NCBI GenBank assembly: GCA_913056525.1
Contig: CAJXLO010000001.1
Location: 43,189-107,188, forward strand
Origin: an uncultured Psychroflexus sp.
Lineage (GTDB): Bacteria; Bacteroidota; Bacteroidia; Flavobacteriales; Flavobacteriaceae
Length of the DNA: 64,000 bases
Reading direction: 5' to 3'
The translations under genes and the position numbers were made by a program. Below are positions 1 to 64,000 of the stretch, one piece after another (positions within the stretch are counted from its first letter, which is position 1; each line of letters starts with the position of its first letter). The notes below the pieces were generated by a model. The model was given only the letters and a program-made list of their open reading frames with translations, made no database searches and had not been told where the DNA came from.

Positions 1-2
1 CA

Positions 3-437
3 CAGGAACTCGCTGATAAATTTGCGGACAAAGAAGGAAGAAGACCCCGGATAATGATCGCAAAAATGGGACAAGATGGTCATGATCGCGGGGCTAAAGT
101 GGTAGCGAGCAGTTATGCTGACCTTGGTTTTGATGTTGATATTGGACCTTTGTTCCAAACGCCTAATGAAGCTGCGAAACAGGCCGTTGAGAACGATGTC
201 CATATCTTGGGCATATCATCGCTGGCAGCCGGTCACAAGACCTTAGTGCCTAATGTGATCAATAGATTAAAGGAATTAGGCAGAGAAGATATCATGGTTA
301 TCGTAGGTGGAGTAATTCCTACTAAAGATTATGACTTCCTTTTTGATGCTGGTGCGGTAGCAGTATTTGGACCAGGCACAAAAATCAGTGAAGCGGCCGT
401 GGAACTGCTGGAAATATTAATAGACGAAGAGTCCTAA
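3..437 (+). CDS. methylmalonyl-CoA mutase C-terminal B12-binding domain (5'-truncated by window edge)
   Basis: Frame is open from base 3 ([35 protein letters not shown]...). DGHDRG cobalamin-binding motif and GGVIP. Confidence 0.93.
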
Positions 438-446
438 ACAAATAAC

Positions 447-1331
447 ATGAGCAAAGCGAACACGCGTTCCATGTTGCCTGAGGGCAGCCTGAAGCAAAAG
501 AATATCATCGTAACCGGTGGTGGCAGTGGACTTGGTAAGTCCATGAGCCAATATTTCCTCCACTTAGGAGCTAATGTAGTCATCACCTCAAGGAATCATG
601 AAAAATTAGAAACAGCAGCCCAAGAGCTCAACAAACAAGAAAAAGATGGAAAATGTATCGCCATTAGTTGTGATGTGAGGAATTATGATGATGTGGTGAA
701 GATGTATGAAAATGCAAAGCAGCAATTAGGTAGCATCGACATATTGATGAACAATGCGGCCGGTAATTTCATCTCACCTACGGAAAGATTATCCTCCAAT
801 GCATTTGATACCATAATCGATATCGTACTCAAAGGTTCCAAGAATTGCACGCTAGCCGTAGGAAAAGACTGGATCAAAGAACAAGAGAAAGATAAGTCCA
901 TTCTTAATATTGTAACAACCTATGCCTCGACCGGATCTGGTTATGTTGTTCCCAGTGCGAGCGCAAAGGCCGGAGTACTCGCCATGACGCGGTCATTAGC
1001 TGTAGAATGGGCAAAATATGGCATCCGTCAAAATGCCATTGCGCCAGGTCCTTTTCCAACAAAAGGAGCCTGGGACAGATTGTTGCCTGGAGAGCTCAAG
1101 GAAAAGTTCGACCTTGCCAGGAAAGTTCCATTAAAACGCGTGGGCGAACATCAGGAACTGGCTAATCTTGCTGCTTATCTCGTATCTGATTTTTCCGGTT
1201 ATATCAATGGAGAAGTAATCACGATAGATGGTGGCGAATGGCTTAAAGGTGCCGGTCAGTTCAATATGCTGGAGGAAATCCCTCAGGAAATGTGGGACAT
1301 GCTGGAAGAAATGATCAAGAGCAAGAAATGA
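447..1331 (+). CDS. SDR family oxidoreductase (2,4-dienoyl-CoA reductase-like)
   Basis: TGGGSGLGK Rossmann motif, NNAAGN, C-terminal GEVITIDGGEWL. Confidence 0.88.
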   Translation: MSKANTRSMLPEGSLKQKNIIVTGGGSGLGKSMSQYFLHLGANVVITSRNHEKLETAAQELNKQEKDGKCIAISCDVRNYDDVVKMYENAKQQLGSIDILMNNAAGNFISPTERLSSNAFDTIIDIVLKGSKNCTLAVGKDWIKEQEKDKSILNIVTTYASTGSGYVVPSASAKAGVLAMTRSLAVEWAKYGIRQNAIAPGPFPTKGAWDRLLPGELKEKFDLARKVPLKRVGEHQELANLAAYLVSDFSGYINGEVITIDGGEWLKGAGQFNMLEEIPQEMWDMLEEMIKSKK

Positions 1332-1470
1332 TCAATGAATTCTAATATTAAGAATTAATCAGAAAATGAATGCTGAAAAAACATTAGGAGTTTTAATATA
1401 TAGGTCTTATGATCTTGAAATGTGTATCATGATCAAAAAATTCTTATTTTTCCCAAGTTTGATCAAGGCT

Positions 1471-1500
1471 TTGATCATGTAATAATTAATCGTATTTTTG
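1471..1500 (+). promoter_or_regulatory. putative Bacteroidota-type promoter for parAB (TTG-N19-TATTTTTG)
   Basis: TTG at 1471-1473 and TATTTTTG at 1493-1500 match the TTG/TAnnTTTG consensus, 21 nt before the parA ATG. Confidence 0.6.
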
Positions 1501-1521
1501 AGCTCCTAATTTTAATGATCC

Positions 1522-2286
1522 ATGGGAAAAGTAATTGCTATTGCTAATCAAAAAGGTGGCGTTGGTAAAACGACGACCGCTGTGAATTTAGCAGCCGCAT
1601 TAGGTGTTCTGGAAAAGAAAGTATTATTGATAGATGCCGATCCGCAGGCCAATGCAACATCTGGCCTGGGCTATGATGTGGAAAGTGTGGAAAAAGGAAC
1701 CTATCAACTCCTGGAACACTCAGTTGATGTTAAGGATGCCATCGTAGATACTTCATCACCTGGATTAAAGCTTATTCCGGCACATATAGACCTTGTTGCT
1801 ACGGAAATAGAGCTGGTGGAACAGGAAGAGCGTGAATCCATGCTCAAAAAGGCGATTCAGCCTATTATTGAGAGTTTTGACTATATCTTCATTGATTGTG
1901 CTCCTTCACTGGGCTTATTGACCCTTAACGCACTTACAGCAGCTCATTCGGTCATCATTCCCATTCAATGCGAATATTTTGCCCTGGAAGGATTAGGAAA
2001 GTTATTAAACACTATTAAAAGCGTTCAAAAATTACACAATAAAGAGTTGGATTACGAAGGCATGTTATTGACCATGTTCGATTCCAGGTTGAGACTGTCC
2101 AATCAGGTAGTAGAAGAAGTAGAAAAGCACTTTGAAGAAATGGTCTTCAAGAGTGTCATTCAGCGTAACGTAAGATTAAGCGAGGCGCCCAGCTATGGAG
2201 AGAACATCATAAAATATGATGCTACTTCAAAGGGAGCTAACAATTATTTGAGCCTGGCAGAAGAAATAATAGAAAATAATAAATAG
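1522..2286 (+). CDS. parA: ParA/Soj family chromosome-partitioning ATPase
   Basis: MGKVIAIANQKGGVGKTTTAVNLAAAL deviant Walker A; DADPQANATSGLG. Confidence 0.95.
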   Translation: MGKVIAIANQKGGVGKTTTAVNLAAALGVLEKKVLLIDADPQANATSGLGYDVESVEKGTYQLLEHSVDVKDAIVDTSSPGLKLIPAHIDLVATEIELVEQEERESMLKKAIQPIIESFDYIFIDCAPSLGLLTLNALTAAHSVIIPIQCEYFALEGLGKLLNTIKSVQKLHNKELDYEGMLLTMFDSRLRLSNQVVEEVEKHFEEMVFKSVIQRNVRLSEAPSYGENIIKYDATSKGANNYLSLAEEIIENNK

Positions 2287-2289
2287 GAT

Positions 2290-3186
2290 ATGGCGAAGAA
2301 AGGACAAAAGAAAGCTTTAGGCAGAGGTTTATCCGCCCTATTAAAAGATCCTGAGAATGATATTACATCAGCTGAAGACGAGAACGCTAACAAAGTAGTA
2401 GGTAATATCGTTGAACTTGAGCTTGATGCCATAGAAGTAAACCCGTTCCAGCCCAGAAGTAGTTTTAGCGATGAAGCTCTGGATGAGCTGGCGTCTTCCA
2501 TCAAAGAGCTTGGGGTTATCCAGCCGATTACGGTCAGAAAATTAGATTTCAATAAATTCCAGTTAGTATCTGGCGAAAGAAGGTTCAGAGCAAGCAAGAC
2601 CGCAGGGCTGGAAACCATTCCTGCATTTGTTCGTATAGCTAATGACCAGGAAACCCTGGAAATGGCACTGGTGGAAAACATCCAACGTCAGGACCTGGAC
2701 CCTATTGAGATCGCGCTTTCCTACCAAAGACTGATCGATGAAGTGCAACTTACTCAGGAATCCCTGAGCGAACGCGTGGGGAAGAAAAGGTCCACGATAG
2801 CCAATTATCTACGATTACTTAGACTGGACCCGATCATCCAGACCGGTATGCGGGACGGACTTTTAAGCATGGGACATGGAAGAGCGCTCGTCAATATCGA
2901 AGACCATGAACATCAACTAGAGATATACGAACGCATCATCAAGAACAAATTATCGGTCAGGGCAACTGAAAAGCTGATCCAGGATTATAAAGAACCAAAG
3001 AGCGAGAGCAAAAAAGAAGATCCTTTAACCCTAGATCAAAAGCGAGCACTGAAGGACATTAAGGAAAGTCTGGGAGCAGATATTTCCATAAGGTCGACCA
3101 AAAAAGGCAATGGAAAGATCATCATTCCGTTTTCATCAGAAGAAGACCTGAAACGATTAGAACATTTACTGACCAAAGATGATTAG
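2290..3186 (+). CDS. parB: ParB/RepB/Spo0J family partition protein
   Basis: LGRGLSALL, NPFQPR, GERRFRA, ENIQRQDL; directly follows parA. Confidence 0.95.
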   Translation: MAKKGQKKALGRGLSALLKDPENDITSAEDENANKVVGNIVELELDAIEVNPFQPRSSFSDEALDELASSIKELGVIQPITVRKLDFNKFQLVSGERRFRASKTAGLETIPAFVRIANDQETLEMALVENIQRQDLDPIEIALSYQRLIDEVQLTQESLSERVGKKRSTIANYLRLLRLDPIIQTGMRDGLLSMGHGRALVNIEDHEHQLEIYERIIKNKLSVRATEKLIQDYKEPKSESKKEDPLTLDQKRALKDIKESLGADISIRSTKKGNGKIIIPFSSEEDLKRLEHLLTKDD

Positions 3187-3733
3187 AATTAGCCTGCTTG
3201 TGTTGTTTTGCGCTTTTAATAGTATGGCGCAGGATTCTGACCTTAAGATATCCGAAGATAAAGATGATGTTTACGCTTATCAGGAACAAGATCCACTGAG
3301 GCCAGCCAAAGCCGCTTTCTACTCAGCCATCGTTCCAGGACTCGGTCAATTCTACAATAAGAGCTACTGGAAGATTCCTGTTGTGTATGCTGCACTTGGG
3401 ACAACACTATACTTTTACATAGATTATACGAACGAATACAATCGATACAGGGATGCATTGAAACAAAGATTCGCTGGTAAAGAAGATGAATTCCAGGGTC
3501 TTATCTCCACAGAAGGGCTCATCAATGCGCAAGATCAGTTCAGAAGGAACAGAGATCTTTCTTTGTTAAGTGTAATCGCTGCCTATGTGCTGAATATCGT
3601 AGAAGCCAATGTTGATGCCCATTTGAAGCAATTCAACATCAATAAGGACCTGAGCGTTTCCCCGGATGCGCAACCCAATATATTCCATGGAGGAATGGAC
3701 TACACATTTACCCTAAAAATTAATTTAGATTGA
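3179..3733 (+). CDS. DUF5683 domain-containing protein
   Basis: Signal peptide, then AFYSAIVPGLGQFYNKSYWKIPVVYAALG; typical position between parB and dapB in Flavobacteriia. Confidence 0.8.
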   Translation: MIRISLLVLFCAFNSMAQDSDLKISEDKDDVYAYQEQDPLRPAKAAFYSAIVPGLGQFYNKSYWKIPVVYAALGTTLYFYIDYTNEYNRYRDALKQRFAGKEDEFQGLISTEGLINAQDQFRRNRDLSLLSVIAAYVLNIVEANVDAHLKQFNINKDLSVSPDAQPNIFHGGMDYTFTLKINLD

Positions 3734-4455
3734 TGAAGATACTATTATCCGGTTACGGTAAAATGGGAAAGACTATTGAAAGAATAGCTAGTAATAGGAA
3801 GCACGAAGTTGTTCACAAGCTAAACAGTACTCCTACTGGACCTCAGCTGCAGGAAGTTGACGTCGTTGTAGATTTCAGTACTCCAGATGCGGCCTTTATC
3901 AATGCTAAAACTGTAATAGAGAGCAAAAAACCCATTGTAATGGGAACCACAGGATGGCGATCCTATTACGATAACATCGAAGAACTTGTGAAGCAAAATA
4001 ATGGAAAGTTCTTATATGCAGCTAACTTTAGTATCGGTGTCAATTTGTTCTTCCGCTTGAACCAGGAGCTCGCAAAATTGATGCATCCTTATCAAGGTTA
4101 TAAACCTTACTTACATGAAACCCACCATACGGAAAAATTAGATGCGCCCAGCGGTACAGCGATCCATTTAGCTGAAGAGCTGGTCGATAAAAAATTGGTC
4201 AACAATTGGAAATACCCCAGCAAAAAAGCCAATGCGGGTGAACTTCCAGTAGATGCACACAGACAAGAAGATGTAAAAGGAATACACGAATTGTCCTATG
4301 AATCTGACATTGACTGTATAAGTATCAAGCACGAAGCAAAAACTAGGGATGGCTTTGCTCTGGGTGCGGTCATAGCCGCTGAGTGGCTTTATCAGCAACA
4401 AAACACGGGTGTTTATACTATGCAGGATGTACTGCAAGAACCTATAAAATATTGA
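3733..4455 (+). CDS. dapB: 4-hydroxy-tetrahydrodipicolinate reductase
   Basis: ILLSGYGKMGKTIE, VVDFSTPDAA, ETHHTEKLDAPSGTA. Confidence 0.95.
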   Translation: MKILLSGYGKMGKTIERIASNRKHEVVHKLNSTPTGPQLQEVDVVVDFSTPDAAFINAKTVIESKKPIVMGTTGWRSYYDNIEELVKQNNGKFLYAANFSIGVNLFFRLNQELAKLMHPYQGYKPYLHETHHTEKLDAPSGTAIHLAEELVDKKLVNNWKYPSKKANAGELPVDAHRQEDVKGIHELSYESDIDCISIKHEAKTRDGFALGAVIAAEWLYQQQNTGVYTMQDVLQEPIKY

Positions 4456-4458
4456 TCT

Positions 4459-6033
4459 ATGAGTCTTACAGGTTGGTTATTGTTTTTTATCATCGTTCAG
4501 GTCGTTCATTTTGGAGGTACCTGGAAACTATATCAAAAAGCCGGGCGAAAAGGATGGAAAGCTGCTGTTCCGGTCTATAATTCGATCGTTCTGATGCATA
4601 TCATCAACAGACCCTGGTGGTGGACCTTATTGTTGTTCATTCCTGTGGTCAATTTGATCATGCTACCAGTCATTTGGGTAGAGACGATCCGCAGCTTTGG
4701 TTTCATGTCCAGAAGGGATACGGCATTGGTCATACTGACCTTAGGGTTTTATATTTATTATATCAATTATACCAATAAAGGTCAATACAAAGGTAATAGA
4801 AGCATTCAGGCACGTTCTAAGCTCGGCGAGACCATAAGTTCGCTTCTATTTGCCGTCGTGGCCGCCACCATCGTCCACACCTATATCATGCAGCCATTTA
4901 CCATTCCTACGCCTTCATTGGAAAAATCATTGCTGGTAGGTGACTTCCTTTTTGTGAGTAAGTTCCATTACGGTGCCAGAATTCCCAGGACAGCGGTTTC
5001 TTTCCCCATGGTCCATGATACCATTCCGCTGATCAAGACCAAATCCTATCTCAATGACCCACAAATTCCCCATTTACGATTACCTGGCTTTGAGTCGATA
5101 GAAAGGAATGATATCGTAGTTTTCAACTGGCCTACGGACACGGTTCGAATGTTCAGAGACCGATCAGGTAGACATTATGACAAACCTATCGATAAAAAAT
5201 CGAATTATGTCAAAAGATGCGTGGGCATCGCGGGTGATTCCCTAAGGATAAAGGATGGTGTGGTGTTCGTCAATGATGTTCCCTTACAATTACCAGAAAG
5301 AGCTGATATTCAGCGTGCCTATCTTGTTAAAGGAAAGGGAAAAGGATTTAGACCTAGATGGCTTAGGGAGAGATATGGCATTTCAAGTCAGATACGCTAC
5401 GAAGATAAGAGCCAAAACTTATACAGGTTCATGGGCATTTCAGAAGAAAGCCTAAAAAAGTTCAGGAACCATCCTAACGTTGCGTCCATTACTCGCTATT
5501 ACAGACCACGTTCCTATAAGAATAACAAAATTTTCCCGAACAATGGAAAAGTAAACTGGAACATTGATCAGTTCGGTCCGATCTATATTCCGGAGAAAGG
5601 AAAGACCATTCCATTAACGCCTGAGAACTTCAGTGTATACCAGCGATTAATAGAAGTTTACGAAGGAAGTGAAATGGGAATAAGCAATGATCTCAGCCTT
5701 GAAGGAGATCAGGTCTTGCTTAATGGTGAGGTCATTGATACTTACACATTTAAGCAGGATTACTACTGGATGATGGGCGATAATCGATACAATAGTCAGG
5801 ATAGTCGTTTCTGGGGTTTTGTCCCGATGACGCATATCGTTGGGAAGCCCGTATTCATATGGTTAAGTATAGATACGGCCGCTGAGGGATTATTGAGCAA
5901 GATCAGATCAAACCGTGTGTTTACAACGGTAAGCGGTGAAGGCCAGCGCGTTTCATATTTCCCTTATTTTGCCATTGCTGTGGTATTATTCTTAGGATAT
6001 CGATATTATAGAAAACGCAAGAAAACAGAGTAG
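4459..6033 (+). CDS. lepB: signal peptidase I with DUF5684-like N-terminal membrane region
   Basis: QPFTIPTPSLEKSLLVGD, KRCVGIAGDSL, MMGDNRYNSQDSRFWGFVP. Confidence 0.94.
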   Translation: MSLTGWLLFFIIVQVVHFGGTWKLYQKAGRKGWKAAVPVYNSIVLMHIINRPWWWTLLLFIPVVNLIMLPVIWVETIRSFGFMSRRDTALVILTLGFYIYYINYTNKGQYKGNRSIQARSKLGETISSLLFAVVAATIVHTYIMQPFTIPTPSLEKSLLVGDFLFVSKFHYGARIPRTAVSFPMVHDTIPLIKTKSYLNDPQIPHLRLPGFESIERNDIVVFNWPTDTVRMFRDRSGRHYDKPIDKKSNYVKRCVGIAGDSLRIKDGVVFVNDVPLQLPERADIQRAYLVKGKGKGFRPRWLRERYGISSQIRYEDKSQNLYRFMGISEESLKKFRNHPNVASITRYYRPRSYKNNKIFPNNGKVNWNIDQFGPIYIPEKGKTIPLTPENFSVYQRLIEVYEGSEMGISNDLSLEGDQVLLNGEVIDTYTFKQDYYWMMGDNRYNSQDSRFWGFVPMTHIVGKPVFIWLSIDTAAEGLLSKIRSNRVFTTVSGEGQRVSYFPYFAIAVVLFLGYRYYRKRKKTE

Positions 6034-6037
6034 ATCA

Positions 6038-6688
6038 ATGTCAAGAAGGAAGCCGTTGTTCGTTCCCTGCTACTTTGGTCCTATTGATCAATTTGCATAT
6101 ATAGTACAACATGATAGTATTTTATTTGAATCATCAGAGCACTATCAAAAACAATCCTTCCGTAATAGGCAGGAAATATCATCAGCGAACGGCAAGTTAA
6201 AATTGAGCATACCTATCAAGCATATCCCAGGTAAGAAGAACACACATCAAGTTTTGAAGGACGTAAGGATAGAAAATGATTTTAAGTGGCAAAAAGAACA
6301 TTTCAGATCGATGCAGATCGCTTATCAGACCGCTCCTTTCTTTGAGTTCTTTGAAGATGATCTACGGCCACTTTATCAAACAAACTATACGTATCTAATG
6401 GATTTTAATCTAGCCTGTTTTGATACTTTGTGCCATATCCTGGATTTGCCAATCGCTTATGAGACTACGCAAAGTTATTCGCTACAAAAAGATGACCATA
6501 TAGACCAACGGAATTTAGCAGAAGCGAAACGAGCGCCAAGCCTGGCAATGGAAGAATACGATCAGGTGTTCATGGAAAGACATGGTTTTATGAGCAATCT
6601 AAGTATCCTCGACCTGGTATTCAATTTAGGGAATGCATCCACTGCTTATTTAAAAGCCCTGACTAAAGGGAAAGATCTGCGCTTATAG
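6038..6688 (+). CDS. WbqC family protein
   Basis: YFGPIDQFAYIVQHDSILFESSEHYQKQSFRNR; follows lepB. Confidence 0.85.
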   Translation: MSRRKPLFVPCYFGPIDQFAYIVQHDSILFESSEHYQKQSFRNRQEISSANGKLKLSIPIKHIPGKKNTHQVLKDVRIENDFKWQKEHFRSMQIAYQTAPFFEFFEDDLRPLYQTNYTYLMDFNLACFDTLCHILDLPIAYETTQSYSLQKDDHIDQRNLAEAKRAPSLAMEEYDQVFMERHGFMSNLSILDLVFNLGNASTAYLKALTKGKDLRL

Positions 6689-7688
6689 GATAATGATCGG
6701 ATAATTCCACATCGTAATTCTTAAAATCGGTAACTTGGATGTTCTTATCATCCGTTAGGATAAAATCTATCCTTAACGGGATGAAATCAAAATCGAAGGT
6801 CTTACCATAACCACTGCCTCGCTCTATAAAAGCATCGGTAAAACCTTCTTTGATAAGCTTATCATATAAGTAAGAATAGCTCGTATTGTTCAGATCGCCC
6901 GCTATTATTGTAGGATGAGGACTTTCCTGTAGACTTTCTTGTAACAATTGGAACTGCTGCACCTGTTTCTTAAATGACGATCCCATCCTGCCGATAAGCT
7001 TTTTCTGGTCCTGAGAACCTATAGTATTCACATCAGGTTCCAATTTTAATGATTCAAAGTGAACGTTATATATCCTAAGGGTATCTTCTTGCTTGAGAAT
7101 GTCCGCATAGATGATATTGTTCGATGTATTAGGAAAGGCTAATGAACCTGTCGAAGTAAAGGGATATTTACTATAAATGGCCAGGCCATTATGTTTTTGC
7201 CCTTTTTTGTGTTTAATGAACTTATGCGGGTACTTATCATCCACATGGAACTTATTATGCTCATAAAAATCCTGGAATACAGCAATATCAGGCGATTCTG
7301 ATAGAATAAAAGTTTTAATCTTTTGCGGTATGTCCTTTTTGTTCATCCATTCATAAATATTAAAATGCCTAACATTGAAGCTCATCAACTGAAAACTTTC
7401 CTTGCCTTTTAAGGGTTTGTTCCCAATAACAAAAATCGACAGGATGACATCGTAACCTATGATAAGGACGATCAGCGAAAGCAATAACTGTTTTTTAAAC
7501 TTTAAAAGCCAGTAGAAAAGAAAGAAAAGGTTCGTTATCAGTAGTATAGGCAATCCTAAACTAATGGATGCCAGTTCCGGAAAATGAACAGGTGAAAAGT
7601 ATCTCAGTCCATAACCTATCAATAACAATACGCTACAAAGGATGTTTATAATATAAATGAACTTATCGATCCAATTGAGATTCTTCAT
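6663..7688 (-). CDS. endonuclease/exonuclease/phosphatase family protein
   Basis: MSFNVRHFN, GDLNNTSYS, RIDFILTD, SDHYPISADL motifs. Confidence 0.88.
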   Translation of the reverse strand: MKNLNWIDKFIYIINILCSVLLLIGYGLRYFSPVHFPELASISLGLPILLITNLFFLFYWLLKFKKQLLLSLIVLIIGYDVILSIFVIGNKPLKGKESFQLMSFNVRHFNIYEWMNKKDIPQKIKTFILSESPDIAVFQDFYEHNKFHVDDKYPHKFIKHKKGQKHNGLAIYSKYPFTSTGSLAFPNTSNNIIYADILKQEDTLRIYNVHFESLKLEPDVNTIGSQDQKKLIGRMGSSFKKQVQQFQLLQESLQESPHPTIIAGDLNNTSYSYLYDKLIKEGFTDAFIERGSGYGKTFDFDFIPLRIDFILTDDKNIQVTDFKNYDVELSDHYPISADLSL

Positions 7689-7697
7689 GGAGGCGAT

Positions 7698-8615
7698 CTA
7701 AATGTCTTTCCCGGCATCAAAGAGAAAATCTTTCTCCTCCTTGGTTAGACTATCGTAGCCGCTCTTACGCAACATATCTAATATTTCATCTACGCTTTTC
7801 TGTTTTTCTGTCCGGTTGACGGTTGATGTACTACTTTTTTTCTTGGCATTGCTTTTTGCTTTCTTGGCTTTGTTCTTATACACGGTCTTCATTTTAGGTT
7901 TGCTCTTACTGCTCATAAGATCGCTTAGATAATCAAATGAAGTGGTAACGAACCGTCCAATGTCATTACCTTTGGTCAGTTGTTGTGTATAGGTGTATCC
8001 GATCAAAGCACCACCGATGTGCGCCAGATGACCGCCGGCATTACCCAAAGGGATTTGAGCTACGTCCAAACCAACGAAAAAAACCGCTATCCACCATAAT
8101 TTCACATTGCCGATCAATATTAATCTTACGCTGTAGTTCGGTACCTGTGTGGCTATTCCTACAAGTACTGCCATCACAGATGCTGAAGCCCCTATCAGGT
8201 AAGATTCTCCCACGGATGAGAACGCTGGGAAAAGGTTATAGCTTAACATATAGATCAAAGCTCCTGAAATAGCCCCTAAAATATAATAGTTTAATAATCG
8301 TTTTGGCGAAAAGAAGGTAAGGAATATCTGTCCAGAGAAGTACAGAATGATCATATTGAACAAAATATGGAAAAATCCGCTGTGCATGAAAGCATAGGTG
8401 ATGATCGTCCATGGTTTGATAATAAATTCTCCTATTTCTTTTGGGAAAACCAACCATTCTACAAAAAAATCAGTATTGATCTGCATCAGAAAACCTATGG
8501 TTCTTGATAAATACATCAATATCAACATGACCACATTGATAGCGATCAATTTCTCAAGCATTGTCGCTGTTGCGTATCTGTATTTGAGTTGTTGTTGCCA
8601 ATCCATCAGTTCCAC
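7698..8615 (-). CDS. rhomboid family intramembrane serine protease
   Basis: HSGFFHILFNMIILYFSG, GASASVMAVLVG, HLAHIGGALIGY. Confidence 0.9.
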   Translation of the reverse strand: MELMDWQQQLKYRYATATMLEKLIAINVVMLILMYLSRTIGFLMQINTDFFVEWLVFPKEIGEFIIKPWTIITYAFMHSGFFHILFNMIILYFSGQIFLTFFSPKRLLNYYILGAISGALIYMLSYNLFPAFSSVGESYLIGASASVMAVLVGIATQVPNYSVRLILIGNVKLWWIAVFFVGLDVAQIPLGNAGGHLAHIGGALIGYTYTQQLTKGNDIGRFVTTSFDYLSDLMSSKSKPKMKTVYKNKAKKAKSNAKKKSSTSTVNRTEKQKSVDEILDMLRKSGYDSLTKEEKDFLFDAGKDI

Positions 8616-9361
8616 CTATTATTGTTCAATTCATTCTTCTTCCAGTACCACATGGTTATAAAACCGATAACCGCACCTCCGATATGTGCCCAATATGCTG
8701 TATTGGATGGTCCTAATATCGTATTTCCCGATAAGGCTGAATATACATTGAGCAAGAAATAACCTCCTATCAAATATTTTGCCTTTATCGGTATGGGTAT
8801 GAATATAATAAATAATGGCATATTAGGATAAACAACGGCAAACGCAGCCAACACACCAAAGATCGCGCCAGATGCGCCCACCATAGGCGTGATATAGGAG
8901 CTTACCAATTGTTCAGTAGCACTTCGGGGAATATCAGAACTTATTTGTATCTTATTACCTACCCTTTCTGTGTAAGCGATCACTTCTTTTATCTCGGAAA
9001 TACTATAACCAGCGTCTATATATGTATTGAACGCTTCATTATAGTTCAAGTAACTGAACAATATCTGTAAACCGGCTGCTCCCAGTCCAGCGGTCAAATA
9101 AAGGAAAATAAAGCGATTTTGTCCCAAATATTGTTCTAAGACGCTTCCAAATATGAACAATGCGAACATATTGAAAAGGATGTGTGAAAATCCTCCGTGC
9201 ATGAACATATGGGAAATGATCTGCCAATACTCAAAATTAGGATGTTCTGGAAACCAAAGGGCAAAATATTTGTAGGCGAAGTCACCGATGAACTGTGTGC
9301 CGAAAAAGAACAGGACATTGATGATCAATAGCGATTTTACCGTTTCAGTTAATCTTGACAT
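8606..9361 (-). CDS. rhomboid family intramembrane serine protease
   Basis: HMFMHGGFSHILFNMFALFIFG, GASGAIFGVLAAF, YWAHIGGAVIGF. Confidence 0.92.
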   Translation of the reverse strand: MSRLTETVKSLLIINVLFFFGTQFIGDFAYKYFALWFPEHPNFEYWQIISHMFMHGGFSHILFNMFALFIFGSVLEQYLGQNRFIFLYLTAGLGAAGLQILFSYLNYNEAFNTYIDAGYSISEIKEVIAYTERVGNKIQISSDIPRSATEQLVSSYITPMVGASGAIFGVLAAFAVVYPNMPLFIIFIPIPIKAKYLIGGYFLLNVYSALSGNTILGPSNTAYWAHIGGAVIGFITMWYWKKNELNNNRWN

Positions 9362-11176
9362 TTACAATAGTTTATTTTTAATATCTTCAGCGGTTAGCTC
9401 GAGCATTACTCTTCTTCCATCAGGGGTTCGCATGGGTTCTTTGCACTTGAAGAGATCGTGGACCAATTGGACCGCTTCTTCATCCTGTAAAGCGTTACCG
9501 TTCTTGACCGCCATGGGTTTAGCTAATGTTCTGGCAATATGGTCATTCTTCTCGAAAGGTTGTTCCGGCAGATCTTGGTCGAGTTCTGAGATTATTTCAT
9601 CAAAGAACCTGTCTAACTGTTCATGCTGGAATTCTGACGGGATGCCGTGAATCTTCAATTGCTTATTATCCTGTTGGAATTGAAAACCTATGGATTCTAA
9701 TACGGTATTATGTTCTGATAATAATTGCATTTCCCTTTCTGAAAAATCCAATTGCAAAGGAAATAGCATTTGTTGGCTTGACGCTGATTCAATTGTTATA
9801 TTTTTCAAAATTTCTTCATAGCGTATTCTGTAATGCGCTCTATGTTGATCTAAAATGAAGATCTTATCTTTTTGCGGGAGAACCAGGAACTGATTATCAA
9901 ATTGAAAAATATTTTCATTTTCATCATCAAGTTGATCATTGAACAATGTCAATTCTTCATCTTTGCTCAAGAACTTCTCACCATCTAGCTCAAAATGACC
10001 AGGCTGAGCGGTTTGAGCCTCTGATGAACTAAAAGGACTTCGCTTATCAATGCCTCTATCCTCCTGTTGACGGAAGGGATTAAAATCCTTATCTACATCG
10101 ATACGTGGTGGTTTTACGGCTTTATGATGCTGACGGTATGAAGTGTCAAGCTCTGATCGCTTCTCAAAGTCCAGCACTGGTTTAACTTGATATTGACCTA
10201 AACTATGCTTGACCGCAGAATTGATGATCGCATAAATGGCATGTTCATTCTCAAACTGTATCTCTGTTTTTGTAGGATGGATATTGATATCGATACTTTT
10301 GGCATCCATGCTTAAGTCTAGAAAATAAGCTGGTATGGCCTTTTCCGGCAATAGACCTTCATATGCTTTTTGTACCGCATGGTGCAGATAAGGGCTCTTG
10401 ATAAAACGGTGATTTGCAAAAAAATACTGGTTGCCACGTTTCTTCTTGGCGTATTCTGGTTTGGTAATATAGCCGTTCACTTTGAGGATGTCCGTATTTT
10501 CCTGAATGGGAACCAGATGCTTGTCTATCTTTCTGCCCATTATACCTACGATACGTTGTCGCATCTTTCCTGCTGGAAGATGGAACAGTTCTCCCTGATC
10601 ATGGATCATCTTGAACTCGATCTGAGGATGAGCAAGCGCGACGCGCTGGAATTCATCAATATTATGGCGTTGTTCTACATTCTTGGACTTTAAGAAGTTC
10701 CTTCGAGCTGGAACATTGTAAAACAGATTCTTCACCAGAATGGAAGTTCCCGGATTAATAGCTACCGGTTCTTGCGACCTTACCTCGTTCCCTTCATTGA
10801 TGATGGCCGTTCCCAGTTCCTCATCGTGGGGTTTTGTCTTGAGTTCAAGATGCGCTACGGCTGCAATGGAAGCTAAAGCTTCTCCTCTAAAACCTTTTGT
10901 ATGTATATCAAAAAGATCTTCTGTCTTCTTGATCTTAGAAGTAGCATGTCTTTCCAGTGCCATCCTGGCGTCGGTTTCATTCATCCCGACACCATTATCC
11001 ACCACCTGGATCAGCTGTTTGCCAGCGTCCTTTACGATCAAAGTAATCGATGTCGCCTTAGCATCCACCGCATTTTCCATCAGTTCTTTGATCACGGAGC
11101 AAGGTCTTTGCACAACCTCACCGGCAGCGATCTGATTAGCAACATGTTCGGGTAGTAGTTGAATGATATCCTGCAT
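9362..11176 (-). CDS. mutL: DNA mismatch repair endonuclease MutL
   Basis: IIQLLPEHVANQIAAGEVVQRPCSVIKELMENAVDA; GFRGEALASIAAV. Confidence 0.97.
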   Translation of the reverse strand: MQDIIQLLPEHVANQIAAGEVVQRPCSVIKELMENAVDAKATSITLIVKDAGKQLIQVVDNGVGMNETDARMALERHATSKIKKTEDLFDIHTKGFRGEALASIAAVAHLELKTKPHDEELGTAIINEGNEVRSQEPVAINPGTSILVKNLFYNVPARRNFLKSKNVEQRHNIDEFQRVALAHPQIEFKMIHDQGELFHLPAGKMRQRIVGIMGRKIDKHLVPIQENTDILKVNGYITKPEYAKKKRGNQYFFANHRFIKSPYLHHAVQKAYEGLLPEKAIPAYFLDLSMDAKSIDINIHPTKTEIQFENEHAIYAIINSAVKHSLGQYQVKPVLDFEKRSELDTSYRQHHKAVKPPRIDVDKDFNPFRQQEDRGIDKRSPFSSSEAQTAQPGHFELDGEKFLSKDEELTLFNDQLDDENENIFQFDNQFLVLPQKDKIFILDQHRAHYRIRYEEILKNITIESASSQQMLFPLQLDFSEREMQLLSEHNTVLESIGFQFQQDNKQLKIHGIPSEFQHEQLDRFFDEIISELDQDLPEQPFEKNDHIARTLAKPMAVKNGNALQDEEAVQLVHDLFKCKEPMRTPDGRRVMLELTAEDIKNKLL

Positions 11177-11179
11177 GGG

Positions 11180-11470
11180 CTATTGCGTAAATATCGATAG
11201 GTCAAAATCTATGATCCACAGGAATATCAATACTAATATCATGACGATGATGATAAGATTCCTGTTGATGGATCGATTGCCACGGTGACGCATGTTCTTG
11301 CGGTCTTCCGCCCAATGTGAACCAAAGTCGATACTGTTCTTTTGCTCACGATATTTGTTCATCTTAAGGTCAAAATCGTAGATATTCGTATCTTTTTTAC
11401 CATTATAGTATCTGGGCGTATAATTATACCGCTGATTCTTAGGTAATTTAAAAGAATTAACTTTAAACAT
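11180..11470 (-). CDS. small conserved hypothetical membrane protein downstream of pheT and upstream of mutL
   Basis: 96-aa ORF with C-terminal TM (LIIIVMILVLIFLWII), 3 bp from mutL. Confidence 0.7.
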   Translation of the reverse strand: MFKVNSFKLPKNQRYNYTPRYYNGKKDTNIYDFDLKMNKYREQKNSIDFGSHWAEDRKNMRHRGNRSINRNLIIIVMILVLIFLWIIDFDLSIFTQ

Positions 11471-11697
11471 GATATCACATTAGATTTCAAAAATAAGGAA
11501 TTATACAATAATTCCCTTGATCCGCAGGTATATAAATATAACATGCTGATTATCTTTATAATAAGAAAACAGATATGCAGAGTGATAACTACGTGTTCAG
11601 GAACCGGTCACGGCTAGCCAGGCGAATGACCTTGTAAAATAACTTATTGATAAGACATCAGCAATAGCAACCTTTTGGGTGTGAAAATGTTTTCTAT

Positions 11698-14106
11698 CTA
11701 TCGTAATTGTGCTTGAAGTTGTTTTTCAAAGGCCTGTTGTAGTTTTTTCATCTGTTTATCTACCTGTTTATCCATTAGTGTCTTATTGCTGTCCTGAAAA
11801 GTAAAGCTTACGGCATAGCTTTTTTTCCCTTGTGGTAGTTTTTCACCCTCATATACATCAAAAAGGTCTACCTCTTTTAGTAACTTATTGTCAGTTTGAT
11901 AGGCGATATGCTTGATGTCTTCAAATTTTATCCCCTGATCGATTAATAAGGCGAAATCGCGTCTTACCGCTGGATATTTGGGAACTTCTAGAATTTGGGC
12001 TTCAGAATTCTTACTGATATCTAACAGCTTATCCCATAAAAGGTCTGCATGAATGACCGTTTGTTCTATGTTGAACTTTCTACAAGTTTCCGCATTAACC
12101 CTACCTAAAACACCTATCTTTTCATTTTTATAGGTTATTTCAATACCTTCAGCGATATCCTTATCATCGGTTGATGCGGTCTGGATATCCTGTAAACCTA
12201 ATTTTTGTAGTAAACTGTTCATCATCCCTTTCATATAAAAGAAACCAGCAGGCACTTCGGTTGTTAACCAACTTTCACGCGTCTTATTACCGGAGATCAA
12301 TAAACTAAGATGTTTGACTTCATGATATTCCTCAGAACGATGATAGGTCTTACCGAATTCGAAGAATTTTAGGTCTTTGTTCTTGCGGTTGATATTATGA
12401 CGAATACTTTCCAGACCGGAATATAACATAGAAGACCGCATTACCGATAGGTCTGAACTTAGCGGATTGTAGATGTCCACGCGACCCTCTACGCCTTCCT
12501 GATATTCTGCTTTCGTTAGCGAATTGTTCATCATCTCATAAAATCCGTTGCTGACCAGTTGGTTCGCAATGAGGTTCTGGATCTTATGGTCTTCGAACTT
12601 GCTGGTGTTGGCCACAAAGACATTGAAGGTGTCGTTCAGGGGAATGTTATTATATCCGTAAACCCTAAGGATCTCCTCGATAACATCTACTTCTCGTTTC
12701 ACATCGTTACGGTAAGGCGGAATGCTCAGGCCAATACCGCTTTCTGATATATTATTGACCTTGATCTCCAACGAGCTCAAGATGCTTTTGATCTCATTGG
12801 CATCTATTTCCTGCCCGATGATCCTATTGATCTTTTGAAAGGTCAGGAACACATTATGGTCCTCGAATTTATCGGGATAAAAATCGTCTACATCACTACT
12901 TATCTTAGCTCCAGTGAGTTCCTGAATGAGCAAGGCGGCATATAACAAAGCGTATTCTGTTATCTCAGGATCGGTACCCCGTTCGAACCTGAAGGAAGCA
13001 TCTGTGGATATTCCATGACGTTTGGCCGTTTTCCTTACGCTTACACCATTAAAGAAAGCACTTTCCAGGAAAATCGCCTTGGTCCTATCTGTTACACCGG
13101 AGTCCTTTCCACCCAAAACGCCAGCAATACATAAAGGTTTTTCCGCGTCACAGATCATTAGGTCTTCATCGCTGAGCGTTCTTTCTACATCATCTAAAGT
13201 CGTGAACTTTGTTCCTTTGCTCAGGGTTTTCACTTCTATAGTATCGTTGTAGACCTTATCCGCATCAAAGGCATGTAAAGGCTGGCCTAGTTCGTGCATC
13301 ACGTAATTGGTGACGTCTACTACATTGTTCTTCGGGTTTATGCCTATCGATCTTAGCCGGTTCTTTAACCATTCTGGTGAGTCCGTGATTTCCATTCCTG
13401 AAAGCGTCACACCGGTGTAACGCGGCACCAGATCAGAACGTTTTACATTTATCTTCATTTTTCTGCTACGGTCATCAACATGGAAGTTAGAGATGGAAGG
13501 TGTGTTAATGGGTGTTTTTCTTCCACGCTGCAACAAGGCCGCCCTAAGATCGCGGGCAACGCCCCAATGGCTCATCGCATCTGACCGATTTGGCGTAAGA
13601 CCGATATCAAAGACATGATCGTTCTCCACTTCAAAAACTTCTAGTAGCGGTGTTCCTGGCCTTATCTGATCATCCAGTTCCAGTATGCCACTACTGTCTT
13701 CTCCCACGCTGATCTCATTTTCTGAGCAGATCATGCCGTAACTGTGCTCGCCACGAATCTTCCCTTTCTTGATCTTCAACTGGCTTCCATCATTCGCCGT
13801 AATGGTCGTACCTATGGTGGCGACAGCTACTTTTAGTCCTTTTCTGACGTTAGGCGCACCACAAATGATCTGGAGATTCTCCTCATCCCCTATGTCAACA
13901 GTGGTCAATTTTAGCTTATCCGCATTAGGATGCTGTTCACAATGGGTTACTTCACCCACAACGATCCCTTTCAAACTTCCAGGTATCGATTCGAAATGTT
14001 CAATACCTTCTACCTCTAATCCAAGGTTCGTGAGGATCTCAGCAGTTTCATTTTCATCTAGTTTAAGATTGACGAATTGTTGTAGCCAATTGAAAGAAAT
14101 TTTCAT
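11698..14106 (-). CDS. pheT: phenylalanine--tRNA ligase subunit beta
   Basis: MKISFNWLQQFV, tRNA-binding N-domain, LTPNRSDAMSHWGVARDL, FDAFEGEKLPQGKKS-like C-terminus. Confidence 0.97.
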   Translation of the reverse strand: MKISFNWLQQFVNLKLDENETAEILTNLGLEVEGIEHFESIPGSLKGIVVGEVTHCEQHPNADKLKLTTVDIGDEENLQIICGAPNVRKGLKVAVATIGTTITANDGSQLKIKKGKIRGEHSYGMICSENEISVGEDSSGILELDDQIRPGTPLLEVFEVENDHVFDIGLTPNRSDAMSHWGVARDLRAALLQRGRKTPINTPSISNFHVDDRSRKMKINVKRSDLVPRYTGVTLSGMEITDSPEWLKNRLRSIGINPKNNVVDVTNYVMHELGQPLHAFDADKVYNDTIEVKTLSKGTKFTTLDDVERTLSDEDLMICDAEKPLCIAGVLGGKDSGVTDRTKAIFLESAFFNGVSVRKTAKRHGISTDASFRFERGTDPEITEYALLYAALLIQELTGAKISSDVDDFYPDKFEDHNVFLTFQKINRIIGQEIDANEIKSILSSLEIKVNNISESGIGLSIPPYRNDVKREVDVIEEILRVYGYNNIPLNDTFNVFVANTSKFEDHKIQNLIANQLVSNGFYEMMNNSLTKAEYQEGVEGRVDIYNPLSSDLSVMRSSMLYSGLESIRHNINRKNKDLKFFEFGKTYHRSEEYHEVKHLSLLISGNKTRESWLTTEVPAGFFYMKGMMNSLLQKLGLQDIQTASTDDKDIAEGIEITYKNEKIGVLGRVNAETCRKFNIEQTVIHADLLWDKLLDISKNSEAQILEVPKYPAVRRDFALLIDQGIKFEDIKHIAYQTDNKLLKEVDLFDVYEGEKLPQGKKSYAVSFTFQDSNKTLMDKQVDKQMKKLQQAFEKQLQAQLR

Positions 14107-14299
14107 CTAAAAAAATTTTGACAAATATATAAAACCCTGATGCAAACAAGTGCTTAGGGGTAAGCGGATGTGTTGATTTATTTTAATGATAGGTTTCGAA
14201 TGCATTTAATGGCCATTGACAGCAAATGCCATAATTTCTTATCAAGCTCTTAAATATTCAAAAAATTATTCTAATTTTATGAACTAAACCTATCCTTCA

Positions 14300-16243
14300 A
14301 TGAGAAAGCAGCAACGTGTTATTATAGAGCAAGTTCAGCCGCAGTTAGATTGCGGTAGATTTTTTATTAAAAGATGTGTGGATGATTGGGTGGATATAAG
14401 GGCGCATATCTTTGCTGATGGACATGACCTGCTTCGCGCTGTCGTCCATGTAAAACACGAATCCGATGATTCAGATATACAGGAAGTTCCTTTGGAGCAT
14501 ACTGTAAACGATGAATATGAAGCACATTTCAAGGTACATCAACAAGGATCCTACACGTATCAAATAGAAGCCTGGATCGATCATCCTCTGAACTGGCAAT
14601 CCGGAATCACTAAGAAGATCGATAATAATGTCTATGTGAAAAGTGAACTTTTAGAAGGGATCGATCATCTTGAGCCCATCTTCCACAAAAGTATTTCCGA
14701 GGAAGAAAGGTCTATCCTGGACAAAGCGAAAACGGCGTTTGCAGATAAAAATCGATACGAGGAAGCTTGTGATCTGGCAAAACAAGATCAGTTAAGATCG
14801 ATATTGCTAAAATATCCTACACGAGCCAATGCTTCTTATTCAAAAGAACTACAGGTTTATGTTGATAGAAAGAAGGCGCAGTTCAGCACCTGGTATGAGT
14901 TCTTTCCACGATCAGCAGCTGAAGAACCCGGCAAACACGGAACTTTTCAGGACTGTAAACGATTGATACCCCGTATCGCAGAAATGGGCTTTGATGTGGT
15001 TTATTTTCCGCCGATCCATCCTATAGGTGAGAAGAACAGAAAAGGAAAGAACAATACGACCGAAGCTGAACCAACAGATAGCGGAGTTCCATGGGCGATC
15101 GGTTCAAAGCACGGCGGACACAAAGCCGTACATCCGGAACTGGGAAGCGAGCAAGACCTGATGGAACTGGTCGAGGTCATCAGAGAGAACGGTATGGAGC
15201 TTGCACTGGACCTGGCTTTTCAGGCTGCACCGGACCATCCTTACCTTAGTGAGCGTCCGGAGTGGTTCAGGTTTAGACCTGATGGAAGTATGCAGTATGC
15301 AGAAAATCCCCCAAAAAAGTATCAGGACATCGTCAATTTCAACTTTGAATGTGATGCGGTAGATGAACTTTGGGAAGAACTTGTCAGCATTGGGATGTTC
15401 TGGGCAGATAAAGGAATCCGCATCTTTCGCGTAGATAATCCACATACCAAACCCTATCAATTCTGGGGACATTTCATTGAACGGATCAAGAACAAGTATC
15501 CGGATACACTTTTCTTATCAGAAGCATTTTCGCGACCTAAAGTGATGAAAGAATTGGCCAAACAAGGATTTTCACAATCCTATACCTATTTTACCTGGCG
15601 ACCCAACAAGCAAGACCTTATTGATTATGTCAATGAATTGACCAAAACGGAAATGGTGGAATTCTTCCGCCCGAATTTTTGGCCGAACACACCGGATATT
15701 AACCCCTATCAATTACAGGGAGCGAATGAGGCACAGTTCATTATACGTTATGTCCTGGCAGCCACATTATCATCTAACACCGGTATTTACGGGCCGGTCT
15801 ATGAGCAAATGATAAGCGATGCTGTTCCTGGTAAGGAAGAATACCTAGACTCCGAGAAATACGAGATCAAACATTGGGATTGGAACAAAAAGAACAAATT
15901 ATCGCATCTGATACAGAAGATCAATCATCAGCGAAAATTAGAACCAGCCTTACAGCAAACAAAGAACATCGAATTCTGTCCGATAGAAAACGAACAGATG
16001 ATCGCCTATATCAAGTGGGATGATGATCTGACAAATGAACTCTTGGTGGTCGTAAACCTGGACCCGAACTATGCTCAGCAGGCAAATTTGCACATTCCTT
16101 TTGAACGGATAAGCTTACAGCCGGAAAATGCTTTTCAGGTGCAGGACCTCATCACGCAAAACACTTACAACTGGCAGGGCGACTGGAATTTTGTAGAATT
16201 ACATCCCGGTATGCCTTTCCATTTGTTTAAAATCATACATTGA
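14300..16243 (+). CDS. glgE: alpha-1,4-glucan:maltose-1-phosphate maltosyltransferase (GlgE type)
   Basis: WYEFFPRSAAEEPGKHGTFQDC, VYFPPIHPIGEKNRKGKNN, IFRVDNPHTKPYQFW. Confidence 0.93.
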   Translation: MRKQQRVIIEQVQPQLDCGRFFIKRCVDDWVDIRAHIFADGHDLLRAVVHVKHESDDSDIQEVPLEHTVNDEYEAHFKVHQQGSYTYQIEAWIDHPLNWQSGITKKIDNNVYVKSELLEGIDHLEPIFHKSISEEERSILDKAKTAFADKNRYEEACDLAKQDQLRSILLKYPTRANASYSKELQVYVDRKKAQFSTWYEFFPRSAAEEPGKHGTFQDCKRLIPRIAEMGFDVVYFPPIHPIGEKNRKGKNNTTEAEPTDSGVPWAIGSKHGGHKAVHPELGSEQDLMELVEVIRENGMELALDLAFQAAPDHPYLSERPEWFRFRPDGSMQYAENPPKKYQDIVNFNFECDAVDELWEELVSIGMFWADKGIRIFRVDNPHTKPYQFWGHFIERIKNKYPDTLFLSEAFSRPKVMKELAKQGFSQSYTYFTWRPNKQDLIDYVNELTKTEMVEFFRPNFWPNTPDINPYQLQGANEAQFIIRYVLAATLSSNTGIYGPVYEQMISDAVPGKEEYLDSEKYEIKHWDWNKKNKLSHLIQKINHQRKLEPALQQTKNIEFCPIENEQMIAYIKWDDDLTNELLVVVNLDPNYAQQANLHIPFERISLQPENAFQVQDLITQNTYNWQGDWNFVELHPGMPFHLFKIIH

Positions 16244-16245
16244 TC

Positions 16246-17898
16246 ATGGGAGAAAAGCATCATAAAACGGATAACGGCGAAGCGTCCTTTTCTTATGATT
16301 CAGAGTGGAAGGACCTTTTGGAACACGAAGACTTTAAACGGGAGCTCAGGGAAGATATCCTGGAAAGCTATATCATCAAACAACGCTGGTATGGCGCGAA
16401 GTCAAGCACGCTCAAATACATTGAGATCATAGATAATTTTGTGATCGATAATGATGAGAACGATCGCTTCTTCGGTATCGTTATAGAAGTGAACTTCAAA
16501 GAAGCTTTCGTACAAAACTATTTTATTCCGATAGGTTTAGTGGATGACACATCTTATGTGGACAATAATTATATAGCTAAGCTTGAACTCAACGACCTGA
16601 GTGGTTATCTTGTAGATGCGATCTTGTTAGAATCCTTCAGGAAACTGGTCTTCCAGAAGATCATTGAAGGAAGAAAGGATAAATATCCTAATATTGAATA
16701 TAGAAAAGGAAGAAAATGTGAACCAGTAGAATACAAATCCTCCAATTTCCTGGGAGCTGAGCAAAGCAATACATCGATCATCTATAATGATGCCTACATC
16801 CTCAAGTTCTTCAGACGTGTTTATATCGATCAAAATCCGGATTATGAGATCAGTAAATATCTGACGAACAAAGGTCATTTTAACAATACGCCCGGATACT
16901 CGGGAAGTATAACACTTAGGTTCAGTGATAAAAACGTAATCACGCTGGCATTGATGCAAGAATTAGTTCCCAATGAAGGTGATGCCTGGGATTATTTCCT
17001 GAAGAACATCAAAGAAGCATTTTTCAAGATAAAAGAAAGAGAAACGGAAACGGACTGGCATCAACTCAAAAAGCTCGACCCGTTTGATAAGGTTCGCGTA
17101 GGTGAGATCGACCACACAGTATTAGACCTTTGTGGAAGAGACTTTTTCGAAGATGTTGAGAAATTAGCCTTCAGAACCGCGCAAATGCACGTGTCGCTGG
17201 GTCTGGAGCGGATAAGTACAGCCTTTACGCCAGCTCCCTATTCTTACGATTATACGGTCTGGTTAAAGAACCGCGTGATGTATATGCTCGATAACCGTAT
17301 CAATCTGCTGGAGAACAGTTTGCACAAACTGGAAGGAATGCGGCTTGATATGGCACAAGAGATATTAGCGAACAAAAAGCTCATCAAAAAAAGATTCCTG
17401 GACTTTGACGAAGCTAAATTAAAGAGCGAACGCATCAGGATACACGGTGATTATCATCTGGGACAAGTCCTGGTCCAGGATAGGGATTTCTATATCATTG
17501 ATTTTGAGGGAGAGCCGGAAAGTACCATTCGCGATAGGAAAGTGAAGCAACCCCCGATAAAAGATGTAGCCGGTATGTTCCGCTCCTTTAACTATGCGGT
17601 CTATTCGATCGTCTTCACTTATCAAAGTCAATTACATCAACCTTTGGAAACGCTTTCCCATATAGCAGATGTCATCTATTCTAATATGGTATCGGTATTC
17701 CTGAACACCTACATCAATGAAGTGCAGATCAATAATTTGAACATCGGCTATGATAAAGAGATAGAATTCTTATTACAGTATTGTTTATTGGAAAAAGCAG
17801 TGTATGAGCTAGGTTATGAGCTCAATGCACGTCCGCGATGGACGATCATCCCACTAAAAGGAATTTCAAATATTTTAAACGACCACACTTATGAGTAA
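16246..17898 (+). CDS. maltokinase (Mak/Pep2-like, aminoglycoside phosphotransferase fold)
   Basis: QRWYGAKSS N-cap motif; RIHGDYHLGQVLVQDRDFYIIDFEGEPE catalytic motif; between glgE and glgB. Confidence 0.88.
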   Translation: MGEKHHKTDNGEASFSYDSEWKDLLEHEDFKRELREDILESYIIKQRWYGAKSSTLKYIEIIDNFVIDNDENDRFFGIVIEVNFKEAFVQNYFIPIGLVDDTSYVDNNYIAKLELNDLSGYLVDAILLESFRKLVFQKIIEGRKDKYPNIEYRKGRKCEPVEYKSSNFLGAEQSNTSIIYNDAYILKFFRRVYIDQNPDYEISKYLTNKGHFNNTPGYSGSITLRFSDKNVITLALMQELVPNEGDAWDYFLKNIKEAFFKIKERETETDWHQLKKLDPFDKVRVGEIDHTVLDLCGRDFFEDVEKLAFRTAQMHVSLGLERISTAFTPAPYSYDYTVWLKNRVMYMLDNRINLLENSLHKLEGMRLDMAQEILANKKLIKKRFLDFDEAKLKSERIRIHGDYHLGQVLVQDRDFYIIDFEGEPESTIRDRKVKQPPIKDVAGMFRSFNYAVYSIVFTYQSQLHQPLETLSHIADVIYSNMVSVFLNTYINEVQINNLNIGYDKEIEFLLQYCLLEKAVYELGYELNARPRWTIIPLKGISNILNDHTYE

Positions 17899-19798
17899 TG
17901 TAATAACATACAGCAAGTTCACCGATTTTGATATCGATCTTTTCAAATCCGGAAAACATTTCAGGCTTTACGATAAGCTAGGTTCCTTTCCTATGGAGCT
18001 GAATGAGGAAAAAGGCACTTATTTTGCCGTTTGGGCTCCATCGGCTAAGAATGTCTCGGTAATCGGTGATTTCAATTATTGGATAGAAGGCGAACATCCG
18101 CTTAACGTAAGATGGGACGGTAGTGGTATCTGGGAAGGCTTTATCAAAGGCGTACATCAGGGCGATATCTATAAATATAAGATACAATCGCATCATAATG
18201 ATATCAAGACCGAAAAATCCGACCCTTATGCGAAAAGGTTCGAGCATCCGCCTAAGAACGCATCCGTCGTTTGGGAGCTCAACAGCAACTGGAATGATGA
18301 ACAATGGATGAAGGACAGAAAAAAACACAATGCTTTGGACCGGCCATTTTCTGTGTATGAAGTTCATTTAACTTCCTGGAAAAGAATGGTAGAAGAAGAC
18401 AGAAGTCTGAGCTATCTGGAACTGGCGGATGAACTCGTGAATTATGTTAAAAAGATGAACTTCACGCACGTTGAGCTCATGCCTGTGATGGAATATCCTT
18501 TTGATCCCAGTTGGGGCTATCAGGTGACCGGCTACTTCGCTCCTACTTCACGTCTGGGTTATCCAGAGGAATTCATGCAGCTCGTAGATGCCTTGCATCA
18601 GGCGAACATCGGGGTTATCCTGGATTGGGTTCCTTCACACTTCCCAGAAGATGCGCACGGTCTGGGGAATTTTGACGGAACGCACGTCTATGAACATCCG
18701 GATCGGAAAAAAGGGTATCATCCGGACTGGAAATCATTGATATTCAATTATGGGAGGAACGAGGTGCGCTCGTTTCTGATATCCAATGCGCTTTTCTGGT
18801 TGGACCAATATCACGCCGACGGTATTCGCGTTGATGCGGTTGCTTCTATGTTGTTCCTGGACTATTCCCGGGAAGATGGTGAGTGGGAACCTAATAAATA
18901 TGGCGGTAGAGAAAACCTGGAAGCCATAAGCTTCATGAAAGAGCTCAATGAGGCTGTTTACGAGAACTTCCCCGATGTACAGACCATCGCTGAAGAGTCC
19001 ACAAGCTATCCAATGGTATCTAAACCAACGTATATCGGCGGATTGGGCTTTGGCATGAAATGGATGATGGGATGGATGAACGATACTTTGACCTACTTTG
19101 CCAAAGATCCGGCATACAGGAAATATCACCAGGACGATATCACCTTTAGTCTGAACTATGCGTTTAGCGAGAACTTTATGTTGCCGCTATCCCATGATGA
19201 GGTCGTTCACGGAAAAGGTTCCATGTTTGAGAAAATGCCTGGCGATGAATGGCAAAAAATGGCCAATCTACGCGTACTCTATGGCTATATGCTGACCCAT
19301 CCGGGAACGAGCCTTCTATTCCAGGGTAATGAATTCGGGCAAAGGAATGAGTGGAACTTCCAGCAAAGCCTGGATTGGCATCAACTGGACAATGAACTGC
19401 ATAAACAATTAAGCAATTTTGTTTCTGACCTTAATCTACTTTATAAGGAACAGCCTGCATTATTTGAAAAACAATTCGACCAGGATGGCTTTGAGTGGAT
19501 CGATTTTAGCGATGATCAAAATTCTGTCATGATCTATGTGAGGAAAGGAGTACACGCGTCTGAAAAATTATTGATCGCGCTTAATTTAACACCGGTACCC
19601 CGCGAGAACTATCACATTGGGCTTCCTGAATGTAGCTCGCTAGAATTGATCATGAACTCGGATAATAAGAAATACGGCGGATCCGGTAACTATCCTAATA
19701 AAAAGACGCGTATCAAAAACGAAAAAAAGCACGGAAGAAGTTCATCAACCGTATTAGACCTACCGCCTCTAGCAGCAATGATATTTTCGGTTAAATAA
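17891..19798 (+). CDS. glgB: 1,4-alpha-glucan branching enzyme
   Basis: YEVHLTSWKR, ADGIRVDAVASMLFLDYSR, LPLSHDEVVHGKGSM. Confidence 0.96.
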   Translation: MSNVITYSKFTDFDIDLFKSGKHFRLYDKLGSFPMELNEEKGTYFAVWAPSAKNVSVIGDFNYWIEGEHPLNVRWDGSGIWEGFIKGVHQGDIYKYKIQSHHNDIKTEKSDPYAKRFEHPPKNASVVWELNSNWNDEQWMKDRKKHNALDRPFSVYEVHLTSWKRMVEEDRSLSYLELADELVNYVKKMNFTHVELMPVMEYPFDPSWGYQVTGYFAPTSRLGYPEEFMQLVDALHQANIGVILDWVPSHFPEDAHGLGNFDGTHVYEHPDRKKGYHPDWKSLIFNYGRNEVRSFLISNALFWLDQYHADGIRVDAVASMLFLDYSREDGEWEPNKYGGRENLEAISFMKELNEAVYENFPDVQTIAEESTSYPMVSKPTYIGGLGFGMKWMMGWMNDTLTYFAKDPAYRKYHQDDITFSLNYAFSENFMLPLSHDEVVHGKGSMFEKMPGDEWQKMANLRVLYGYMLTHPGTSLLFQGNEFGQRNEWNFQQSLDWHQLDNELHKQLSNFVSDLNLLYKEQPALFEKQFDQDGFEWIDFSDDQNSVMIYVRKGVHASEKLLIALNLTPVPRENYHIGLPECSSLELIMNSDNKKYGGSGNYPNKKTRIKNEKKHGRSSSTVLDLPPLAAMIFSVK

Positions 19799-19801
19799 TG
19801 T

Positions 19802-19824
19802 GTAGTTTTATTGATTAAAACTAC
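19802..19824. other. perfect 9-bp inverted repeat (GTAGTTTTA-TTGAT-TAAAACTAC) between glgB and GH31
   Basis: Directly visible; AT-rich hairpin immediately after the glgB stop, without a strong U-tract. Confidence 0.55.
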
Positions 19825-19865
19825 TTAATTTGCGCCCGAACTAAAATTCACATAGTGTACATTCT

Positions 19866-22277
19866 ATGATAACAAATACAGAGCTCAAGGAACAGGGTAA
19901 TCAATTCCCCGATCATATCAAATCCTATGATCGCGAAGTAGATCGACTTTATTTTACCACCGAGAACAATATAATATTAGAACTAACCATACTACGGGAC
20001 AGCATGCTTCGCTTTAGATATGGTACACGAGGCAAATTCGATGATGATTTTTCCTATGCGGTATCAGAGGAACGGAACTCAGGTTATAACACATTAGAAG
20101 TTATTGATGACGCTGATTTCTACATCGTTACGACTGATAGGCTCGTTTGTAAGATCGAGAAGGCCAGCCTTCAGACCAAGATATACAACAAAGAAGGCGA
20201 GCTGATCAACGAGGATGAGCTGGGCTTTCATTATGAAGAAAGCTATCAATTTGGTGGTAACATCGTCAAGATGAGCAAAAAAACGCAGATCAAAGAAGCC
20301 TTCTATGGATTAGGCGATAAACCGATGCATGCCAATTTGAGAGGAAAACGCGTGGAAAATTGGGTCACCGACCAGTATGCATTCGGCAAGGACCAAGATC
20401 CCATCTACAAGTCGATTCCTTTTTATATAGGATTGCATCACAACAATGCTTACGGAATTTTCTTTGATAATACCTTCCGTTCTTACTTTGACTTTTGTCA
20501 CGAAAGGCATAATGTGACCAGTTTCTGGGCGCAGGGTGGTGAAATGAACTATTATTTCTTTTATGGACCGGAAATGAAAGAGGTTGTCTCCATGTACAGT
20601 GATCTTACTGGAAAGTCTGAGCTCCCACCGATGTGGGCTTTAGGTTATCATCAATGTAAATGGAGCTACTATCCTGAATCTGAGTTTAGAGGCATCGCCA
20701 AGAAGTTCAGAGAATTAGAAATACCCTGTGATGCGATCTATCTGGACATAGATTACATGGAAGGTTTTAGATGCTTTACGTGGAATAAGGAATATTTCCC
20801 AGCCCCTAAGAAAATGATCAGCGACCTTTCAGATGATGGTTTCAAGACCATTGTGATCATCGATCCGGGAATTAAGGTGGACCCGGAATATTGGGTCTAC
20901 AATGAAGCGCTGGAGAAGGACTACTTCTGTAAAAGAGCAGACGGTCCGCTGATGTTTGGTAAAGTCTGGCCTGGCGAATGCAATTTTCCAGACTTTACGA
21001 AACCGGAAGCCCGCGAATGGTGGTCTGACCTTTTCAAAGAATTGATCGCTGAAGATGGTGTAAAAGGGGTTTGGAACGATATGAACGAACCTGCCGTTAT
21101 GGAAGTTCCCAATAAGACGTTCCCAGATGATGTAAGACATGATTATGATGGACACCCTTGTAGTCACAGGAAAGCACATAATATTTATGGGACACAGATG
21201 ATGCGCGCTACTTTTGACGGTGTGAAAAAATATGCTTATCCTAAGCGCCCTTTTGTCATCACACGATCAGCCTACAGCGGGGCACAACGCTACGGCTGTA
21301 CGTGGACCGGCGATAACGTCGCGAGTTGGGAACATTTATGGCTGGCCAATATTCAGATACAGCGGCTCTGCCTTTCAGGAATGTCCTTTGCTGGTACGGA
21401 TATCGGTGGATTTGCAGAACAACCTACCGGTGAACTTTATATGCGCTGGATCCAACTAGGCGTTTTTCATCCTTTCTGCAGAACGCATTCTTCCGGCGAT
21501 CACGGCGATCAGGAACCCTGGTCTTTCGATGATGAGGTCGTTGATGTGACGCGTAAGTTCATCGAGATCAGATATCAGCTCCTTCCCTATTTATACGCTG
21601 CATTCTATGAATACTGCGAAGAGGGTATCCCGATCTTAAAACCCTTGTACTATTTTGATCAGGAAGATCCACAGACCCATTTTAGAACGGATGAGTTCAT
21701 CTATGGGAATCATATCCTGGTTTGTCCTATCCTGGAAGCTAACGCTAAAGGAAGAAGAATGTACATTCCAAGAGGTAAATGGTATGATTTCTGGTCCAAT
21801 GAGGTGTTCTATGGTGGTAAAGAACAATGGGTGGATGCTGATATAGATAGCATGCCCATTTTTATACAGGCCGGCGCGATAATACCTCGTTACCCTATTC
21901 AGCAGTATGTAGGCGAAAAGAAAATAGATCAATTAAAGTTAGATATTTATTACAAATCAGGGATACAGGATTCTGTGATCTATGAAGATGCTGAAGATGG
22001 CTACGATCATAAGAAGGGAAAATACAGCCTTAGAAACTTCAAGCTTACTGGAAAAGACAGTGAACTGATCATTCAACAGTTCAAATCCGGTAGATATGTA
22101 ACGGAATATGAGAAGATGAACATCAAATTGATCGGTCTACCGTTCGAGGTAGGTGAAATCCAGGTCGATAATGTGAACGTTAGCTTTGATGATGTATCCT
22201 GGAACAAAGACAACTTTAGTTTTGAAGTGATCAAGAACTTTACAGAAATCCATATCATTGAAAAGAACAAGCAATAG
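19866..22277 (+). CDS. glycoside hydrolase family 31 protein (alpha-glucosidase)
   Basis: DIDYMEGFRCFTWNKEYFP, GVWNDMNEPAV, TGDNVASWEHL, GTDIGGF. Confidence 0.95.
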   Translation: MITNTELKEQGNQFPDHIKSYDREVDRLYFTTENNIILELTILRDSMLRFRYGTRGKFDDDFSYAVSEERNSGYNTLEVIDDADFYIVTTDRLVCKIEKASLQTKIYNKEGELINEDELGFHYEESYQFGGNIVKMSKKTQIKEAFYGLGDKPMHANLRGKRVENWVTDQYAFGKDQDPIYKSIPFYIGLHHNNAYGIFFDNTFRSYFDFCHERHNVTSFWAQGGEMNYYFFYGPEMKEVVSMYSDLTGKSELPPMWALGYHQCKWSYYPESEFRGIAKKFRELEIPCDAIYLDIDYMEGFRCFTWNKEYFPAPKKMISDLSDDGFKTIVIIDPGIKVDPEYWVYNEALEKDYFCKRADGPLMFGKVWPGECNFPDFTKPEAREWWSDLFKELIAEDGVKGVWNDMNEPAVMEVPNKTFPDDVRHDYDGHPCSHRKAHNIYGTQMMRATFDGVKKYAYPKRPFVITRSAYSGAQRYGCTWTGDNVASWEHLWLANIQIQRLCLSGMSFAGTDIGGFAEQPTGELYMRWIQLGVFHPFCRTHSSGDHGDQEPWSFDDEVVDVTRKFIEIRYQLLPYLYAAFYEYCEEGIPILKPLYYFDQEDPQTHFRTDEFIYGNHILVCPILEANAKGRRMYIPRGKWYDFWSNEVFYGGKEQWVDADIDSMPIFIQAGAIIPRYPIQQYVGEKKIDQLKLDIYYKSGIQDSVIYEDAEDGYDHKKGKYSLRNFKLTGKDSELIIQQFKSGRYVTEYEKMNIKLIGLPFEVGEIQVDNVNVSFDDVSWNKDNFSFEVIKNFTEIHIIEKNKQ

Positions 22278-23202
22278 ACCTCGCTCCTATATTTTAATTG
22301 GTCTAAAAGGAATGGCCATGGGAGCCGCCGATGTAGTTCCTGGCGTTTCCGGTGGTACCATTGCTTTCATAACAGGTATCTATGAACAATTGATCAATAG
22401 CATCAGTAGTTTTGACCATCTGCTGGTCAAGAAATTGTTCAAAGGGGATATCCGGTCCATTTGGCGTCAGGTCAATGGCGATTTCCTATTGAGCTTGTTC
22501 ATCGGTATCGGTGTGAGTGTACTTACATTAATGCGCCTGGCCAATTATCTGCTTGAAAACGCGCCTATCTTACTATGGTCATTCTTTTTTGGACTTGTAC
22601 TGGCAAGTATCCTCTACATTGGGAAACAGATCGATCGCTGGAAACTGGTCAACGTATTGGCAATGCTCTTGGCCGTGGTCACAGCTTTTTATATCACAAA
22701 GCTCACACCAGCCGATGGAACGGATGATCTGGTATACGTGTTCTTCTGTGGGATGATAGCGATCAGCGCAATGATACTTCCCGGTATATCAGGGGCTTTC
22801 ATATTAGTATTAATGGGAGCTTATGCTACGGTGACCAAAGCCGTAAGTGAATTCGACCTTAAATTGATCGCGGTCTTTGGTAGCGGTGCGATCATTGGTT
22901 TATTAAGCTTTTCCAAGTTGCTCAAATGGTTATTCGTACATCATAGGAACCTTGTTCTGGCGATACTAACCGGCTTCATCGCAGGTTCTTTAAACAAGAT
23001 CTGGCCCTGGAAAAGCGTTCTTCAAAGCCAAATGATCAATGGGAAGGAAAAAGTGATAAGCGAAGAATCCATTCTTCCCTGGAACTATGATGGTGAGAGT
23101 AAGATGTTCCTGGCGATAGCGATGGCGGTAATAGGTTTTATACTTATTTTTGCGTTAGAATATTTCTCAGACAAGAATAAAAGTTTGAGCGATAAAGGAT
23201 GA
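22258..23202 (+). CDS. DUF368 domain-containing membrane protein
   Basis: GMAMGAADVVPGVSGGTIAFITGIYEQLI; polytopic; start codon uncertain (TTG, overlaps GH31). Confidence 0.87.
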   Translation: MKRTSNRPRSYILIGLKGMAMGAADVVPGVSGGTIAFITGIYEQLINSISSFDHLLVKKLFKGDIRSIWRQVNGDFLLSLFIGIGVSVLTLMRLANYLLENAPILLWSFFFGLVLASILYIGKQIDRWKLVNVLAMLLAVVTAFYITKLTPADGTDDLVYVFFCGMIAISAMILPGISGAFILVLMGAYATVTKAVSEFDLKLIAVFGSGAIIGLLSFSKLLKWLFVHHRNLVLAILTGFIAGSLNKIWPWKSVLQSQMINGKEKVISEESILPWNYDGESKMFLAIAMAVIGFILIFALEYFSDKNKSLSDKG

Positions 23203-23273
23203 TCATTTTCATTTGATGCGGATAGGACCAGCTAGATATTGGTCAGGTTCTCACATTGATAAATAAAATTTAT

Positions 23274-24008
23274 ATGCAAAAATACGGTCTTATAGGAAAA
23301 ACGTTAAATCATTCATTCTCAAAAACCTTCTTTGAAGAAAAATTTGAAAAGGATAACATTTCCGCAATATATGAGAATCACGAGATGGATTCATTAAAAG
23401 ATATTCGGTCGATGTTCAAAAAAGACAAAAACATCAAAGGACTGAATGTGACCAATCCTTATAAAGAAGCCATTATTGACCATTTGGATAGATTAGATGA
23501 AACAGCAAAGGAGGTACAAGCAGTAAATGTTATCAATAAAGAAGACGGAAAACTCGTTGGGTACAATACCGATATCATAGGATTCCTCAAATCCTTTTTC
23601 CCTTTTGTAGAGTCACATCATGAGCAAGCTTTGATCCTTGGGACCGGCGGTGCTGCTAAAGCAGTTGCTCAAAGTTTGCGTTCCATGTACATAGGAACAA
23701 CGCTAGTTTCCAGAAATCCACAAGAACATATGATCAGCTATGAGGATATCGATGAAAAGGTCATCGATACGCATAAGCTCATTATCAATTGTACACCTTT
23801 AGGGATGCATCCCAGGATAGAGGAACATCCCAAGATTCCTTATCAATATTTGACAGAAGGTCATTTGTTGTACGACCTTATCTATAATCCAGCGATTACC
23901 CAATTCCTGGCCTTAGGCGATAAACATGGAGCAAAGATCCTCAATGGGAAAAAGATGTTAGAGGCTCAGGCCTTGGCATCCTGGAAGATATGGCAGGAAA
24001 AGGACTAG
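23274..24008 (+). CDS. aroE: shikimate dehydrogenase
   Basis: KYGLIGKTLNHSFSKTFFEEKF, NVTNPYKEAI, LGTGGAAKAVAQSL; ATG at 23274 chosen over the ORF-track start. Confidence 0.93.
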   Translation: MQKYGLIGKTLNHSFSKTFFEEKFEKDNISAIYENHEMDSLKDIRSMFKKDKNIKGLNVTNPYKEAIIDHLDRLDETAKEVQAVNVINKEDGKLVGYNTDIIGFLKSFFPFVESHHEQALILGTGGAAKAVAQSLRSMYIGTTLVSRNPQEHMISYEDIDEKVIDTHKLIINCTPLGMHPRIEEHPKIPYQYLTEGHLLYDLIYNPAITQFLALGDKHGAKILNGKKMLEAQALASWKIWQEKD

Positions 24009-25117
24009 GTCAGCGCATTGATGATCTCATCGCGAATACTTTCATTAGCACCAGCGGCAAGCGCAACAGAGATCAAAAGTCCGATCATGGCATAACCAAA
24101 ATCACGTCCCACATAAGCCCAGGCGCGTTTTTTATGATCCGTACCATTTTTCTTGCGGGCAATGCTTATAGCGATCTCTCGACCACCGATGATGCCTAAG
24201 AATATCCAGGTGGTGCTCATCGGGACGGTTGAGATGAACAGTTTATATATCAATAGGATGACATAAGAAAAGTCGACCAATGTAGCGGCACGTACATCTG
24301 ATATCCTGGCCTTTTCACTCACGACCTGCTGTATCTTATCGCCTCTGGAATAAAATAACAGGCCAAGGCCAAAGAAGATCACACCCGCAAAGATGAGAAA
24401 CTGATAAAGCTCGAGCTGTCGCGGAAGAAAAACCGCTATGTTTGCTCCATCCTGCATGATCCAAACTGACCATAAAGTACCAGAGACCGTCCATTGGATG
24501 TACGTCCAATATTTACTGAAGCTCCTGGAACGAAAGTATTTCCGGATCAAATTATAAGCGAACATCCATATCATAAAAGACAGGACAAACGCCATAATGT
24601 AACCGGTCCAACTTTTAAAGACCACAGATGTGATCCCAGATGATGACGCACTAAAAGCACTCAGTAAAAGGAAGGTTGTAGAGACCGGCATCCTGAATCG
24701 CGTGAGAACAAGCAATACTAATGGTGCGATCACCTGGAAAAAGGAAAACTCATCAGGATGCGGATACGGTGTAGAACCATCGGGTTTTAAAAGTCGCTGA
24801 TAGGTAATGTCGCCATCAAAAACCACATAACTGTAGGTTATCGTTGCCAGAAATATCAAACCCATAAAAAGCCATAACTTCCACCATTGTCTGTCAAAAT
24901 TACTTTCTATAAAGGTTCCTATGGTCTGGATACTATCATTAGCCACCGCGGAATAAGCAGCGAATATAAAACCTATCCACATAGAGATCTGCCAATTGTA
25001 AGTGGTGGAAAATGCGGACAGGGTAGTTCCGAATAAAACAAGTAGAACAAATGATTTTTCTTCTATAAAAAAACGATACAACCTAGTATTAGGACGTCTT
25101 TTTTTTCCTTTTCCCAT
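24005..25117 (-). CDS. polytopic membrane protein, possibly PiT (phosphate/sulfate permease)-like
   Basis: About 10 hydrophobic segments; motif AAYSAVANDSIQTIGTFI and SSSGITSVVFKSWTGY reminiscent of PiT signature motifs. Confidence 0.55.
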   Translation of the reverse strand: MGKGKKRRPNTRLYRFFIEEKSFVLLVLFGTTLSAFSTTYNWQISMWIGFIFAAYSAVANDSIQTIGTFIESNFDRQWWKLWLFMGLIFLATITYSYVVFDGDITYQRLLKPDGSTPYPHPDEFSFFQVIAPLVLLVLTRFRMPVSTTFLLLSAFSASSSGITSVVFKSWTGYIMAFVLSFMIWMFAYNLIRKYFRSRSFSKYWTYIQWTVSGTLWSVWIMQDGANIAVFLPRQLELYQFLIFAGVIFFGLGLLFYSRGDKIQQVVSEKARISDVRAATLVDFSYVILLIYKLFISTVPMSTTWIFLGIIGGREIAISIARKKNGTDHKKRAWAYVGRDFGYAMIGLLISVALAAGANESIRDEIINALT

Positions 25118-25203
25118 AAAAAAGTTTGTGCGACAAATCTATACTAGTTCGCCAATTTCTATGTTTCCTAAAGGTTAAGATAAGATTGATAAAACGATAA
25201 GTG

Positions 25204-26946
25204 CTACCAGTCGAATTGGAATTGCAAACCTCCTAATATCTGGAGCGATTGTACGCGATAGTCCTTCCATCGGCGGTAATTACCTTCTAATAGATTGTTC
25301 CCCTTGATGAATATGGCAAGTTTCTCATTAAGTTGATAGGAAGAATGTAAGTTGACGTCCATATAATCATCTATTGTCACCAGACTTGAACCATCAATGA
25401 TACTAGTGTTCGATTCCTGAAGGTCGTTCCTTTCCCCACGATAGAATATCATACCGCTAACAGACCATTTATCAGTAATATTGTAGGATGAATTGAAAGA
25501 ATAGACCAGTTCAGGTAGGTTGATGGCTTCTGGTAGGTCATCCGTTGAATAGCTGTTCAAAGCAGCCCTGAGTCCCATTTGCAGGTCCTTAGAATGGTCA
25601 TATTGTAAACTTAATTTGAAACCTAAGGTCTGCATATCATCATAGAAAACATCAAAGGTGTTACCGTATTCAAAACCTTGTCTATTGTTGATCTGCGGAT
25701 TAAATGGTCGGGAGATGAAAAAAGCGTAGTTTTCAACAGTTTCATAACTTCCATTGACCCTAAAACTTAGATTCTCAAGGAATTTACCTTTCACACCCGC
25801 ATAAGCTTTCAGTTGCTGATCAGTAGGTGCTATATTCAAATAAGGTATTACAAAGGGATTATTATCTACGAACGTTTGATATCTGTTTTGTTCTAAATTA
25901 CCTTTTGCTCCGGCAAATGCAACAAACCTGGATTCATCGATCTGATAATTGAGGTCAATCTTAGGATAAACGAACACATCTGAATCGCTCTGTTCCAGAT
26001 CCGTGTTGTAGACCACTTGCGCTCCCAGGTCTGCGGAAAAATTGCCTTCTTCATACATTAGATGCGGATAAAGCCTAAGATTAAGGAAACTGTAGTCCCT
26101 ATCGATCGTACTTGAACGGGTTGCTTCAAAACTACCGCTTACATAATCCACCTGTAGATCGGTCTCTAGTAGTTGGTCCAGAAAATAGAGGTCAAATTCA
26201 GGTCTTAGGTCTATAAAATGTTCCGTATTCGAGAGATCATCGGAAAACAAGCTGTAATCCAAACCGATCCCATCAATAAAAGAACGGTCAGGGTTTATTG
26301 ATCCTCCAGCATCAAAATGGAAATAATTTTGCGAAGGGTCGATCGCATTAAGCTCGTTCTCTGAAATAGAAGCAAGAGTCGCGTTGTTGATCCCGTACCA
26401 GTTGACAGAGCGATATCCACTATTAACATAAGTGTTCCAATCCGTATATCTGCCATCTTTGCTCATCTCAAGACCCAGTTCTGTAACTAAAAAATCATCA
26501 TCTAAAAGAACGCCATCAACACCACCAGCCGATGAAAAATGGTCCAGATCTACCTGAAGGTCTTTTGTCCGATCGAGTTCCACATTACCGTGGAACGCCG
26601 CCCTGATATTTGCAAAACTTCCTGCCCCTAAGCTGGCAAAATTATCATAAAGCCTTGGTCTGGGCTGTTTTTCCACATCGCTGGCCACTCCTTTTGATGG
26701 TGTAAAGGTGGAAGCCACTGGAATATTGATGATCGAATAATCGATATTCTTTCTTTTTACTTTTGAAGTATCTTTTTGTTGCGGTTTCGGTTTTATCTTG
26801 AAAGCATCATTTACCGTTGGGGAATATTTCTTGGTAACGATGAGCTCATCGGTTTTGATCGTATCATTTTCCTTTTCTTGCGCATGGACGAAAACACTGA
26901 AGAACGTAAAAAAGAATATTAAATGATAGATAAATCGAGTTTCCAT
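25204..26946 (-). CDS. TonB-dependent receptor-like outer-membrane beta-barrel protein
   Basis: Signal peptide, TDELIVTKKYSPTVNDAFKI, repeated amphipathic strands, terminal aromatic FDW. Confidence 0.75.
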   Translation of the reverse strand: METRFIYHLIFFFTFFSVFVHAQEKENDTIKTDELIVTKKYSPTVNDAFKIKPKPQQKDTSKVKRKNIDYSIINIPVASTFTPSKGVASDVEKQPRPRLYDNFASLGAGSFANIRAAFHGNVELDRTKDLQVDLDHFSSAGGVDGVLLDDDFLVTELGLEMSKDGRYTDWNTYVNSGYRSVNWYGINNATLASISENELNAIDPSQNYFHFDAGGSINPDRSFIDGIGLDYSLFSDDLSNTEHFIDLRPEFDLYFLDQLLETDLQVDYVSGSFEATRSSTIDRDYSFLNLRLYPHLMYEEGNFSADLGAQVVYNTDLEQSDSDVFVYPKIDLNYQIDESRFVAFAGAKGNLEQNRYQTFVDNNPFVIPYLNIAPTDQQLKAYAGVKGKFLENLSFRVNGSYETVENYAFFISRPFNPQINNRQGFEYGNTFDVFYDDMQTLGFKLSLQYDHSKDLQMGLRAALNSYSTDDLPEAINLPELVYSFNSSYNITDKWSVSGMIFYRGERNDLQESNTSIIDGSSLVTIDDYMDVNLHSSYQLNEKLAIFIKGNNLLEGNYRRWKDYRVQSLQILGGLQFQFDW

Positions 26947-27040
26947 GTTATAGATTTACATTTTCAAATTACGCAAAGATAGTTGAATGGATAACTCTCA
27001 TAAACGAAAAATTATTTTAAATTCATAAAAATATTCAACC

Positions 27041-28417
27041 ATGGAAGTCCAGGGAATTCTTCAGTCACAAGATGAGTATCTGAGTGGAGTCAATGCAAGA
27101 TCGATAAAGTATCGCATCAAAAAACTTAAAACGCTCAAAAGGACTATTGCATTACATGAAAATGAGATCATGCAGGCGCTTTACGATGATTTTTATAAGC
27201 CGAACTATGAAACCTTAGCAGCAGAACTTTTTACCGTTCATAAGGAGATCAAGTGTTTTATCGATAATCTGGGCGAATGGTCTTCACCGGAAAATGTAAC
27301 ACCTAGCCTACTGAACTTCCCGTCATCGGAAAAGATCTATCATGAAGCTTATGGGAAGGTGCTCATCATTTCACCGTGGAACTATCCTTTCCAATTGGCC
27401 ATCATGCCAATGATCGGTGCCTTTGCCAGTGGCAATGCGGTTGTGCTCAAACCTTCTGAGTTTACCGCTCATACCGCGAACATCATCGAGACGATATGTC
27501 ATACGGTTTTTGATCAACACGAGGTGGTTGTATGTAAGGGCGGCGTTGATACAAGTCAGCAGCTGCTTGAAGAAAAATGGGATCATATCTTTTTTACAGG
27601 AAGTACGGCTGTTGGAAAAATTGTGGCAAAAAAAGCAGCAGAACATTTAACGCCCACAACTTTAGAATTAGGCGGCAAGAACCCTTGTATCGTAGACGAA
27701 ACCGCTGATCTTAAATTAGCGGCCAAGCGTATTGCCTGGGGAAAATGGCTGAACGCCGGACAAACCTGTATTGCACCAGATACCGTTCTCGTTCAGGAGA
27801 ATGTTAAGGATGATCTTATAAAACATTTGAAAAGTTGGGTGAAAAAGTTCTATCCCGATACCTTAGAAAAAAATCATGACCTGACCGGCATTATCAATGA
27901 AAAGCATTTTAAGCGATTAGTGGAACTGAAAGAAGAAAATAAAGTATTATTCGGCGGTGATATCAATGAGGAGAAAAAAAAGATCGCACCCACGCTGATC
28001 GATGAACCAAGCATGGAAAGTACGATCATGCAACAAGAGATATTTGGACCTTTACTTCCTATCATCAGCTATGAGAATGATGAAGCACTAAAACGGTTGA
28101 CCGATCATTTTTATCAACCGCTCGCCTACTTCATCTTTACCCGGAATAAGAAAAAGGCCAAACAATGGATGCGGGAGAAACAATTCGGCGGTGGTGTGAT
28201 CAATGACAGTATCATTCATGTCATCAATGAAAAGCTTCCTTTTGGCGGCGTGGGCAACAGTGGCATGGGGCAATATCATGGTTATTATTCCTTTAAGACG
28301 TTTACCAGGGAAAAAGCCATTGTGGACCACAAGATCTGGTATGATCAGCCTTTCCGCTATCCGCCTTATAAGGGTAAATTAGGTTTGTTAAAAAAGCTTA
28401 AACGGTGGATCACCTAA
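27041..28417 (+). CDS. aldehyde dehydrogenase family protein
   Basis: VLIISPWNYPFQLAIMPMIGA, FFTGSTAVGKIV, LELGGKNPCIV, GQTCIAPD. Confidence 0.95.
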   Translation: MEVQGILQSQDEYLSGVNARSIKYRIKKLKTLKRTIALHENEIMQALYDDFYKPNYETLAAELFTVHKEIKCFIDNLGEWSSPENVTPSLLNFPSSEKIYHEAYGKVLIISPWNYPFQLAIMPMIGAFASGNAVVLKPSEFTAHTANIIETICHTVFDQHEVVVCKGGVDTSQQLLEEKWDHIFFTGSTAVGKIVAKKAAEHLTPTTLELGGKNPCIVDETADLKLAAKRIAWGKWLNAGQTCIAPDTVLVQENVKDDLIKHLKSWVKKFYPDTLEKNHDLTGIINEKHFKRLVELKEENKVLFGGDINEEKKKIAPTLIDEPSMESTIMQQEIFGPLLPIISYENDEALKRLTDHFYQPLAYFIFTRNKKKAKQWMREKQFGGGVINDSIIHVINEKLPFGGVGNSGMGQYHGYYSFKTFTREKAIVDHKIWYDQPFRYPPYKGKLGLLKKLKRWIT

Positions 28418-28703
28418 AGATCTATTGAATGAAAGACCTAGAAAAAGTTATTCATGTAAGATCCTATATGTATAATGGATAAATTATCGTTTAATGATGA
28501 AGTTGCATTTATGACTTGAATCCAGCAATTGCTGTCTCCAGCAAATAGTTTTTTGTCAGATATGATCTTGAGAAGTGTATATATTTCACTCCATTCGCAT
28601 TTATTTCTTGATCGTGCCCCTAAGATATCTGCTATTAGCTACAAGTCCTCGCCTGTTCCTCTTGTGGGATTTTAGCTTTTATACCTTACGTGTGATCAAA
28701 AAA

Positions 28704-29468
28704 TCATTTCTTAAAAATGTTATGATAGTGATAATCTAAAAATCCTTTCTTTGGTAAGAATTTATCGGGCAAATCGATTTTTTGATTTTCAAATTTGAAA
28801 AAAAAATCTTGTACTGCTTTTTCCTTTTCAAAATCATATAAGATGCTTGAAACCCTAATATTAAATTCAGGTGTAATAGTAATAAAACCTCTATCAAAAG
28901 CTTTATCGTGAATGGAATTTAAACAAAGCCCATTTCTTGGGTTTAATCTCTCTTCTGCATTCCTTGACCAGGGAATTATATGACTTGCAACTAAAAAATC
29001 AGGAATAGATAAGCCTGTTATACAACACTTAGAATAGTAAGAAGAAAGAACTGTTGACCTAAAAAAACTTTGATTAACTCTTTGTTTAACAATTGTTTCT
29101 CTTTCAGTACCTTCTTTAATATCTTTAATTTCAATCTCAGAAACTTCTTCTACCAGTCGATTAGAAAATTTTGCAATTAATTGCTCACTTTCAAAAGCAA
29201 GTTTTTCCCAATTTCCGTTAAATTCTTTCCAAACATCTTCTTCTAATTTACTGCCGTGAGCTAAACCAACAATGCCTTGCTTTTTCAATTCAGGATCAAG
29301 TCTACCAAAATTCCCGACCTTCATATTTAACGCAGAAGGACTTCTACCAATGATATTGGCATATTTGATTATTTTGGGGTGTGATTTACTACTGTTCTTA
29401 AATGGAATTTTGCAGTAAACATTGAAGGCGATTATCGTTTCTTCCCTTGTCCAATTATTCTTGGTCAT
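28704..29468 (-). CDS. HNH endonuclease (HNH_2-like, solitary restriction-type nuclease)
   Basis: N-terminal WTREETIIAFNVYCKIPF...IIGRSPSALNMKVGNF; C-terminal CCITGLSIPDFLVASHIIPWSRNAEERLNPRNGLCLNSIHDKAFDRG. Confidence 0.85.
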   Translation of the reverse strand: MTKNNWTREETIIAFNVYCKIPFKNSSKSHPKIIKYANIIGRSPSALNMKVGNFGRLDPELKKQGIVGLAHGSKLEEDVWKEFNGNWEKLAFESEQLIAKFSNRLVEEVSEIEIKDIKEGTERETIVKQRVNQSFFRSTVLSSYYSKCCITGLSIPDFLVASHIIPWSRNAEERLNPRNGLCLNSIHDKAFDRGFITITPEFNIRVSSILYDFEKEKAVQDFFFKFENQKIDLPDKFLPKKGFLDYHYHNIFKK

Positions 29469-29676
29469 TTTCTATATCTATTACTTTTAAGCTTGATACT
29501 GAATAATCAGATATTACATCATTTAAAAGTTTTTTTGTAATATCAGAACTACCAACAAGTATTGTTCTAAATATTTCCATTCTATCATCTGCAGTAAGTT
29601 CATTAATTTTTTCATCATCCCTAAAAAACTGCATAAAACCTTCTCTATTTACCTTATCGTAATCGTAATTCGCCAT
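29455..29676 (-). CDS. hypothetical protein (73 aa) overlapping the HNH gene start
   Basis: MANYDYDKVNREGFMQFFRDDEKIN...; soluble, acidic; ATG at 29676 gives a 14-bp overlap with the downstream HNH ORF. Confidence 0.6.
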   Translation of the reverse strand: MANYDYDKVNREGFMQFFRDDEKINELTADDRMEIFRTILVGSSDITKKLLNDVISDYSVSSLKVIDIENDQE

Positions 29677-30192
29677 TTTTGGAGTATTTTGAGTTATCGG
29701 TTGTGCAATTAATATAAATAGAATCCGGCTTTGCCATTTCAGAAGTTTCTTCAAAATTAATTTTAAATGTTTTTCCGCAAACTTCCTCAAGTTATATTTT
29801 TTCTTTTAGCTTCATCTATTTTACTTTCTAACTTTAACGCAAGTTACTAATTCCTGCTCTATCTTCATATGTCAAGATAGAAGAACTTGCCAACCTTTTT
29901 TTAACAACTAGTCATCTATCAATTAGTCTCTTTTTTTCATGTCGTTTGATTTTGTTTTAAAAAAATAATTTCATATTTCATATGACAGTTATACCATTTC
30001 GTTCTTTGTTGGTCTCATTGTATTATTGGTTCAGTTATATTAAAGGCAACCCGAACCTCAAAATAAATATACACCTATGAAGTAAAATTTAAATAAATAA
30101 CGGGATGTTCTTGTTTTTCATATCAGCTTAAGATGAACTTATTAAAACAATGAGCAAGCTGTTCATAGGTCAGGTGATGTAACGGATAAATG

Positions 30193-30351
30193 TTAATAGC
30201 GCTTGTCATGATGAACACCTATGATCTTCTCCAAAACATTAAAGATCGCCCCCAGAACGAAACCGGTCACAAAGAAGAACTGAGGCTTGGATCATCCATG
30301 AGCTAAGGCTGACTTAAAAAAGTTCCAGTAAATAGCCTGATGATTACTTCG
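30193..30351 (-). pseudogene. C-terminal remnant of an unidentified gene immediately downstream of pxpC
   Basis: Minus-strand translation in the pxpC frame: RSNHQAIYWNFFKSALAHG*SKPQFFFVTGFVLGAIFNVLEKIIGVHHDKRY*; protein-like composition but no start codon and an internal TGA. Confidence 0.5.
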
Positions 30352-31206
30352 CTAGGTTACTAGCTCAAATCGGATCGGGCTACCGGCTTGCTTTTGCGCT
30401 AATCGGTTCAGGTCTTCTTCCATTATCTGTAAAACCCTGGGATAGCCGCCTGTGGTTTGAGCGTCCTTCATCAAGACCATAAGGTCGCCGGCGTGGTTTA
30501 ACTGGACCGTTCCCGGAAATACCGGAGCGGTCAATATATCGTCCAGTTCATGGTGAATGCGGTCTTTTAACTGGAATCCCATACGGGTCATATTACCGGA
30601 CAACTGCCATTCGTTATGGAGTAATTGGTATTGTGCATCGGCGGACAGCTTATTAAACTCAGGTCCTTTGAACACGCTGATATAGTTACTTGTATAACCG
30701 TTCGTATCGATCCTGATATTGGAATGCGATCTATCAAGAGTAGTGATCGCGCTCTGATCGATCGGAAAGTGCATGCCTTTCTCAAGTCGTTGATGATGCG
30801 TGATCGATGAATGGAAAGCGCGACTGCCAGCGATCAGCGCTGTATCGATATCACCCAGGAAGGCAACATAGGCAAAATTCCCCTGAACGACCTGTTCAAT
30901 GTGCAGTTCATCTTCCTCATCCAGCCTTATCACCTTATTGATAGCTACCTTCTCACGATTCAAATATACATTTGCATCCAGAGCAGTTATAGCGATCCGC
31001 ATTGGCTGATAGAAACGTAGTCGAGGCCCGAAACAAAAAACTTCCAAACATGTGTCGTCAGGCGTATTGCCCAGAAGTAGATTGGCCATTCCCATCAGGT
31101 AGGTGTCCATCGCGCCGCTTTGCGGAATACCGGCTCCGGCCATCAGCTGTCTGCCTTTATCTTGTAAAGTATCATAAGTGCCGGATCTGATTACGCTAAA
31201 GCTCAT
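30352..31206 (-). CDS. pxpC: 5-oxoprolinase subunit C / biotin-dependent carboxyltransferase family protein
   Basis: TLQDKGRQLMAGAGIPQSGAMD, VFPGTVQLNHAGDLMVLMKDAQTTGGYPR. Confidence 0.93.
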   Translation of the reverse strand: MSFSVIRSGTYDTLQDKGRQLMAGAGIPQSGAMDTYLMGMANLLLGNTPDDTCLEVFCFGPRLRFYQPMRIAITALDANVYLNREKVAINKVIRLDEEDELHIEQVVQGNFAYVAFLGDIDTALIAGSRAFHSSITHHQRLEKGMHFPIDQSAITTLDRSHSNIRIDTNGYTSNYISVFKGPEFNKLSADAQYQLLHNEWQLSGNMTRMGFQLKDRIHHELDDILTAPVFPGTVQLNHAGDLMVLMKDAQTTGGYPRVLQIMEEDLNRLAQKQAGSPIRFELVT

Positions 31207-31946
31207 ACGTTCTCTTTTAGGTTGATCTTCTTTTCCTGATACAGGATGGCACGATGTTCTTCCCGGGATATGGGGTAGAATTCCACCAGGTCGCCTGCTT
31301 TCAGTAAAACATCGTCATTTTCCTTGAAGTCGATCAGGTCGATGGGCGAATTCCCGATGATCTGCCAACCACCTGGCGATCGTACAGGGTAAAGACCCGT
31401 TTGATCCCCAGCGATTCCTACATCACCTTTTTGGACCCGCTTGCGCGCCTGCTTTTTACGAGGTGTGCTGATCTTTTTGCTCATTCCGCCCAAATATGGA
31501 AAACCAGGAAGAAAACCGATAAAATAGACCCGATAGATCGGCTGCTGATGGATGCGGACTACTTCCTCTTTGGATATTACATTATGCGAAGCGACGAATT
31601 GGATGTCCCTGGCAAATCCCTGTTCGTAACAAACAGGAATACGAAATTTTGAGGTTCTGGCCAGATGGTCCTGATCGCTCTGTTCTGCTTGGTATCGTTC
31701 TATGGTCCTTTTTAGACGGTCTAATTCTTCATTGAATGAACGGGGTTTGTTCAAGTAATGAACACAAATTTCCGCATAAGTATTAAAAACCTGATGTGGT
31801 ATATCTTTAAGCTGTTCATCTATCGCTGCTTTTAGACCGATGATGAAGTTCAGCAACGCTTCATCGATGATCTGGGGAAATTGGACCAGCAGTACCTTTT
31901 CATCCAGCTTCCGGACCTGAATATCGAACTTAGTTTCCTTGTTCAT
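31203..31946 (-). CDS. pxpB: 5-oxoprolinase subunit B
   Basis: YFIGFLPGFPYLGGM, GDVGIAGDQTGLYPVRSPGGWQIIG. Confidence 0.93.
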   Translation of the reverse strand: MNKETKFDIQVRKLDEKVLLVQFPQIIDEALLNFIIGLKAAIDEQLKDIPHQVFNTYAEICVHYLNKPRSFNEELDRLKRTIERYQAEQSDQDHLARTSKFRIPVCYEQGFARDIQFVASHNVISKEEVVRIHQQPIYRVYFIGFLPGFPYLGGMSKKISTPRKKQARKRVQKGDVGIAGDQTGLYPVRSPGGWQIIGNSPIDLIDFKENDDVLLKAGDLVEFYPISREEHRAILYQEKKINLKENV

Positions 31947-32655
31947 GATCAAATACGAATTTCAAATTTTCCACTACATGATCGGAATCACTATGAACGC
32001 ACAAAGTATCGGATCGGATATCGATGGGCTTACCGTTCACACTTTTAATCGGTTCACCCTTTGCTGATCGGAGCAATCTATCTTTAAAGGCATACTTATC
32101 AGTAAGCATTGCATTCGGCCGGTCTCTACTGACTAAAGAACCATCATCATTGTAATTCCTATCGGCAAAAGCTTCAATAAGATAGGGAAAGTTCCGGTTC
32201 TTAGCTTCTAAATGAACAGCAGAACCACCAGCGACCAGGATCTTCCTGGGGTCAGTGAATATCTGTTCCAGTAGGTTCAACCAGGCATTAGCTAATTCAC
32301 GATCATGGAAAAGGTCGTTATAGAACTTCCCGTGTGGTTTGATGTGTTCCAGCAACGCCTCATTTTGCTGACATCGATCGATCATCAACTGGATCTGTGC
32401 GGCGAGCGATTCCATTAGTTTCTCCTGGGAAACCTGAAGTGCGGACCGGCCAAAGTTCTCTCTGTCCGGATAGGAAGGATGCGCACCTATCTTTACCTGA
32501 TGACGTAAGGCTGAACTTATCGTCCTATCGATACTTTCCCGGTCGCCATAATGTCCGCCACAGGCAATGCTACATCTTGTCAGGTAAGGCATGAGCGCTT
32601 TATCGTTTGGGCTACCTTCGCCCAGATCAGCATTTAAAGCGAATTGTACGATCAT
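31930..32655 (-). CDS. pxpA: 5-oxoprolinase subunit A (LamB/YcsF family)
   Basis: ALNADLGEGSPND, CSIACGGHYGD, GAHPSYPDRENFGR, EAFADRNYNDDGSLVSR. Confidence 0.95.
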   Translation of the reverse strand: MIVQFALNADLGEGSPNDKALMPYLTRCSIACGGHYGDRESIDRTISSALRHQVKIGAHPSYPDRENFGRSALQVSQEKLMESLAAQIQLMIDRCQQNEALLEHIKPHGKFYNDLFHDRELANAWLNLLEQIFTDPRKILVAGGSAVHLEAKNRNFPYLIEAFADRNYNDDGSLVSRDRPNAMLTDKYAFKDRLLRSAKGEPIKSVNGKPIDIRSDTLCVHSDSDHVVENLKFVFDHEQGN

Positions 32656-32701
32656 TTCAAGCAAGTAAATTACAAATATAAGGAAGTTGTCAGTTTATCG
32701 T

Positions 32702-32732
32702 TTGACTGTTAGTGGTTATATTCTTATATTTG
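32702..32732 (+). promoter_or_regulatory. putative promoter (TTG-N20-TATATTTG) very close to the 32737 ATG
   Basis: TTG 32702-32704, TATATTTG 32725-32732. Confidence 0.55.
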
Positions 32733-32736
32733 TAGT

Positions 32737-32934
32737 ATGGAATTATTTATCATAACTTTCGTATTATTAGCATTAGGATTTGCGGGAATCGCTATTAAGA
32801 TATGGGGAAAGAAGGACGGCAAGTTCGCTGGAACCTGCGCTAGTCAAAGTCCACATCTTAATAAGAGCGGTGAAGCCTGTAATTTTTGCGGTAAGATGCC
32901 GGACGAACAGGATTGCAAGTCCGAAAAAGCTTAA
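32737..32934 (+). CDS. small single-TM Cys-containing membrane/secreted protein
   Basis: MELFIITFVLLALGFAGIAIKIWGKKDGKFAGTCASQ...CNFCGKMPDEQDC. Confidence 0.75.
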   Translation: MELFIITFVLLALGFAGIAIKIWGKKDGKFAGTCASQSPHLNKSGEACNFCGKMPDEQDCKSEKA

Positions 32935-32952
32935 TCCCTAAAATCATACACT

Positions 32953-34035
32953 TTGCTGTTCATCGCCATTTTAACAGGTCTGTTCCTTGGCGTGACACTA
33001 TTGTTCTTATCTATTTTTCAATTTGGCGTAAGCGGATCTCGCTGCATTTCATCTGAGCAACCGCCGGTTTCAGTAATAATAGCTGTAAAGAACGAGGCCG
33101 AACATCTAAGCAAAGTTTTACAACGCGTTATAAATCAGAACTATCCGAACTATGAGGTCATTATCATCAATGATCATTCTACAGATGATACTTTAGCTAT
33201 CGCAAAGGAGTTTGAGCGATCGCATGACCATGTACGAGTATTGGAAAATGATGGAAATGGAAAGAAATTGGCGATCAAGACCGGTATCTATCAAGCGAAA
33301 AACGAACTTTTACTTTTTACCGATGCCGATTGTCAACCAGTTTCTCATCATTGGATATGGGAAATGACCCGATGTTTTGATCAAAACACTTCCATCGTGC
33401 TGGGCTATTCGCCTCACAAGTTCAAAAAACGACCAGAAAACATCTTACAACAATATGAAACCCTGCTCACGGCTTGTCTGTATATTACAGCCGCTCGTTT
33501 TTTTAGCCCATATATGGCAGTAGGCAGGAATTTAGCTTACAGACGATCGTTGTTCATGGCATCTGACCAATTTGAATCTCATCTTAACCTCTTATCTGGC
33601 GATGATGATCTTTTTATCCAGCAAATGGGCACGAGGAACAATACAAAGGTTTGCTTATCACCGCGTTCCTTCGTAATATCAGAACCTACTAATGGATTAC
33701 AGAACCTTTTCAAACAAAAAAGGAGGCATATTTCCACCGCCGGCAGCTATCAAAAGGAACATCAATTCTTGTTAGCTTTGTTCCATATTGCCAGGTTTGG
33801 AACATTATCAGGCTTTCTCGCCCTGATGATATTCGGCGGTCATCCGGTACAAGCATTCATCGGTTTGCTGATCTACTTTATCTTATTACAGCTTGCTTAC
33901 ATCGTTCCGGCCAGAAGACTGGCTGCACGTAAGGTAAATTGGTACGTTCCGGTCCTTGAGATCCTCCTTATGATCTTCCAGTTGGTTCTCACGATCGATG
34001 GTCTGGTAAACAAGAAAAATATCGGCTGGAAATGA
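32953..34035 (+). CDS. glycosyltransferase family 2 membrane protein
   Basis: PVSVIIAVKNEAEHL, VIIINDHSTDDTL, FTDADCQP, C-terminal TMs; apparent TTG start. Confidence 0.9.
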   Translation: MLFIAILTGLFLGVTLLFLSIFQFGVSGSRCISSEQPPVSVIIAVKNEAEHLSKVLQRVINQNYPNYEVIIINDHSTDDTLAIAKEFERSHDHVRVLENDGNGKKLAIKTGIYQAKNELLLFTDADCQPVSHHWIWEMTRCFDQNTSIVLGYSPHKFKKRPENILQQYETLLTACLYITAARFFSPYMAVGRNLAYRRSLFMASDQFESHLNLLSGDDDLFIQQMGTRNNTKVCLSPRSFVISEPTNGLQNLFKQKRRHISTAGSYQKEHQFLLALFHIARFGTLSGFLALMIFGGHPVQAFIGLLIYFILLQLAYIVPARRLAARKVNWYVPVLEILLMIFQLVLTIDGLVNKKNIGWK

Positions 34036-34085
34036 TATTCACTTGTTCAAATCCCGAATTAAGTCGATATTTGAACTTTTGATAT

Positions 34086-34631
34086 ATGGAAACAAAAAAA
34101 GCTTATGATCGGGAAGCGGCCAAGTGCAAGTCGCTGTTCAGTAAGAAGTTGAAAGATTACGGATGTGCCTGGCGCGTGTTGCGTTCCGCTTCTTTCACAG
34201 ACCAACTATATATCAAAGCGCAACGATTACGGACCATACAGACGCAAAAAGATCAAAAAGTGAAGGATTCGCAGGAAGATGAGTTCATGGGATTGGTCAA
34301 TTATTCGATCATGGCCCTGGTCCAGTTAAAATTAGGTATGGTCGATAAGCCTGACCTAAGCTCTGAAGAAGCTGAGGCTTATTACGATGATCAGCTTAAA
34401 GCCGCCAGAACCTTAATGTTGCAAAAGAACCACGATTATGGCGAGGCTTGGCGCGATATGCGTATCAGCTCGCTGACCGATCTGATCTTTCAAAAATTAT
34501 TACGCATAAGGTCTATAGAGAACAATCAGGGAAAGACCCTGATCAGTGAAGGTATTAAGGCTAATTTTCAGGATATTATCAATTATGCTTTATTTGCCTT
34601 AATTTTGAGGAACGAAAATCATGATGCATGA
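34086..34631 (+). CDS. DUF1599 domain-containing protein
   Basis: Two internal copies: KLKDYGCAWRVLRSASFTDQLYIKAQRLRTIQ and KNHDYGEAWRDMRISSLTDLIFQKLLRIRSIE. Confidence 0.87.
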   Translation: METKKAYDREAAKCKSLFSKKLKDYGCAWRVLRSASFTDQLYIKAQRLRTIQTQKDQKVKDSQEDEFMGLVNYSIMALVQLKLGMVDKPDLSSEEAEAYYDDQLKAARTLMLQKNHDYGEAWRDMRISSLTDLIFQKLLRIRSIENNQGKTLISEGIKANFQDIINYALFALILRNENHDA

Positions 34632-35722
34632 AGTTTATAGTGAATTTAGTTAGACATTCAGTAGGTCTATTGTTCATATTCAGCGGATTCGTAAAACTCG
34701 TGGATCCTTTGGGCTTTTCTTATAAGCTCAAGGAATATTTTAGCGAAGCGGTGTTCGACCTGCCTTTTTTATTGCCCTACACGCTTATCATGGCCATACT
34801 TGTGGTCATATTCGAGATATTAGTTGGAATTGCGTTGATCATCGGCTTTAAGATAAATTTGACGCGTTGGTTATTACTACTGATGATCCTTTTCTTTACC
34901 TTCCTAACCTTTTACTCGGCCTATTTTAATAAAGTGACGGATTGCGGCTGCTTTGGCGATGCTATTCCGCTTACTCCATGGCAATCTTTTTCTAAAGATA
35001 TCATCTTACTGGTATTGATACTGGTTATCTTCATGAATCCTGGGAGGATCAGGCCTTTTACCTCCGTAGACTCGCATAAATGGATATTATCGGTCAGTTT
35101 GATATTGTGTTTGTATATCACCTATGATGCTTTGACGCACTTACCTATGATAGATTTCAGACCTTATCATATAGGAGCGAACATCAAGAAAGGAATGGAG
35201 ATACCGGATGATGCAAAGGAAGCGGTCCACGAATATAAATGGACGTTCAAAGTGGACGGAAAAGAAAAAGTGTTCACCACAAAAGGCGAATATCCTGATG
35301 TGGACGGAGCATTCAAAGAAGTGAACACAGAATTGTTACAACAAGGTTATCAACCACCGATCCACGATTTCAGTCTGGAAAAAAAAGGCAAGAACTTCAC
35401 GGATGAATACCTCAACGCAGATAAAGTAATGTTGATATGTACCTACAATATCGACCTTAGCAATAAGAAGCCATGGCGCGAGATCGATAAAATGGCGAAA
35501 AGTGCCAGGAAAAAAGGCTATAAAGTAGCTGCGATAACCGCTTCTTCCACGGAGCGTCAAAATGAGCTCAAAGAAAATTACGACCTGGAATTTCCGTTCT
35601 ATTTCACGGATGAGACAGCTATTAAGACCATTGTAAGGTCTAATCCGGGTGTTCTTATCCTTAAGAATGCGGTCATTGAACAAAAGGTGCACTGGAATGA
35701 TCTGGACCTAATCGAGTTATAA
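34628..35722 (+). CDS. BT_3928-like / DoxX-MauE family membrane protein
   Basis: LLFIFSGFVKLVDPLGFSYKLKEYF, CGCFGDAIPLTPWQSFSKD. Confidence 0.83.
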   Translation: MKFIVNLVRHSVGLLFIFSGFVKLVDPLGFSYKLKEYFSEAVFDLPFLLPYTLIMAILVVIFEILVGIALIIGFKINLTRWLLLLMILFFTFLTFYSAYFNKVTDCGCFGDAIPLTPWQSFSKDIILLVLILVIFMNPGRIRPFTSVDSHKWILSVSLILCLYITYDALTHLPMIDFRPYHIGANIKKGMEIPDDAKEAVHEYKWTFKVDGKEKVFTTKGEYPDVDGAFKEVNTELLQQGYQPPIHDFSLEKKGKNFTDEYLNADKVMLICTYNIDLSNKKPWREIDKMAKSARKKGYKVAAITASSTERQNELKENYDLEFPFYFTDETAIKTIVRSNPGVLILKNAVIEQKVHWNDLDLIEL

Positions 35723-35723
35723 T

Positions 35724-36797
35724 TTGATCAATTATATAAGTAGAAAATTCCGCAATGCTCTGTTGACGTTATTTGGCGTGGTGACGGTCATCTTCCTTTT
35801 GTTCACGGTGTTGCCGGGTGACCCAGCACAAATGATGCTGGGACAGAATGAATCCAGTGAACAAATAGAAGCCATCAATGAGAAATATGGTTTTGATCTG
35901 CCTATTTATCAACAGTATCTTTTATATTTGAATGACCTATCACCTTTATCCGTTCATGATGAGGAGCCAACTTCGATCACTTATCTAAGCGAGAATAAGT
36001 ACAACGCTATTTCCCTTTTTACCATCAGCGGGAAGACTATCGCCCTTAAAGCACCGTACCTTAGGAGATCCTATCAAAAGAACGGAAAGAAAGTATCCGC
36101 CGTGATCAGTGAGACGCTTCCTAACACCTTGCTTTTGGCCTTTTCGGCGATCGTATTGGCATTTTTCATAGGTGTCTTCATGGGTGTAATATCGGCAGTT
36201 TTTAAAGACCGCTGGATCGATAGGGCTCTTCAACTCATTTCCACCTTAGGAATGAGCGTTCCTTCTTTTTTTAGCAGCATCCTTTTTGCCTGGCTTTTCG
36301 GTTTTGTTCTACATGAATATACGAACCTGAACATGACAGGCAGTTTATACGAGCTGGGCGATCTTGGGGAAAATTACCGATTAAGGCTGAAGAACCTGCT
36401 ATTGCCGGCGATCGTTCTTGGGATAAGACCATTAGCCGTTGTCAACCAATTAATGCGGAACTCACTGCTTGAGGTTCTGGACCAGGATTACATCCGGACG
36501 GCCAGGATGAAAGGATTGAGCATGACGCGTATCATCAGGCATCATGCGCTGAAGAATGCACTCAATCCGGTGATCACGGCTTTATCCGGCTGGTTTGCTT
36601 CCATGCTCGCCGGTGCGGTGTTCGTGGAATACATCTTTGGCTGGAACGGCCTGGGAAAAGAGATCGTGGAAGCCCTGAAATTGCTGGATCTGCCCGTTAT
36701 CATGGGTTCTGTTATCGTCATAGCCACTATGTTCATCATTATCAATATATTTGTGGACATCGTATACGCTTATTTAGACCCAAAGATCAAAACCTAA
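35724..36797 (+). CDS. ABC transporter permease (DppB/OppB-like)
   Basis: TVLPGDPAQMMLGQ, DQDYIRTARMKGLSMTRIIRHHALKNALNPVIT EAA-loop; TTG start. Confidence 0.92.
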   Translation: MINYISRKFRNALLTLFGVVTVIFLLFTVLPGDPAQMMLGQNESSEQIEAINEKYGFDLPIYQQYLLYLNDLSPLSVHDEEPTSITYLSENKYNAISLFTISGKTIALKAPYLRRSYQKNGKKVSAVISETLPNTLLLAFSAIVLAFFIGVFMGVISAVFKDRWIDRALQLISTLGMSVPSFFSSILFAWLFGFVLHEYTNLNMTGSLYELGDLGENYRLRLKNLLLPAIVLGIRPLAVVNQLMRNSLLEVLDQDYIRTARMKGLSMTRIIRHHALKNALNPVITALSGWFASMLAGAVFVEYIFGWNGLGKEIVEALKLLDLPVIMGSVIVIATMFIIINIFVDIVYAYLDPKIKT

Positions 36798-36801
36798 TAA
36801 T

Positions 36802-37554
36802 ATGAGAAAAAAAATCGTTGCTGGAAATTGGAAAATGAACACCAATAAGGCTGAAGCTCAAAAGATCGCCAAAACGCTTACAGAAAATTTAGTTACTAGA
36901 GATGAAGTCCATGTGATCATTGCTCCACCATTTACGCACTTAGATGCTACCCAAAAGATCATCAAAGAACATCCGATAGCATTAGCTTCGCAGAATGTCT
37001 ATCATGAGGAAAAAGGTGCATTTACAGGAGAAATATCCATCCCGATGTTAAAAAGCTTTGACGTAGAATTTTCCATCATCGGTCACAGTGAACGAAGAGC
37101 CGTTTTTAATGAAGACGATGACCTGCTGGCCTTAAAGGTCAAAAAATGTATCCAGGAAGGCATAACCCCTATTTTCTGTGTAGGTGAAGAGCTGGAAGAT
37201 AGAAAGGAAAATGCTCATTTTGCTGTAGTGAAGAAACAATTGTCCAAGGGTCTGGCATTGCTGGGCAAGGAAATGTTCGATCATCTGATCATCGCTTATG
37301 AACCAGTTTGGGCCATTGGTACTGGAGAGACCGCGAGTCCTGAACAGGCACAGGAAATGCACGCCTATATCAGAAAAGAAGTAGCCGACCTTAGTAGCGA
37401 GGCTCAGGCTAATGAACTTTCCATCCTTTACGGCGGAAGTGTTAAACCCAATAACGCTAAGGAACTTTTTGCTCAAAACGATATAGATGGCGGATTGGTT
37501 GGTGGTGCTTCCCTAAAACCAGATGAATTTGTGGCGATCCATAATTCGTTTTGA
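36802..37554 (+). CDS. tpiA: triose-phosphate isomerase
   Basis: KIVAGNWKMNTNK, IIGHSERRA, AYEPVWAIGTG, ILYGGSVKPNN. Confidence 0.98.
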   Translation: MRKKIVAGNWKMNTNKAEAQKIAKTLTENLVTRDEVHVIIAPPFTHLDATQKIIKEHPIALASQNVYHEEKGAFTGEISIPMLKSFDVEFSIIGHSERRAVFNEDDDLLALKVKKCIQEGITPIFCVGEELEDRKENAHFAVVKKQLSKGLALLGKEMFDHLIIAYEPVWAIGTGETASPEQAQEMHAYIRKEVADLSSEAQANELSILYGGSVKPNNAKELFAQNDIDGGLVGGASLKPDEFVAIHNSF

Positions 37555-38387
37555 TGAACAATGAGATCAGGGTCTTTGAGCTTAGCCTTATAGACGAGGC
37601 CTTATCATACGGTTTCCTTTCAGCGGTAATATGGCAACTTGAACATTCCGGAGTCGAGGAAAAAGAAGAACATTTGTTGGTCTATTCTTCAGACCATAAG
37701 TTGAACAAAGAAGACATCAATGCATCACTGAAGGCATTTGGTCTTTCCAATAAGGTATCGATTTCCGAAAAACTTATCAAGAACGAAAATTGGAACGAGA
37801 ACTGGGAGTCGAACTTTGATCCGATCTGTATCAAGGACAAGGTTTATATCCGGGCAGATTTCCATGCGCCAAGACCCGATACGCAAGAATTGATCATACA
37901 GCCGAAAATGGCATTCGGCACCGGTCATCATGAGACCACACGCGGTATGATCGAATTGATGATGGAATCCGATATGAAAGATAAGACGATACTTGATATG
38001 GGCTGCGGAACCGGTGTTTTAGGCATTTATGCGTTAATGTGTCAAGCCGATCATGTGGATTTTATCGATAACGATAAGTGGTGTTACGAAAACACCCTGG
38101 AAAACCTGAAAAAGAATGCCTGTAAAGAACAAAAGGTGCTGTTAGCCGATCGACTGAAAACAAAGAAATCCTATGATATCATCCTGGCCAATATACATAA
38201 GAATGTGATCTTAGGACAACTAAAAGACTACGAAGGGCACCTATCTCAAAATGGGGAGATCATCACGAGCGGGTTTTATGAAAAGGATAAACAAACCGTA
38301 CTTCAAAAAGCTGAAGAACTTGGGTTTTACTTTGACAGTGAAAGGGTTATAAATAGCTGGTGTGTATTAAAATTAAAAAAATATTAA
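37554..38387 (+). CDS. prmA: ribosomal protein L11 methyltransferase
   Basis: MAFGTGHHETTRGMI, ILDMGCGTGVLGI, ILANIHKNVIL. Confidence 0.93.
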   Translation: MNNEIRVFELSLIDEALSYGFLSAVIWQLEHSGVEEKEEHLLVYSSDHKLNKEDINASLKAFGLSNKVSISEKLIKNENWNENWESNFDPICIKDKVYIRADFHAPRPDTQELIIQPKMAFGTGHHETTRGMIELMMESDMKDKTILDMGCGTGVLGIYALMCQADHVDFIDNDKWCYENTLENLKKNACKEQKVLLADRLKTKKSYDIILANIHKNVILGQLKDYEGHLSQNGEIITSGFYEKDKQTVLQKAEELGFYFDSERVINSWCVLKLKKY

Positions 38388-38436
38388 CCTTATCATTTTA
38401 GTATTTTTTATTTTTGTAAAATAAAAGTTGAAAAGC

Positions 38437-38706
38437 ATGAGCGTTAAAGAAGAAGTAGCTGAAGAAGTTCTTGAAAAAGTAGATAGCGAACATGAGATCA
38501 TCGTGTATAATGACGATGTTAACACTTTTGATCACGTAATAGAAGTGCTGATAAAGGCTTGTGACCACGAACCTATGCAAGCTGAGCAATGTACCTTATT
38601 GATCCATTATAAGGGAAAATGCGGGGTAAAATCCGGCTCTATGAAAGATCTAAAACCACGCTGTTCTAAAATTTTAGAAGAAGGTATCAGTGCTGAGATC
38701 GTTTAG
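38437..38706 (+). CDS. clpS: ATP-dependent Clp protease adaptor ClpS
   Basis: IIVYNDDVNTFDHVIEVL, ACDHEPMQAEQCTLLIHYKGKC. Confidence 0.92.
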   Translation: MSVKEEVAEEVLEKVDSEHEIIVYNDDVNTFDHVIEVLIKACDHEPMQAEQCTLLIHYKGKCGVKSGSMKDLKPRCSKILEEGISAEIV

Positions 38707-39248
38707 ATTCCGGACAGGTCCAGTTCTTTTGTAAAACCTTCTATCTGTTCAAATTCCAGCTTGTCCATTATTTTCACCAAATTGTAAAAATCCTCGGGCG
38801 TCATATCATCTCCCAATAATCTGGCCAGCATAAACCCTGATCGTTTATTTTCTGCAAATACTATAAGCTCATCAATATTCTTTTCATTGCCTGTATAGAC
38901 AAGCTTCATTTCATTTTCTTCGCCGCTATAGTTCATTAGGTTCCTAAACTTCTTGTCCTTTAGTATCTGTTTAAGCTGCGCCCTGTCAGATTCATACTTG
39001 GTTTGAAAAGTATCTTTCTGAAAGGCCAGGAAATTGATCTTCTTTATCGAAGCGACCTTTTCTCTTTCTTCCGGCGTTAGATCTGCACCAGAAAGAAATA
39101 CATCACTGGAGAGATTTGCAGCCGTATAGCTTTTGTCCTGTCCTTTTTTGACAAAGAAGGCTTCCAGGCTCATGTTGTCATTGCAACTTGCAAGTAGAAA
39201 AAAACTGACAAGCAAGCTTAAGCTTATTTTTATAGTTTTCATGATCAA
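38703..39248 (-). CDS. DUF4252 domain-containing lipoprotein
   Basis: SLLVSFFLLASCNDN lipobox; paralogous to the next gene. Confidence 0.75.
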   Translation of the reverse strand: MIMKTIKISLSLLVSFFLLASCNDNMSLEAFFVKKGQDKSYTAANLSSDVFLSGADLTPEEREKVASIKKINFLAFQKDTFQTKYESDRAQLKQILKDKKFRNLMNYSGEENEMKLVYTGNEKNIDELIVFAENKRSGFMLARLLGDDMTPEDFYNLVKIMDKLEFEQIEGFTKELDLSGI

Positions 39249-39766
39249 TTGGTTTTTTCTTCAAGAGAATCGCCACCGGGCAAGTTCAATTTGTTGATTA
39301 TCTTTGATATTTGTTTCAGGTCTATATTACCGTTGATGATGACCACCACGTTCTCATCAGTGTTTTCCAGTCCGGAATCCACGTACATGAAGAGCTGTTT
39401 GATGATCTCATCGGTTTTTCCAGGGATAAAGTAAAAACCGATATTTCTACCTTCATCTTTGATCTTCATCAGGTTTTTCAGCTTTCCGGAGTTCAAGTAA
39501 TCATCTACATCACTTGCCATTTCTTTTTTTACGGTGGGTTTTTCCGTTTTGTAGAAATTAACGCCTTCCAGACTTTCCACCAGTTTCATATATTCCTGTG
39601 CTTCCTTGCTTTCGCTCTCCAGTTCCAGATTGCTCATCATTTTGAACATGTTCTTATCAATAGACACTGTAGTTACATATTGATTGTCATCGTACTGTTC
39701 AAAACTTTGCGCCATTGCGCTTAGGCTAAAAAGCCCTACTGCTAATAATAATCCTATTGTTCTCAT
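39245..39766 (-). CDS. DUF4252 domain-containing protein
   Basis: Signal peptide; FKMMSNLE...FYFIPGKTDEIIKQLFMYVDSG. Confidence 0.8.
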   Translation of the reverse strand: MRTIGLLLAVGLFSLSAMAQSFEQYDDNQYVTTVSIDKNMFKMMSNLELESESKEAQEYMKLVESLEGVNFYKTEKPTVKKEMASDVDDYLNSGKLKNLMKIKDEGRNIGFYFIPGKTDEIIKQLFMYVDSGLENTDENVVVIINGNIDLKQISKIINKLNLPGGDSLEEKTN

Positions 39767-39772
39767 TTTTAT

Positions 39773-40204
39773 TTATTTGATAAATTCATTCTTGGTTTCA
39801 TCTATATCTTTTAGTAATTCCAGATTGGATTTTCCTTTTTGGAATTCTGTTGCTACGAGCTCTAATACTTTTTTGGTCTTATCAAAGGCTTCACTCGCTT
39901 GTTGTCTTTTTAATTCTTGCCGATGCTGATACTGTTGATAGAAGACCACACTTGCTATCAGTAGGACAAGAACAGCGGCTATTTTCATCCAGGTAGACCT
40001 TGAACCAGATCTTTTTGGTCTTTCAAGATCCGGAATGGAATGCTTCTGTTCCTGAGCATAGAACGAAAAGATACTTTTATGGACATCATGTTCATTTACT
40101 GATTCTTTCTGAGTAAAATAGGCTTTGATCCTTCGTTCTTCTTCCAGCGTGGTCTCTGCACGCTCGAATTTTTCTAGTAGTTCATCAAGTTCTTCAGGCT
40201 TCAT
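39773..40204 (-). CDS. single-TM protein, probable anti-sigma factor-like partner
   Basis: One central TM (WMKIAAVLVLLIASVVFY), immediately downstream of the ECF sigma gene and overlapping it. Confidence 0.65.
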   Translation of the reverse strand: MKPEELDELLEKFERAETTLEEERRIKAYFTQKESVNEHDVHKSIFSFYAQEQKHSIPDLERPKRSGSRSTWMKIAAVLVLLIASVVFYQQYQHRQELKRQQASEAFDKTKKVLELVATEFQKGKSNLELLKDIDETKNEFIK

Positions 40205-40709
40205 ATCTGTGATATTTTCTATAGTTCATCATTTCTTCCTTGATCTTTTTTCGAGCTCTCGTCAGGGCAACTCGAACACTTCCTTCCCGGGTTTCAGTTA
40301 TCTCGGCGATCGTTGCCAGTTCCATTTCTTCAATTTCTCTTAGTTGGATTACCGTTCTTTCACGATCCGGTAGTTCATTGATCACCCGTTTTAAGAAACC
40401 CACTTCATCCTGAACTTCCATATCATCTTCAATAGAACTTTCTTCTCGATCTATGTTCGAATGGACTAACCTTAGGTTCTTGCTTTCTTTAGATCTTAAT
40501 CTGTCAAAACAGTGGTTCTTGGTCATTCTTAAAATGTAGGCGCTAAGATTCTTTACCTGACCTACCCTATTTCTCATGTTCCATAGTTTCAAAAAAACCT
40601 CCTGAACCGCATCCTTGGCCTCAGCATCAGAGATCAGCAATCGTTTTGCCAAACGGAACATTTTTGGTTCGGTGTTTTTGACAAGCTCATTGAATTCTTT
40701 GATCTTCAT
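40194..40709 (-). CDS. ECF RNA polymerase sigma factor
   Basis: AEAKDAVQEVFLKLWNMR, LPDRERTVIQLREIEEMELATIAEITETREGSVRVALTRARKKIKE. Confidence 0.93.
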   Translation of the reverse strand: MKIKEFNELVKNTEPKMFRLAKRLLISDAEAKDAVQEVFLKLWNMRNRVGQVKNLSAYILRMTKNHCFDRLRSKESKNLRLVHSNIDREESSIEDDMEVQDEVGFLKRVINELPDRERTVIQLREIEEMELATIAEITETREGSVRVALTRARKKIKEEMMNYRKYHRYEA

Positions 40710-40830
40710 ACATGGATGTTCAAAGTTATGACGCCGGATCGATATGTTTGTTACATGGATAAAGTAATTTCTTTGATACTTTATGTTCAATTCGGCTTTA
40801 GTTCTTACTTTTAAACAAAAATTATACGAA

Positions 40831-42240
40831 ATGTCTAAGAAGATGAAATTCCCTTTGATCGCCCTTGTAGTGTTCCTTACATACAGCTGTCATGAAGATA
40901 TTGATGACGAACTGGATCCAGCAAGCGACGCTGAGATAAATGATTTTATCTGGAAAGGGATGAACGTTTTCTACCTTTATAAGAGTGATGTCCCAGACCT
41001 GGCTGATGATCGTTTCAACTCTGATGAAGAATATACGGAATACCTGAACAGCTTTGATTCGCCAGAAACACTTTTCAATTCGGTCTTACGCGATAATGAT
41101 GAATTCAGTATTATCGTGGAAGATTTTAGGGTTTTAGAGCAAAGTTTAGATGGAGTTTCACTGGACAGCGGGATGCGTTTCGGGCTGGCATTGATAGAAT
41201 CTTCCGGCGAAGTTTTTGGTTATGTGAGGTACGTCGTGAATGATTCACCGGCCGATCAACAAGGCGTAGAACGAGGAATGTTGTTCAACAAGGTCAGCGG
41301 TGAAGTGCTGACGGAAAACTCGGATTTTAGTGGATTGTTCAGTCAACAGAACTTTAGCATAGGGCTGGCAGAATTAAACGGCAGTTCTGTCGAAGCTCTA
41401 GATCAAACAATCGACCTTACGCAGGTAGAAATAACTGAGAACCCTATTCATAGGACGAATGTGATCGATATGGCGAACGATAAAGTGGGATATTTGATGT
41501 ACACAGGGTTTATTGATGATTTCGTAAATCAGCTCAATTCCGTTTTTGGTCAGTTTGCCAGTGAGAACATCACCGAACTGGTCGTTGACCTAAGGTATAA
41601 TTCCGGCGGGAACATCAGTACCGCTGAAGACCTTTCTAGTATGATCACGGGGCAATTCAATGGTGAATTGTTCGCTACACAAGCGTTCAATAATAATTTT
41701 GAGGACCGCGATATATTGTTCGATAATGAGACCAGTTCCGGGGCAAGCATTAATTCATTGAACCTGAACAGGGTCTATTTTATAACAACTTCATCCACCG
41801 CTTCAGCAAGTGAGCTCGTGATCAGTGCATTATCACCCTATATTGATGTCGTTCAGGTAGGAACGACAACTACGGGCAAGTTCCAGGGCTCAAGGACTAT
41901 TTATGATTCACCGGATTTCACAAGACAAAATGCAAACCCTAACCATAAGTACGCTTTACAACCCTTAGTTCTTAAAACCGTGAACGCTAATGGTCTTACG
42001 GATTTTTCTAACGGTCTAACGCCTGATGTGGAACAGTCTGAGGATTTAACTAACCTTGGACAATTGGGCGAACCAACTGAACCTTTATTATCGAACATTC
42101 TCAACATCATAGGCAATGGAAGGACATCTCCACAACATCTGCCATTTGAATATGAGATCATCGGCGAGACCAAAATGAACACTCCTGATTTTCAGCGAAT
42201 GTATACTAACGAGAAGCTAATTTCTCCTCAAATTCCCTGA
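40831..42240 (+). CDS. S41 family peptidase (PDZ-containing lipoprotein)
   Basis: LVVDLRYNSGGN, TSSTASASELVISAL, TTTTGKFQGS; VALVVFLTYSC lipobox. Confidence 0.9.
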   Translation: MSKKMKFPLIALVVFLTYSCHEDIDDELDPASDAEINDFIWKGMNVFYLYKSDVPDLADDRFNSDEEYTEYLNSFDSPETLFNSVLRDNDEFSIIVEDFRVLEQSLDGVSLDSGMRFGLALIESSGEVFGYVRYVVNDSPADQQGVERGMLFNKVSGEVLTENSDFSGLFSQQNFSIGLAELNGSSVEALDQTIDLTQVEITENPIHRTNVIDMANDKVGYLMYTGFIDDFVNQLNSVFGQFASENITELVVDLRYNSGGNISTAEDLSSMITGQFNGELFATQAFNNNFEDRDILFDNETSSGASINSLNLNRVYFITTSSTASASELVISALSPYIDVVQVGTTTTGKFQGSRTIYDSPDFTRQNANPNHKYALQPLVLKTVNANGLTDFSNGLTPDVEQSEDLTNLGQLGEPTEPLLSNILNIIGNGRTSPQHLPFEYEIIGETKMNTPDFQRMYTNEKLISPQIP

Positions 42241-43501
42241 TCGTTGAAGTGATAATAGATATACATTCATCCAACTGTTCTTCGTCCATGACTAAAGGTG
42301 GCGCGAACCTGATGATATTACCATGCGTTGGTTTGGCTAATAGACCGTTTTCCTTCAAGGCCATACAAATATCCCATGCCGTTGAACTATCTTCTGAGTC
42401 GTTGATCAGGATCGCGTTCAGAAGTCCTCGACCTCTGACATGATCAACGATTTCCGTAGTTGCTATGAACTCCTGCATCGCTTCTCTAAACTTATGTCCC
42501 AGTCTTCTGGCGTTCTGGGCCAACTTCTCATCTTTCACTACTTGTAGGGCTTCCATCGCGACCATGGCCGCTACTGGATTTCCCCCAAAAGTAGAACCAT
42601 GCTGTCCTGGTTTAATAACGCTCATCACTTCATCATCGGCCATTACAGCTGAAACCGGATAAGCACCACCTGAAATGGCCTTTCCTAAAATGAGCATGTC
42701 TGGTTTGGCATAAGTTGATTGTCGCTCACAATGTCCCTGACATGTACAATGACCACAGCTGGCCAATAAAGCACCTGTTCTGGCGATCCCTGTCTGTATC
42801 TCATCTGCCATAAGTAATACATTGTTCTTCGTACAGATCGATCTAACTTTTTGCATGAAATCATCATCGGGGGTATTTACACCTGCTTCGCCTTGTATCG
42901 GCTCGACCAGGAATCCGGCGATGTTCTTGTTTTCCTTTATCGCTTTTTCCAGCGCATCAGCATCGTTATAAGGTATCTTGATGAATCCTGGCGTGTAGGG
43001 ACCAAAGTTCTTGCGCGCGTCTTCATCATTGCTAAAAGAGATGATCGTGGTGGTTCGTCCGTGGAAATTATCATCACAAACTATGATCTGCGCATCTTTT
43101 TCTTCGATTCCTTTTTTCTCATAAGCCCATTTCCTGCAGATCTTGATCGCTGTTTCAACAGCTTCTGCTCCGGTGTTCATCGGTAAGAGCTTATCAAGAT
43201 CAAAGTATTCTGAAGCGTATTTTTCAAATATCCCTAACTTATCATTATGGAAAGCTCTTGAAGTTAGCGAGATCTCTTTAGCCTGTTCATACATGGCGTT
43301 GAGTATCCTGGGATGACAATGTCCTTGATTCACAGCAGAATAAGCTGATAAGAAATCATAATACTTTTTGCCTTCCACATCCCAGACATGAACGCCTTCT
43401 CCCTTTTTAAGCACCACTGGCAAAGGATGATAATTATGCGCTCCATATTTATGTTCTATATCTATAGCTTCTTGAGAAGATGTGACCTTATGAAAATCCA
43501 T
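42206..43501 (-). CDS. rocD: ornithine--oxo-acid transaminase
   Basis: YGAHNYHPLPVVLKKGEGVHVWDVEGKKYYDFLSAYSAVNQGHCHPRI; ILGKAISGGAYPVSA. Confidence 0.96.
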   Translation of the reverse strand: MDFHKVTSSQEAIDIEHKYGAHNYHPLPVVLKKGEGVHVWDVEGKKYYDFLSAYSAVNQGHCHPRILNAMYEQAKEISLTSRAFHNDKLGIFEKYASEYFDLDKLLPMNTGAEAVETAIKICRKWAYEKKGIEEKDAQIIVCDDNFHGRTTTIISFSNDEDARKNFGPYTPGFIKIPYNDADALEKAIKENKNIAGFLVEPIQGEAGVNTPDDDFMQKVRSICTKNNVLLMADEIQTGIARTGALLASCGHCTCQGHCERQSTYAKPDMLILGKAISGGAYPVSAVMADDEVMSVIKPGQHGSTFGGNPVAAMVAMEALQVVKDEKLAQNARRLGHKFREAMQEFIATTEIVDHVRGRGLLNAILINDSEDSSTAWDICMALKENGLLAKPTHGNIIRFAPPLVMDEEQLDECISIITSTIREFEEKLASR

Positions 43502-43618
43502 ATCGTGTTTTTTTGCAAAAATAGAGAAACCTTTTCAAGCAGAGCAATAAAGGACTAATTTAGGCTGATTTTAAATACAATAGGTATCTCATCTTATCGA
43601 AAAGATTATTTTTGCGTC

Positions 43619-45028
43619 ATGCCAAGAAGGAAAGCCAAGAGAAAGGAATTTGAGAACATCAGGGTTAAGGATGTAGGTAGCAAAGGAAAAGGGATTGCCA
43701 ATGCTCCTGATGGAAGGATCATTTTTATCGATCAGGCGATACCTGGAGATGAAGTGGACGTACTTACCTATAAAAAGCGGAAAGCCTACTATATGGCAAA
43801 AACCACTTACTTCCATAATCGTTCCAGGCATCGGACTACTCCTAGGTGTGTTCACTTTGGCACTTGCGGTGGATGTAAATGGCAGCATTTTGAATACGAA
43901 GCTCAACTTTATTATAAGGAAAAAGAAGTCTTGGAGAACCTGAAACGGATAGGTAAATTGGATATAAAAGATTCTCATCCTATATTAGGGAATGAAGAGA
44001 TCTATTTTTATCGCAATAAAATGGAATTCTCATTTAGCAACAAGAGATGGTTAACCCAGGATGAGATAAACACGGAACAGGAGATAGAAAACAAGACTGC
44101 CTTAGGTTTGCATATTCCCGGTATGTGGGATAAAGTACTTGACCTTAAGGAGTGCCATTTACAGAAAGAGCCTAGTGATGATATCAGATTACAACTTAAG
44201 CGATTTGCCGATGAAAAAAGCTTTACTTTCTTTGACCCGCATGAGCAAACCGGACTTCTAAGGAACGTGATGATCCGAACCTCACGAACAGGTCAAGTGA
44301 TGGTAGTAATGCAGTTCTTTAATAATGAGCCGGATAATATCCGTCAGATCATGGATTTCCTCCGCGATACTTTTCCGCAGATCGCTTCTTTGCAATATAT
44401 CATCAACCAAAAGAAGAATGACTCGATCTATGATCAACAAGTCCATCTTTACTACGGGTGTGATCATATCATAGAAAAAATGCAGGACCTTAAATTCCAG
44501 ATCAGACCCAAGTCCTTTTATCAAACCAATTCCAAACAGGCAGAAATCCTGTACGCGCGATTAAAAGAACTCCTCAACCTAAAAGGGGATGAACTTGTTC
44601 TTGATCTTTACAGCGGTATCGGTTCTATTGCGCTTTCACTTGCAAAAGATTGTAAGAAAGTAATCGGTGTGGAAGTGATAGAGGATGCTGTAAAAGATGC
44701 GAACAAGAACGCTGAGCTTAATAATATCGATAATGCATCGTTCTTAAAAGGAGAAACTCAAGATGTTCTTAATGAGAAGCTTATAAAGAGGAACGGAAGA
44801 CCGGACATTATTGTCGTGGATCCACCCAGAGAAGGCCTTCATAAAAATGTGGTTAAAATGATCAGAGAAATCCATCCGGCTAAACTCGCTTACGTAAGTT
44901 GTAATTCTGCTACACAGGCGCGTGATATGGAAATGTTGAAGGACCTTTATAGCATTGACCACGTACAACCAGTAGATATGTTCCCGAACACTTATCATAC
45001 AGAAAACATAGTAATCGCAACATCATGA
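43619..45028 (+). CDS. rlmD: 23S rRNA (uracil(1939)-C(5))-methyltransferase
   Basis: CGGCKWQH, RPKSFYQTNSKQAEILY, LDLYSGIGSIALSLA, VDPPREGLH, VSCNSATQARD. Confidence 0.95.
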   Translation: MPRRKAKRKEFENIRVKDVGSKGKGIANAPDGRIIFIDQAIPGDEVDVLTYKKRKAYYMAKTTYFHNRSRHRTTPRCVHFGTCGGCKWQHFEYEAQLYYKEKEVLENLKRIGKLDIKDSHPILGNEEIYFYRNKMEFSFSNKRWLTQDEINTEQEIENKTALGLHIPGMWDKVLDLKECHLQKEPSDDIRLQLKRFADEKSFTFFDPHEQTGLLRNVMIRTSRTGQVMVVMQFFNNEPDNIRQIMDFLRDTFPQIASLQYIINQKKNDSIYDQQVHLYYGCDHIIEKMQDLKFQIRPKSFYQTNSKQAEILYARLKELLNLKGDELVLDLYSGIGSIALSLAKDCKKVIGVEVIEDAVKDANKNAELNNIDNASFLKGETQDVLNEKLIKRNGRPDIIVVDPPREGLHKNVVKMIREIHPAKLAYVSCNSATQARDMEMLKDLYSIDHVQPVDMFPNTYHTENIVIATS

Positions 45029-45501
45029 AAAGCTTAGCTTTAGCTTGTATCATCCTTTTACTAATTCCAGGTTGTCAACGAGATGACCTCTGCGGAGAAA
45101 ACTTTCAGGTGACACCTAAGTTAAATATTGAGTTCTATGATATTGCAGAGCCTGAAGAGCTCAAATCATATGGTTCTTTAAGATTGATCAACGATGAGAT
45201 AGGTGATACCCTGGACATTGAAGGCGGAAATGACACGTCTATTCCCTTAGCGACCAATGCTGATCAAACCACCTTTCGTTTTATCAAGAACATCGATTCT
45301 GATGAACCCCAGGAAGATACGGTTCGGTTCAATTACTCAAGGAGAAATGAATATGTGAACAGAGCCTGTGGATTTAAGATAGAATATGTGGACCTACAAG
45401 TTCAGATCACAGATAATGATGAAAGATGGATCAAGAATACCAATGTAAGAAAAAGTGTAATCCGATCAGATGAGAATATCCACCTTTTTATGTTCCATTA
45501 G
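45025..45501 (+). CDS. DUF6452 family lipoprotein
   Basis: LLLIPGCQRDDLC; position upstream of DUF6048. Confidence 0.78.
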   Translation: MKSLALACIILLLIPGCQRDDLCGENFQVTPKLNIEFYDIAEPEELKSYGSLRLINDEIGDTLDIEGGNDTSIPLATNADQTTFRFIKNIDSDEPQEDTVRFNYSRRNEYVNRACGFKIEYVDLQVQITDNDERWIKNTNVRKSVIRSDENIHLFMFH

Positions 45502-46177
45502 CTTTCTCATTTTCTTTATGACAGCTAATGCTCAGCAAGATTCCATATCTTATCAGGAAAGGTATGGACTAAGTTTGGGCATTGACCTTAACAAAGCAAC
45601 AAGGTCCGTCTATGATGATGATTTTCAAGGCCTTCAATTCTATGGCGATTACAGGTTGACCGATGAAGTTTTCCTGGCTGCTGAGATAGGTATTGATGAT
45701 ATGATATACAGCAACCCTGTGCTCGTTAAGAATACTACGGGTTCGTACTTGAAGTTAGGAGCCAACTGGAACGTTTATGATAATTGGATAGGTATGCAAA
45801 ACCAAATTTATGTAGGTGGTAGGTTAGGCGTTTCCAGTTTTTCACATGAGATACAGGAGTTTGAGATATCCACGAGAGATGATTTCTTCGGGGAAGACAT
45901 CAGATTCGTCAACCGCGAGTTCAACGACCTTCTTGCTACCTGGGTAGAAATGCAATTGGGTATAAGAGTAGAACTGGTAAAGAATATTTTCCTGGGCGCG
46001 CACATACAGTTCAAGGCAAAGACCAGTGCTACTGAGATCAACAATTTTGACCATCTTTATATTCCCGGCTTCTTTGAGACCAGCGATAGTTCGAGCTTTG
46101 GTGTAGGTTGGGGATATACACTGAGCTATTTGATACCATTGAAGAAAGTGCTCAGGAAACAAGCTGTGAACAATTAA
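45470..46177 (+). CDS. DUF6048 family outer-membrane-type protein
   Basis: Signal peptide; SLGIDLNKATRSVYDDDFQGLQFYGDYRLTDEVFLAAEIG. Confidence 0.78.
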   Translation: MRISTFLCSISFLIFFMTANAQQDSISYQERYGLSLGIDLNKATRSVYDDDFQGLQFYGDYRLTDEVFLAAEIGIDDMIYSNPVLVKNTTGSYLKLGANWNVYDNWIGMQNQIYVGGRLGVSSFSHEIQEFEISTRDDFFGEDIRFVNREFNDLLATWVEMQLGIRVELVKNIFLGAHIQFKAKTSATEINNFDHLYIPGFFETSDSSSFGVGWGYTLSYLIPLKKVLRKQAVNN

Positions 46178-46182
46178 AAATA

Positions 46183-46482
46183 GCAAGTCCATAAGCCGAA
46201 TTCTGTACTGGTAACCAGCTCTTATCATTTATCTGGGACCTTTGTTACCAAAGGCCTCAAGCTACCTACCCAACGACATTCGGCCGCACTAGCCTACTTC
46301 GTCGTCCTATTCGGTATTACACCTCACAGAGTTTACCTGATTTCACTACAGCACTACCTGTACATACTTTCTGTTGCACTTGTCCTTATCTTACGATAGA
46401 CGGATGTTATCCGCTGTGATGTGCTATGGTGTTCGGACTTTCCTCCCTGACGATTAACGTCAGGGCGATAAGATGAACTTGC
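46183..46482 (-). ncRNA. rnpB: RNase P RNA (bacterial class A)
   Basis: Minus strand GAGGAAAGTCCGAACACC, ACAGAAAGTATGTACAGG, GTGAAATCAGGTAAACTC, AGATAAATGATAAGAGC...ACAGAATTCGGCTTATGGACTTGC. Confidence 0.95.
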
Positions 46483-46649
46483 TATTATTCAAATATAATC
46501 TATACGATACTTAATTTTACTCAATATGATTATCAAGATAATCTGTAGATCAACATGATGAATGATAACACCAACATCGGTCAGTAAGGATAAATTGATC
46601 ATCAAGTTGATATAAAGTTTACTTTAATGTACAGAACCATCAATGATCT

Positions 46650-47273
46650 TTAAAAGACCTTCTTATCTTCTGGTATCGGTTGAAAATTATAAGGAAATAG
46701 GATCTTTATGTTCTCGTAAGTATCCTCAATGGCTGCTTTTGTTCCATCAAGATCTTTCCAAACCGCCTGTTCTATCCCTTCTGAGGTTTCCGGTTTTAGC
46801 GCTCCTGTATATTTGGTATGCATCTCAAACCAAAAGGTCTCTTTAAGCTTATAACCGTCGTTCGTTGAGATGATATGATAGGTAGGCTGTATCAATTTCT
46901 TGACAACCAGGTCTTTTACCTGAGTTTCCTCTATGACCTCCCTAACGGCCGATTCCTCTATGGTCTCGTTCTTCTCGGTCTTTCCTTTAGGAAGGTCCCA
47001 TCTTCCTTTACGATGGATAAACAATATTTGTCCGTTCCTATTAATGACCAGTCCACCACCGGCAATAACGGTCTTTAACTTCTTCTTAAGGTGTTTCAAC
47101 AACTTTTCCTCTTTCTTATGATAAAGGTTCAGATTTTTTAGTTTTCCGCTCTCCACCTTTTTCAAGATCTTTTGAAGATTGGTTTTTTTTATAGGCAGGG
47201 AAGTAAAATCCTTTCCAAAATCTTTTTGAGTAGACAATATTATGAGCCTGTCGTTGAGGAAAACTTTGTACAT
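46650..47273 (-). CDS. NUDIX hydrolase
   Basis: GRWDLPKGKTEKNETIEESAVREVIEETQV Nudix box. Confidence 0.95.
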   Translation of the reverse strand: MYKVFLNDRLIILSTQKDFGKDFTSLPIKKTNLQKILKKVESGKLKNLNLYHKKEEKLLKHLKKKLKTVIAGGGLVINRNGQILFIHRKGRWDLPKGKTEKNETIEESAVREVIEETQVKDLVVKKLIQPTYHIISTNDGYKLKETFWFEMHTKYTGALKPETSEGIEQAVWKDLDGTKAAIEDTYENIKILFPYNFQPIPEDKKVF

Positions 47274-47280
47274 TTGTCAA

Positions 47281-47949
47281 ATGATTTTTAATGAGCAATC
47301 AGCTAAAATAATAGCGCAATTCTTATTGCAAATAAAAGCAATAAAATTGGAAACACATAAACCTTTTACCTGGGCAAGCGGTTTGCGATCCCCGATCTAT
47401 TGTGATAACAGATTGATTCTTTCCTATCCAGATATTAGGAATCATGTGGTCTACGATCTAAGCAAGGAGATAGAACAAAGTTCAGGTCTGCCAGATGCTA
47501 TAATAGGCGTTGCCACAGGAGCGATAGGAATAGGAGCGCTAGTAGCCAGTGAACTCGGTGTTCCTTTTGCTTACGTCCGACCAAAGCCAAAGTCTCACGG
47601 AAGAGAGAATCAGGTGGAAGGACATATAGAGGAATATGCAAAGGTTGTTGTCATAGAAGATCTTATAAGCACCGGTAAAAGTAGTCTTGAAGCGGTTGAT
47701 ACCATCAATAAATCCATCAATGTAAAGGTGAAGGCCATAGCAGCTATATTTGACTATGGTTTTGAAGAAACCCGAAAGCGTTTTGAAGAACAAGAAATGG
47801 ACTATTATTCACTGAGCGATTATGATAACCTGATCGACCAGGCCTATCAAACCAATTATTTAGCACAGAGCGACCTTGAACCCCTACGATCGTGGCGAAA
47901 AGACCCAAAAAACTGGATCAAAAAATTCAACCATGGAATTAAAAACTGA
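47281..47949 (+). CDS. pyrE: orotate phosphoribosyltransferase
   Basis: FTWASGLRSPIYCDNRLILSYP, AYVRPKPKSHGRENQVEG, VVVIEDLISTGKSS. Confidence 0.96.
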   Translation: MIFNEQSAKIIAQFLLQIKAIKLETHKPFTWASGLRSPIYCDNRLILSYPDIRNHVVYDLSKEIEQSSGLPDAIIGVATGAIGIGALVASELGVPFAYVRPKPKSHGRENQVEGHIEEYAKVVVIEDLISTGKSSLEAVDTINKSINVKVKAIAAIFDYGFEETRKRFEEQEMDYYSLSDYDNLIDQAYQTNYLAQSDLEPLRSWRKDPKNWIKKFNHGIKN

Positions 47950-48334
47950 TAAAAAGATCATTAATAAGGAACAAAAAGAAGTTTTTGAATTCCTTGAACA
48001 TCCTGCTAACTTTGAAGAGCTTATGCCTAGTTCCATAGAGAAGTTCGAGCTCGTGGAAAAAGACCAGTTCAATTTTCAGCTGAGCGGAATGCCTGAAATA
48101 AGATTAAAAATGGCATCTATGACTCAACCAGATGAAATTATATTGACCTCAGCATCTGACAAGTTCGAATTTGATTTGATCATTCACATTGGCAATGTGA
48201 ATGGTAGCAAGTCAGAAGTGCAACTGTTATTTACGGGAAATTTCAACAGTATGATGGCGATGATGATCAAAAATCCGATCTCAAAGTTCATCAACAAGCT
48301 TGTGGAGAACCTGGAAATGAAATATCAGGCCTGA
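47933..48334 (+). CDS. SRPBCC-like protein downstream of pyrE
   Basis: KEVFEFLEHPANFEELMPSSIEKFEL; conserved pyrE neighbour in Flavobacteriia. Confidence 0.75.
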   Translation: MELKTDKKIINKEQKEVFEFLEHPANFEELMPSSIEKFELVEKDQFNFQLSGMPEIRLKMASMTQPDEIILTSASDKFEFDLIIHIGNVNGSKSEVQLLFTGNFNSMMAMMIKNPISKFINKLVENLEMKYQA

Positions 48335-49059
48335 CCCAGAAACTTGATCTCTTTAATATCGTGTTCATTCATCACATGATCATTAATATCGTATACCTGT
48401 AACTTTCCGTAGTTTGAAACTCCTTGTATGATGCCATGGAATTCCTTACCATTCCAGTCTTGAAATATGCTTTTTTTCTGAAATAGGTACATTCTTTTAT
48501 AATATTCATCGATATCGACCTTTAATAGCTCTTGTTTATCAAGTTGTTCCATATTAGCTATCAATAGTTGTAACATCCGATCCACCTCAACGTCGCTACC
48601 TGTTTCAAGCGCTACGGATGTTGCATTGGGAAGTCCCGGAAAATCGGTCTGATTGACATTGATCCCTATCCCTATGATCGCACTTTTCAGTTTTTGTCCA
48701 GACAAAGTGTTCTCGATCAATATTCCACATAGTTTCTTACCATTATCTGTCAAAATGTCGTTAGGCCATTTGATTTGACAAAATTCCAAACCTAGCTCAT
48801 CTAACGTTCTCAATATGGCCAAAGCCACATAAATAGATAAATTGAACTGCTCATCTACTTGAATGCCTATATCAGGAAAATAAAAACTACAAGTCAGGTT
48901 TTTATAAGGTTCTGATGTCCATTTGTTCCCAAGTTGACCTCTACCTTGCAGTTGAGAGTTCGCATAAAGACAAATCGGTCCTTTCATATCAGTTTCCGTT
49001 AACATATCCTTGATCTCCTGATTCGTTGATAACGTGGCACGTCGTTTGATAATATGCAT
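48325..49059 (-). CDS. birA: biotin--[acetyl-CoA-carboxylase] ligase
   Basis: LQGRGQLGNKWTSEPYKNLTCSF, IKWPNDI, IIGIGINVNQ. Confidence 0.93.
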   Translation of the reverse strand: MHIIKRRATLSTNQEIKDMLTETDMKGPICLYANSQLQGRGQLGNKWTSEPYKNLTCSFYFPDIGIQVDEQFNLSIYVALAILRTLDELGLEFCQIKWPNDILTDNGKKLCGILIENTLSGQKLKSAIIGIGINVNQTDFPGLPNATSVALETGSDVEVDRMLQLLIANMEQLDKQELLKVDIDEYYKRMYLFQKKSIFQDWNGKEFHGIIQGVSNYGKLQVYDINDHVMNEHDIKEIKFLGQA

Positions 49060-49136
49060 AAAAAGCAAAAATAATATTTTGTTAAGTGCCAATTGGTATA
49101 TTTGTAAAACAATAATTTTGCATTAAAATATCTAAT

Positions 49137-49508
49137 TTGAGTAAACAGATAAGCGAAGGTGAACTCTTAACCCATATTATAGATGGAATAGAGGATGTTA
49201 AGGGTCACCAGATCACGCTCTTAGACCTTAGAGACCTGGAAAACACAGTTTGTGATTACTTTGTTATCTGTAGTGGTAGCTCATCTACACAAGTAGAAGC
49301 GATAAAGAATTCCATAAATAAAACCTTAAGTAAACAACTGAAAGAAAAGCCCTGGCACATAGAAGATAGTCAAAATTCAGAATGGATCCTGATAGATTAT
49401 GTTGATATAGTTGTTCATATTTTCCAAAAACACATACGTGAATATTATAATTTGGAAGATATGTGGGGAGATGCGAGAATAGAAAGAATAACATCAGATT
49501 TTAATTAG
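49137..49508 (+). CDS. rsfS: ribosome silencing factor
   Basis: HIIDGIEDVKGHQITLLDLRDLENTVCDYFVICSGSSSTQVEAI; WILIDYVDIVVHIF; TTG start. Confidence 0.95.
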   Translation: MSKQISEGELLTHIIDGIEDVKGHQITLLDLRDLENTVCDYFVICSGSSSTQVEAIKNSINKTLSKQLKEKPWHIEDSQNSEWILIDYVDIVVHIFQKHIREYYNLEDMWGDARIERITSDFN

Positions 49509-49515
49509 TTAGAGA

Positions 49516-51618
49516 ATGATAGAGAACAAGAATAAACAAAAAAAGAACACCAAGGGAGAACAAAACAATAATCCCAAAAAACCTAAGTTCAATTCCTACT
49601 GGATATATATTGGCGTAATATTACTTTTTATAGGTATTCAGTTCTTTGGTAATAGTGGTTTTGGAAGTGCAAAGGAGACTACGCCATCTGAATTCTACAG
49701 CTTCCTCAAAAATGGTGATGTTCGCGAGGTAGTGGTTTATAAGAACGAACGTGTCGCAGAGGTTTTCCTCAATGAAAGTGCCAAGGAAAAAACAACTCAT
49801 AAGGATTCAGGAAGTGAACAAGTTCTGCCTGGTTCTTCTGGACCTGATTACACTTTTGAGTTTGGTAGTATGGAAAATTTTGAGAACAAATTAAACGATA
49901 CCATTGATGATTATGAACTGAACACTGGTGTAAAATATGATACCAGACAAAATTTCTGGGGTGATATTTTTATCAGTCTGTTGCCCTTCATCGTTATCAT
50001 AGGAATATGGATCTTCATCATGCGAAGAATGAGCGGTGGCTCTGGCGGTGGCGGTCCTGGTGGTCAACTTTTCAACATTGGTAAATCTAAGGCCAAAGTT
50101 TTTGATGCTAATGAACATGTTAAGGTGAGCTTTAAAGATGTCGCCGGCTTAGAAGGAGCAAAAGAAGAGGTACAGGAAATCGTTGATTTCTTGAAAAAAC
50201 CAGATAAATATACTAATTTAGGAGGTAAAATTCCTAGAGGTGCTATTCTTGTAGGTCCTCCAGGTACAGGTAAGACCTTGTTAGCCAAAGCAGTGGCTGG
50301 TGAAGCGGAAGTTCCCTTTTTCTCGCTCTCAGGTTCAGATTTTGTTGAAATGTTCGTAGGTGTTGGTGCTTCACGTGTTAGGGATCTGTTCAAAAAAGCA
50401 AAAGAAAAATCACCCGCTATCATTTTCATCGATGAGATTGATGCAATAGGTAGAGCTCGCGGAAAGGGCAACATGTCAGGTTCGAATGATGAGCGTGAAA
50501 ACACGCTTAATTCACTCTTAATGGAAATGGATGGATTTGATAGTAATACGAACGTCATTGTTATGGCGGCAACGAACAGAGCTGATGTACTTGACAAGGC
50601 ATTAGTAAGAGCAGGAAGATTTGATAGACAAATATCCGTTGACCTACCAGACCTAAATGAAAGAAAAGAAATCTTTCAAGTTCACTTAAAACCCCTCAAA
50701 AAGGTATCTAAAGAACTGGACATCGAATTCCTTGCGAAGCAAACACCGGGATTCTCTGGAGCTGATATCGCCAATGCTTGTAATGAGGCGGCCCTGGTTG
50801 CTGCAAGAAATAATAGACAGGCAGTTGGAAAACAAGATTTCCTCGATGCCGTGGACCGTATTATCGGTGGCCTGGAAAAACGAAGTAAGATAATGACCGA
50901 AGAAGAAAAGAAAGCAATAGCTTTTCACGAATCTGGTCACGCAGCTGTAAGTTGGTTACTTGAACATGCCGCACCATTAGTAAAAGTTACCATAGTACCT
51001 AGAGGACAATCTTTGGGAGCGGCCTGGTATCTTCCAGAAGAACGATATATTGTCAGAACGGAGCAAATGTTAGATGAGATGTGTGCCGCACTTGGTGGAA
51101 GAGCTGCAGAGAAGATAACCTTTAATAAGATATCTACAGGCGCTTTGAGCGACCTGGAAAAAGTGACCAAACAGGCAAGAGCGATGGTCAGTGTCTATGG
51201 ACTTAATGAAAAATTGGGGAACTTGACCTTTTACGACTCATCCGGGCAGCAAGATTATGGTTTCACCAAACCGTACAGTGAAAAAACCTCTGAATTGATA
51301 GACGAGGAAATATCCAATATCATTGAAGAGCAATATCAACGAGCCCTAAGGATTCTTGAAGAGAACAAGGATAAGTTAGAAGAACTCGCTAATATGTTAT
51401 TAGAAAGAGAGGTCATCTTTAAGGACGATATGGAACAGATATTCGGAAAAAGACCTTGGAAGAAATCTAAAGTAGTTACCGGTAAAAAAGGAACAATGGC
51501 CAAGACCAATGGTAAGCTAGTTGATTCCATAGATAATGATGATGAAGAAGACGTTAAAGATGATGGAGAAAGCAATAGTACCGAGGAGCAGGAAAACGAG
51601 AAAAATAGCACGAATTAA
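49516..51618 (+). CDS. ftsH: ATP-dependent zinc metalloprotease FtsH
   Basis: VGPPGTGKTLLAKAVAGEAEVPFFS, SRH, AFHESGHAAVSW HEXXH. Confidence 0.98.
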   Translation: MIENKNKQKKNTKGEQNNNPKKPKFNSYWIYIGVILLFIGIQFFGNSGFGSAKETTPSEFYSFLKNGDVREVVVYKNERVAEVFLNESAKEKTTHKDSGSEQVLPGSSGPDYTFEFGSMENFENKLNDTIDDYELNTGVKYDTRQNFWGDIFISLLPFIVIIGIWIFIMRRMSGGSGGGGPGGQLFNIGKSKAKVFDANEHVKVSFKDVAGLEGAKEEVQEIVDFLKKPDKYTNLGGKIPRGAILVGPPGTGKTLLAKAVAGEAEVPFFSLSGSDFVEMFVGVGASRVRDLFKKAKEKSPAIIFIDEIDAIGRARGKGNMSGSNDERENTLNSLLMEMDGFDSNTNVIVMAATNRADVLDKALVRAGRFDRQISVDLPDLNERKEIFQVHLKPLKKVSKELDIEFLAKQTPGFSGADIANACNEAALVAARNNRQAVGKQDFLDAVDRIIGGLEKRSKIMTEEEKKAIAFHESGHAAVSWLLEHAAPLVKVTIVPRGQSLGAAWYLPEERYIVRTEQMLDEMCAALGGRAAEKITFNKISTGALSDLEKVTKQARAMVSVYGLNEKLGNLTFYDSSGQQDYGFTKPYSEKTSELIDEEISNIIEEQYQRALRILEENKDKLEELANMLLEREVIFKDDMEQIFGKRPWKKSKVVTGKKGTMAKTNGKLVDSIDNDDEEDVKDDGESNSTEEQENEKNSTN

Positions 51619-51747
51619 TAGACTCTCATGCCGATTATGGAATTGATGTAGTTCTAAAATTGATCATATATCTAATTAACTGATTTTTCACTTAAACACG
51701 ACAAAATCGTGAAATATTTATATTTTTGGGATGAATTAAAGAATTAG

Positions 51748-52353
51748 ATGAATATACTTGACAGGTTACTTGCTTCCTTGGGAGTTTCGAGCAAAGATGC
51801 TCAGGCTGAATCTGAATCTAAATTCAAGCCTGAGGAGAAGTTGCCGCTTGATGAGCAATTCACGATCAATTTTAAAGAGAACGGAGGTAAGTTCATCTAT
51901 TGTGAGAATGAAAAGGAATTAAAAGATACCTACATTTCCATTCTTGATGAGAATGATTGGTATAGTTCTAAAATAAGCTCCAAAAGCGAGGAACTACTCG
52001 ACAAATTCAATAAATATAAAGCGCTAGATGTTTCTGGATCAGTTGACGGAAGCATTTTATTAATAGATTGTGAATATCTTATTGCCAACACGGGTGCTAT
52101 ACTGGTATCCTCACATCAGATAGGTGAGAAAAAACCAGAAGAACTTCCCTACAACATTATTGTCTATGCTAAGACAAGTCAATTAATAGAGACCGTTTCT
52201 GTAGGTCTTCAACAGATAAATATAAAGCATAAGAATGACATTCCTACTAATATCCGCTCGCTCAAAACCTTTAAGGAAAAGGATGATGATGACTTCATGA
52301 GCTACGGCAGTACTACAAAGAACGTTTATTTGCTTTTACTTGAAGACCTGTAA
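51748..52353 (+). CDS. LUD domain protein (LutC/YkgG-like)
   Basis: FCEN-like, DCEYLIANTGAILVSSHQIG, PYNIIVYAKTSQLI; between ftsH and cdsA. Confidence 0.82.
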   Translation: MNILDRLLASLGVSSKDAQAESESKFKPEEKLPLDEQFTINFKENGGKFIYCENEKELKDTYISILDENDWYSSKISSKSEELLDKFNKYKALDVSGSVDGSILLIDCEYLIANTGAILVSSHQIGEKKPEELPYNIIVYAKTSQLIETVSVGLQQINIKHKNDIPTNIRSLKTFKEKDDDDFMSYGSTTKNVYLLLLEDL

Positions 52354-52354
52354 A

Positions 52355-53167
52355 ATGAACGTTAGGAATGAAACGCTTAAACGTGCATTAACGGGTCTTA
52401 TCTATATAGGATGCTTCGTGTCAGCTGCTTTGACCAATGTATATTTCCTTTATGGGCTTTTCCTTGTCCTGGGTTGTATTTGTCTTTATGAAGTAAACCG
52501 GCTCCTGCATTTTAATAATATCATTTCTTACTTTATTTATATTGTACTGCTTTCCATAATAACATTTGTACCTATAAATTTCACTTTACTTTTCTTTATA
52601 GTGCTGTTTACCATATTGATGAATTTTATTTTGATGGCCGATCTTCTCTTTTCTAAGAATTCAACTTTTTTCAGGAAAAAGAAACACTTGGTCACCTTGT
52701 TCTACATCATTCCATCGTTCTTGTTCATACAGCTGATACCAATAAGTTTCAATGATTATGAACCATGGTTATTAATAGGATTTTTTTTGATCCTGTGGGT
52801 GAATGATTCATTTGCTTATCTTGTAGGTAAACATCTTGGGAAGAACAAATTATTTGAGCGAATCTCCCCAAAGAAGACCATAGAGGGTTTTGTGGGAGGT
52901 TTTGTGTTTGCACTACTTATCTCCTATTTCATTGCGCATTGGTCAGATAACCTTAACGAATATGAATGGATGCTCATGGCACTGATAATCTCCATATCAG
53001 GTTCCATTGGTGATCTGGTTCAATCACGTTTCAAAAGATTGGCGCAAGTTAAGGACAGTGGTAATATTATTCCAGGCCATGGTGGTATATTTGATAGGAT
53101 GGACAGCACATTATTTTCTAGTAGTTTTGTTTTTGCATATTTATTAGTGATCAATCATGTTTCATAA
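52355..53167 (+). CDS. cdsA: phosphatidate cytidylyltransferase
   Basis: WVNDSFAYLVGKHLGKNKLFERISPKKTIEGFVGG; GDLVQSRFKRLAQVKDSGNIIPGHGGIFDRMDS. Confidence 0.96.
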   Translation: MNVRNETLKRALTGLIYIGCFVSAALTNVYFLYGLFLVLGCICLYEVNRLLHFNNIISYFIYIVLLSIITFVPINFTLLFFIVLFTILMNFILMADLLFSKNSTFFRKKKHLVTLFYIIPSFLFIQLIPISFNDYEPWLLIGFFLILWVNDSFAYLVGKHLGKNKLFERISPKKTIEGFVGGFVFALLISYFIAHWSDNLNEYEWMLMALIISISGSIGDLVQSRFKRLAQVKDSGNIIPGHGGIFDRMDSTLFSSSFVFAYLLVINHVS

Positions 53168-53825
53168 GGAAGGAAGTAAAATATTAGCCTGGGCACTTAT
53201 CATTATCATTGCGATCAATTTGATGGTTGATAGAATCGATGTTAGATCTGATCATCAATACATTATCTTTAGTATAACTATGGTATTCTTCCTGCTCATC
53301 GCACAATTTTTCAGGAACCCTAAACGGAAGGTCAATGCTTCAGAATCGCACATTCTGGCACCAGTAGATGGTAAAGTAGTGGCGATCGAAGAAGTTCATG
53401 TAAAGGAATATTTCGATGAAGAAAAACTGAAGATATCCATTTTCATGTCTCCTTTGAACGTTCATGTAACCAGATATCCTATAAGTGGCAAGATCGTTTA
53501 TAATGAATATCACAAGGGAAAGTTCTTAGTGGCCTGGCATCCTAAATCAAGTTCTGATAATGAACAAACAAGCATAGTTGTCCGCACTAAGAAGTTCGGC
53601 GATGTGATGTACAAACAGATTGCCGGCGCCATGGCCAGAAGGATCGTAAACTATGCTCAAATGGATGCTAAGGTCCAACAAGGAGCCGATAGTGGCTTTA
53701 TAAAATTTGGTTCTCGTGTGGATGTTTTATTACCTTTATCAGCCAGGAAAAATGTTAGTCTAAATGATACGGTAAAAGGGGCGAAAACGGTCTTAGCCGT
53801 TCAAAACAATGATCATGCTGGATAA
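53157..53825 (+). CDS. psd: phosphatidylserine decarboxylase family protein
   Basis: LAPVDGKVVAIEE, ISIFMSPLNVHVTRYP, GFIKFGSRVDVLLP. Confidence 0.93.
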   Translation: MFHKEGSKILAWALIIIIAINLMVDRIDVRSDHQYIIFSITMVFFLLIAQFFRNPKRKVNASESHILAPVDGKVVAIEEVHVKEYFDEEKLKISIFMSPLNVHVTRYPISGKIVYNEYHKGKFLVAWHPKSSSDNEQTSIVVRTKKFGDVMYKQIAGAMARRIVNYAQMDAKVQQGADSGFIKFGSRVDVLLPLSARKNVSLNDTVKGAKTVLAVQNNDHAG

Positions 53826-54108
53826 ACTCTCTGATATTGAACTTGATGAACTATTCCAGGAATATTACGAAGCTGTAAGGAACACTTCAAAGCGATTCCC
53901 ACAGGATACACTTTTACGATTTTATTCCTATTATAAACTGGCCACTAATGAAAACCAAATGCGCGTACAGCATTTACCTGAGAATGGTGAAGAGCTCATC
54001 AATGCATTTAAAGCAAATGCCATGTTCCAGGTTCAGAAAATAGATCCCAGACAGGCGAAGATAAATTATATCAAACTTGCGAAACAGGAGATAGATGATA
54101 TCAATTAA
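53809..54108 (+). CDS. acyl-CoA-binding protein
   Basis: Small helical ORF: FQEYYEAVRNTSKRFPQDTLLRFYSYYKLATN. Confidence 0.75.
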   Translation: MIMLDKLSDIELDELFQEYYEAVRNTSKRFPQDTLLRFYSYYKLATNENQMRVQHLPENGEELINAFKANAMFQVQKIDPRQAKINYIKLAKQEIDDIN

Positions 54109-56759
54109 GAGTTCAATTCCGCTAAGCTATCCTGTAGCGTACTGATCTTGTCCAACGTGTCTTGCTTTTTCTTTTTCTCTATGTTCACTACCTTTTCAGG
54201 CGCATTGTTTACGAACTTTTCATTGGCCAGCTTCTTCTCTACTCCCTGTAAGAATCCCTGATAGTATTTTAGCTCTTCTTTTATCTTTTCTTTTTCAGCT
54301 TCCACATCTATCAAACCTTCCGCTTCTATGGCGTATTCAATGGAGCCTACTCTAAAACTTACCACTTGCTCCGGTTTAGAACTAACGGATTGTGGTTTCT
54401 CTATAAATGCTAACTTCTGGATGAGGTCATCTAATTTTACGGGATGGTCCTCTCCATCGATATAGAATAATTTCAACTGTCTCTTGAACCCTATGTTCTT
54501 TTCCTTCCTGATGTTCCTGATTCCTTTGATGATCTCACGCGCATGATCGAACCTTGACAATTTTTTTTCATCATGATCTTTACGTTCTGGATATTTACTT
54601 ATGACCAGAGCCTCATCTGCATTTCTTTTCTTCAGTTGATGCCATATTTCTTCAGTGACAAATGGCATGAATGGGTGAAGGATGATGAGACAGTTCTCTA
54701 AATGACCGATCACCTTGTCATAAGAAAGCTTATCTATTTTCTGGTCTACTGGCTTTAGCGACTCGAGCAACCATGAACAAAGGTCATCCCACAAAAGCTT
54801 GTAAATGCTCATAAGGACATCCGATATCCTGTATTTCGTATAATGATCTTCAATAGTAGCCAGTACAGCATTAAACTGGTGTTCAAACCACTCAAGAGCT
54901 ATTCGGGCAAATTCGGGTTGTTCTTTTTCGCTGACTATTTCCCAGCCTTTTATCAGTTTAGTGGCGTTCCAAATCTTATTGGCAAAGTTCTTTCCCTGCT
55001 GACAAAGTGACCGTTCAAAAAGCAGATCGTTCCCAGCTGCACTGCTTAATAGCAAACCTACACGAACACCGTCAGCTCCATAATCATTTATTAGCTGTAG
55101 CGCATTAGGTGAATTTCCCAGCGATTTTGACATCTTCCTTCGTTGAGCATCCCTAACTAATCCGGTAAGATAAACATTCTCAAAAGGCCTTTCATCCCTG
55201 TATTCATATCCAGCTATGATCATTCTGGCCACCCAGAAGAAAAGGATGTCTGGACCGGTGACTAAATCCCGGGTAGGATAATAATACTGGATCTCTTTAT
55301 TATCAGGGCTTCTTATACCATCAAATACGCTTATCGGCCATAGCCATGAGGAAAACCACGTATCCAGAACATCTTCATCTTGCTGAAGGTCGTTTAATTG
55401 TAAATTATCATCTCCGGTTTTTTTTCTGGCTTTTTCAAGGGCTTCTTCCACGCTTAAAGCGACTACATAATGATCTCCATCATAATAATACACTGGAAGG
55501 CGATGTCCCCACCAAAGTTGACGGGAAATGTTCCAATCTTTTATATTTTCCAGCCAATGCCGATAAGTGTTCTTGAACTTTTCGGGAAAGATCCTGATGG
55601 CATCATCTTCAAGGACCGATCGTATCGCAGGTTCGACCAATGGTTTCATGCTTACAAACCATTGTTTTGATAATTTAGGTTCCACCGGTACTTTGGTTCT
55701 TTCTGACAGTCCTATCTTGTTCACATAATCCTCTGTCTTATACAGGTAGCCTGCTTCTTTCAGCGCTTTGCTGAACTCTTTTCTTACAAGGAAACGATCC
55801 TTACCTTCATACTCTCCTGCAATATGATTAAGCGTGCCGTCATCGTTCATGATGTCCAGGAATTCTATATCGTGCTTTTGTCCGATTACATGGTCGTTTT
55901 CAGCATGAGCAGGTGTTATTTTCAGACATCCTGTACCAAATTCCGGGTCCACATGCTCATCAGCAATGATCGGAACCTCTCTATCTACAATGGGAACTAT
56001 GGCCTTCTTACCAATATATTCCATCATCCTTTCATCCTCTGGATTTACACATAGTGCCGTATCTCCGAATATGGTCTCAGGTCTTGTCGTAGCGATCTGC
56101 ATGTTCGCATCTTCACCTAGTATCGGATAATTGATGTAATATAAAAGACCGGAGCGTTCCTCGTGATCTATCTCTTCATCGGACAATGTGGTCTTGGCTT
56201 GTGGGTCCCAGTTCACCATCCTTGTTCCTTTGTAGATGAGACCTTTTTCATGCAGATCAATGAAAACTCTTAGAACGGACTCACTGAGGTCTTTGTCCAT
56301 AGTGAACTTAATGCGGTCCCAGTCACAGGAAGCTCCAAGTTTTTTTAATTGACCCAATATCTTATTCCCATAGTTCTCTTTCCATTCCCACGCGTGTCGC
56401 ATGAATTCTTCACGGGAAATATTATTCTTATCTATACCTTCGTTCTTCAACTTTTCTACAACCTTGGCCTCTGTAGCGATAGAAGCGTGATCAGTACCAG
56501 GAACCCAGCAAGCATTATATCCACGAAGTCTTGCCCGTCTTATGAGCACATCCTGTAGGGTATTATTGAGCATATGGCCCATATGAAGCTCGCCGGTCAC
56601 ATTAGGTGGTGGAATAACGATCGTATAAGGCTCTCGCTCATCAACTTCAGAATGGAAATAATTGTTTTCTATCCAGTAGTCATACCATTTATTTTCTATT
56701 TGCTCAGGTTGATACGCCTCAGATGATTTCATACCTAATATTTTCGCAAAAATAGACAT
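54105..56759 (-). CDS. valS: valine--tRNA ligase
   Basis: PPPNVTGELHMGHMLNNTLQDVLIR, KMSKSLGNSP. Confidence 0.98.
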   Translation of the reverse strand: MSIFAKILGMKSSEAYQPEQIENKWYDYWIENNYFHSEVDEREPYTIVIPPPNVTGELHMGHMLNNTLQDVLIRRARLRGYNACWVPGTDHASIATEAKVVEKLKNEGIDKNNISREEFMRHAWEWKENYGNKILGQLKKLGASCDWDRIKFTMDKDLSESVLRVFIDLHEKGLIYKGTRMVNWDPQAKTTLSDEEIDHEERSGLLYYINYPILGEDANMQIATTRPETIFGDTALCVNPEDERMMEYIGKKAIVPIVDREVPIIADEHVDPEFGTGCLKITPAHAENDHVIGQKHDIEFLDIMNDDGTLNHIAGEYEGKDRFLVRKEFSKALKEAGYLYKTEDYVNKIGLSERTKVPVEPKLSKQWFVSMKPLVEPAIRSVLEDDAIRIFPEKFKNTYRHWLENIKDWNISRQLWWGHRLPVYYYDGDHYVVALSVEEALEKARKKTGDDNLQLNDLQQDEDVLDTWFSSWLWPISVFDGIRSPDNKEIQYYYPTRDLVTGPDILFFWVARMIIAGYEYRDERPFENVYLTGLVRDAQRRKMSKSLGNSPNALQLINDYGADGVRVGLLLSSAAGNDLLFERSLCQQGKNFANKIWNATKLIKGWEIVSEKEQPEFARIALEWFEHQFNAVLATIEDHYTKYRISDVLMSIYKLLWDDLCSWLLESLKPVDQKIDKLSYDKVIGHLENCLIILHPFMPFVTEEIWHQLKKRNADEALVISKYPERKDHDEKKLSRFDHAREIIKGIRNIRKEKNIGFKRQLKLFYIDGEDHPVKLDDLIQKLAFIEKPQSVSSKPEQVVSFRVGSIEYAIEAEGLIDVEAEKEKIKEELKYYQGFLQGVEKKLANEKFVNNAPEKVVNIEKKKKQDTLDKISTLQDSLAELNS

Positions 56760-56854
56760 ATTCCCAGCTAAGCAAAAATGATTTCAATTTATTCACACAA
56801 GATATTTTCATAATCGATGATAACCTTTTATATTTGATTAATTTACCATTTATT

Positions 56855-57223
56855 ATGAAAAAAATATATTTATTACTTTTCCTAAGTTGCTTTGTTGGCC
56901 ATACGCAGGAAAAGGGTAAGCTTGATTTCAGCAGTAGGGTTATTGACTTTGGCGAGCTTAAAGAGGGTGCAAAAGCAGAACGATCACTGAGCTTTAAGAA
57001 CACTGGCGGAAAGCCCGTAAAGATCAAAAAAATAAGCAGTACAGGACATATCAATGTAGAAAGTTATCCGCAAAGCACTATTCAACCTGGTAAAACAGGA
57101 AATATCAAGATATCGTATAACACTAATAAGATAGGTCCCATTAGGCGAACTCTTACCGTCTATTCTAATGCTCAAAATTCTTTTGAGAGCATTAAGATCA
57201 AAGGTGTCGTTAAGAAGGATTAA
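56855..57223 (+). CDS. DUF1573 domain-containing protein
   Basis: IDFGELKEGAKAERSLSFKNTGGKPVKIKKISS; ATG at 56855 with signal peptide; TATATTTG -7-like box at 56829. Confidence 0.87.
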   Translation: MKKIYLLLFLSCFVGHTQEKGKLDFSSRVIDFGELKEGAKAERSLSFKNTGGKPVKIKKISSTGHINVESYPQSTIQPGKTGNIKISYNTNKIGPIRRTLTVYSNAQNSFESIKIKGVVKKD

Positions 57224-58554
57224 CGTAATCTATCTTTAAGCTTGAACTCAACATCCAGCAGCTTACCTTCGCGATTGATCTTCATATTGATAGACCTTCC
57301 TTCTTCACTGCTCAACATTTTTCTGATCTCCTTTAGATCATAGCTATTGATGGTTTTACCCTGTAATCTTACGATGATGTCTTTAGGTATAATGCCTGCT
57401 TGTTGAGCCGGTGAACCTTTTCTTACTTCAGCTACTTTGACCTTCTTTTTAATCTCGTAGATGGTCTTTAAGTTCTCTTGCTTATCAGCTGAACTATAAT
57501 CCTTATTACCAGATGTTCTTACACTAACCTTCACGGGAATCTTTTTTTCTATTATGCTCAGGCCGTCATATCTGAGTAGCAGCCCGCTTTTGTCATACTT
57601 GAAATCATCGTTTAGGGAAGAATTGCTCTTCAAGTAGACCCTGTTGTCCGGATAGTTTAGGAAAATACGGAAACGCCTTAGTATATTATTCCCTATGGAA
57701 CCAACCCTGTAGCTCATCAGTTCATCAAGATCGGGAAAGGAGACGTTAGCCTTCTCAAATATATAGTCCGCAAGTTCAAATCGGTCAACCTTACTTCTAT
57801 AACCAGTAATGATCCCGCGAAAACCAAATCCCAGATTATCCCTGAACCTGTTAGAAGGAAGCTTCATATCCTCTTTTTTATAGAGCCAAACCGCATCACT
57901 GGAACCCGTATCTATGAGGAAATTCCCCTGTTCCATTCCAAGTTCCTCATCCATATAAGAGGCCTGAATGTGAGGTTTGTTATTGATAAGGCTTATAGCA
58001 TGTTCATTAAAGAACCATAATGGTCTTTTGAACCTGGACGGCGTATAGAACTTCAGGTTCTTCTGTTGGTAATTGATTCTCAATATCAGGTCTTTTAGCA
58101 GGTCGTATCCTATCACCCCATTGATGACCGTTCCTATGCTGCTGGTAAGATAGTTCTCCTGGTCAAAAACCACGTAGATATCAGCCTTCGGATTGATCAC
58201 GTCCTTAATCCTTACCTGATTGCCTCTGGACCGATAAGCGCTGTAACTTTCTTTACCTTCCAAACCTTTGACCTTGATGTAGGCTGAATTCTTCAGCATT
58301 AGGGAATCCACTTCTTCAAAACTGAACAATATGGTCTTATCAACCCCAGAATCCAGAAGGAACTTCAGCTCAACGCCGTTTACTTCCACCGGTAGGATGA
58401 TCAGGTTATTAAAAAGCTCAAAGTCTACTTTCGTAGCTCGTTTATCATTCTGGATCCGATATTGACCTTCCTGACCTGAGACTGACAGGGGAATCAAGAA
58501 GAGCATCATTATCAACAGTACACGCATTGAATAAAAATAATGATTTTTATTCAT
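57220..58554 (-). CDS. retropepsin-like aspartyl protease with C-terminal PDZ domain
   Basis: VELKFLLDSGVDKTILF, GNFLIDTGSSDAVWLY, C-terminal VRKGSPAQQAGIIPKDIIVRLQGK. Confidence 0.9.
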   Translation of the reverse strand: MNKNHYFYSMRVLLIMMLFLIPLSVSGQEGQYRIQNDKRATKVDFELFNNLIILPVEVNGVELKFLLDSGVDKTILFSFEEVDSLMLKNSAYIKVKGLEGKESYSAYRSRGNQVRIKDVINPKADIYVVFDQENYLTSSIGTVINGVIGYDLLKDLILRINYQQKNLKFYTPSRFKRPLWFFNEHAISLINNKPHIQASYMDEELGMEQGNFLIDTGSSDAVWLYKKEDMKLPSNRFRDNLGFGFRGIITGYRSKVDRFELADYIFEKANVSFPDLDELMSYRVGSIGNNILRRFRIFLNYPDNRVYLKSNSSLNDDFKYDKSGLLLRYDGLSIIEKKIPVKVSVRTSGNKDYSSADKQENLKTIYEIKKKVKVAEVRKGSPAQQAGIIPKDIIVRLQGKTINSYDLKEIRKMLSSEEGRSINMKINREGKLLDVEFKLKDRLR

Positions 58555-58563
58555 TTTTGACTA

Positions 58564-59670
58564 TTACTGCTTCATATCTGGATTACTGTCCTTGCTTAAA
58601 ATCTTATGCTGGTGTTCTATGGATTCCTGATGGATCGCCTTGAGGAACTTGTTGACAAAATCTTCGCTCAAGTCATTGTTCTTCCCGGCGTGGACCATCT
58701 TGGCCAATATCTCATTCCATCTTTTGTTCTGTAATATCGCCACATTGTTCTTTTTCTTTAAAGCACCAATATCATCAGCGATCTTCATTCGCTTTCCTAA
58801 CTGATTGATGATCTGATGGTCAATAACATCGATCTTGGTCCTCATCGTGTTCAGTTTGTTCTTGAACTCGGCCGCTTCGCCATGTTCTTTTCTAATCCTG
58901 AGGTCCACGGTCATTTGCTCCAGTGATTTTGGCGTGATCTGTTGTTTAGGGTCGCTCCAGGCATTATCCGGATCCCGATGTGTCTCTACCATCATTCCGT
59001 CATAGTTCAGGTCTAAGGCGGTCTGACAAATATCAAAAATCATATCTCGACTACCTCCGATATGCGATGGATCCACAATAAGCGGTAGGTCCGGGAATTC
59101 GTTCTGAAGGTCTACGGCTAATTGCCATTCCGGATTATTGCGGTAGCGCGTCTTTTCATAGGTAGAAAAACCTCTATGGATCACTCCAAGGTTTTTGATA
59201 TCCGCTTTATGCAAGCGTTCAACTGCACCCAACCATAAGGCCAGATCAGGATTAACCGGGTTCTTGACCAGAACGGTCTTATCCGTTCCTTTTAGCGCAT
59301 CAGCAATGTCCTGAACAATGAAGGGACTTACCGTACTCCTGGCTCCTATCCACAGCATATCAATATCTGCTTCTAATGCCAATTCCACATGGGCTTTGTT
59401 TGCTACTTCCGTGGCGATCATCAGGCCAGTTTCCCGTTTGGCTCTTTTGAGCCACTCCAGTCCTATCTTGCCTACTCCTTCAAAATTCCCGGGTTTAGTT
59501 CGTGGTTTCCAGATGCCAGCGCGCATCACGGATGTGTCCGTTTCCTTTAATTGATGCGCTATCGATAGGACCTGATCCTCAGTTTCCGCGCTACAGGGTC
59601 CTGCGATGACCAGCGGATGTTCTAATTGAAAAGCGTTCAGCCAGTTCCTAAATTGTTCTTTATTTTCCAT
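58564..59670 (-). CDS. bifunctional 3-deoxy-7-phosphoheptulonate synthase / type II chorismate mutase
   Basis: VIAGPCSAETEDQVLSIA, MLWIGARSTVSPF, MRTKIDVIDHQIINQLGKRMKIADDIGALKK. Confidence 0.94.
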   Translation of the reverse strand: MENKEQFRNWLNAFQLEHPLVIAGPCSAETEDQVLSIAHQLKETDTSVMRAGIWKPRTKPGNFEGVGKIGLEWLKRAKRETGLMIATEVANKAHVELALEADIDMLWIGARSTVSPFIVQDIADALKGTDKTVLVKNPVNPDLALWLGAVERLHKADIKNLGVIHRGFSTYEKTRYRNNPEWQLAVDLQNEFPDLPLIVDPSHIGGSRDMIFDICQTALDLNYDGMMVETHRDPDNAWSDPKQQITPKSLEQMTVDLRIRKEHGEAAEFKNKLNTMRTKIDVIDHQIINQLGKRMKIADDIGALKKKNNVAILQNKRWNEILAKMVHAGKNNDLSEDFVNKFLKAIHQESIEHQHKILSKDSNPDMKQ

Positions 59671-59680
59671 TACTTGATGA

Positions 59681-60532
59681 TTATGAATTGATTCCCTTTA
59701 AAATTGCTTTTAATCTGTTCGTATTGTCCATTTCCTTGTATAATTCTTCAAATTCTTCTGCTTCCAGGGCTTTTTGAAAAGCTTGCAAGTTATCAATGTA
59801 ATTCGCTAATGCCTGCTTCACTTCTACTTTATTATCCTTGAATATGGACGTCCAGGTCTGCGGACTACTCTTGGCTAATCTTACCGTAGATGCAAAGCCA
59901 CTTCCCGCAAGATCGGATATGTCGCGTTCGTCCTTTTCCTTATCGATAACGGTCTTGCCGAGCATGAAGGAACTGATGTGCGATAGATGTGATACATAGG
60001 CGATATGCTGATCATGCTCCTTCGGGTCCATATAACGGATGTTCATCTGCATTTGATCGAAAAGGCCGATCGCGCGTTGTTGTAAACTGAAACGCGTTTT
60101 TTCTACCTCACTGATTATCATTGTTTTGTTGTTAAAAAGTCCTTCAAATGCGGCTTGCGGTCCTGAAAATTCCGTACCAGCGATAGGATGCGTGGCCAAG
60201 AATTGATCCCGCTTGGGATGATCGACTAGCTGGCTACAAATATTGGACTTTGTAGATCCCGTATCCAATACCAAAGTATTATCGCTTACTTTATCCAAGA
60301 GTTCACGTATCGTCTCTGCTGAATTATCAACGGGTATGCTCACTACGATAATATCGGCAGAGGAAACTAGCGCATCCTTCGCAATGTCATCAATGATACC
60401 TAGGCTTTTGGCTGTTTTCAAATGAGCGGGTTCAATATCCATCCCCAGAAAGTCGGCTTCGGGAATTAGCTTCCTCATACTCAGTAATAAAGAACCGCCG
60501 ATCAGTCCCAGTCCAATTCCTACTATTCTCAT
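59681..60532 (-). CDS. tyrA: prephenate dehydrogenase
   Basis: VGIGLGLIGGSLLLSMRK, VLDTGSTKSNIC, ATHPIAGTEFSGP. Confidence 0.94.
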   Translation of the reverse strand: MRIVGIGLGLIGGSLLLSMRKLIPEADFLGMDIEPAHLKTAKSLGIIDDIAKDALVSSADIIVVSIPVDNSAETIRELLDKVSDNTLVLDTGSTKSNICSQLVDHPKRDQFLATHPIAGTEFSGPQAAFEGLFNNKTMIISEVEKTRFSLQQRAIGLFDQMQMNIRYMDPKEHDQHIAYVSHLSHISSFMLGKTVIDKEKDERDISDLAGSGFASTVRLAKSSPQTWTSIFKDNKVEVKQALANYIDNLQAFQKALEAEEFEELYKEMDNTNRLKAILKGINS

Positions 60533-61686
60533 ACTTCAAATGCTTTGGTCCTTCCTAAACATTCCCTTATCTGGTTCGACCCGACGCAAAGGGAGAATCT
60601 CATATAAGCTTTTCCCTGATCGCCAAAGACCGTTCCTGGTGTTACGAACATGTCGTGCTCATGTAGCAATCGATCCGAAAGTTCTTCTGCCTTTATGTCA
60701 GCTTTTATTCTGGCCCAGACGAACAAACCCGATGTATTTTTATCGTAAGAAAGTCCAAGTTGATCACAGAGTTCCCATATCAATCTTCTGCGATGAGCAT
60801 ATTTTTCATCCAATTCACTGATCCAGGATGAAGATGCGGCCAAAGCTGCGGTGGCACCTTTCTGTATAGGATAGAACATACCGCTGTCCATATTTGATTT
60901 TACCTGAACAACACTCTTTATCAAATCTTCATCACCGCATAACATTCCTATACGCCAACCTGCCATATTGAAAGATTTACTGAGCGAATTCAACTCCAGT
61001 AACTGAACATTATGATCAACAAACCTTAACAAGCTAAATGGTTTATCTGACAGTATCAAGCTATAAGGATTATCATTGACAATTAGTATGTTATGTTGCT
61101 TTGCAAACTCGATAAGCGAGCGTATCATTTCTTCTTTTGCATTGGCTCCGGTAGGCATGTGCGGATAATTGATCCACATCAGCTTTGTTCTTGGCGTTAC
61201 CAGTGCAGCCAGTTGATCAAGGTCCGGTTGCCAATCATGCTTAGCCTTGAGGTCATAATTGACCGGTTTTGCCTGTACAAGCCTTGTAACCGCCGCATAT
61301 GTTGGATAACCAGGATCTGGAACCAATACTTCATCGCCAGGGTTCACGAATGCCATGGAAATGTGCATGATACCTTCTTTGCTTCCCATCAGCGGCAGTA
61401 TCTCTTTGTCCACGTCTAACGCAACTTCATAATGAGATGCATAGAACGACCGAATGCCTTCACGAAATTCACGAATGCCTGCGTATGGCTGATATTGATG
61501 CGCCTTGTCATCTGCCGTTGCGGCGATCATGCTTTTGATGACATCTGCTGGTGGCTGAATATCCGGCGAACCTACGCCAAGATTAATGATGGGCTTTCCG
61601 ATCGCTTTGAGGTGATCTACCTCCTTTAGCTTCCTGGAAAAGTAATATTCTCTGGTCTGCGCTAGTCTTTCAGCGGTCTGTATCAT
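60529..61686 (-). CDS. pyridoxal phosphate-dependent aminotransferase (class I/II)
   Basis: NLGVGSPDIQPP, PYAGIREFREGI, NSLSKSFNMAGWRIGMLCG. Confidence 0.94.
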   Translation of the reverse strand: MIQTAERLAQTREYYFSRKLKEVDHLKAIGKPIINLGVGSPDIQPPADVIKSMIAATADDKAHQYQPYAGIREFREGIRSFYASHYEVALDVDKEILPLMGSKEGIMHISMAFVNPGDEVLVPDPGYPTYAAVTRLVQAKPVNYDLKAKHDWQPDLDQLAALVTPRTKLMWINYPHMPTGANAKEEMIRSLIEFAKQHNILIVNDNPYSLILSDKPFSLLRFVDHNVQLLELNSLSKSFNMAGWRIGMLCGDEDLIKSVVQVKSNMDSGMFYPIQKGATAALAASSSWISELDEKYAHRRRLIWELCDQLGLSYDKNTSGLFVWARIKADIKAEELSDRLLHEHDMFVTPGTVFGDQGKAYMRFSLCVGSNQIRECLGRTKAFEV

Positions 61687-62504
61687 ACGGCAGCTTGTTT
61701 ATATATTCCTAGAATTTGAAATTTATGGCATTTTTCTTTTAAACTTTCCATGATGCTAATGATGTCCGTGTGCTTATCGAACAGCATATCTATAAAGAAA
61801 GCATATTTCCATTTAGACCATCTCAACGGAACAGATTGTATCTTGGTCATATTGATATGATGCTTTTCCAGTAGCATTAATGCTTTGTTTAAACTTCCTG
61901 GTTCATGCGGTAGCTCAAAACGAATGGAGGCCTTATCAGCATTTTCAAGCATCAATCCTGTTTTACAAAGCTTAACGAACCTTGTGGCGTTAAGCTGATG
62001 GTCTTGAACATGGCTTTTGATAACGGCCAGGTCAAAAAGTTGAGCAGTGCCATCAGGAACGAGTGCGGCGACCTGTCTCTTTCTTTCTGTTGCGATAAGC
62101 TTTGCCGGCAATGCGGTATCCGTATCTTCAATAAGCTTAATTTCAGGATGTTGCTCAAAAAAATGACCGCATTGTAACAAGGCCATTTGATGAGAACGTA
62201 CACTCTTGATGTCTGCCAACTCCTGACCTTTCAAGGCGACGAGATCATGCTTGATATCCCAATTGTATTCTGCGGTAATGACCAGCTTATGATGACTGAT
62301 CAAATCGTAGTTGGGAAGAAGGCTCCCAGCAATGGAATTTTCGATCGCCATGATACCAAAATCCACCTCATCCTTTACGATCGCTGTGACCAATTGATCA
62401 AAACTATCACAGCAGACAAACATGTTATCCTCGGCGATGAAGTGCTGAGCAACCTGATAATGATTAGATCCCTCAATTCCCTGAATAGCTATCTTGTTTT
62501 GCAT
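61683..62504 (-). CDS. pheA: prephenate dehydratase
   Basis: IAIQGIEGSNHYQVAQHF, GIMAIENSIAGSLLPNYDLI, ACT domain FELPHEPGSLNKALMLL. Confidence 0.94.
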   Translation of the reverse strand: MQNKIAIQGIEGSNHYQVAQHFIAEDNMFVCCDSFDQLVTAIVKDEVDFGIMAIENSIAGSLLPNYDLISHHKLVITAEYNWDIKHDLVALKGQELADIKSVRSHQMALLQCGHFFEQHPEIKLIEDTDTALPAKLIATERKRQVAALVPDGTAQLFDLAVIKSHVQDHQLNATRFVKLCKTGLMLENADKASIRFELPHEPGSLNKALMLLEKHHINMTKIQSVPLRWSKWKYAFFIDMLFDKHTDIISIMESLKEKCHKFQILGIYKQAAV

Positions 62505-62511
62505 ATCTAAC

Positions 62512-62541
62512 AAAAAAAAGTCCCGAAATATTTTCGGGACC
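62512..62541 (-). terminator. rho-independent terminator acting as the attenuator of the aromatic operon
   Basis: Minus strand GTCCCGAAA-ATA-TTTCGGGAC (9-bp perfect stem) followed by TTTTTTTT, ending 7 nt before the pheA ATG. Confidence 0.9.
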
Positions 62542-62568
62542 TTATTATTCTATAGTGTTTTATATCTA

Positions 62569-62640
62569 TCAACAACAGTCCCATTTGCCTATCGGATAAG
62601 CATAATAGAAACCGTTCCAAAAAAATACGTTCGTTTTCAT
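62569..62640 (-). CDS. aromatic leader peptide MKTNVFFWNGFYYAYPIGKWDCC
   Basis: 24-codon ORF (stop included) directly upstream of the terminator; 8/23 residues aromatic (FFW, F, YY, Y, W); absent from the ORF track because of its length. Confidence 0.85.
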   Translation of the reverse strand: MKTNVFFWNGFYYAYPIGKWDCC

Positions 62641-62652
62641 AATGAATCGGCT

Positions 62653-62681
62653 AAAATATAGAATTGGGTTCTTCTGGGCAA
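62653..62681 (-). promoter_or_regulatory. putative promoter of the aromatic operon (TTG-N18-TATATTTT)
   Basis: Minus strand TTG (62681-62679) and TATATTTT (62660-62653), close to the Bacteroidota TTG/TAnnTTTG consensus, 12 nt upstream of the leader ATG. Confidence 0.6.
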
Positions 62682-62995
62682 GGTCGTGGGATAGAATTTT
62701 TTGATTTAACAGGATTTTATGTACTTCTGCATTGAATCCTTGAGTTCTTCGCTTGTTCTTATCTCAAAAAAATGCAAGAAAATAAGTTAGCACCTTAGCT
62801 TAAGGTTCAATTGTGCAAGTTACCAAATGATGCTCATCGCATAACTGAAAATTAATAATAGCAATCGTTCTACTCAAAATTTAATCACTTTTGAGCAGAA
62901 AGATAAAAGATGTTCCTCTTTTTCATGCAAGCCCTAGCTGAATTCATGCCATGGTTCAATGATAGCTTTCTGTTTTTTTTATTATCTTTATGTGA

Positions 62996-63661
62996 ATGAA
63001 TAATTTAAGAAACCAAATCCTGGAAGTCGATGAACTTTCATATAGAGCGTTTACCGAGGTTTTAAGGAACAGCACTTCCAAGCCCGGATTCCTTCACCTG
63101 ATGATAAAAGATTGCTTCAGCAGCTATCAATTGCGTCAGACCATGGTCTATTTGAAGAAGGCAATGGCAAAACAAACAGAAAGAAAATGGGGCAAAACGC
63201 TAAACTATCAATGGCTAAGCCGATTTGACCAACAAGAGAACACAAAGTTCCACCGAGATAATGCGGCTGACGAATCAGTGTTGATATTAGGTTATGAACC
63301 ATCCGCCATACCATCTCGCTTGTTCATCGCCGACCATGTAGCATTCGCAAGAGCGAATCAATTATCGCCTACGGAATTTTTTGATGAGTACAATCCCTTA
63401 CTGACCGACCTGGGAAAGTTACTAAAACAACATCTTACTGAAGTTAAGGGTTTCAAGCATGATCACTTTAATATACTGATCATCAACAACAGCGACTCTG
63501 ATCTAACCTATGGTGTGCTCCACAAAGCCCTTATGCTGGAACAAGACCCACAAAAACCCCGGATCGTTAATTCGATGATGCTTCACCTGGTTGATGCATC
63601 AAAAAGTGAAGTTTCTCTAGATGAACATCGCTTTTTGATTACGGATAAAGTAGATAAATAG
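62996..63661 (+). CDS. hypothetical protein
   Basis: 221-aa ORF with good coding character; FHRDNAADES segment (HxD-like) but no family recognised with certainty. Confidence 0.7.
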   Translation: MNNLRNQILEVDELSYRAFTEVLRNSTSKPGFLHLMIKDCFSSYQLRQTMVYLKKAMAKQTERKWGKTLNYQWLSRFDQQENTKFHRDNAADESVLILGYEPSAIPSRLFIADHVAFARANQLSPTEFFDEYNPLLTDLGKLLKQHLTEVKGFKHDHFNILIINNSDSDLTYGVLHKALMLEQDPQKPRIVNSMMLHLVDASKSEVSLDEHRFLITDKVDK

Positions 63662-63845
63662 ATATAATGATTTTTTAATTAGATGGTTATGGAAAATTAC
63701 TCAATTAGACCTCATTTTATCTACGGGAAGACTATTTGATCATAGACATTTGAATTCTTAGAACATATTCTTTATTATCCCGGTATGCAAAAGGAAAAAA
63801 CAACTAACAATGCAAGACCGCTTATTAAACAAACAAGATTTTTTA

Positions 63846-63863
63846 TTAGTCGTGTCCGACTAA
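63846..63863. repeat. 7-bp perfect inverted repeat TTAGTCG-TGTC-CGACTAA followed by an AGATTTTAGATA direct repeat
   Basis: Directly visible in the AT-rich non-coding end of the window. Confidence 0.6.
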
Positions 63864-64000
63864 GATATGAGATTTTAGATATAAGATTTTAGATAAAATT
63901 TAAACATCTCATTATCAATTATATAAATATCAAAAAAGTAATTTATCAGCGTTCTATCGATCTTGTACTATAGCAAGGTATTATAAAATTAAGATCTCAA

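Follow-up and report, generated by a model that had tools for sequence, protein, structure and literature searches.

A conserved pheA leader with the anatomy of a Phe/Tyr attenuator in Flavobacteriaceae and related Bacteroidia

Vitreschak et al. are said to have predicted, in 2004, amino-acid attenuators in Bacteroidetes/Chlorobi as well as in Proteobacteria, and the curated RNA family RF01859 (Phe_leader) is one that we take to be a gamma-proteobacterial attenuator of the pheA/pheST type. Within Bacteroidota, Bacteroid-trp (RF01692) is the Trp counterpart (PMC2864571), a leader-peptide RNA like the one studied here but with Trp codons before trp genes. In addition, a transcriptome study of Flavobacterium psychrophilum describes, in its accessible text, strong hints that leader-peptide attenuation operates upstream of amino-acid operons, together with a structured element 5′ of pheA that is conserved in other genera of the Flavobacteriaceae without an Rfam hit (PMC9723704). 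That element and our leader precede the same gene in the same family, in different genera; unlike the present analysis, the accessible text of that report gives no anatomy of pairings between leader regions 1 to 4 (1:2, 2:3 and 3:4), no covariation and no range beyond the family. Beyond this text, our literature search found nothing specific to the pheA leader.

The window analysed here is a 64,000-nt stretch from a contig of a Flavobacteriaceae draft genome (1.97 Mb, 80% complete) whose close relatives include Psychroflexus and Mesohalobacter. Its pheA leader aligns over the full RF01859 model and shares with that family a Phe leader peptide, alternative hairpins and a terminator, with a score (25 bits, E 0.15) below the gathering score of 55. 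The match to RF01743, the leu/phe leader of Lactococcus and likewise an amino-acid leader RNA, is weak (17 bits; gathering score 70); the Rfam scan lists no RF01692 match for the pheA leader region, and no Rfam 15 family matches the leader at threshold. The leader thus has every structural attribute of the phe/trp attenuator mechanism, yet is not a member of the curated family. It is ordinary in kind, the mechanism being a known one, and it is real, conserved and mechanistically clear. We conclude that it is very probably a ribosome-mediated attenuator of transcription, as the earlier note had proposed, through which the supply of charged tRNA-Phe and tRNA-Tyr would govern the entire Phe/Tyr branch operon; its anatomy, conservation and folding under a ribosome mask support this reading. 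T-boxes and leader peptides do interchange before amino-acid genes (PMC2965389), and the sensor could in principle be a small-molecule- or tRNA-binding RNA, that is, a riboswitch or T-box, in place of the translating ribosome. We consider this almost vanishingly improbable, as the leader yields no T-box or riboswitch match, its best cis-regulatory match is the sub-threshold one to Phe_leader, and the conserved portion is a reading frame containing Phe/Tyr codons whose stop lies close to region 2.

Table 1 Features of the pheA leader and operon, in order of transcription
Feature	Position in window	Strand	Basis or remark
TTG, candidate -33 element, Bacteroidota-type promoter	62679..62681	-	consensus match only; 20 nt upstream of -7-like box
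TATTTTAG, candidate -7 element (TAnnTTnG)	62651..62658	-	box also upstream of leader ATG in 49/55 relatives
Leader ORF, 23 codons, MKTNVFFWNGFYYAYPIGKWDCC*	62569..62640	-	ORF list; similar aromatic leader at 90/95 pheA loci
Region 1 (AACGGUUUCUAUU, codons N9 to Y13)	62604..62616	-	pairs with region 2 in window fold
1:2 hairpin apex, UGCUUAU-CCG-AUAGGCA	62586..62602	-	folds in window
Region 2 (AAUGGGACUGUU), within codons K19 to C23; 2:3 core UGGGACU 62577-62583	62574..62585	-	alternative partner of regions 1 and 3
Region 3, terminator 5′ arm; 2:3 core GGUCCCG at 62535-62541	62532..62543	-	terminator prediction and 2:3 pairing
Region 4, terminator 3′ arm	62517..62528	-	hairpin and U-tract also in pheA relatives
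U-tract, eight U, intrinsic terminator	62512..62519	-	sequence read directly
pheA, prephenate dehydratase with C-terminal ACT-like region, first structural gene	61683..62504	-	PF00800 E 6e-47
Class I/II aminotransferase, gene 2	60529..61686	-	PF00155 E 3e-66
tyrA, prephenate dehydrogenase, gene 3	59681..60532	-	PF02153 and PF20463; NF006307 above cut-off
Bifunctional DAHP synthase/chorismate mutase, gene 4	58564..59670	-	PF00793 and PF01817 above cut-off

The gene content downstream of the leader, pheA, an aminotransferase, tyrA and a DAHP synthase/chorismate mutase (Table 1), indicates an operon that serves entry into the aromatic pathway as well as both the Phe and the Tyr branch. Its first gene starts with an ATG at 62504-62502 on the minus strand and has an ACT-like region that scores below the cut-off of PF01842. 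Phe, Tyr or Trp accounts for 8 of the 23 leader codons, with F6, F7, W8, F11, Y12, Y13 and Y15 as control codons, and the operon products are Phe and Tyr. Between the leader ORF and pheA lies an intrinsic terminator with a 12-pair stem (62543-62517). Its 5′ arm, its U-tract and the 7 nt from the end of the U-tract to the pheA ATG read as the earlier note had given them, with all coordinates correct to the base. Since the nearest ORF upstream of the leader (62996-63661 in the ORF list) has the opposite orientation, the terminator is not that of a neighbouring gene. Bacteroidota promoters include a -33/-7 type, with which the candidate boxes before the leader agree; the TAnnTTnG box is found in 49 of 55 relatives compared with 13% of shuffled sequences, mostly 17-20 nt from the leader ATG, and a TTG lies 16-24 nt upstream of it in 33 of the 55. 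These candidate boxes place the transcript start just before the leader ORF.

Among 95 pheA loci drawn from the genus, from the order and from a named genome collection, 90 combine an aromatic leader, a terminator and 2:3 complementarity. Their Phe/Tyr-rich ORFs have 17–27 codons (after trimming of two start codons), the terminator lies mostly 21–45 nt past the stop, and Phe makes up 27% of the leaders and Tyr 14%. Of the five uncounted loci, at least three are script misses, the leader being visible by eye in L006, L010 and L014. AT-rich DNA readily yields Phe and Tyr codons, and when the 491-nt intergenic region was simulated 20,000 times with a first-order Markov model, 4% of the simulations contained an equally aromatic ORF; this is what could be said for a plain terminator, belonging to a small RNA or an upstream transcript, that merely adjoins a chance ORF. 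However, the ordered pair of ORF and terminator arose in 0 of the 20,000 simulations, the nearest upstream ORF is divergent, and the pair is kept at those 90 loci with region 2 tracking region 3. Conservation already disfavours this reading strongly, and we judge it extremely unlikely.

The earlier note had singled out GCUUAU-CCG-AUAGGC as a possible pause or protector element. The hairpin is indeed present (62601-62587), and one of differing sequence occurs at the equivalent place in most of the relatives listed. As a stand-alone element it was rejected, its isolated stability being unremarkable in the window (z +0.49) and only mildly raised across relatives (mean z -0.75). This weak stability led us to widen the search to the full 1:2 hairpin: when the leader is folded without region 3, region 2 pairs with the control codons N9–Y13, and the small hairpin is just the apex of this longer structure. 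At least four core bases of region 2 similarly pair upstream in 56 of 58 non-redundant relatives, mostly with codons about 8–12, so that control codons lie in region 1 both in the window fold and in these relatives. Synonymous recoding of the leaders also costs stability: against recoded versions the native sequences have a mean z of -1.86, with p<0.05 in 27 of the 58. The 1:2 pairing completes the classical set of 1:2, 2:3 and 3:4. It also bears on whether the 23-residue peptide is itself a functional small protein, as a short conserved frame might lead one to suppose. The peptides diverge freely save in aromatic content, for example MTSRFYFYFNFYFAFKAKRG versus MASNRFYFSNNFYFFFSRSQDCAMVI, and some of the stretches that are conserved, NGF and GLF/GLL, map to regions 1 and 2 of the RNA pairing, a position that can explain their conservation in many leader peptides. 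We therefore hold a role for the peptide to be exceedingly improbable.

The alternative partner of region 2 is region 3, where UGGGACU (62583-62577; codons W20-D21-C22) and GGUCCCG (62541-62535) form the seven antiparallel pairs, G.U pairs included, that had been described before. The window helix is short, with a five-pair Watson-Crick core GGGAC:GUCCC, the commonest kind among the core families, and a G.U at either end; taken alone it stands out only modestly from shuffled region 2 (p 0.025-0.028). The mean energy of native 2:3 duplexes is -12.9 kcal/mol, compared with -6.0 kcal/mol when region 2 is shuffled. In 43 of the 58 non-redundant relatives, the best contiguous 2:3 helix outperforms shuffled region 2 (p<0.05). 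The combined Fisher chi2 of 490 (116 df) is not a strict probability, as the loci are related. At the level of sequence, we regard this comparison as the decisive one for the predicted antiterminator.

Regions 2, 3 and 4 change in concert, and the cores vary between lineages in a compensated manner, from GGGAC:GUCCC through GAGAC (or GAGGC):GUCUC and CAGGACU:AGUCCUG to AGGAUUG:CAAUCCU, CGAGG:CCUCG and AGGGGUU:AGCCCCU. A swap control is weak in raw duplex energies, where the median share of foreign region 3 sequences that pair equally well is 5%, and clearer once loci are grouped by core family; in 53 of 58, region 2 pairs more strongly with region 3 of its own leader than, on average, with region 3 of the other core families. 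Applied to 52 leaders aligned with MAFFT, RNAalifold recovered just three pairs of the terminator, since the position of region 3 differs by a base between rows, and the cores were therefore compared one by one. In an unbiased pairwise covariation scan of the 58 leaders some 3:4 and 2:3 columns rank high, a result confounded by row shifts and relatedness that we do not count as proof.

Helices 2:3 and 3:4 are mutually exclusive, and folding with the ribosome represented as a mask, under the assumptions of a 14-nt footprint from the A-site codon and of equilibrium energies, reproduces a switch between them. With Y15 in the A-site, the last masked nucleotide is transcript index 66, immediately before the first of region 2 (67); for RNA that extends to the end of region 3 and a mask set for Y13 or Y15 in the A-site, P(2:3) is about 1.0, which bears out the proposal that a stall on FYYAY leaves UGGGACU free for the antiterminator. 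With the ribosome at the stop codon, region 2 is covered, 2:3 is impossible and only 3:4 forms, again as had been proposed for a ribosome reaching the UGA. Both outcomes recur in all 58 non-redundant loci, and a stall leaves region 2 clear at 7 of the 8 aromatic codons of the window leader (median 9 of 10 in relatives), so that sequence, folding and geometry agree on a region 2 that is free on a stall and covered at the stop, in a helix that excludes the terminator. The competitiveness of 2:3 in leader folding, which the earlier note had made a test of its reading, holds for RNA that ends with region 3. With the full-length leader at equilibrium, 3:4 wins in every ribosome state, and 2:3 must therefore act kinetically, before region 4 is made.

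On this computed basis, namely the anatomy, a conservation accompanied by compensatory changes, and the equilibrium folds obtained with the ribosome at each position, we infer leader translation, actual termination, pausing and an amino-acid response along the following lines. RNA polymerase would transcribe the leader ORF, and the 1:2 hairpin forming behind it would probably pause the polymerase until a ribosome arrives and melts the hairpin. When Phe- or Tyr-tRNA is short, the ribosome would stall on F11-Y15 and cover region 1, leaving region 2 free to pair with the emerging region 3, so that the terminator is blocked and the operon read. Conversely, when Phe and Tyr are plentiful, the ribosome would reach the UGA and cover region 2, and regions 3 and 4 would form the terminator.

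The 7 nt between the U-tract and the pheA ATG in the window had also suggested that the terminator may occlude pheA initiation, and a switch acting mainly on translation, in which the hairpin hides the pheA start site and controls initiation in place of termination, can be derived from the same spacing. Because the distance from terminator to pheA varies among relatives from 7 to over 170 nt, occlusion is unsupported as a general feature. The U-tract is kept over this whole range, yet translational control gives it no role, and we rate such control as very unlikely.

Elsewhere in the class, other families and orders have comparable leaders, among them MKLFNTYYFGYFYYFSKSRG, which goes with GUCCCGG...CCGGGAC, and MTNNKAYGYFYFSFYFTGSRECFC. 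Almost none was found at the 30 best PF00800 loci of a wider phylum sample, mostly outside the class; these absences are soft, as the script sought ATG starts only and one form of terminator. The pheA genes L116–L121, from 0.6-Mb genomes of the order (the size of Blattabacterium-like endosymbionts), have neither a terminator nor a convincing leader, a pattern that loss of the attenuator on genome reduction would produce. When the RNA is folded ribosome-free to the end of region 3, equilibrium favours 2:3 over 1:2 in 42 of 58 loci, though 1:2 forms first. One might extend these results to a family of dual Phe/Tyr attenuators that spans the Bacteroidia, is absent from RNA libraries, and in which 2:3 beats 1:2 without a ribosome so that termination would need leader translation; in the textbook trp case, by contrast, a leader that is not translated does terminate. 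We put this extension forward only tentatively and think it rather unlikely in that full form. A contig labelled Saprospiraceae (L040) carries a pheA 47% identical to that of the window with a full attenuator (MKNFCTYYFFFYFFYPKETET), which reflects mislabelling, transfer or wide conservation.

Our study adds the full 1:2/2:3/3:4 anatomy with covariation, a corrected view of the supposed pause hairpin and a spread beyond the Flavobacteriaceae. It thereby indicates a textbook leader-peptide attenuator with three competing hairpins for Phe/Tyr synthesis across much of a class outside the Proteobacteria, coherent enough for description as an RNA family, and it supplies many natural compensatory variants for testing translation-transcription coupling in Bacteroidota.

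Other amino-acid operons of the genus have leaders of their own. His-rich leaders such as MKNYNLHHHLPSSLNAVGM precede hisG (L164-L172) and WWW leaders such as MFNNKNNSWWWSLLRQTS precede trpE (L174-L185), with a terminator-like hairpin after the leader in the hisG and trpE loci listed; these sister leaders count towards the attenuator reading of the pheA leader. One trpE leader of the genus passes RF01692 (59.5 against a threshold of 49), and the two hisG loci scanned against Rfam gave no match. HisG and full-length TrpE have no match in the window's own draft genome (80% complete) or in its relative G009 (96% complete), and nearly all other members of the genus have both. This lineage may thus be a His and Trp auxotroph that has kept its Phe/Tyr operon together with the attenuator.

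Follow-up and report, generated by a model that had tools for sequence, protein, structure and literature searches.

Leader-peptide attenuation is a textbook mechanism, and the question raised by this locus is whether a short reading frame rich in aromatic codons, located in front of an aromatic amino-acid operon of an uncultured Psychroflexus sp., is the leader of such an attenuator and, if so, which amino acids are sensed. The window, i.e. the whole 64,000-nucleotide stretch of DNA that was analysed, carries the following leader and genes at this locus.

62569..62640, minus strand: leader peptide ORF MKTNVFFWNGFYYAYPIGKWDCC, stop codon TGA included (sequence; aromatic leader conserved in relatives)
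61683..62504, minus strand: pheA, prephenate dehydratase (PDT domain PF00800; ACT domain weak)
60529..61686, minus strand: class I/II aminotransferase (domain match)
59681..60532, minus strand: tyrA, prephenate dehydrogenase (NF006307 above cut-off)
58564..59670, minus strand: DAHP synthase fused to type II chorismate mutase, DAHPS/CM (PF00793 and PF01817 above cut-offs)

The leader ORF (ATGAAAACGAAC...TGTTGTTGA) encodes 23 amino acids, eight of which are aromatic (Phe three times, Tyr three times and Trp twice), and was present once in a genome-wide search. Its coordinates and composition had been given exactly in a first-pass annotation of this DNA, which had also proposed the operon pheA–aminotransferase–tyrA–DAHPS/CM, with gene identities that are borne out by the domain matches. 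The four genes overlap or are closely spaced, and pheA is the first in the operon. A divergent ORF of 221 amino acids (62996-63661, plus strand), with no match in Pfam or NCBIfam, lies upstream of the leader. On the other side, a gene for a protein with aspartyl-protease and PDZ domains (57220-58554, minus strand) begins 9 nt after the DAHPS/CM gene, a position in which it was not found in the 19 operon loci compared.

Taken alone, the leader ORF is suggestive only, as 2000 dinucleotide shuffles of the 450 nt in front of pheA yielded 14 with an ATG ORF equally rich in aromatic residues. Phe and Tyr codons arise in AT-rich DNA, and the ORF could be a product of chance in an AT-rich intergenic region in which the terminator alone matters. 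However, an ORF with seven or more aromatic residues that make up no less than 33% of the peptide was found at 139 of 148 family loci compared with 2.4% of shuffles, the position of the leader relative to the promoter box and the terminator is conserved, and the fold switch described below requires the ORF; chance is hardly credible as an explanation. The first-pass annotation had staked its reading on an aromatic-rich ORF being conserved in close relatives, and it is this conservation, in 139 of 148 family loci, that settles the reality of the leader.

In a sample of 70 pheA loci from Flavobacteriaceae, 69 of which had enough upstream sequence, an aromatic ATG leader precedes pheA at 66 of the 69 testable loci (for example MTKKYFWNGFYFYFFFKRGTGLL and MNTNNFTYYNWFYFFFSKRNETLYV), with a terminator approximately 18-41 nt past the leader stop in nearly all of them. 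The leader and terminator are also present in Arenibacter, Maribacter, Tenacibaculum, Flagellimonas, Zobellia, Winogradskyella, Capnocytophaga and others, and outside Flavobacteriaceae the same pair of leader and terminator was found in many Bacteroidia (leader, for example, MKRFNTYFWFYYYFFKALPGFERVAVCC). No aromatic leader was found in the f7 family loci (L214-L224), in which pheA is distantly related, in the f17 loci (L176-L181 and L212-L213), which belong to 0.6-Mb genomes retaining the operon, or at L013/L293 (genome G023), where pheA stands without the operon; these absences are apparent losses. In Flavobacterium amniphilum (L151) the leader seemingly starts with GTG (VKNFATYYNSFYFFFWSKTRGCYSIV) and escaped the ATG-only scan. 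Before the codon and arm-swap counts given below, 18 loci (spurious leader calls and duplicates) were removed by hand. In the FYFYFFF core, third-position variation is under an RNA hairpin constraint that is too strong for a clean codon-level test of selection.

A key part of the system, which was absent from the first-pass annotation, is an intrinsic terminator between the leader ORF and pheA. The terminator hairpin AAGGTCCCGAAAATATTTCGGGACTTTTTTTT (62543-62512) follows the ORF after 25 nt, and the pheA ATG (62504) lies 7 nt past the terminator T tract and 65 nt past the leader stop. Together with the ORF, it allows four segments to be delineated.

62596..62628, minus strand: segment 1, 5' half of the leader hairpin, spanning Phe, Trp and Tyr codons (predicted fold)
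62562..62592, minus strand: segment 2, 3' half of the leader hairpin, also the 5' half of the antiterminator (fold and conserved pairing with segment 3)
62532..62543, minus strand: segment 3, terminator 5' arm AAGGTCCCGAAA, partner of segment 2 in the antiterminator or of segment 4 in the terminator (fold and scan)
62512..62528, minus strand: segment 4, terminator 3' arm TTTCGGGACTTT (62528-62517) and T tract (62519-62512) (fold and scan)

The terminator scan gave a stem of 12 pairs, five of them GC, at 62543-62517 followed by eight T, and folding of the window sequence gave -15.5 kcal/mol for this 3:4 hairpin and -19.3 kcal/mol for the 1:2 leader hairpin, in which the aromatic codons are set against the tail of the ORF. 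The terminator 3' arm is echoed in the final codons of the leader, which can therefore pair with the 5' arm. Consistent with this, the predicted fold of the window RNA depends on how much of the leader is exposed: RNA exposed from 62604 forms the antiterminator at -18.1 kcal/mol and RNA exposed from 62592 forms it at -13.1 kcal/mol, while in RNA exposed from 62568 the antiterminator is impossible and the terminator forms at -15.5 kcal/mol. The leader of the window diverges more than most of the surveyed leaders, and its 2:3 core, TGGGACT at 62583-62577 with the codon for Trp20 (W20), consists of just seven contiguous pairs, two of them G-U. When the full RNA is folded as a whole, the terminator is thermodynamically favoured over the antiterminator, and antitermination must therefore be kinetic, as is generally assumed for ribosome-mediated attenuation.

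All three attenuator pairings (1:2, 2:3 and 3:4) are present and conserved, and the 2:3 pairing could be followed across loci. When each leader tail was scored with its own terminator arm rather than with swapped arms, the mean pairing score was 17.87 versus 14.23 ± 0.23 within the family (n = 146) and 18.45 versus 14.26 ± 0.68 in other families (n = 20). At a fixed offset, the pairing held in 94% and 98% of cells in two peptide clades, compared with at most 63% in slid registers. Furthermore, an arm with CCC occurs with a tail with GGG, and an arm with CTC with a tail with GAG, at 117 of 120 scorable loci (59 and 58 concordant, respectively, and three discordant). After correction for phylogeny the covariation points in the right direction but is weak in number, with only six supported pairs, 4-5 of them concordant and none discordant (p = 0.06-0.125). 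In addition, the actual leaders fold more stably than sequences in which the peptide was kept but recoded with synonymous codons (mean z of -1.40 ± 0.08, n = 146). Sequence and predicted structure show the elements of the attenuator to be present, mutually exclusive and conserved.

The position of the aromatic codons relative to segment 2 was considered with a simple ribosome model, in which the ribosome conceals the RNA as far as 15 nt beyond the first nucleotide of the A-site codon. With the modelled ribosome at the median aromatic codon, the exposed RNA had the antiterminator as its minimum-free-energy fold at 138 of 139 loci, and with the ribosome at the stop codon at none of the 139; in the window, the paired fraction of segment 2 was 0.86 in the former case versus 0 in the latter. 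Most aromatic codons of the surveyed leaders are 12 nt or more 5' of segment 2: 822 of 880 for Phe, 496 of 555 for Tyr and 98 of 100 for Trp. The regulatory codons are thus placed as in an attenuator, in that a stall frees segment 2 and a ribosome at the stop codon covers it, assuming the 15-nt footprint.

Two further types of leader in the same genomes served as a control for specificity, which was carried out in relatives rather than in the genome of the window. The trpE genes are preceded by leaders with WWW (MKNLNVNTWWWSNLRKTS; L225-L246) and the hisG genes by leaders with HHH to HHHHHH (L255-L275), and both the trpE WWW type and the hisG His-run type are found in Psychroflexus curvus. In the pheA, trpE and hisG cases alike, the leader codons match the product of the leader's own operon. 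A C-terminal motif, QA[RKS], is common to most hisG leaders, and the two hisG leader loci tested gave no Rfam match at threshold. In the 80% complete assembly to which the window belongs, neither a full trpE (a weak pabB-like match only) nor hisG was found, and at this completeness auxotrophy is indistinguishable from missing sequence.

A different role for the ORF has to be weighed against these results: it might be coupled translationally to pheA or yield a small peptide with a function of its own, instead of working through termination of transcription. The pheA ATG is just 65 nt beyond the leader stop, and small leader ORFs of other bacteria act in cis or in trans (peTrpL; PMC7298713). However, an intrinsic terminator lies between the leader and pheA at nearly all loci, and the C-terminus of the peptide changes freely, with KRGTGLL, NETLYV, SRDF and KWDCC in different clades, while the RNA pairing is retained. 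Furthermore, the WWW and HHHH leaders of the other operons point to codon sensing, and coupling or a peptide function appears very improbable.

A classical ribosome-mediated transcription attenuator therefore remains the preferred reading, and we consider it highly probable, judging from sequence comparison and predicted folding, that the pheA–aminotransferase–tyrA–DAHPS/CM operon is controlled in this way. The same mechanism had been proposed in the first-pass annotation, and it is now strongly supported by the leader, the terminator, the antiterminator, the 1:2 hairpin, the codon placement, the conservation and the WWW and HHHH leaders. The stalling, termination and response to starvation that we infer would proceed as follows. 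Transcription would begin just 5' of the leader, and a ribosome would start on the leader ORF. When charged tRNA-Phe or tRNA-Tyr is scarce (and, to a lesser degree, tRNA-Trp), the ribosome would stall on the aromatic codons and mask segment 1; the freed segment 2 would then pair with the terminator 5' arm, and RNA polymerase would continue into pheA. When the aromatic tRNAs are charged, the ribosome would reach the stop codon and cover segment 2, so that the terminator would form. If the leader is left untranslated, the 1:2 hairpin would capture segment 2 and the terminator would likewise form.

A transcript start 5' of the leader is suggested by a promoter-like box that sits immediately 5' of the leader ATG in the window.

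62651..62681, minus strand: putative Bacteroidota-type promoter, TTG (62681-62679), 20 nt, TATTTTAG (62658-62651) (read from the sequence)

A motif TAnnTT[AT]G, which was derived from the observed TACTTTAGC and hence picked after inspection of the data, occurs within 45 nt 5' of the leader ATG at 127 of 150 family loci, compared with 5.7% of shuffles. Most of these boxes lie at -24 to -27 from the ATG, and at 89 of the 127 loci a TTG lies 14-28 nt further 5'. The conserved box suggests that the transcript probably begins upstream of the leader; a second promoter would hardly fit between the leader and pheA. An earlier form of the motif, TAnnTTT[AG], was found at 53 of 150 loci versus 27% in shuffles and barely exceeds background, and scanning with the sigma-70 consensus is unsuited to Bacteroidota promoters.

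As to which amino acids are sensed, Phe and Tyr codons are present in every leader (150 of 150 in the family and 20 of 20 outside it), and Tyr codons are found even at L286, where pheA and DAHPS/CM occur without tyrA close by. A Trp codon is present in 99 of 150 family leaders and in four of 20 outside Flavobacteriaceae, and is missing in the leaders of both Psychroflexus relatives (MTTHIYFYFNFYFADPAKRG and MTSRFYFYFNFYFAFKAKRG). The presence or absence of Trp changes state approximately 31 times on the pheA tree. Where present, Trp is usually a single residue that opens the aromatic run, at a site occupied by Phe or Tyr in other species, with Phe or Tyr occurring 3-6 times per leader; in the family leaders Trp makes up 3% of the residues. 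In the window, the W8 codon (62619-62617) is at the 5' foot of segment 1 and upstream of segment 2, and could act as such a Trp site. W20 is unable to sense Trp because segment 2 starts with its TGG, and a ribosome stalled there would favour termination.

The first-pass annotation had proposed that the pools of all three aromatic amino acids are integrated in one sensor. In such a device, a stall at Trp, Tyr or Phe would each block termination and any aromatic shortage would be answered. The positions of W8 and of 98 of 100 Trp codons upstream of segment 2, the Trp codons in 99 of 150 family leaders and the DAHP synthase within the operon at most loci are in favour of such a multivalent sensor. 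However, Trp is missing in one third of family leaders, in 16 of 20 outside and in both Psychroflexus relatives, it has changed approximately 31 times on the tree and is usually single against 3-6 Phe or Tyr codons, trpE carries its own WWW leader, and W20 lies inside segment 2; a full three-way sensor is conceivable, although we rate its chances as below even. The three-pool proposal is supported in part only. The best reading is that Phe and Tyr are the main inputs and that Trp is a labile, optional extra acting via W8. We would also suggest, tentatively and with more doubt than conviction, an ancient multivalent attenuator spread across the class Bacteroidia and gating the joint operon for Phe, Tyr and the common pathway, with OR logic over tRNA-Phe and tRNA-Tyr, plus tRNA-Trp in lineages with repeated gain or loss of one Trp codon, in which the inputs are re-tuned by single codon swaps and the RNA switch is fixed.

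Known RNA families were compared with the element. Rfam RF01859 (Phe_leader) scored 25 bits on the window (E = 0.083), below its gathering score of 55. This E. coli-type pheA/pheST leader shares with the present element the Phe-rich leader, the mutually exclusive antiterminator and terminator, the T tract and the location at pheA; however, the leaders described here are mixed Phe/Tyr (plus Trp), the operon adds tyrA and DAHPS/CM, and the sequence and phylum are different. Rfam RF01692 (Bacteroid-trp; gathering score 49), from the same phylum and mechanism class but with a Trp-only leader on trpE, did not list the window at any E value up to 10; it was matched by the trpE leaders of two relatives and by none of the pheA leaders tested, which gave no Rfam family at threshold.

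The thr and ilv leaders of E. coli are multivalent. A predicted attenuator leader with Phe-Tyr-Phe precedes aroF (DAHP synthase) in Corynebacterium glutamicum (PMC4046766). This is a precedent for mixed aromatic codons, although it is actinobacterial, concerns a single DAHPS gene and has a short run. Given these examples from E. coli and C. glutamicum, leaders that respond to several amino acids are not new. Within Flavobacteriaceae, a 2021 transcriptome of F. psychrophilum reported a structured 5' element at pheA, kept in other genera of the family and without an Rfam match, together with strong signs that operons for amino acids are controlled by leader-peptide attenuation (PMC9723704); in its main text that study names no leader peptide or codon content, describes no antiterminator and does not extend the element past the family. 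The pheA attenuator is a well conserved and ordinary kind of amino-acid sensor, and the additions made here are the family of peptides, the complete switch with its covariation, the spread across Bacteroidia and the labile nature of Trp.

The result is a precise model, amenable to testing, of how the synthesis of aromatic amino acids would be regulated across a large and little-studied phylum, built on an RNA element without an Rfam family and on leader ORFs that are easy to overlook. The codons that vary between lineages provide a natural series on how attenuators weigh several amino acids. In addition, Bacteroidota mostly do without Shine-Dalgarno sequences, and given this rarity the initiation of such leaders right after a short 5' end is a useful question.
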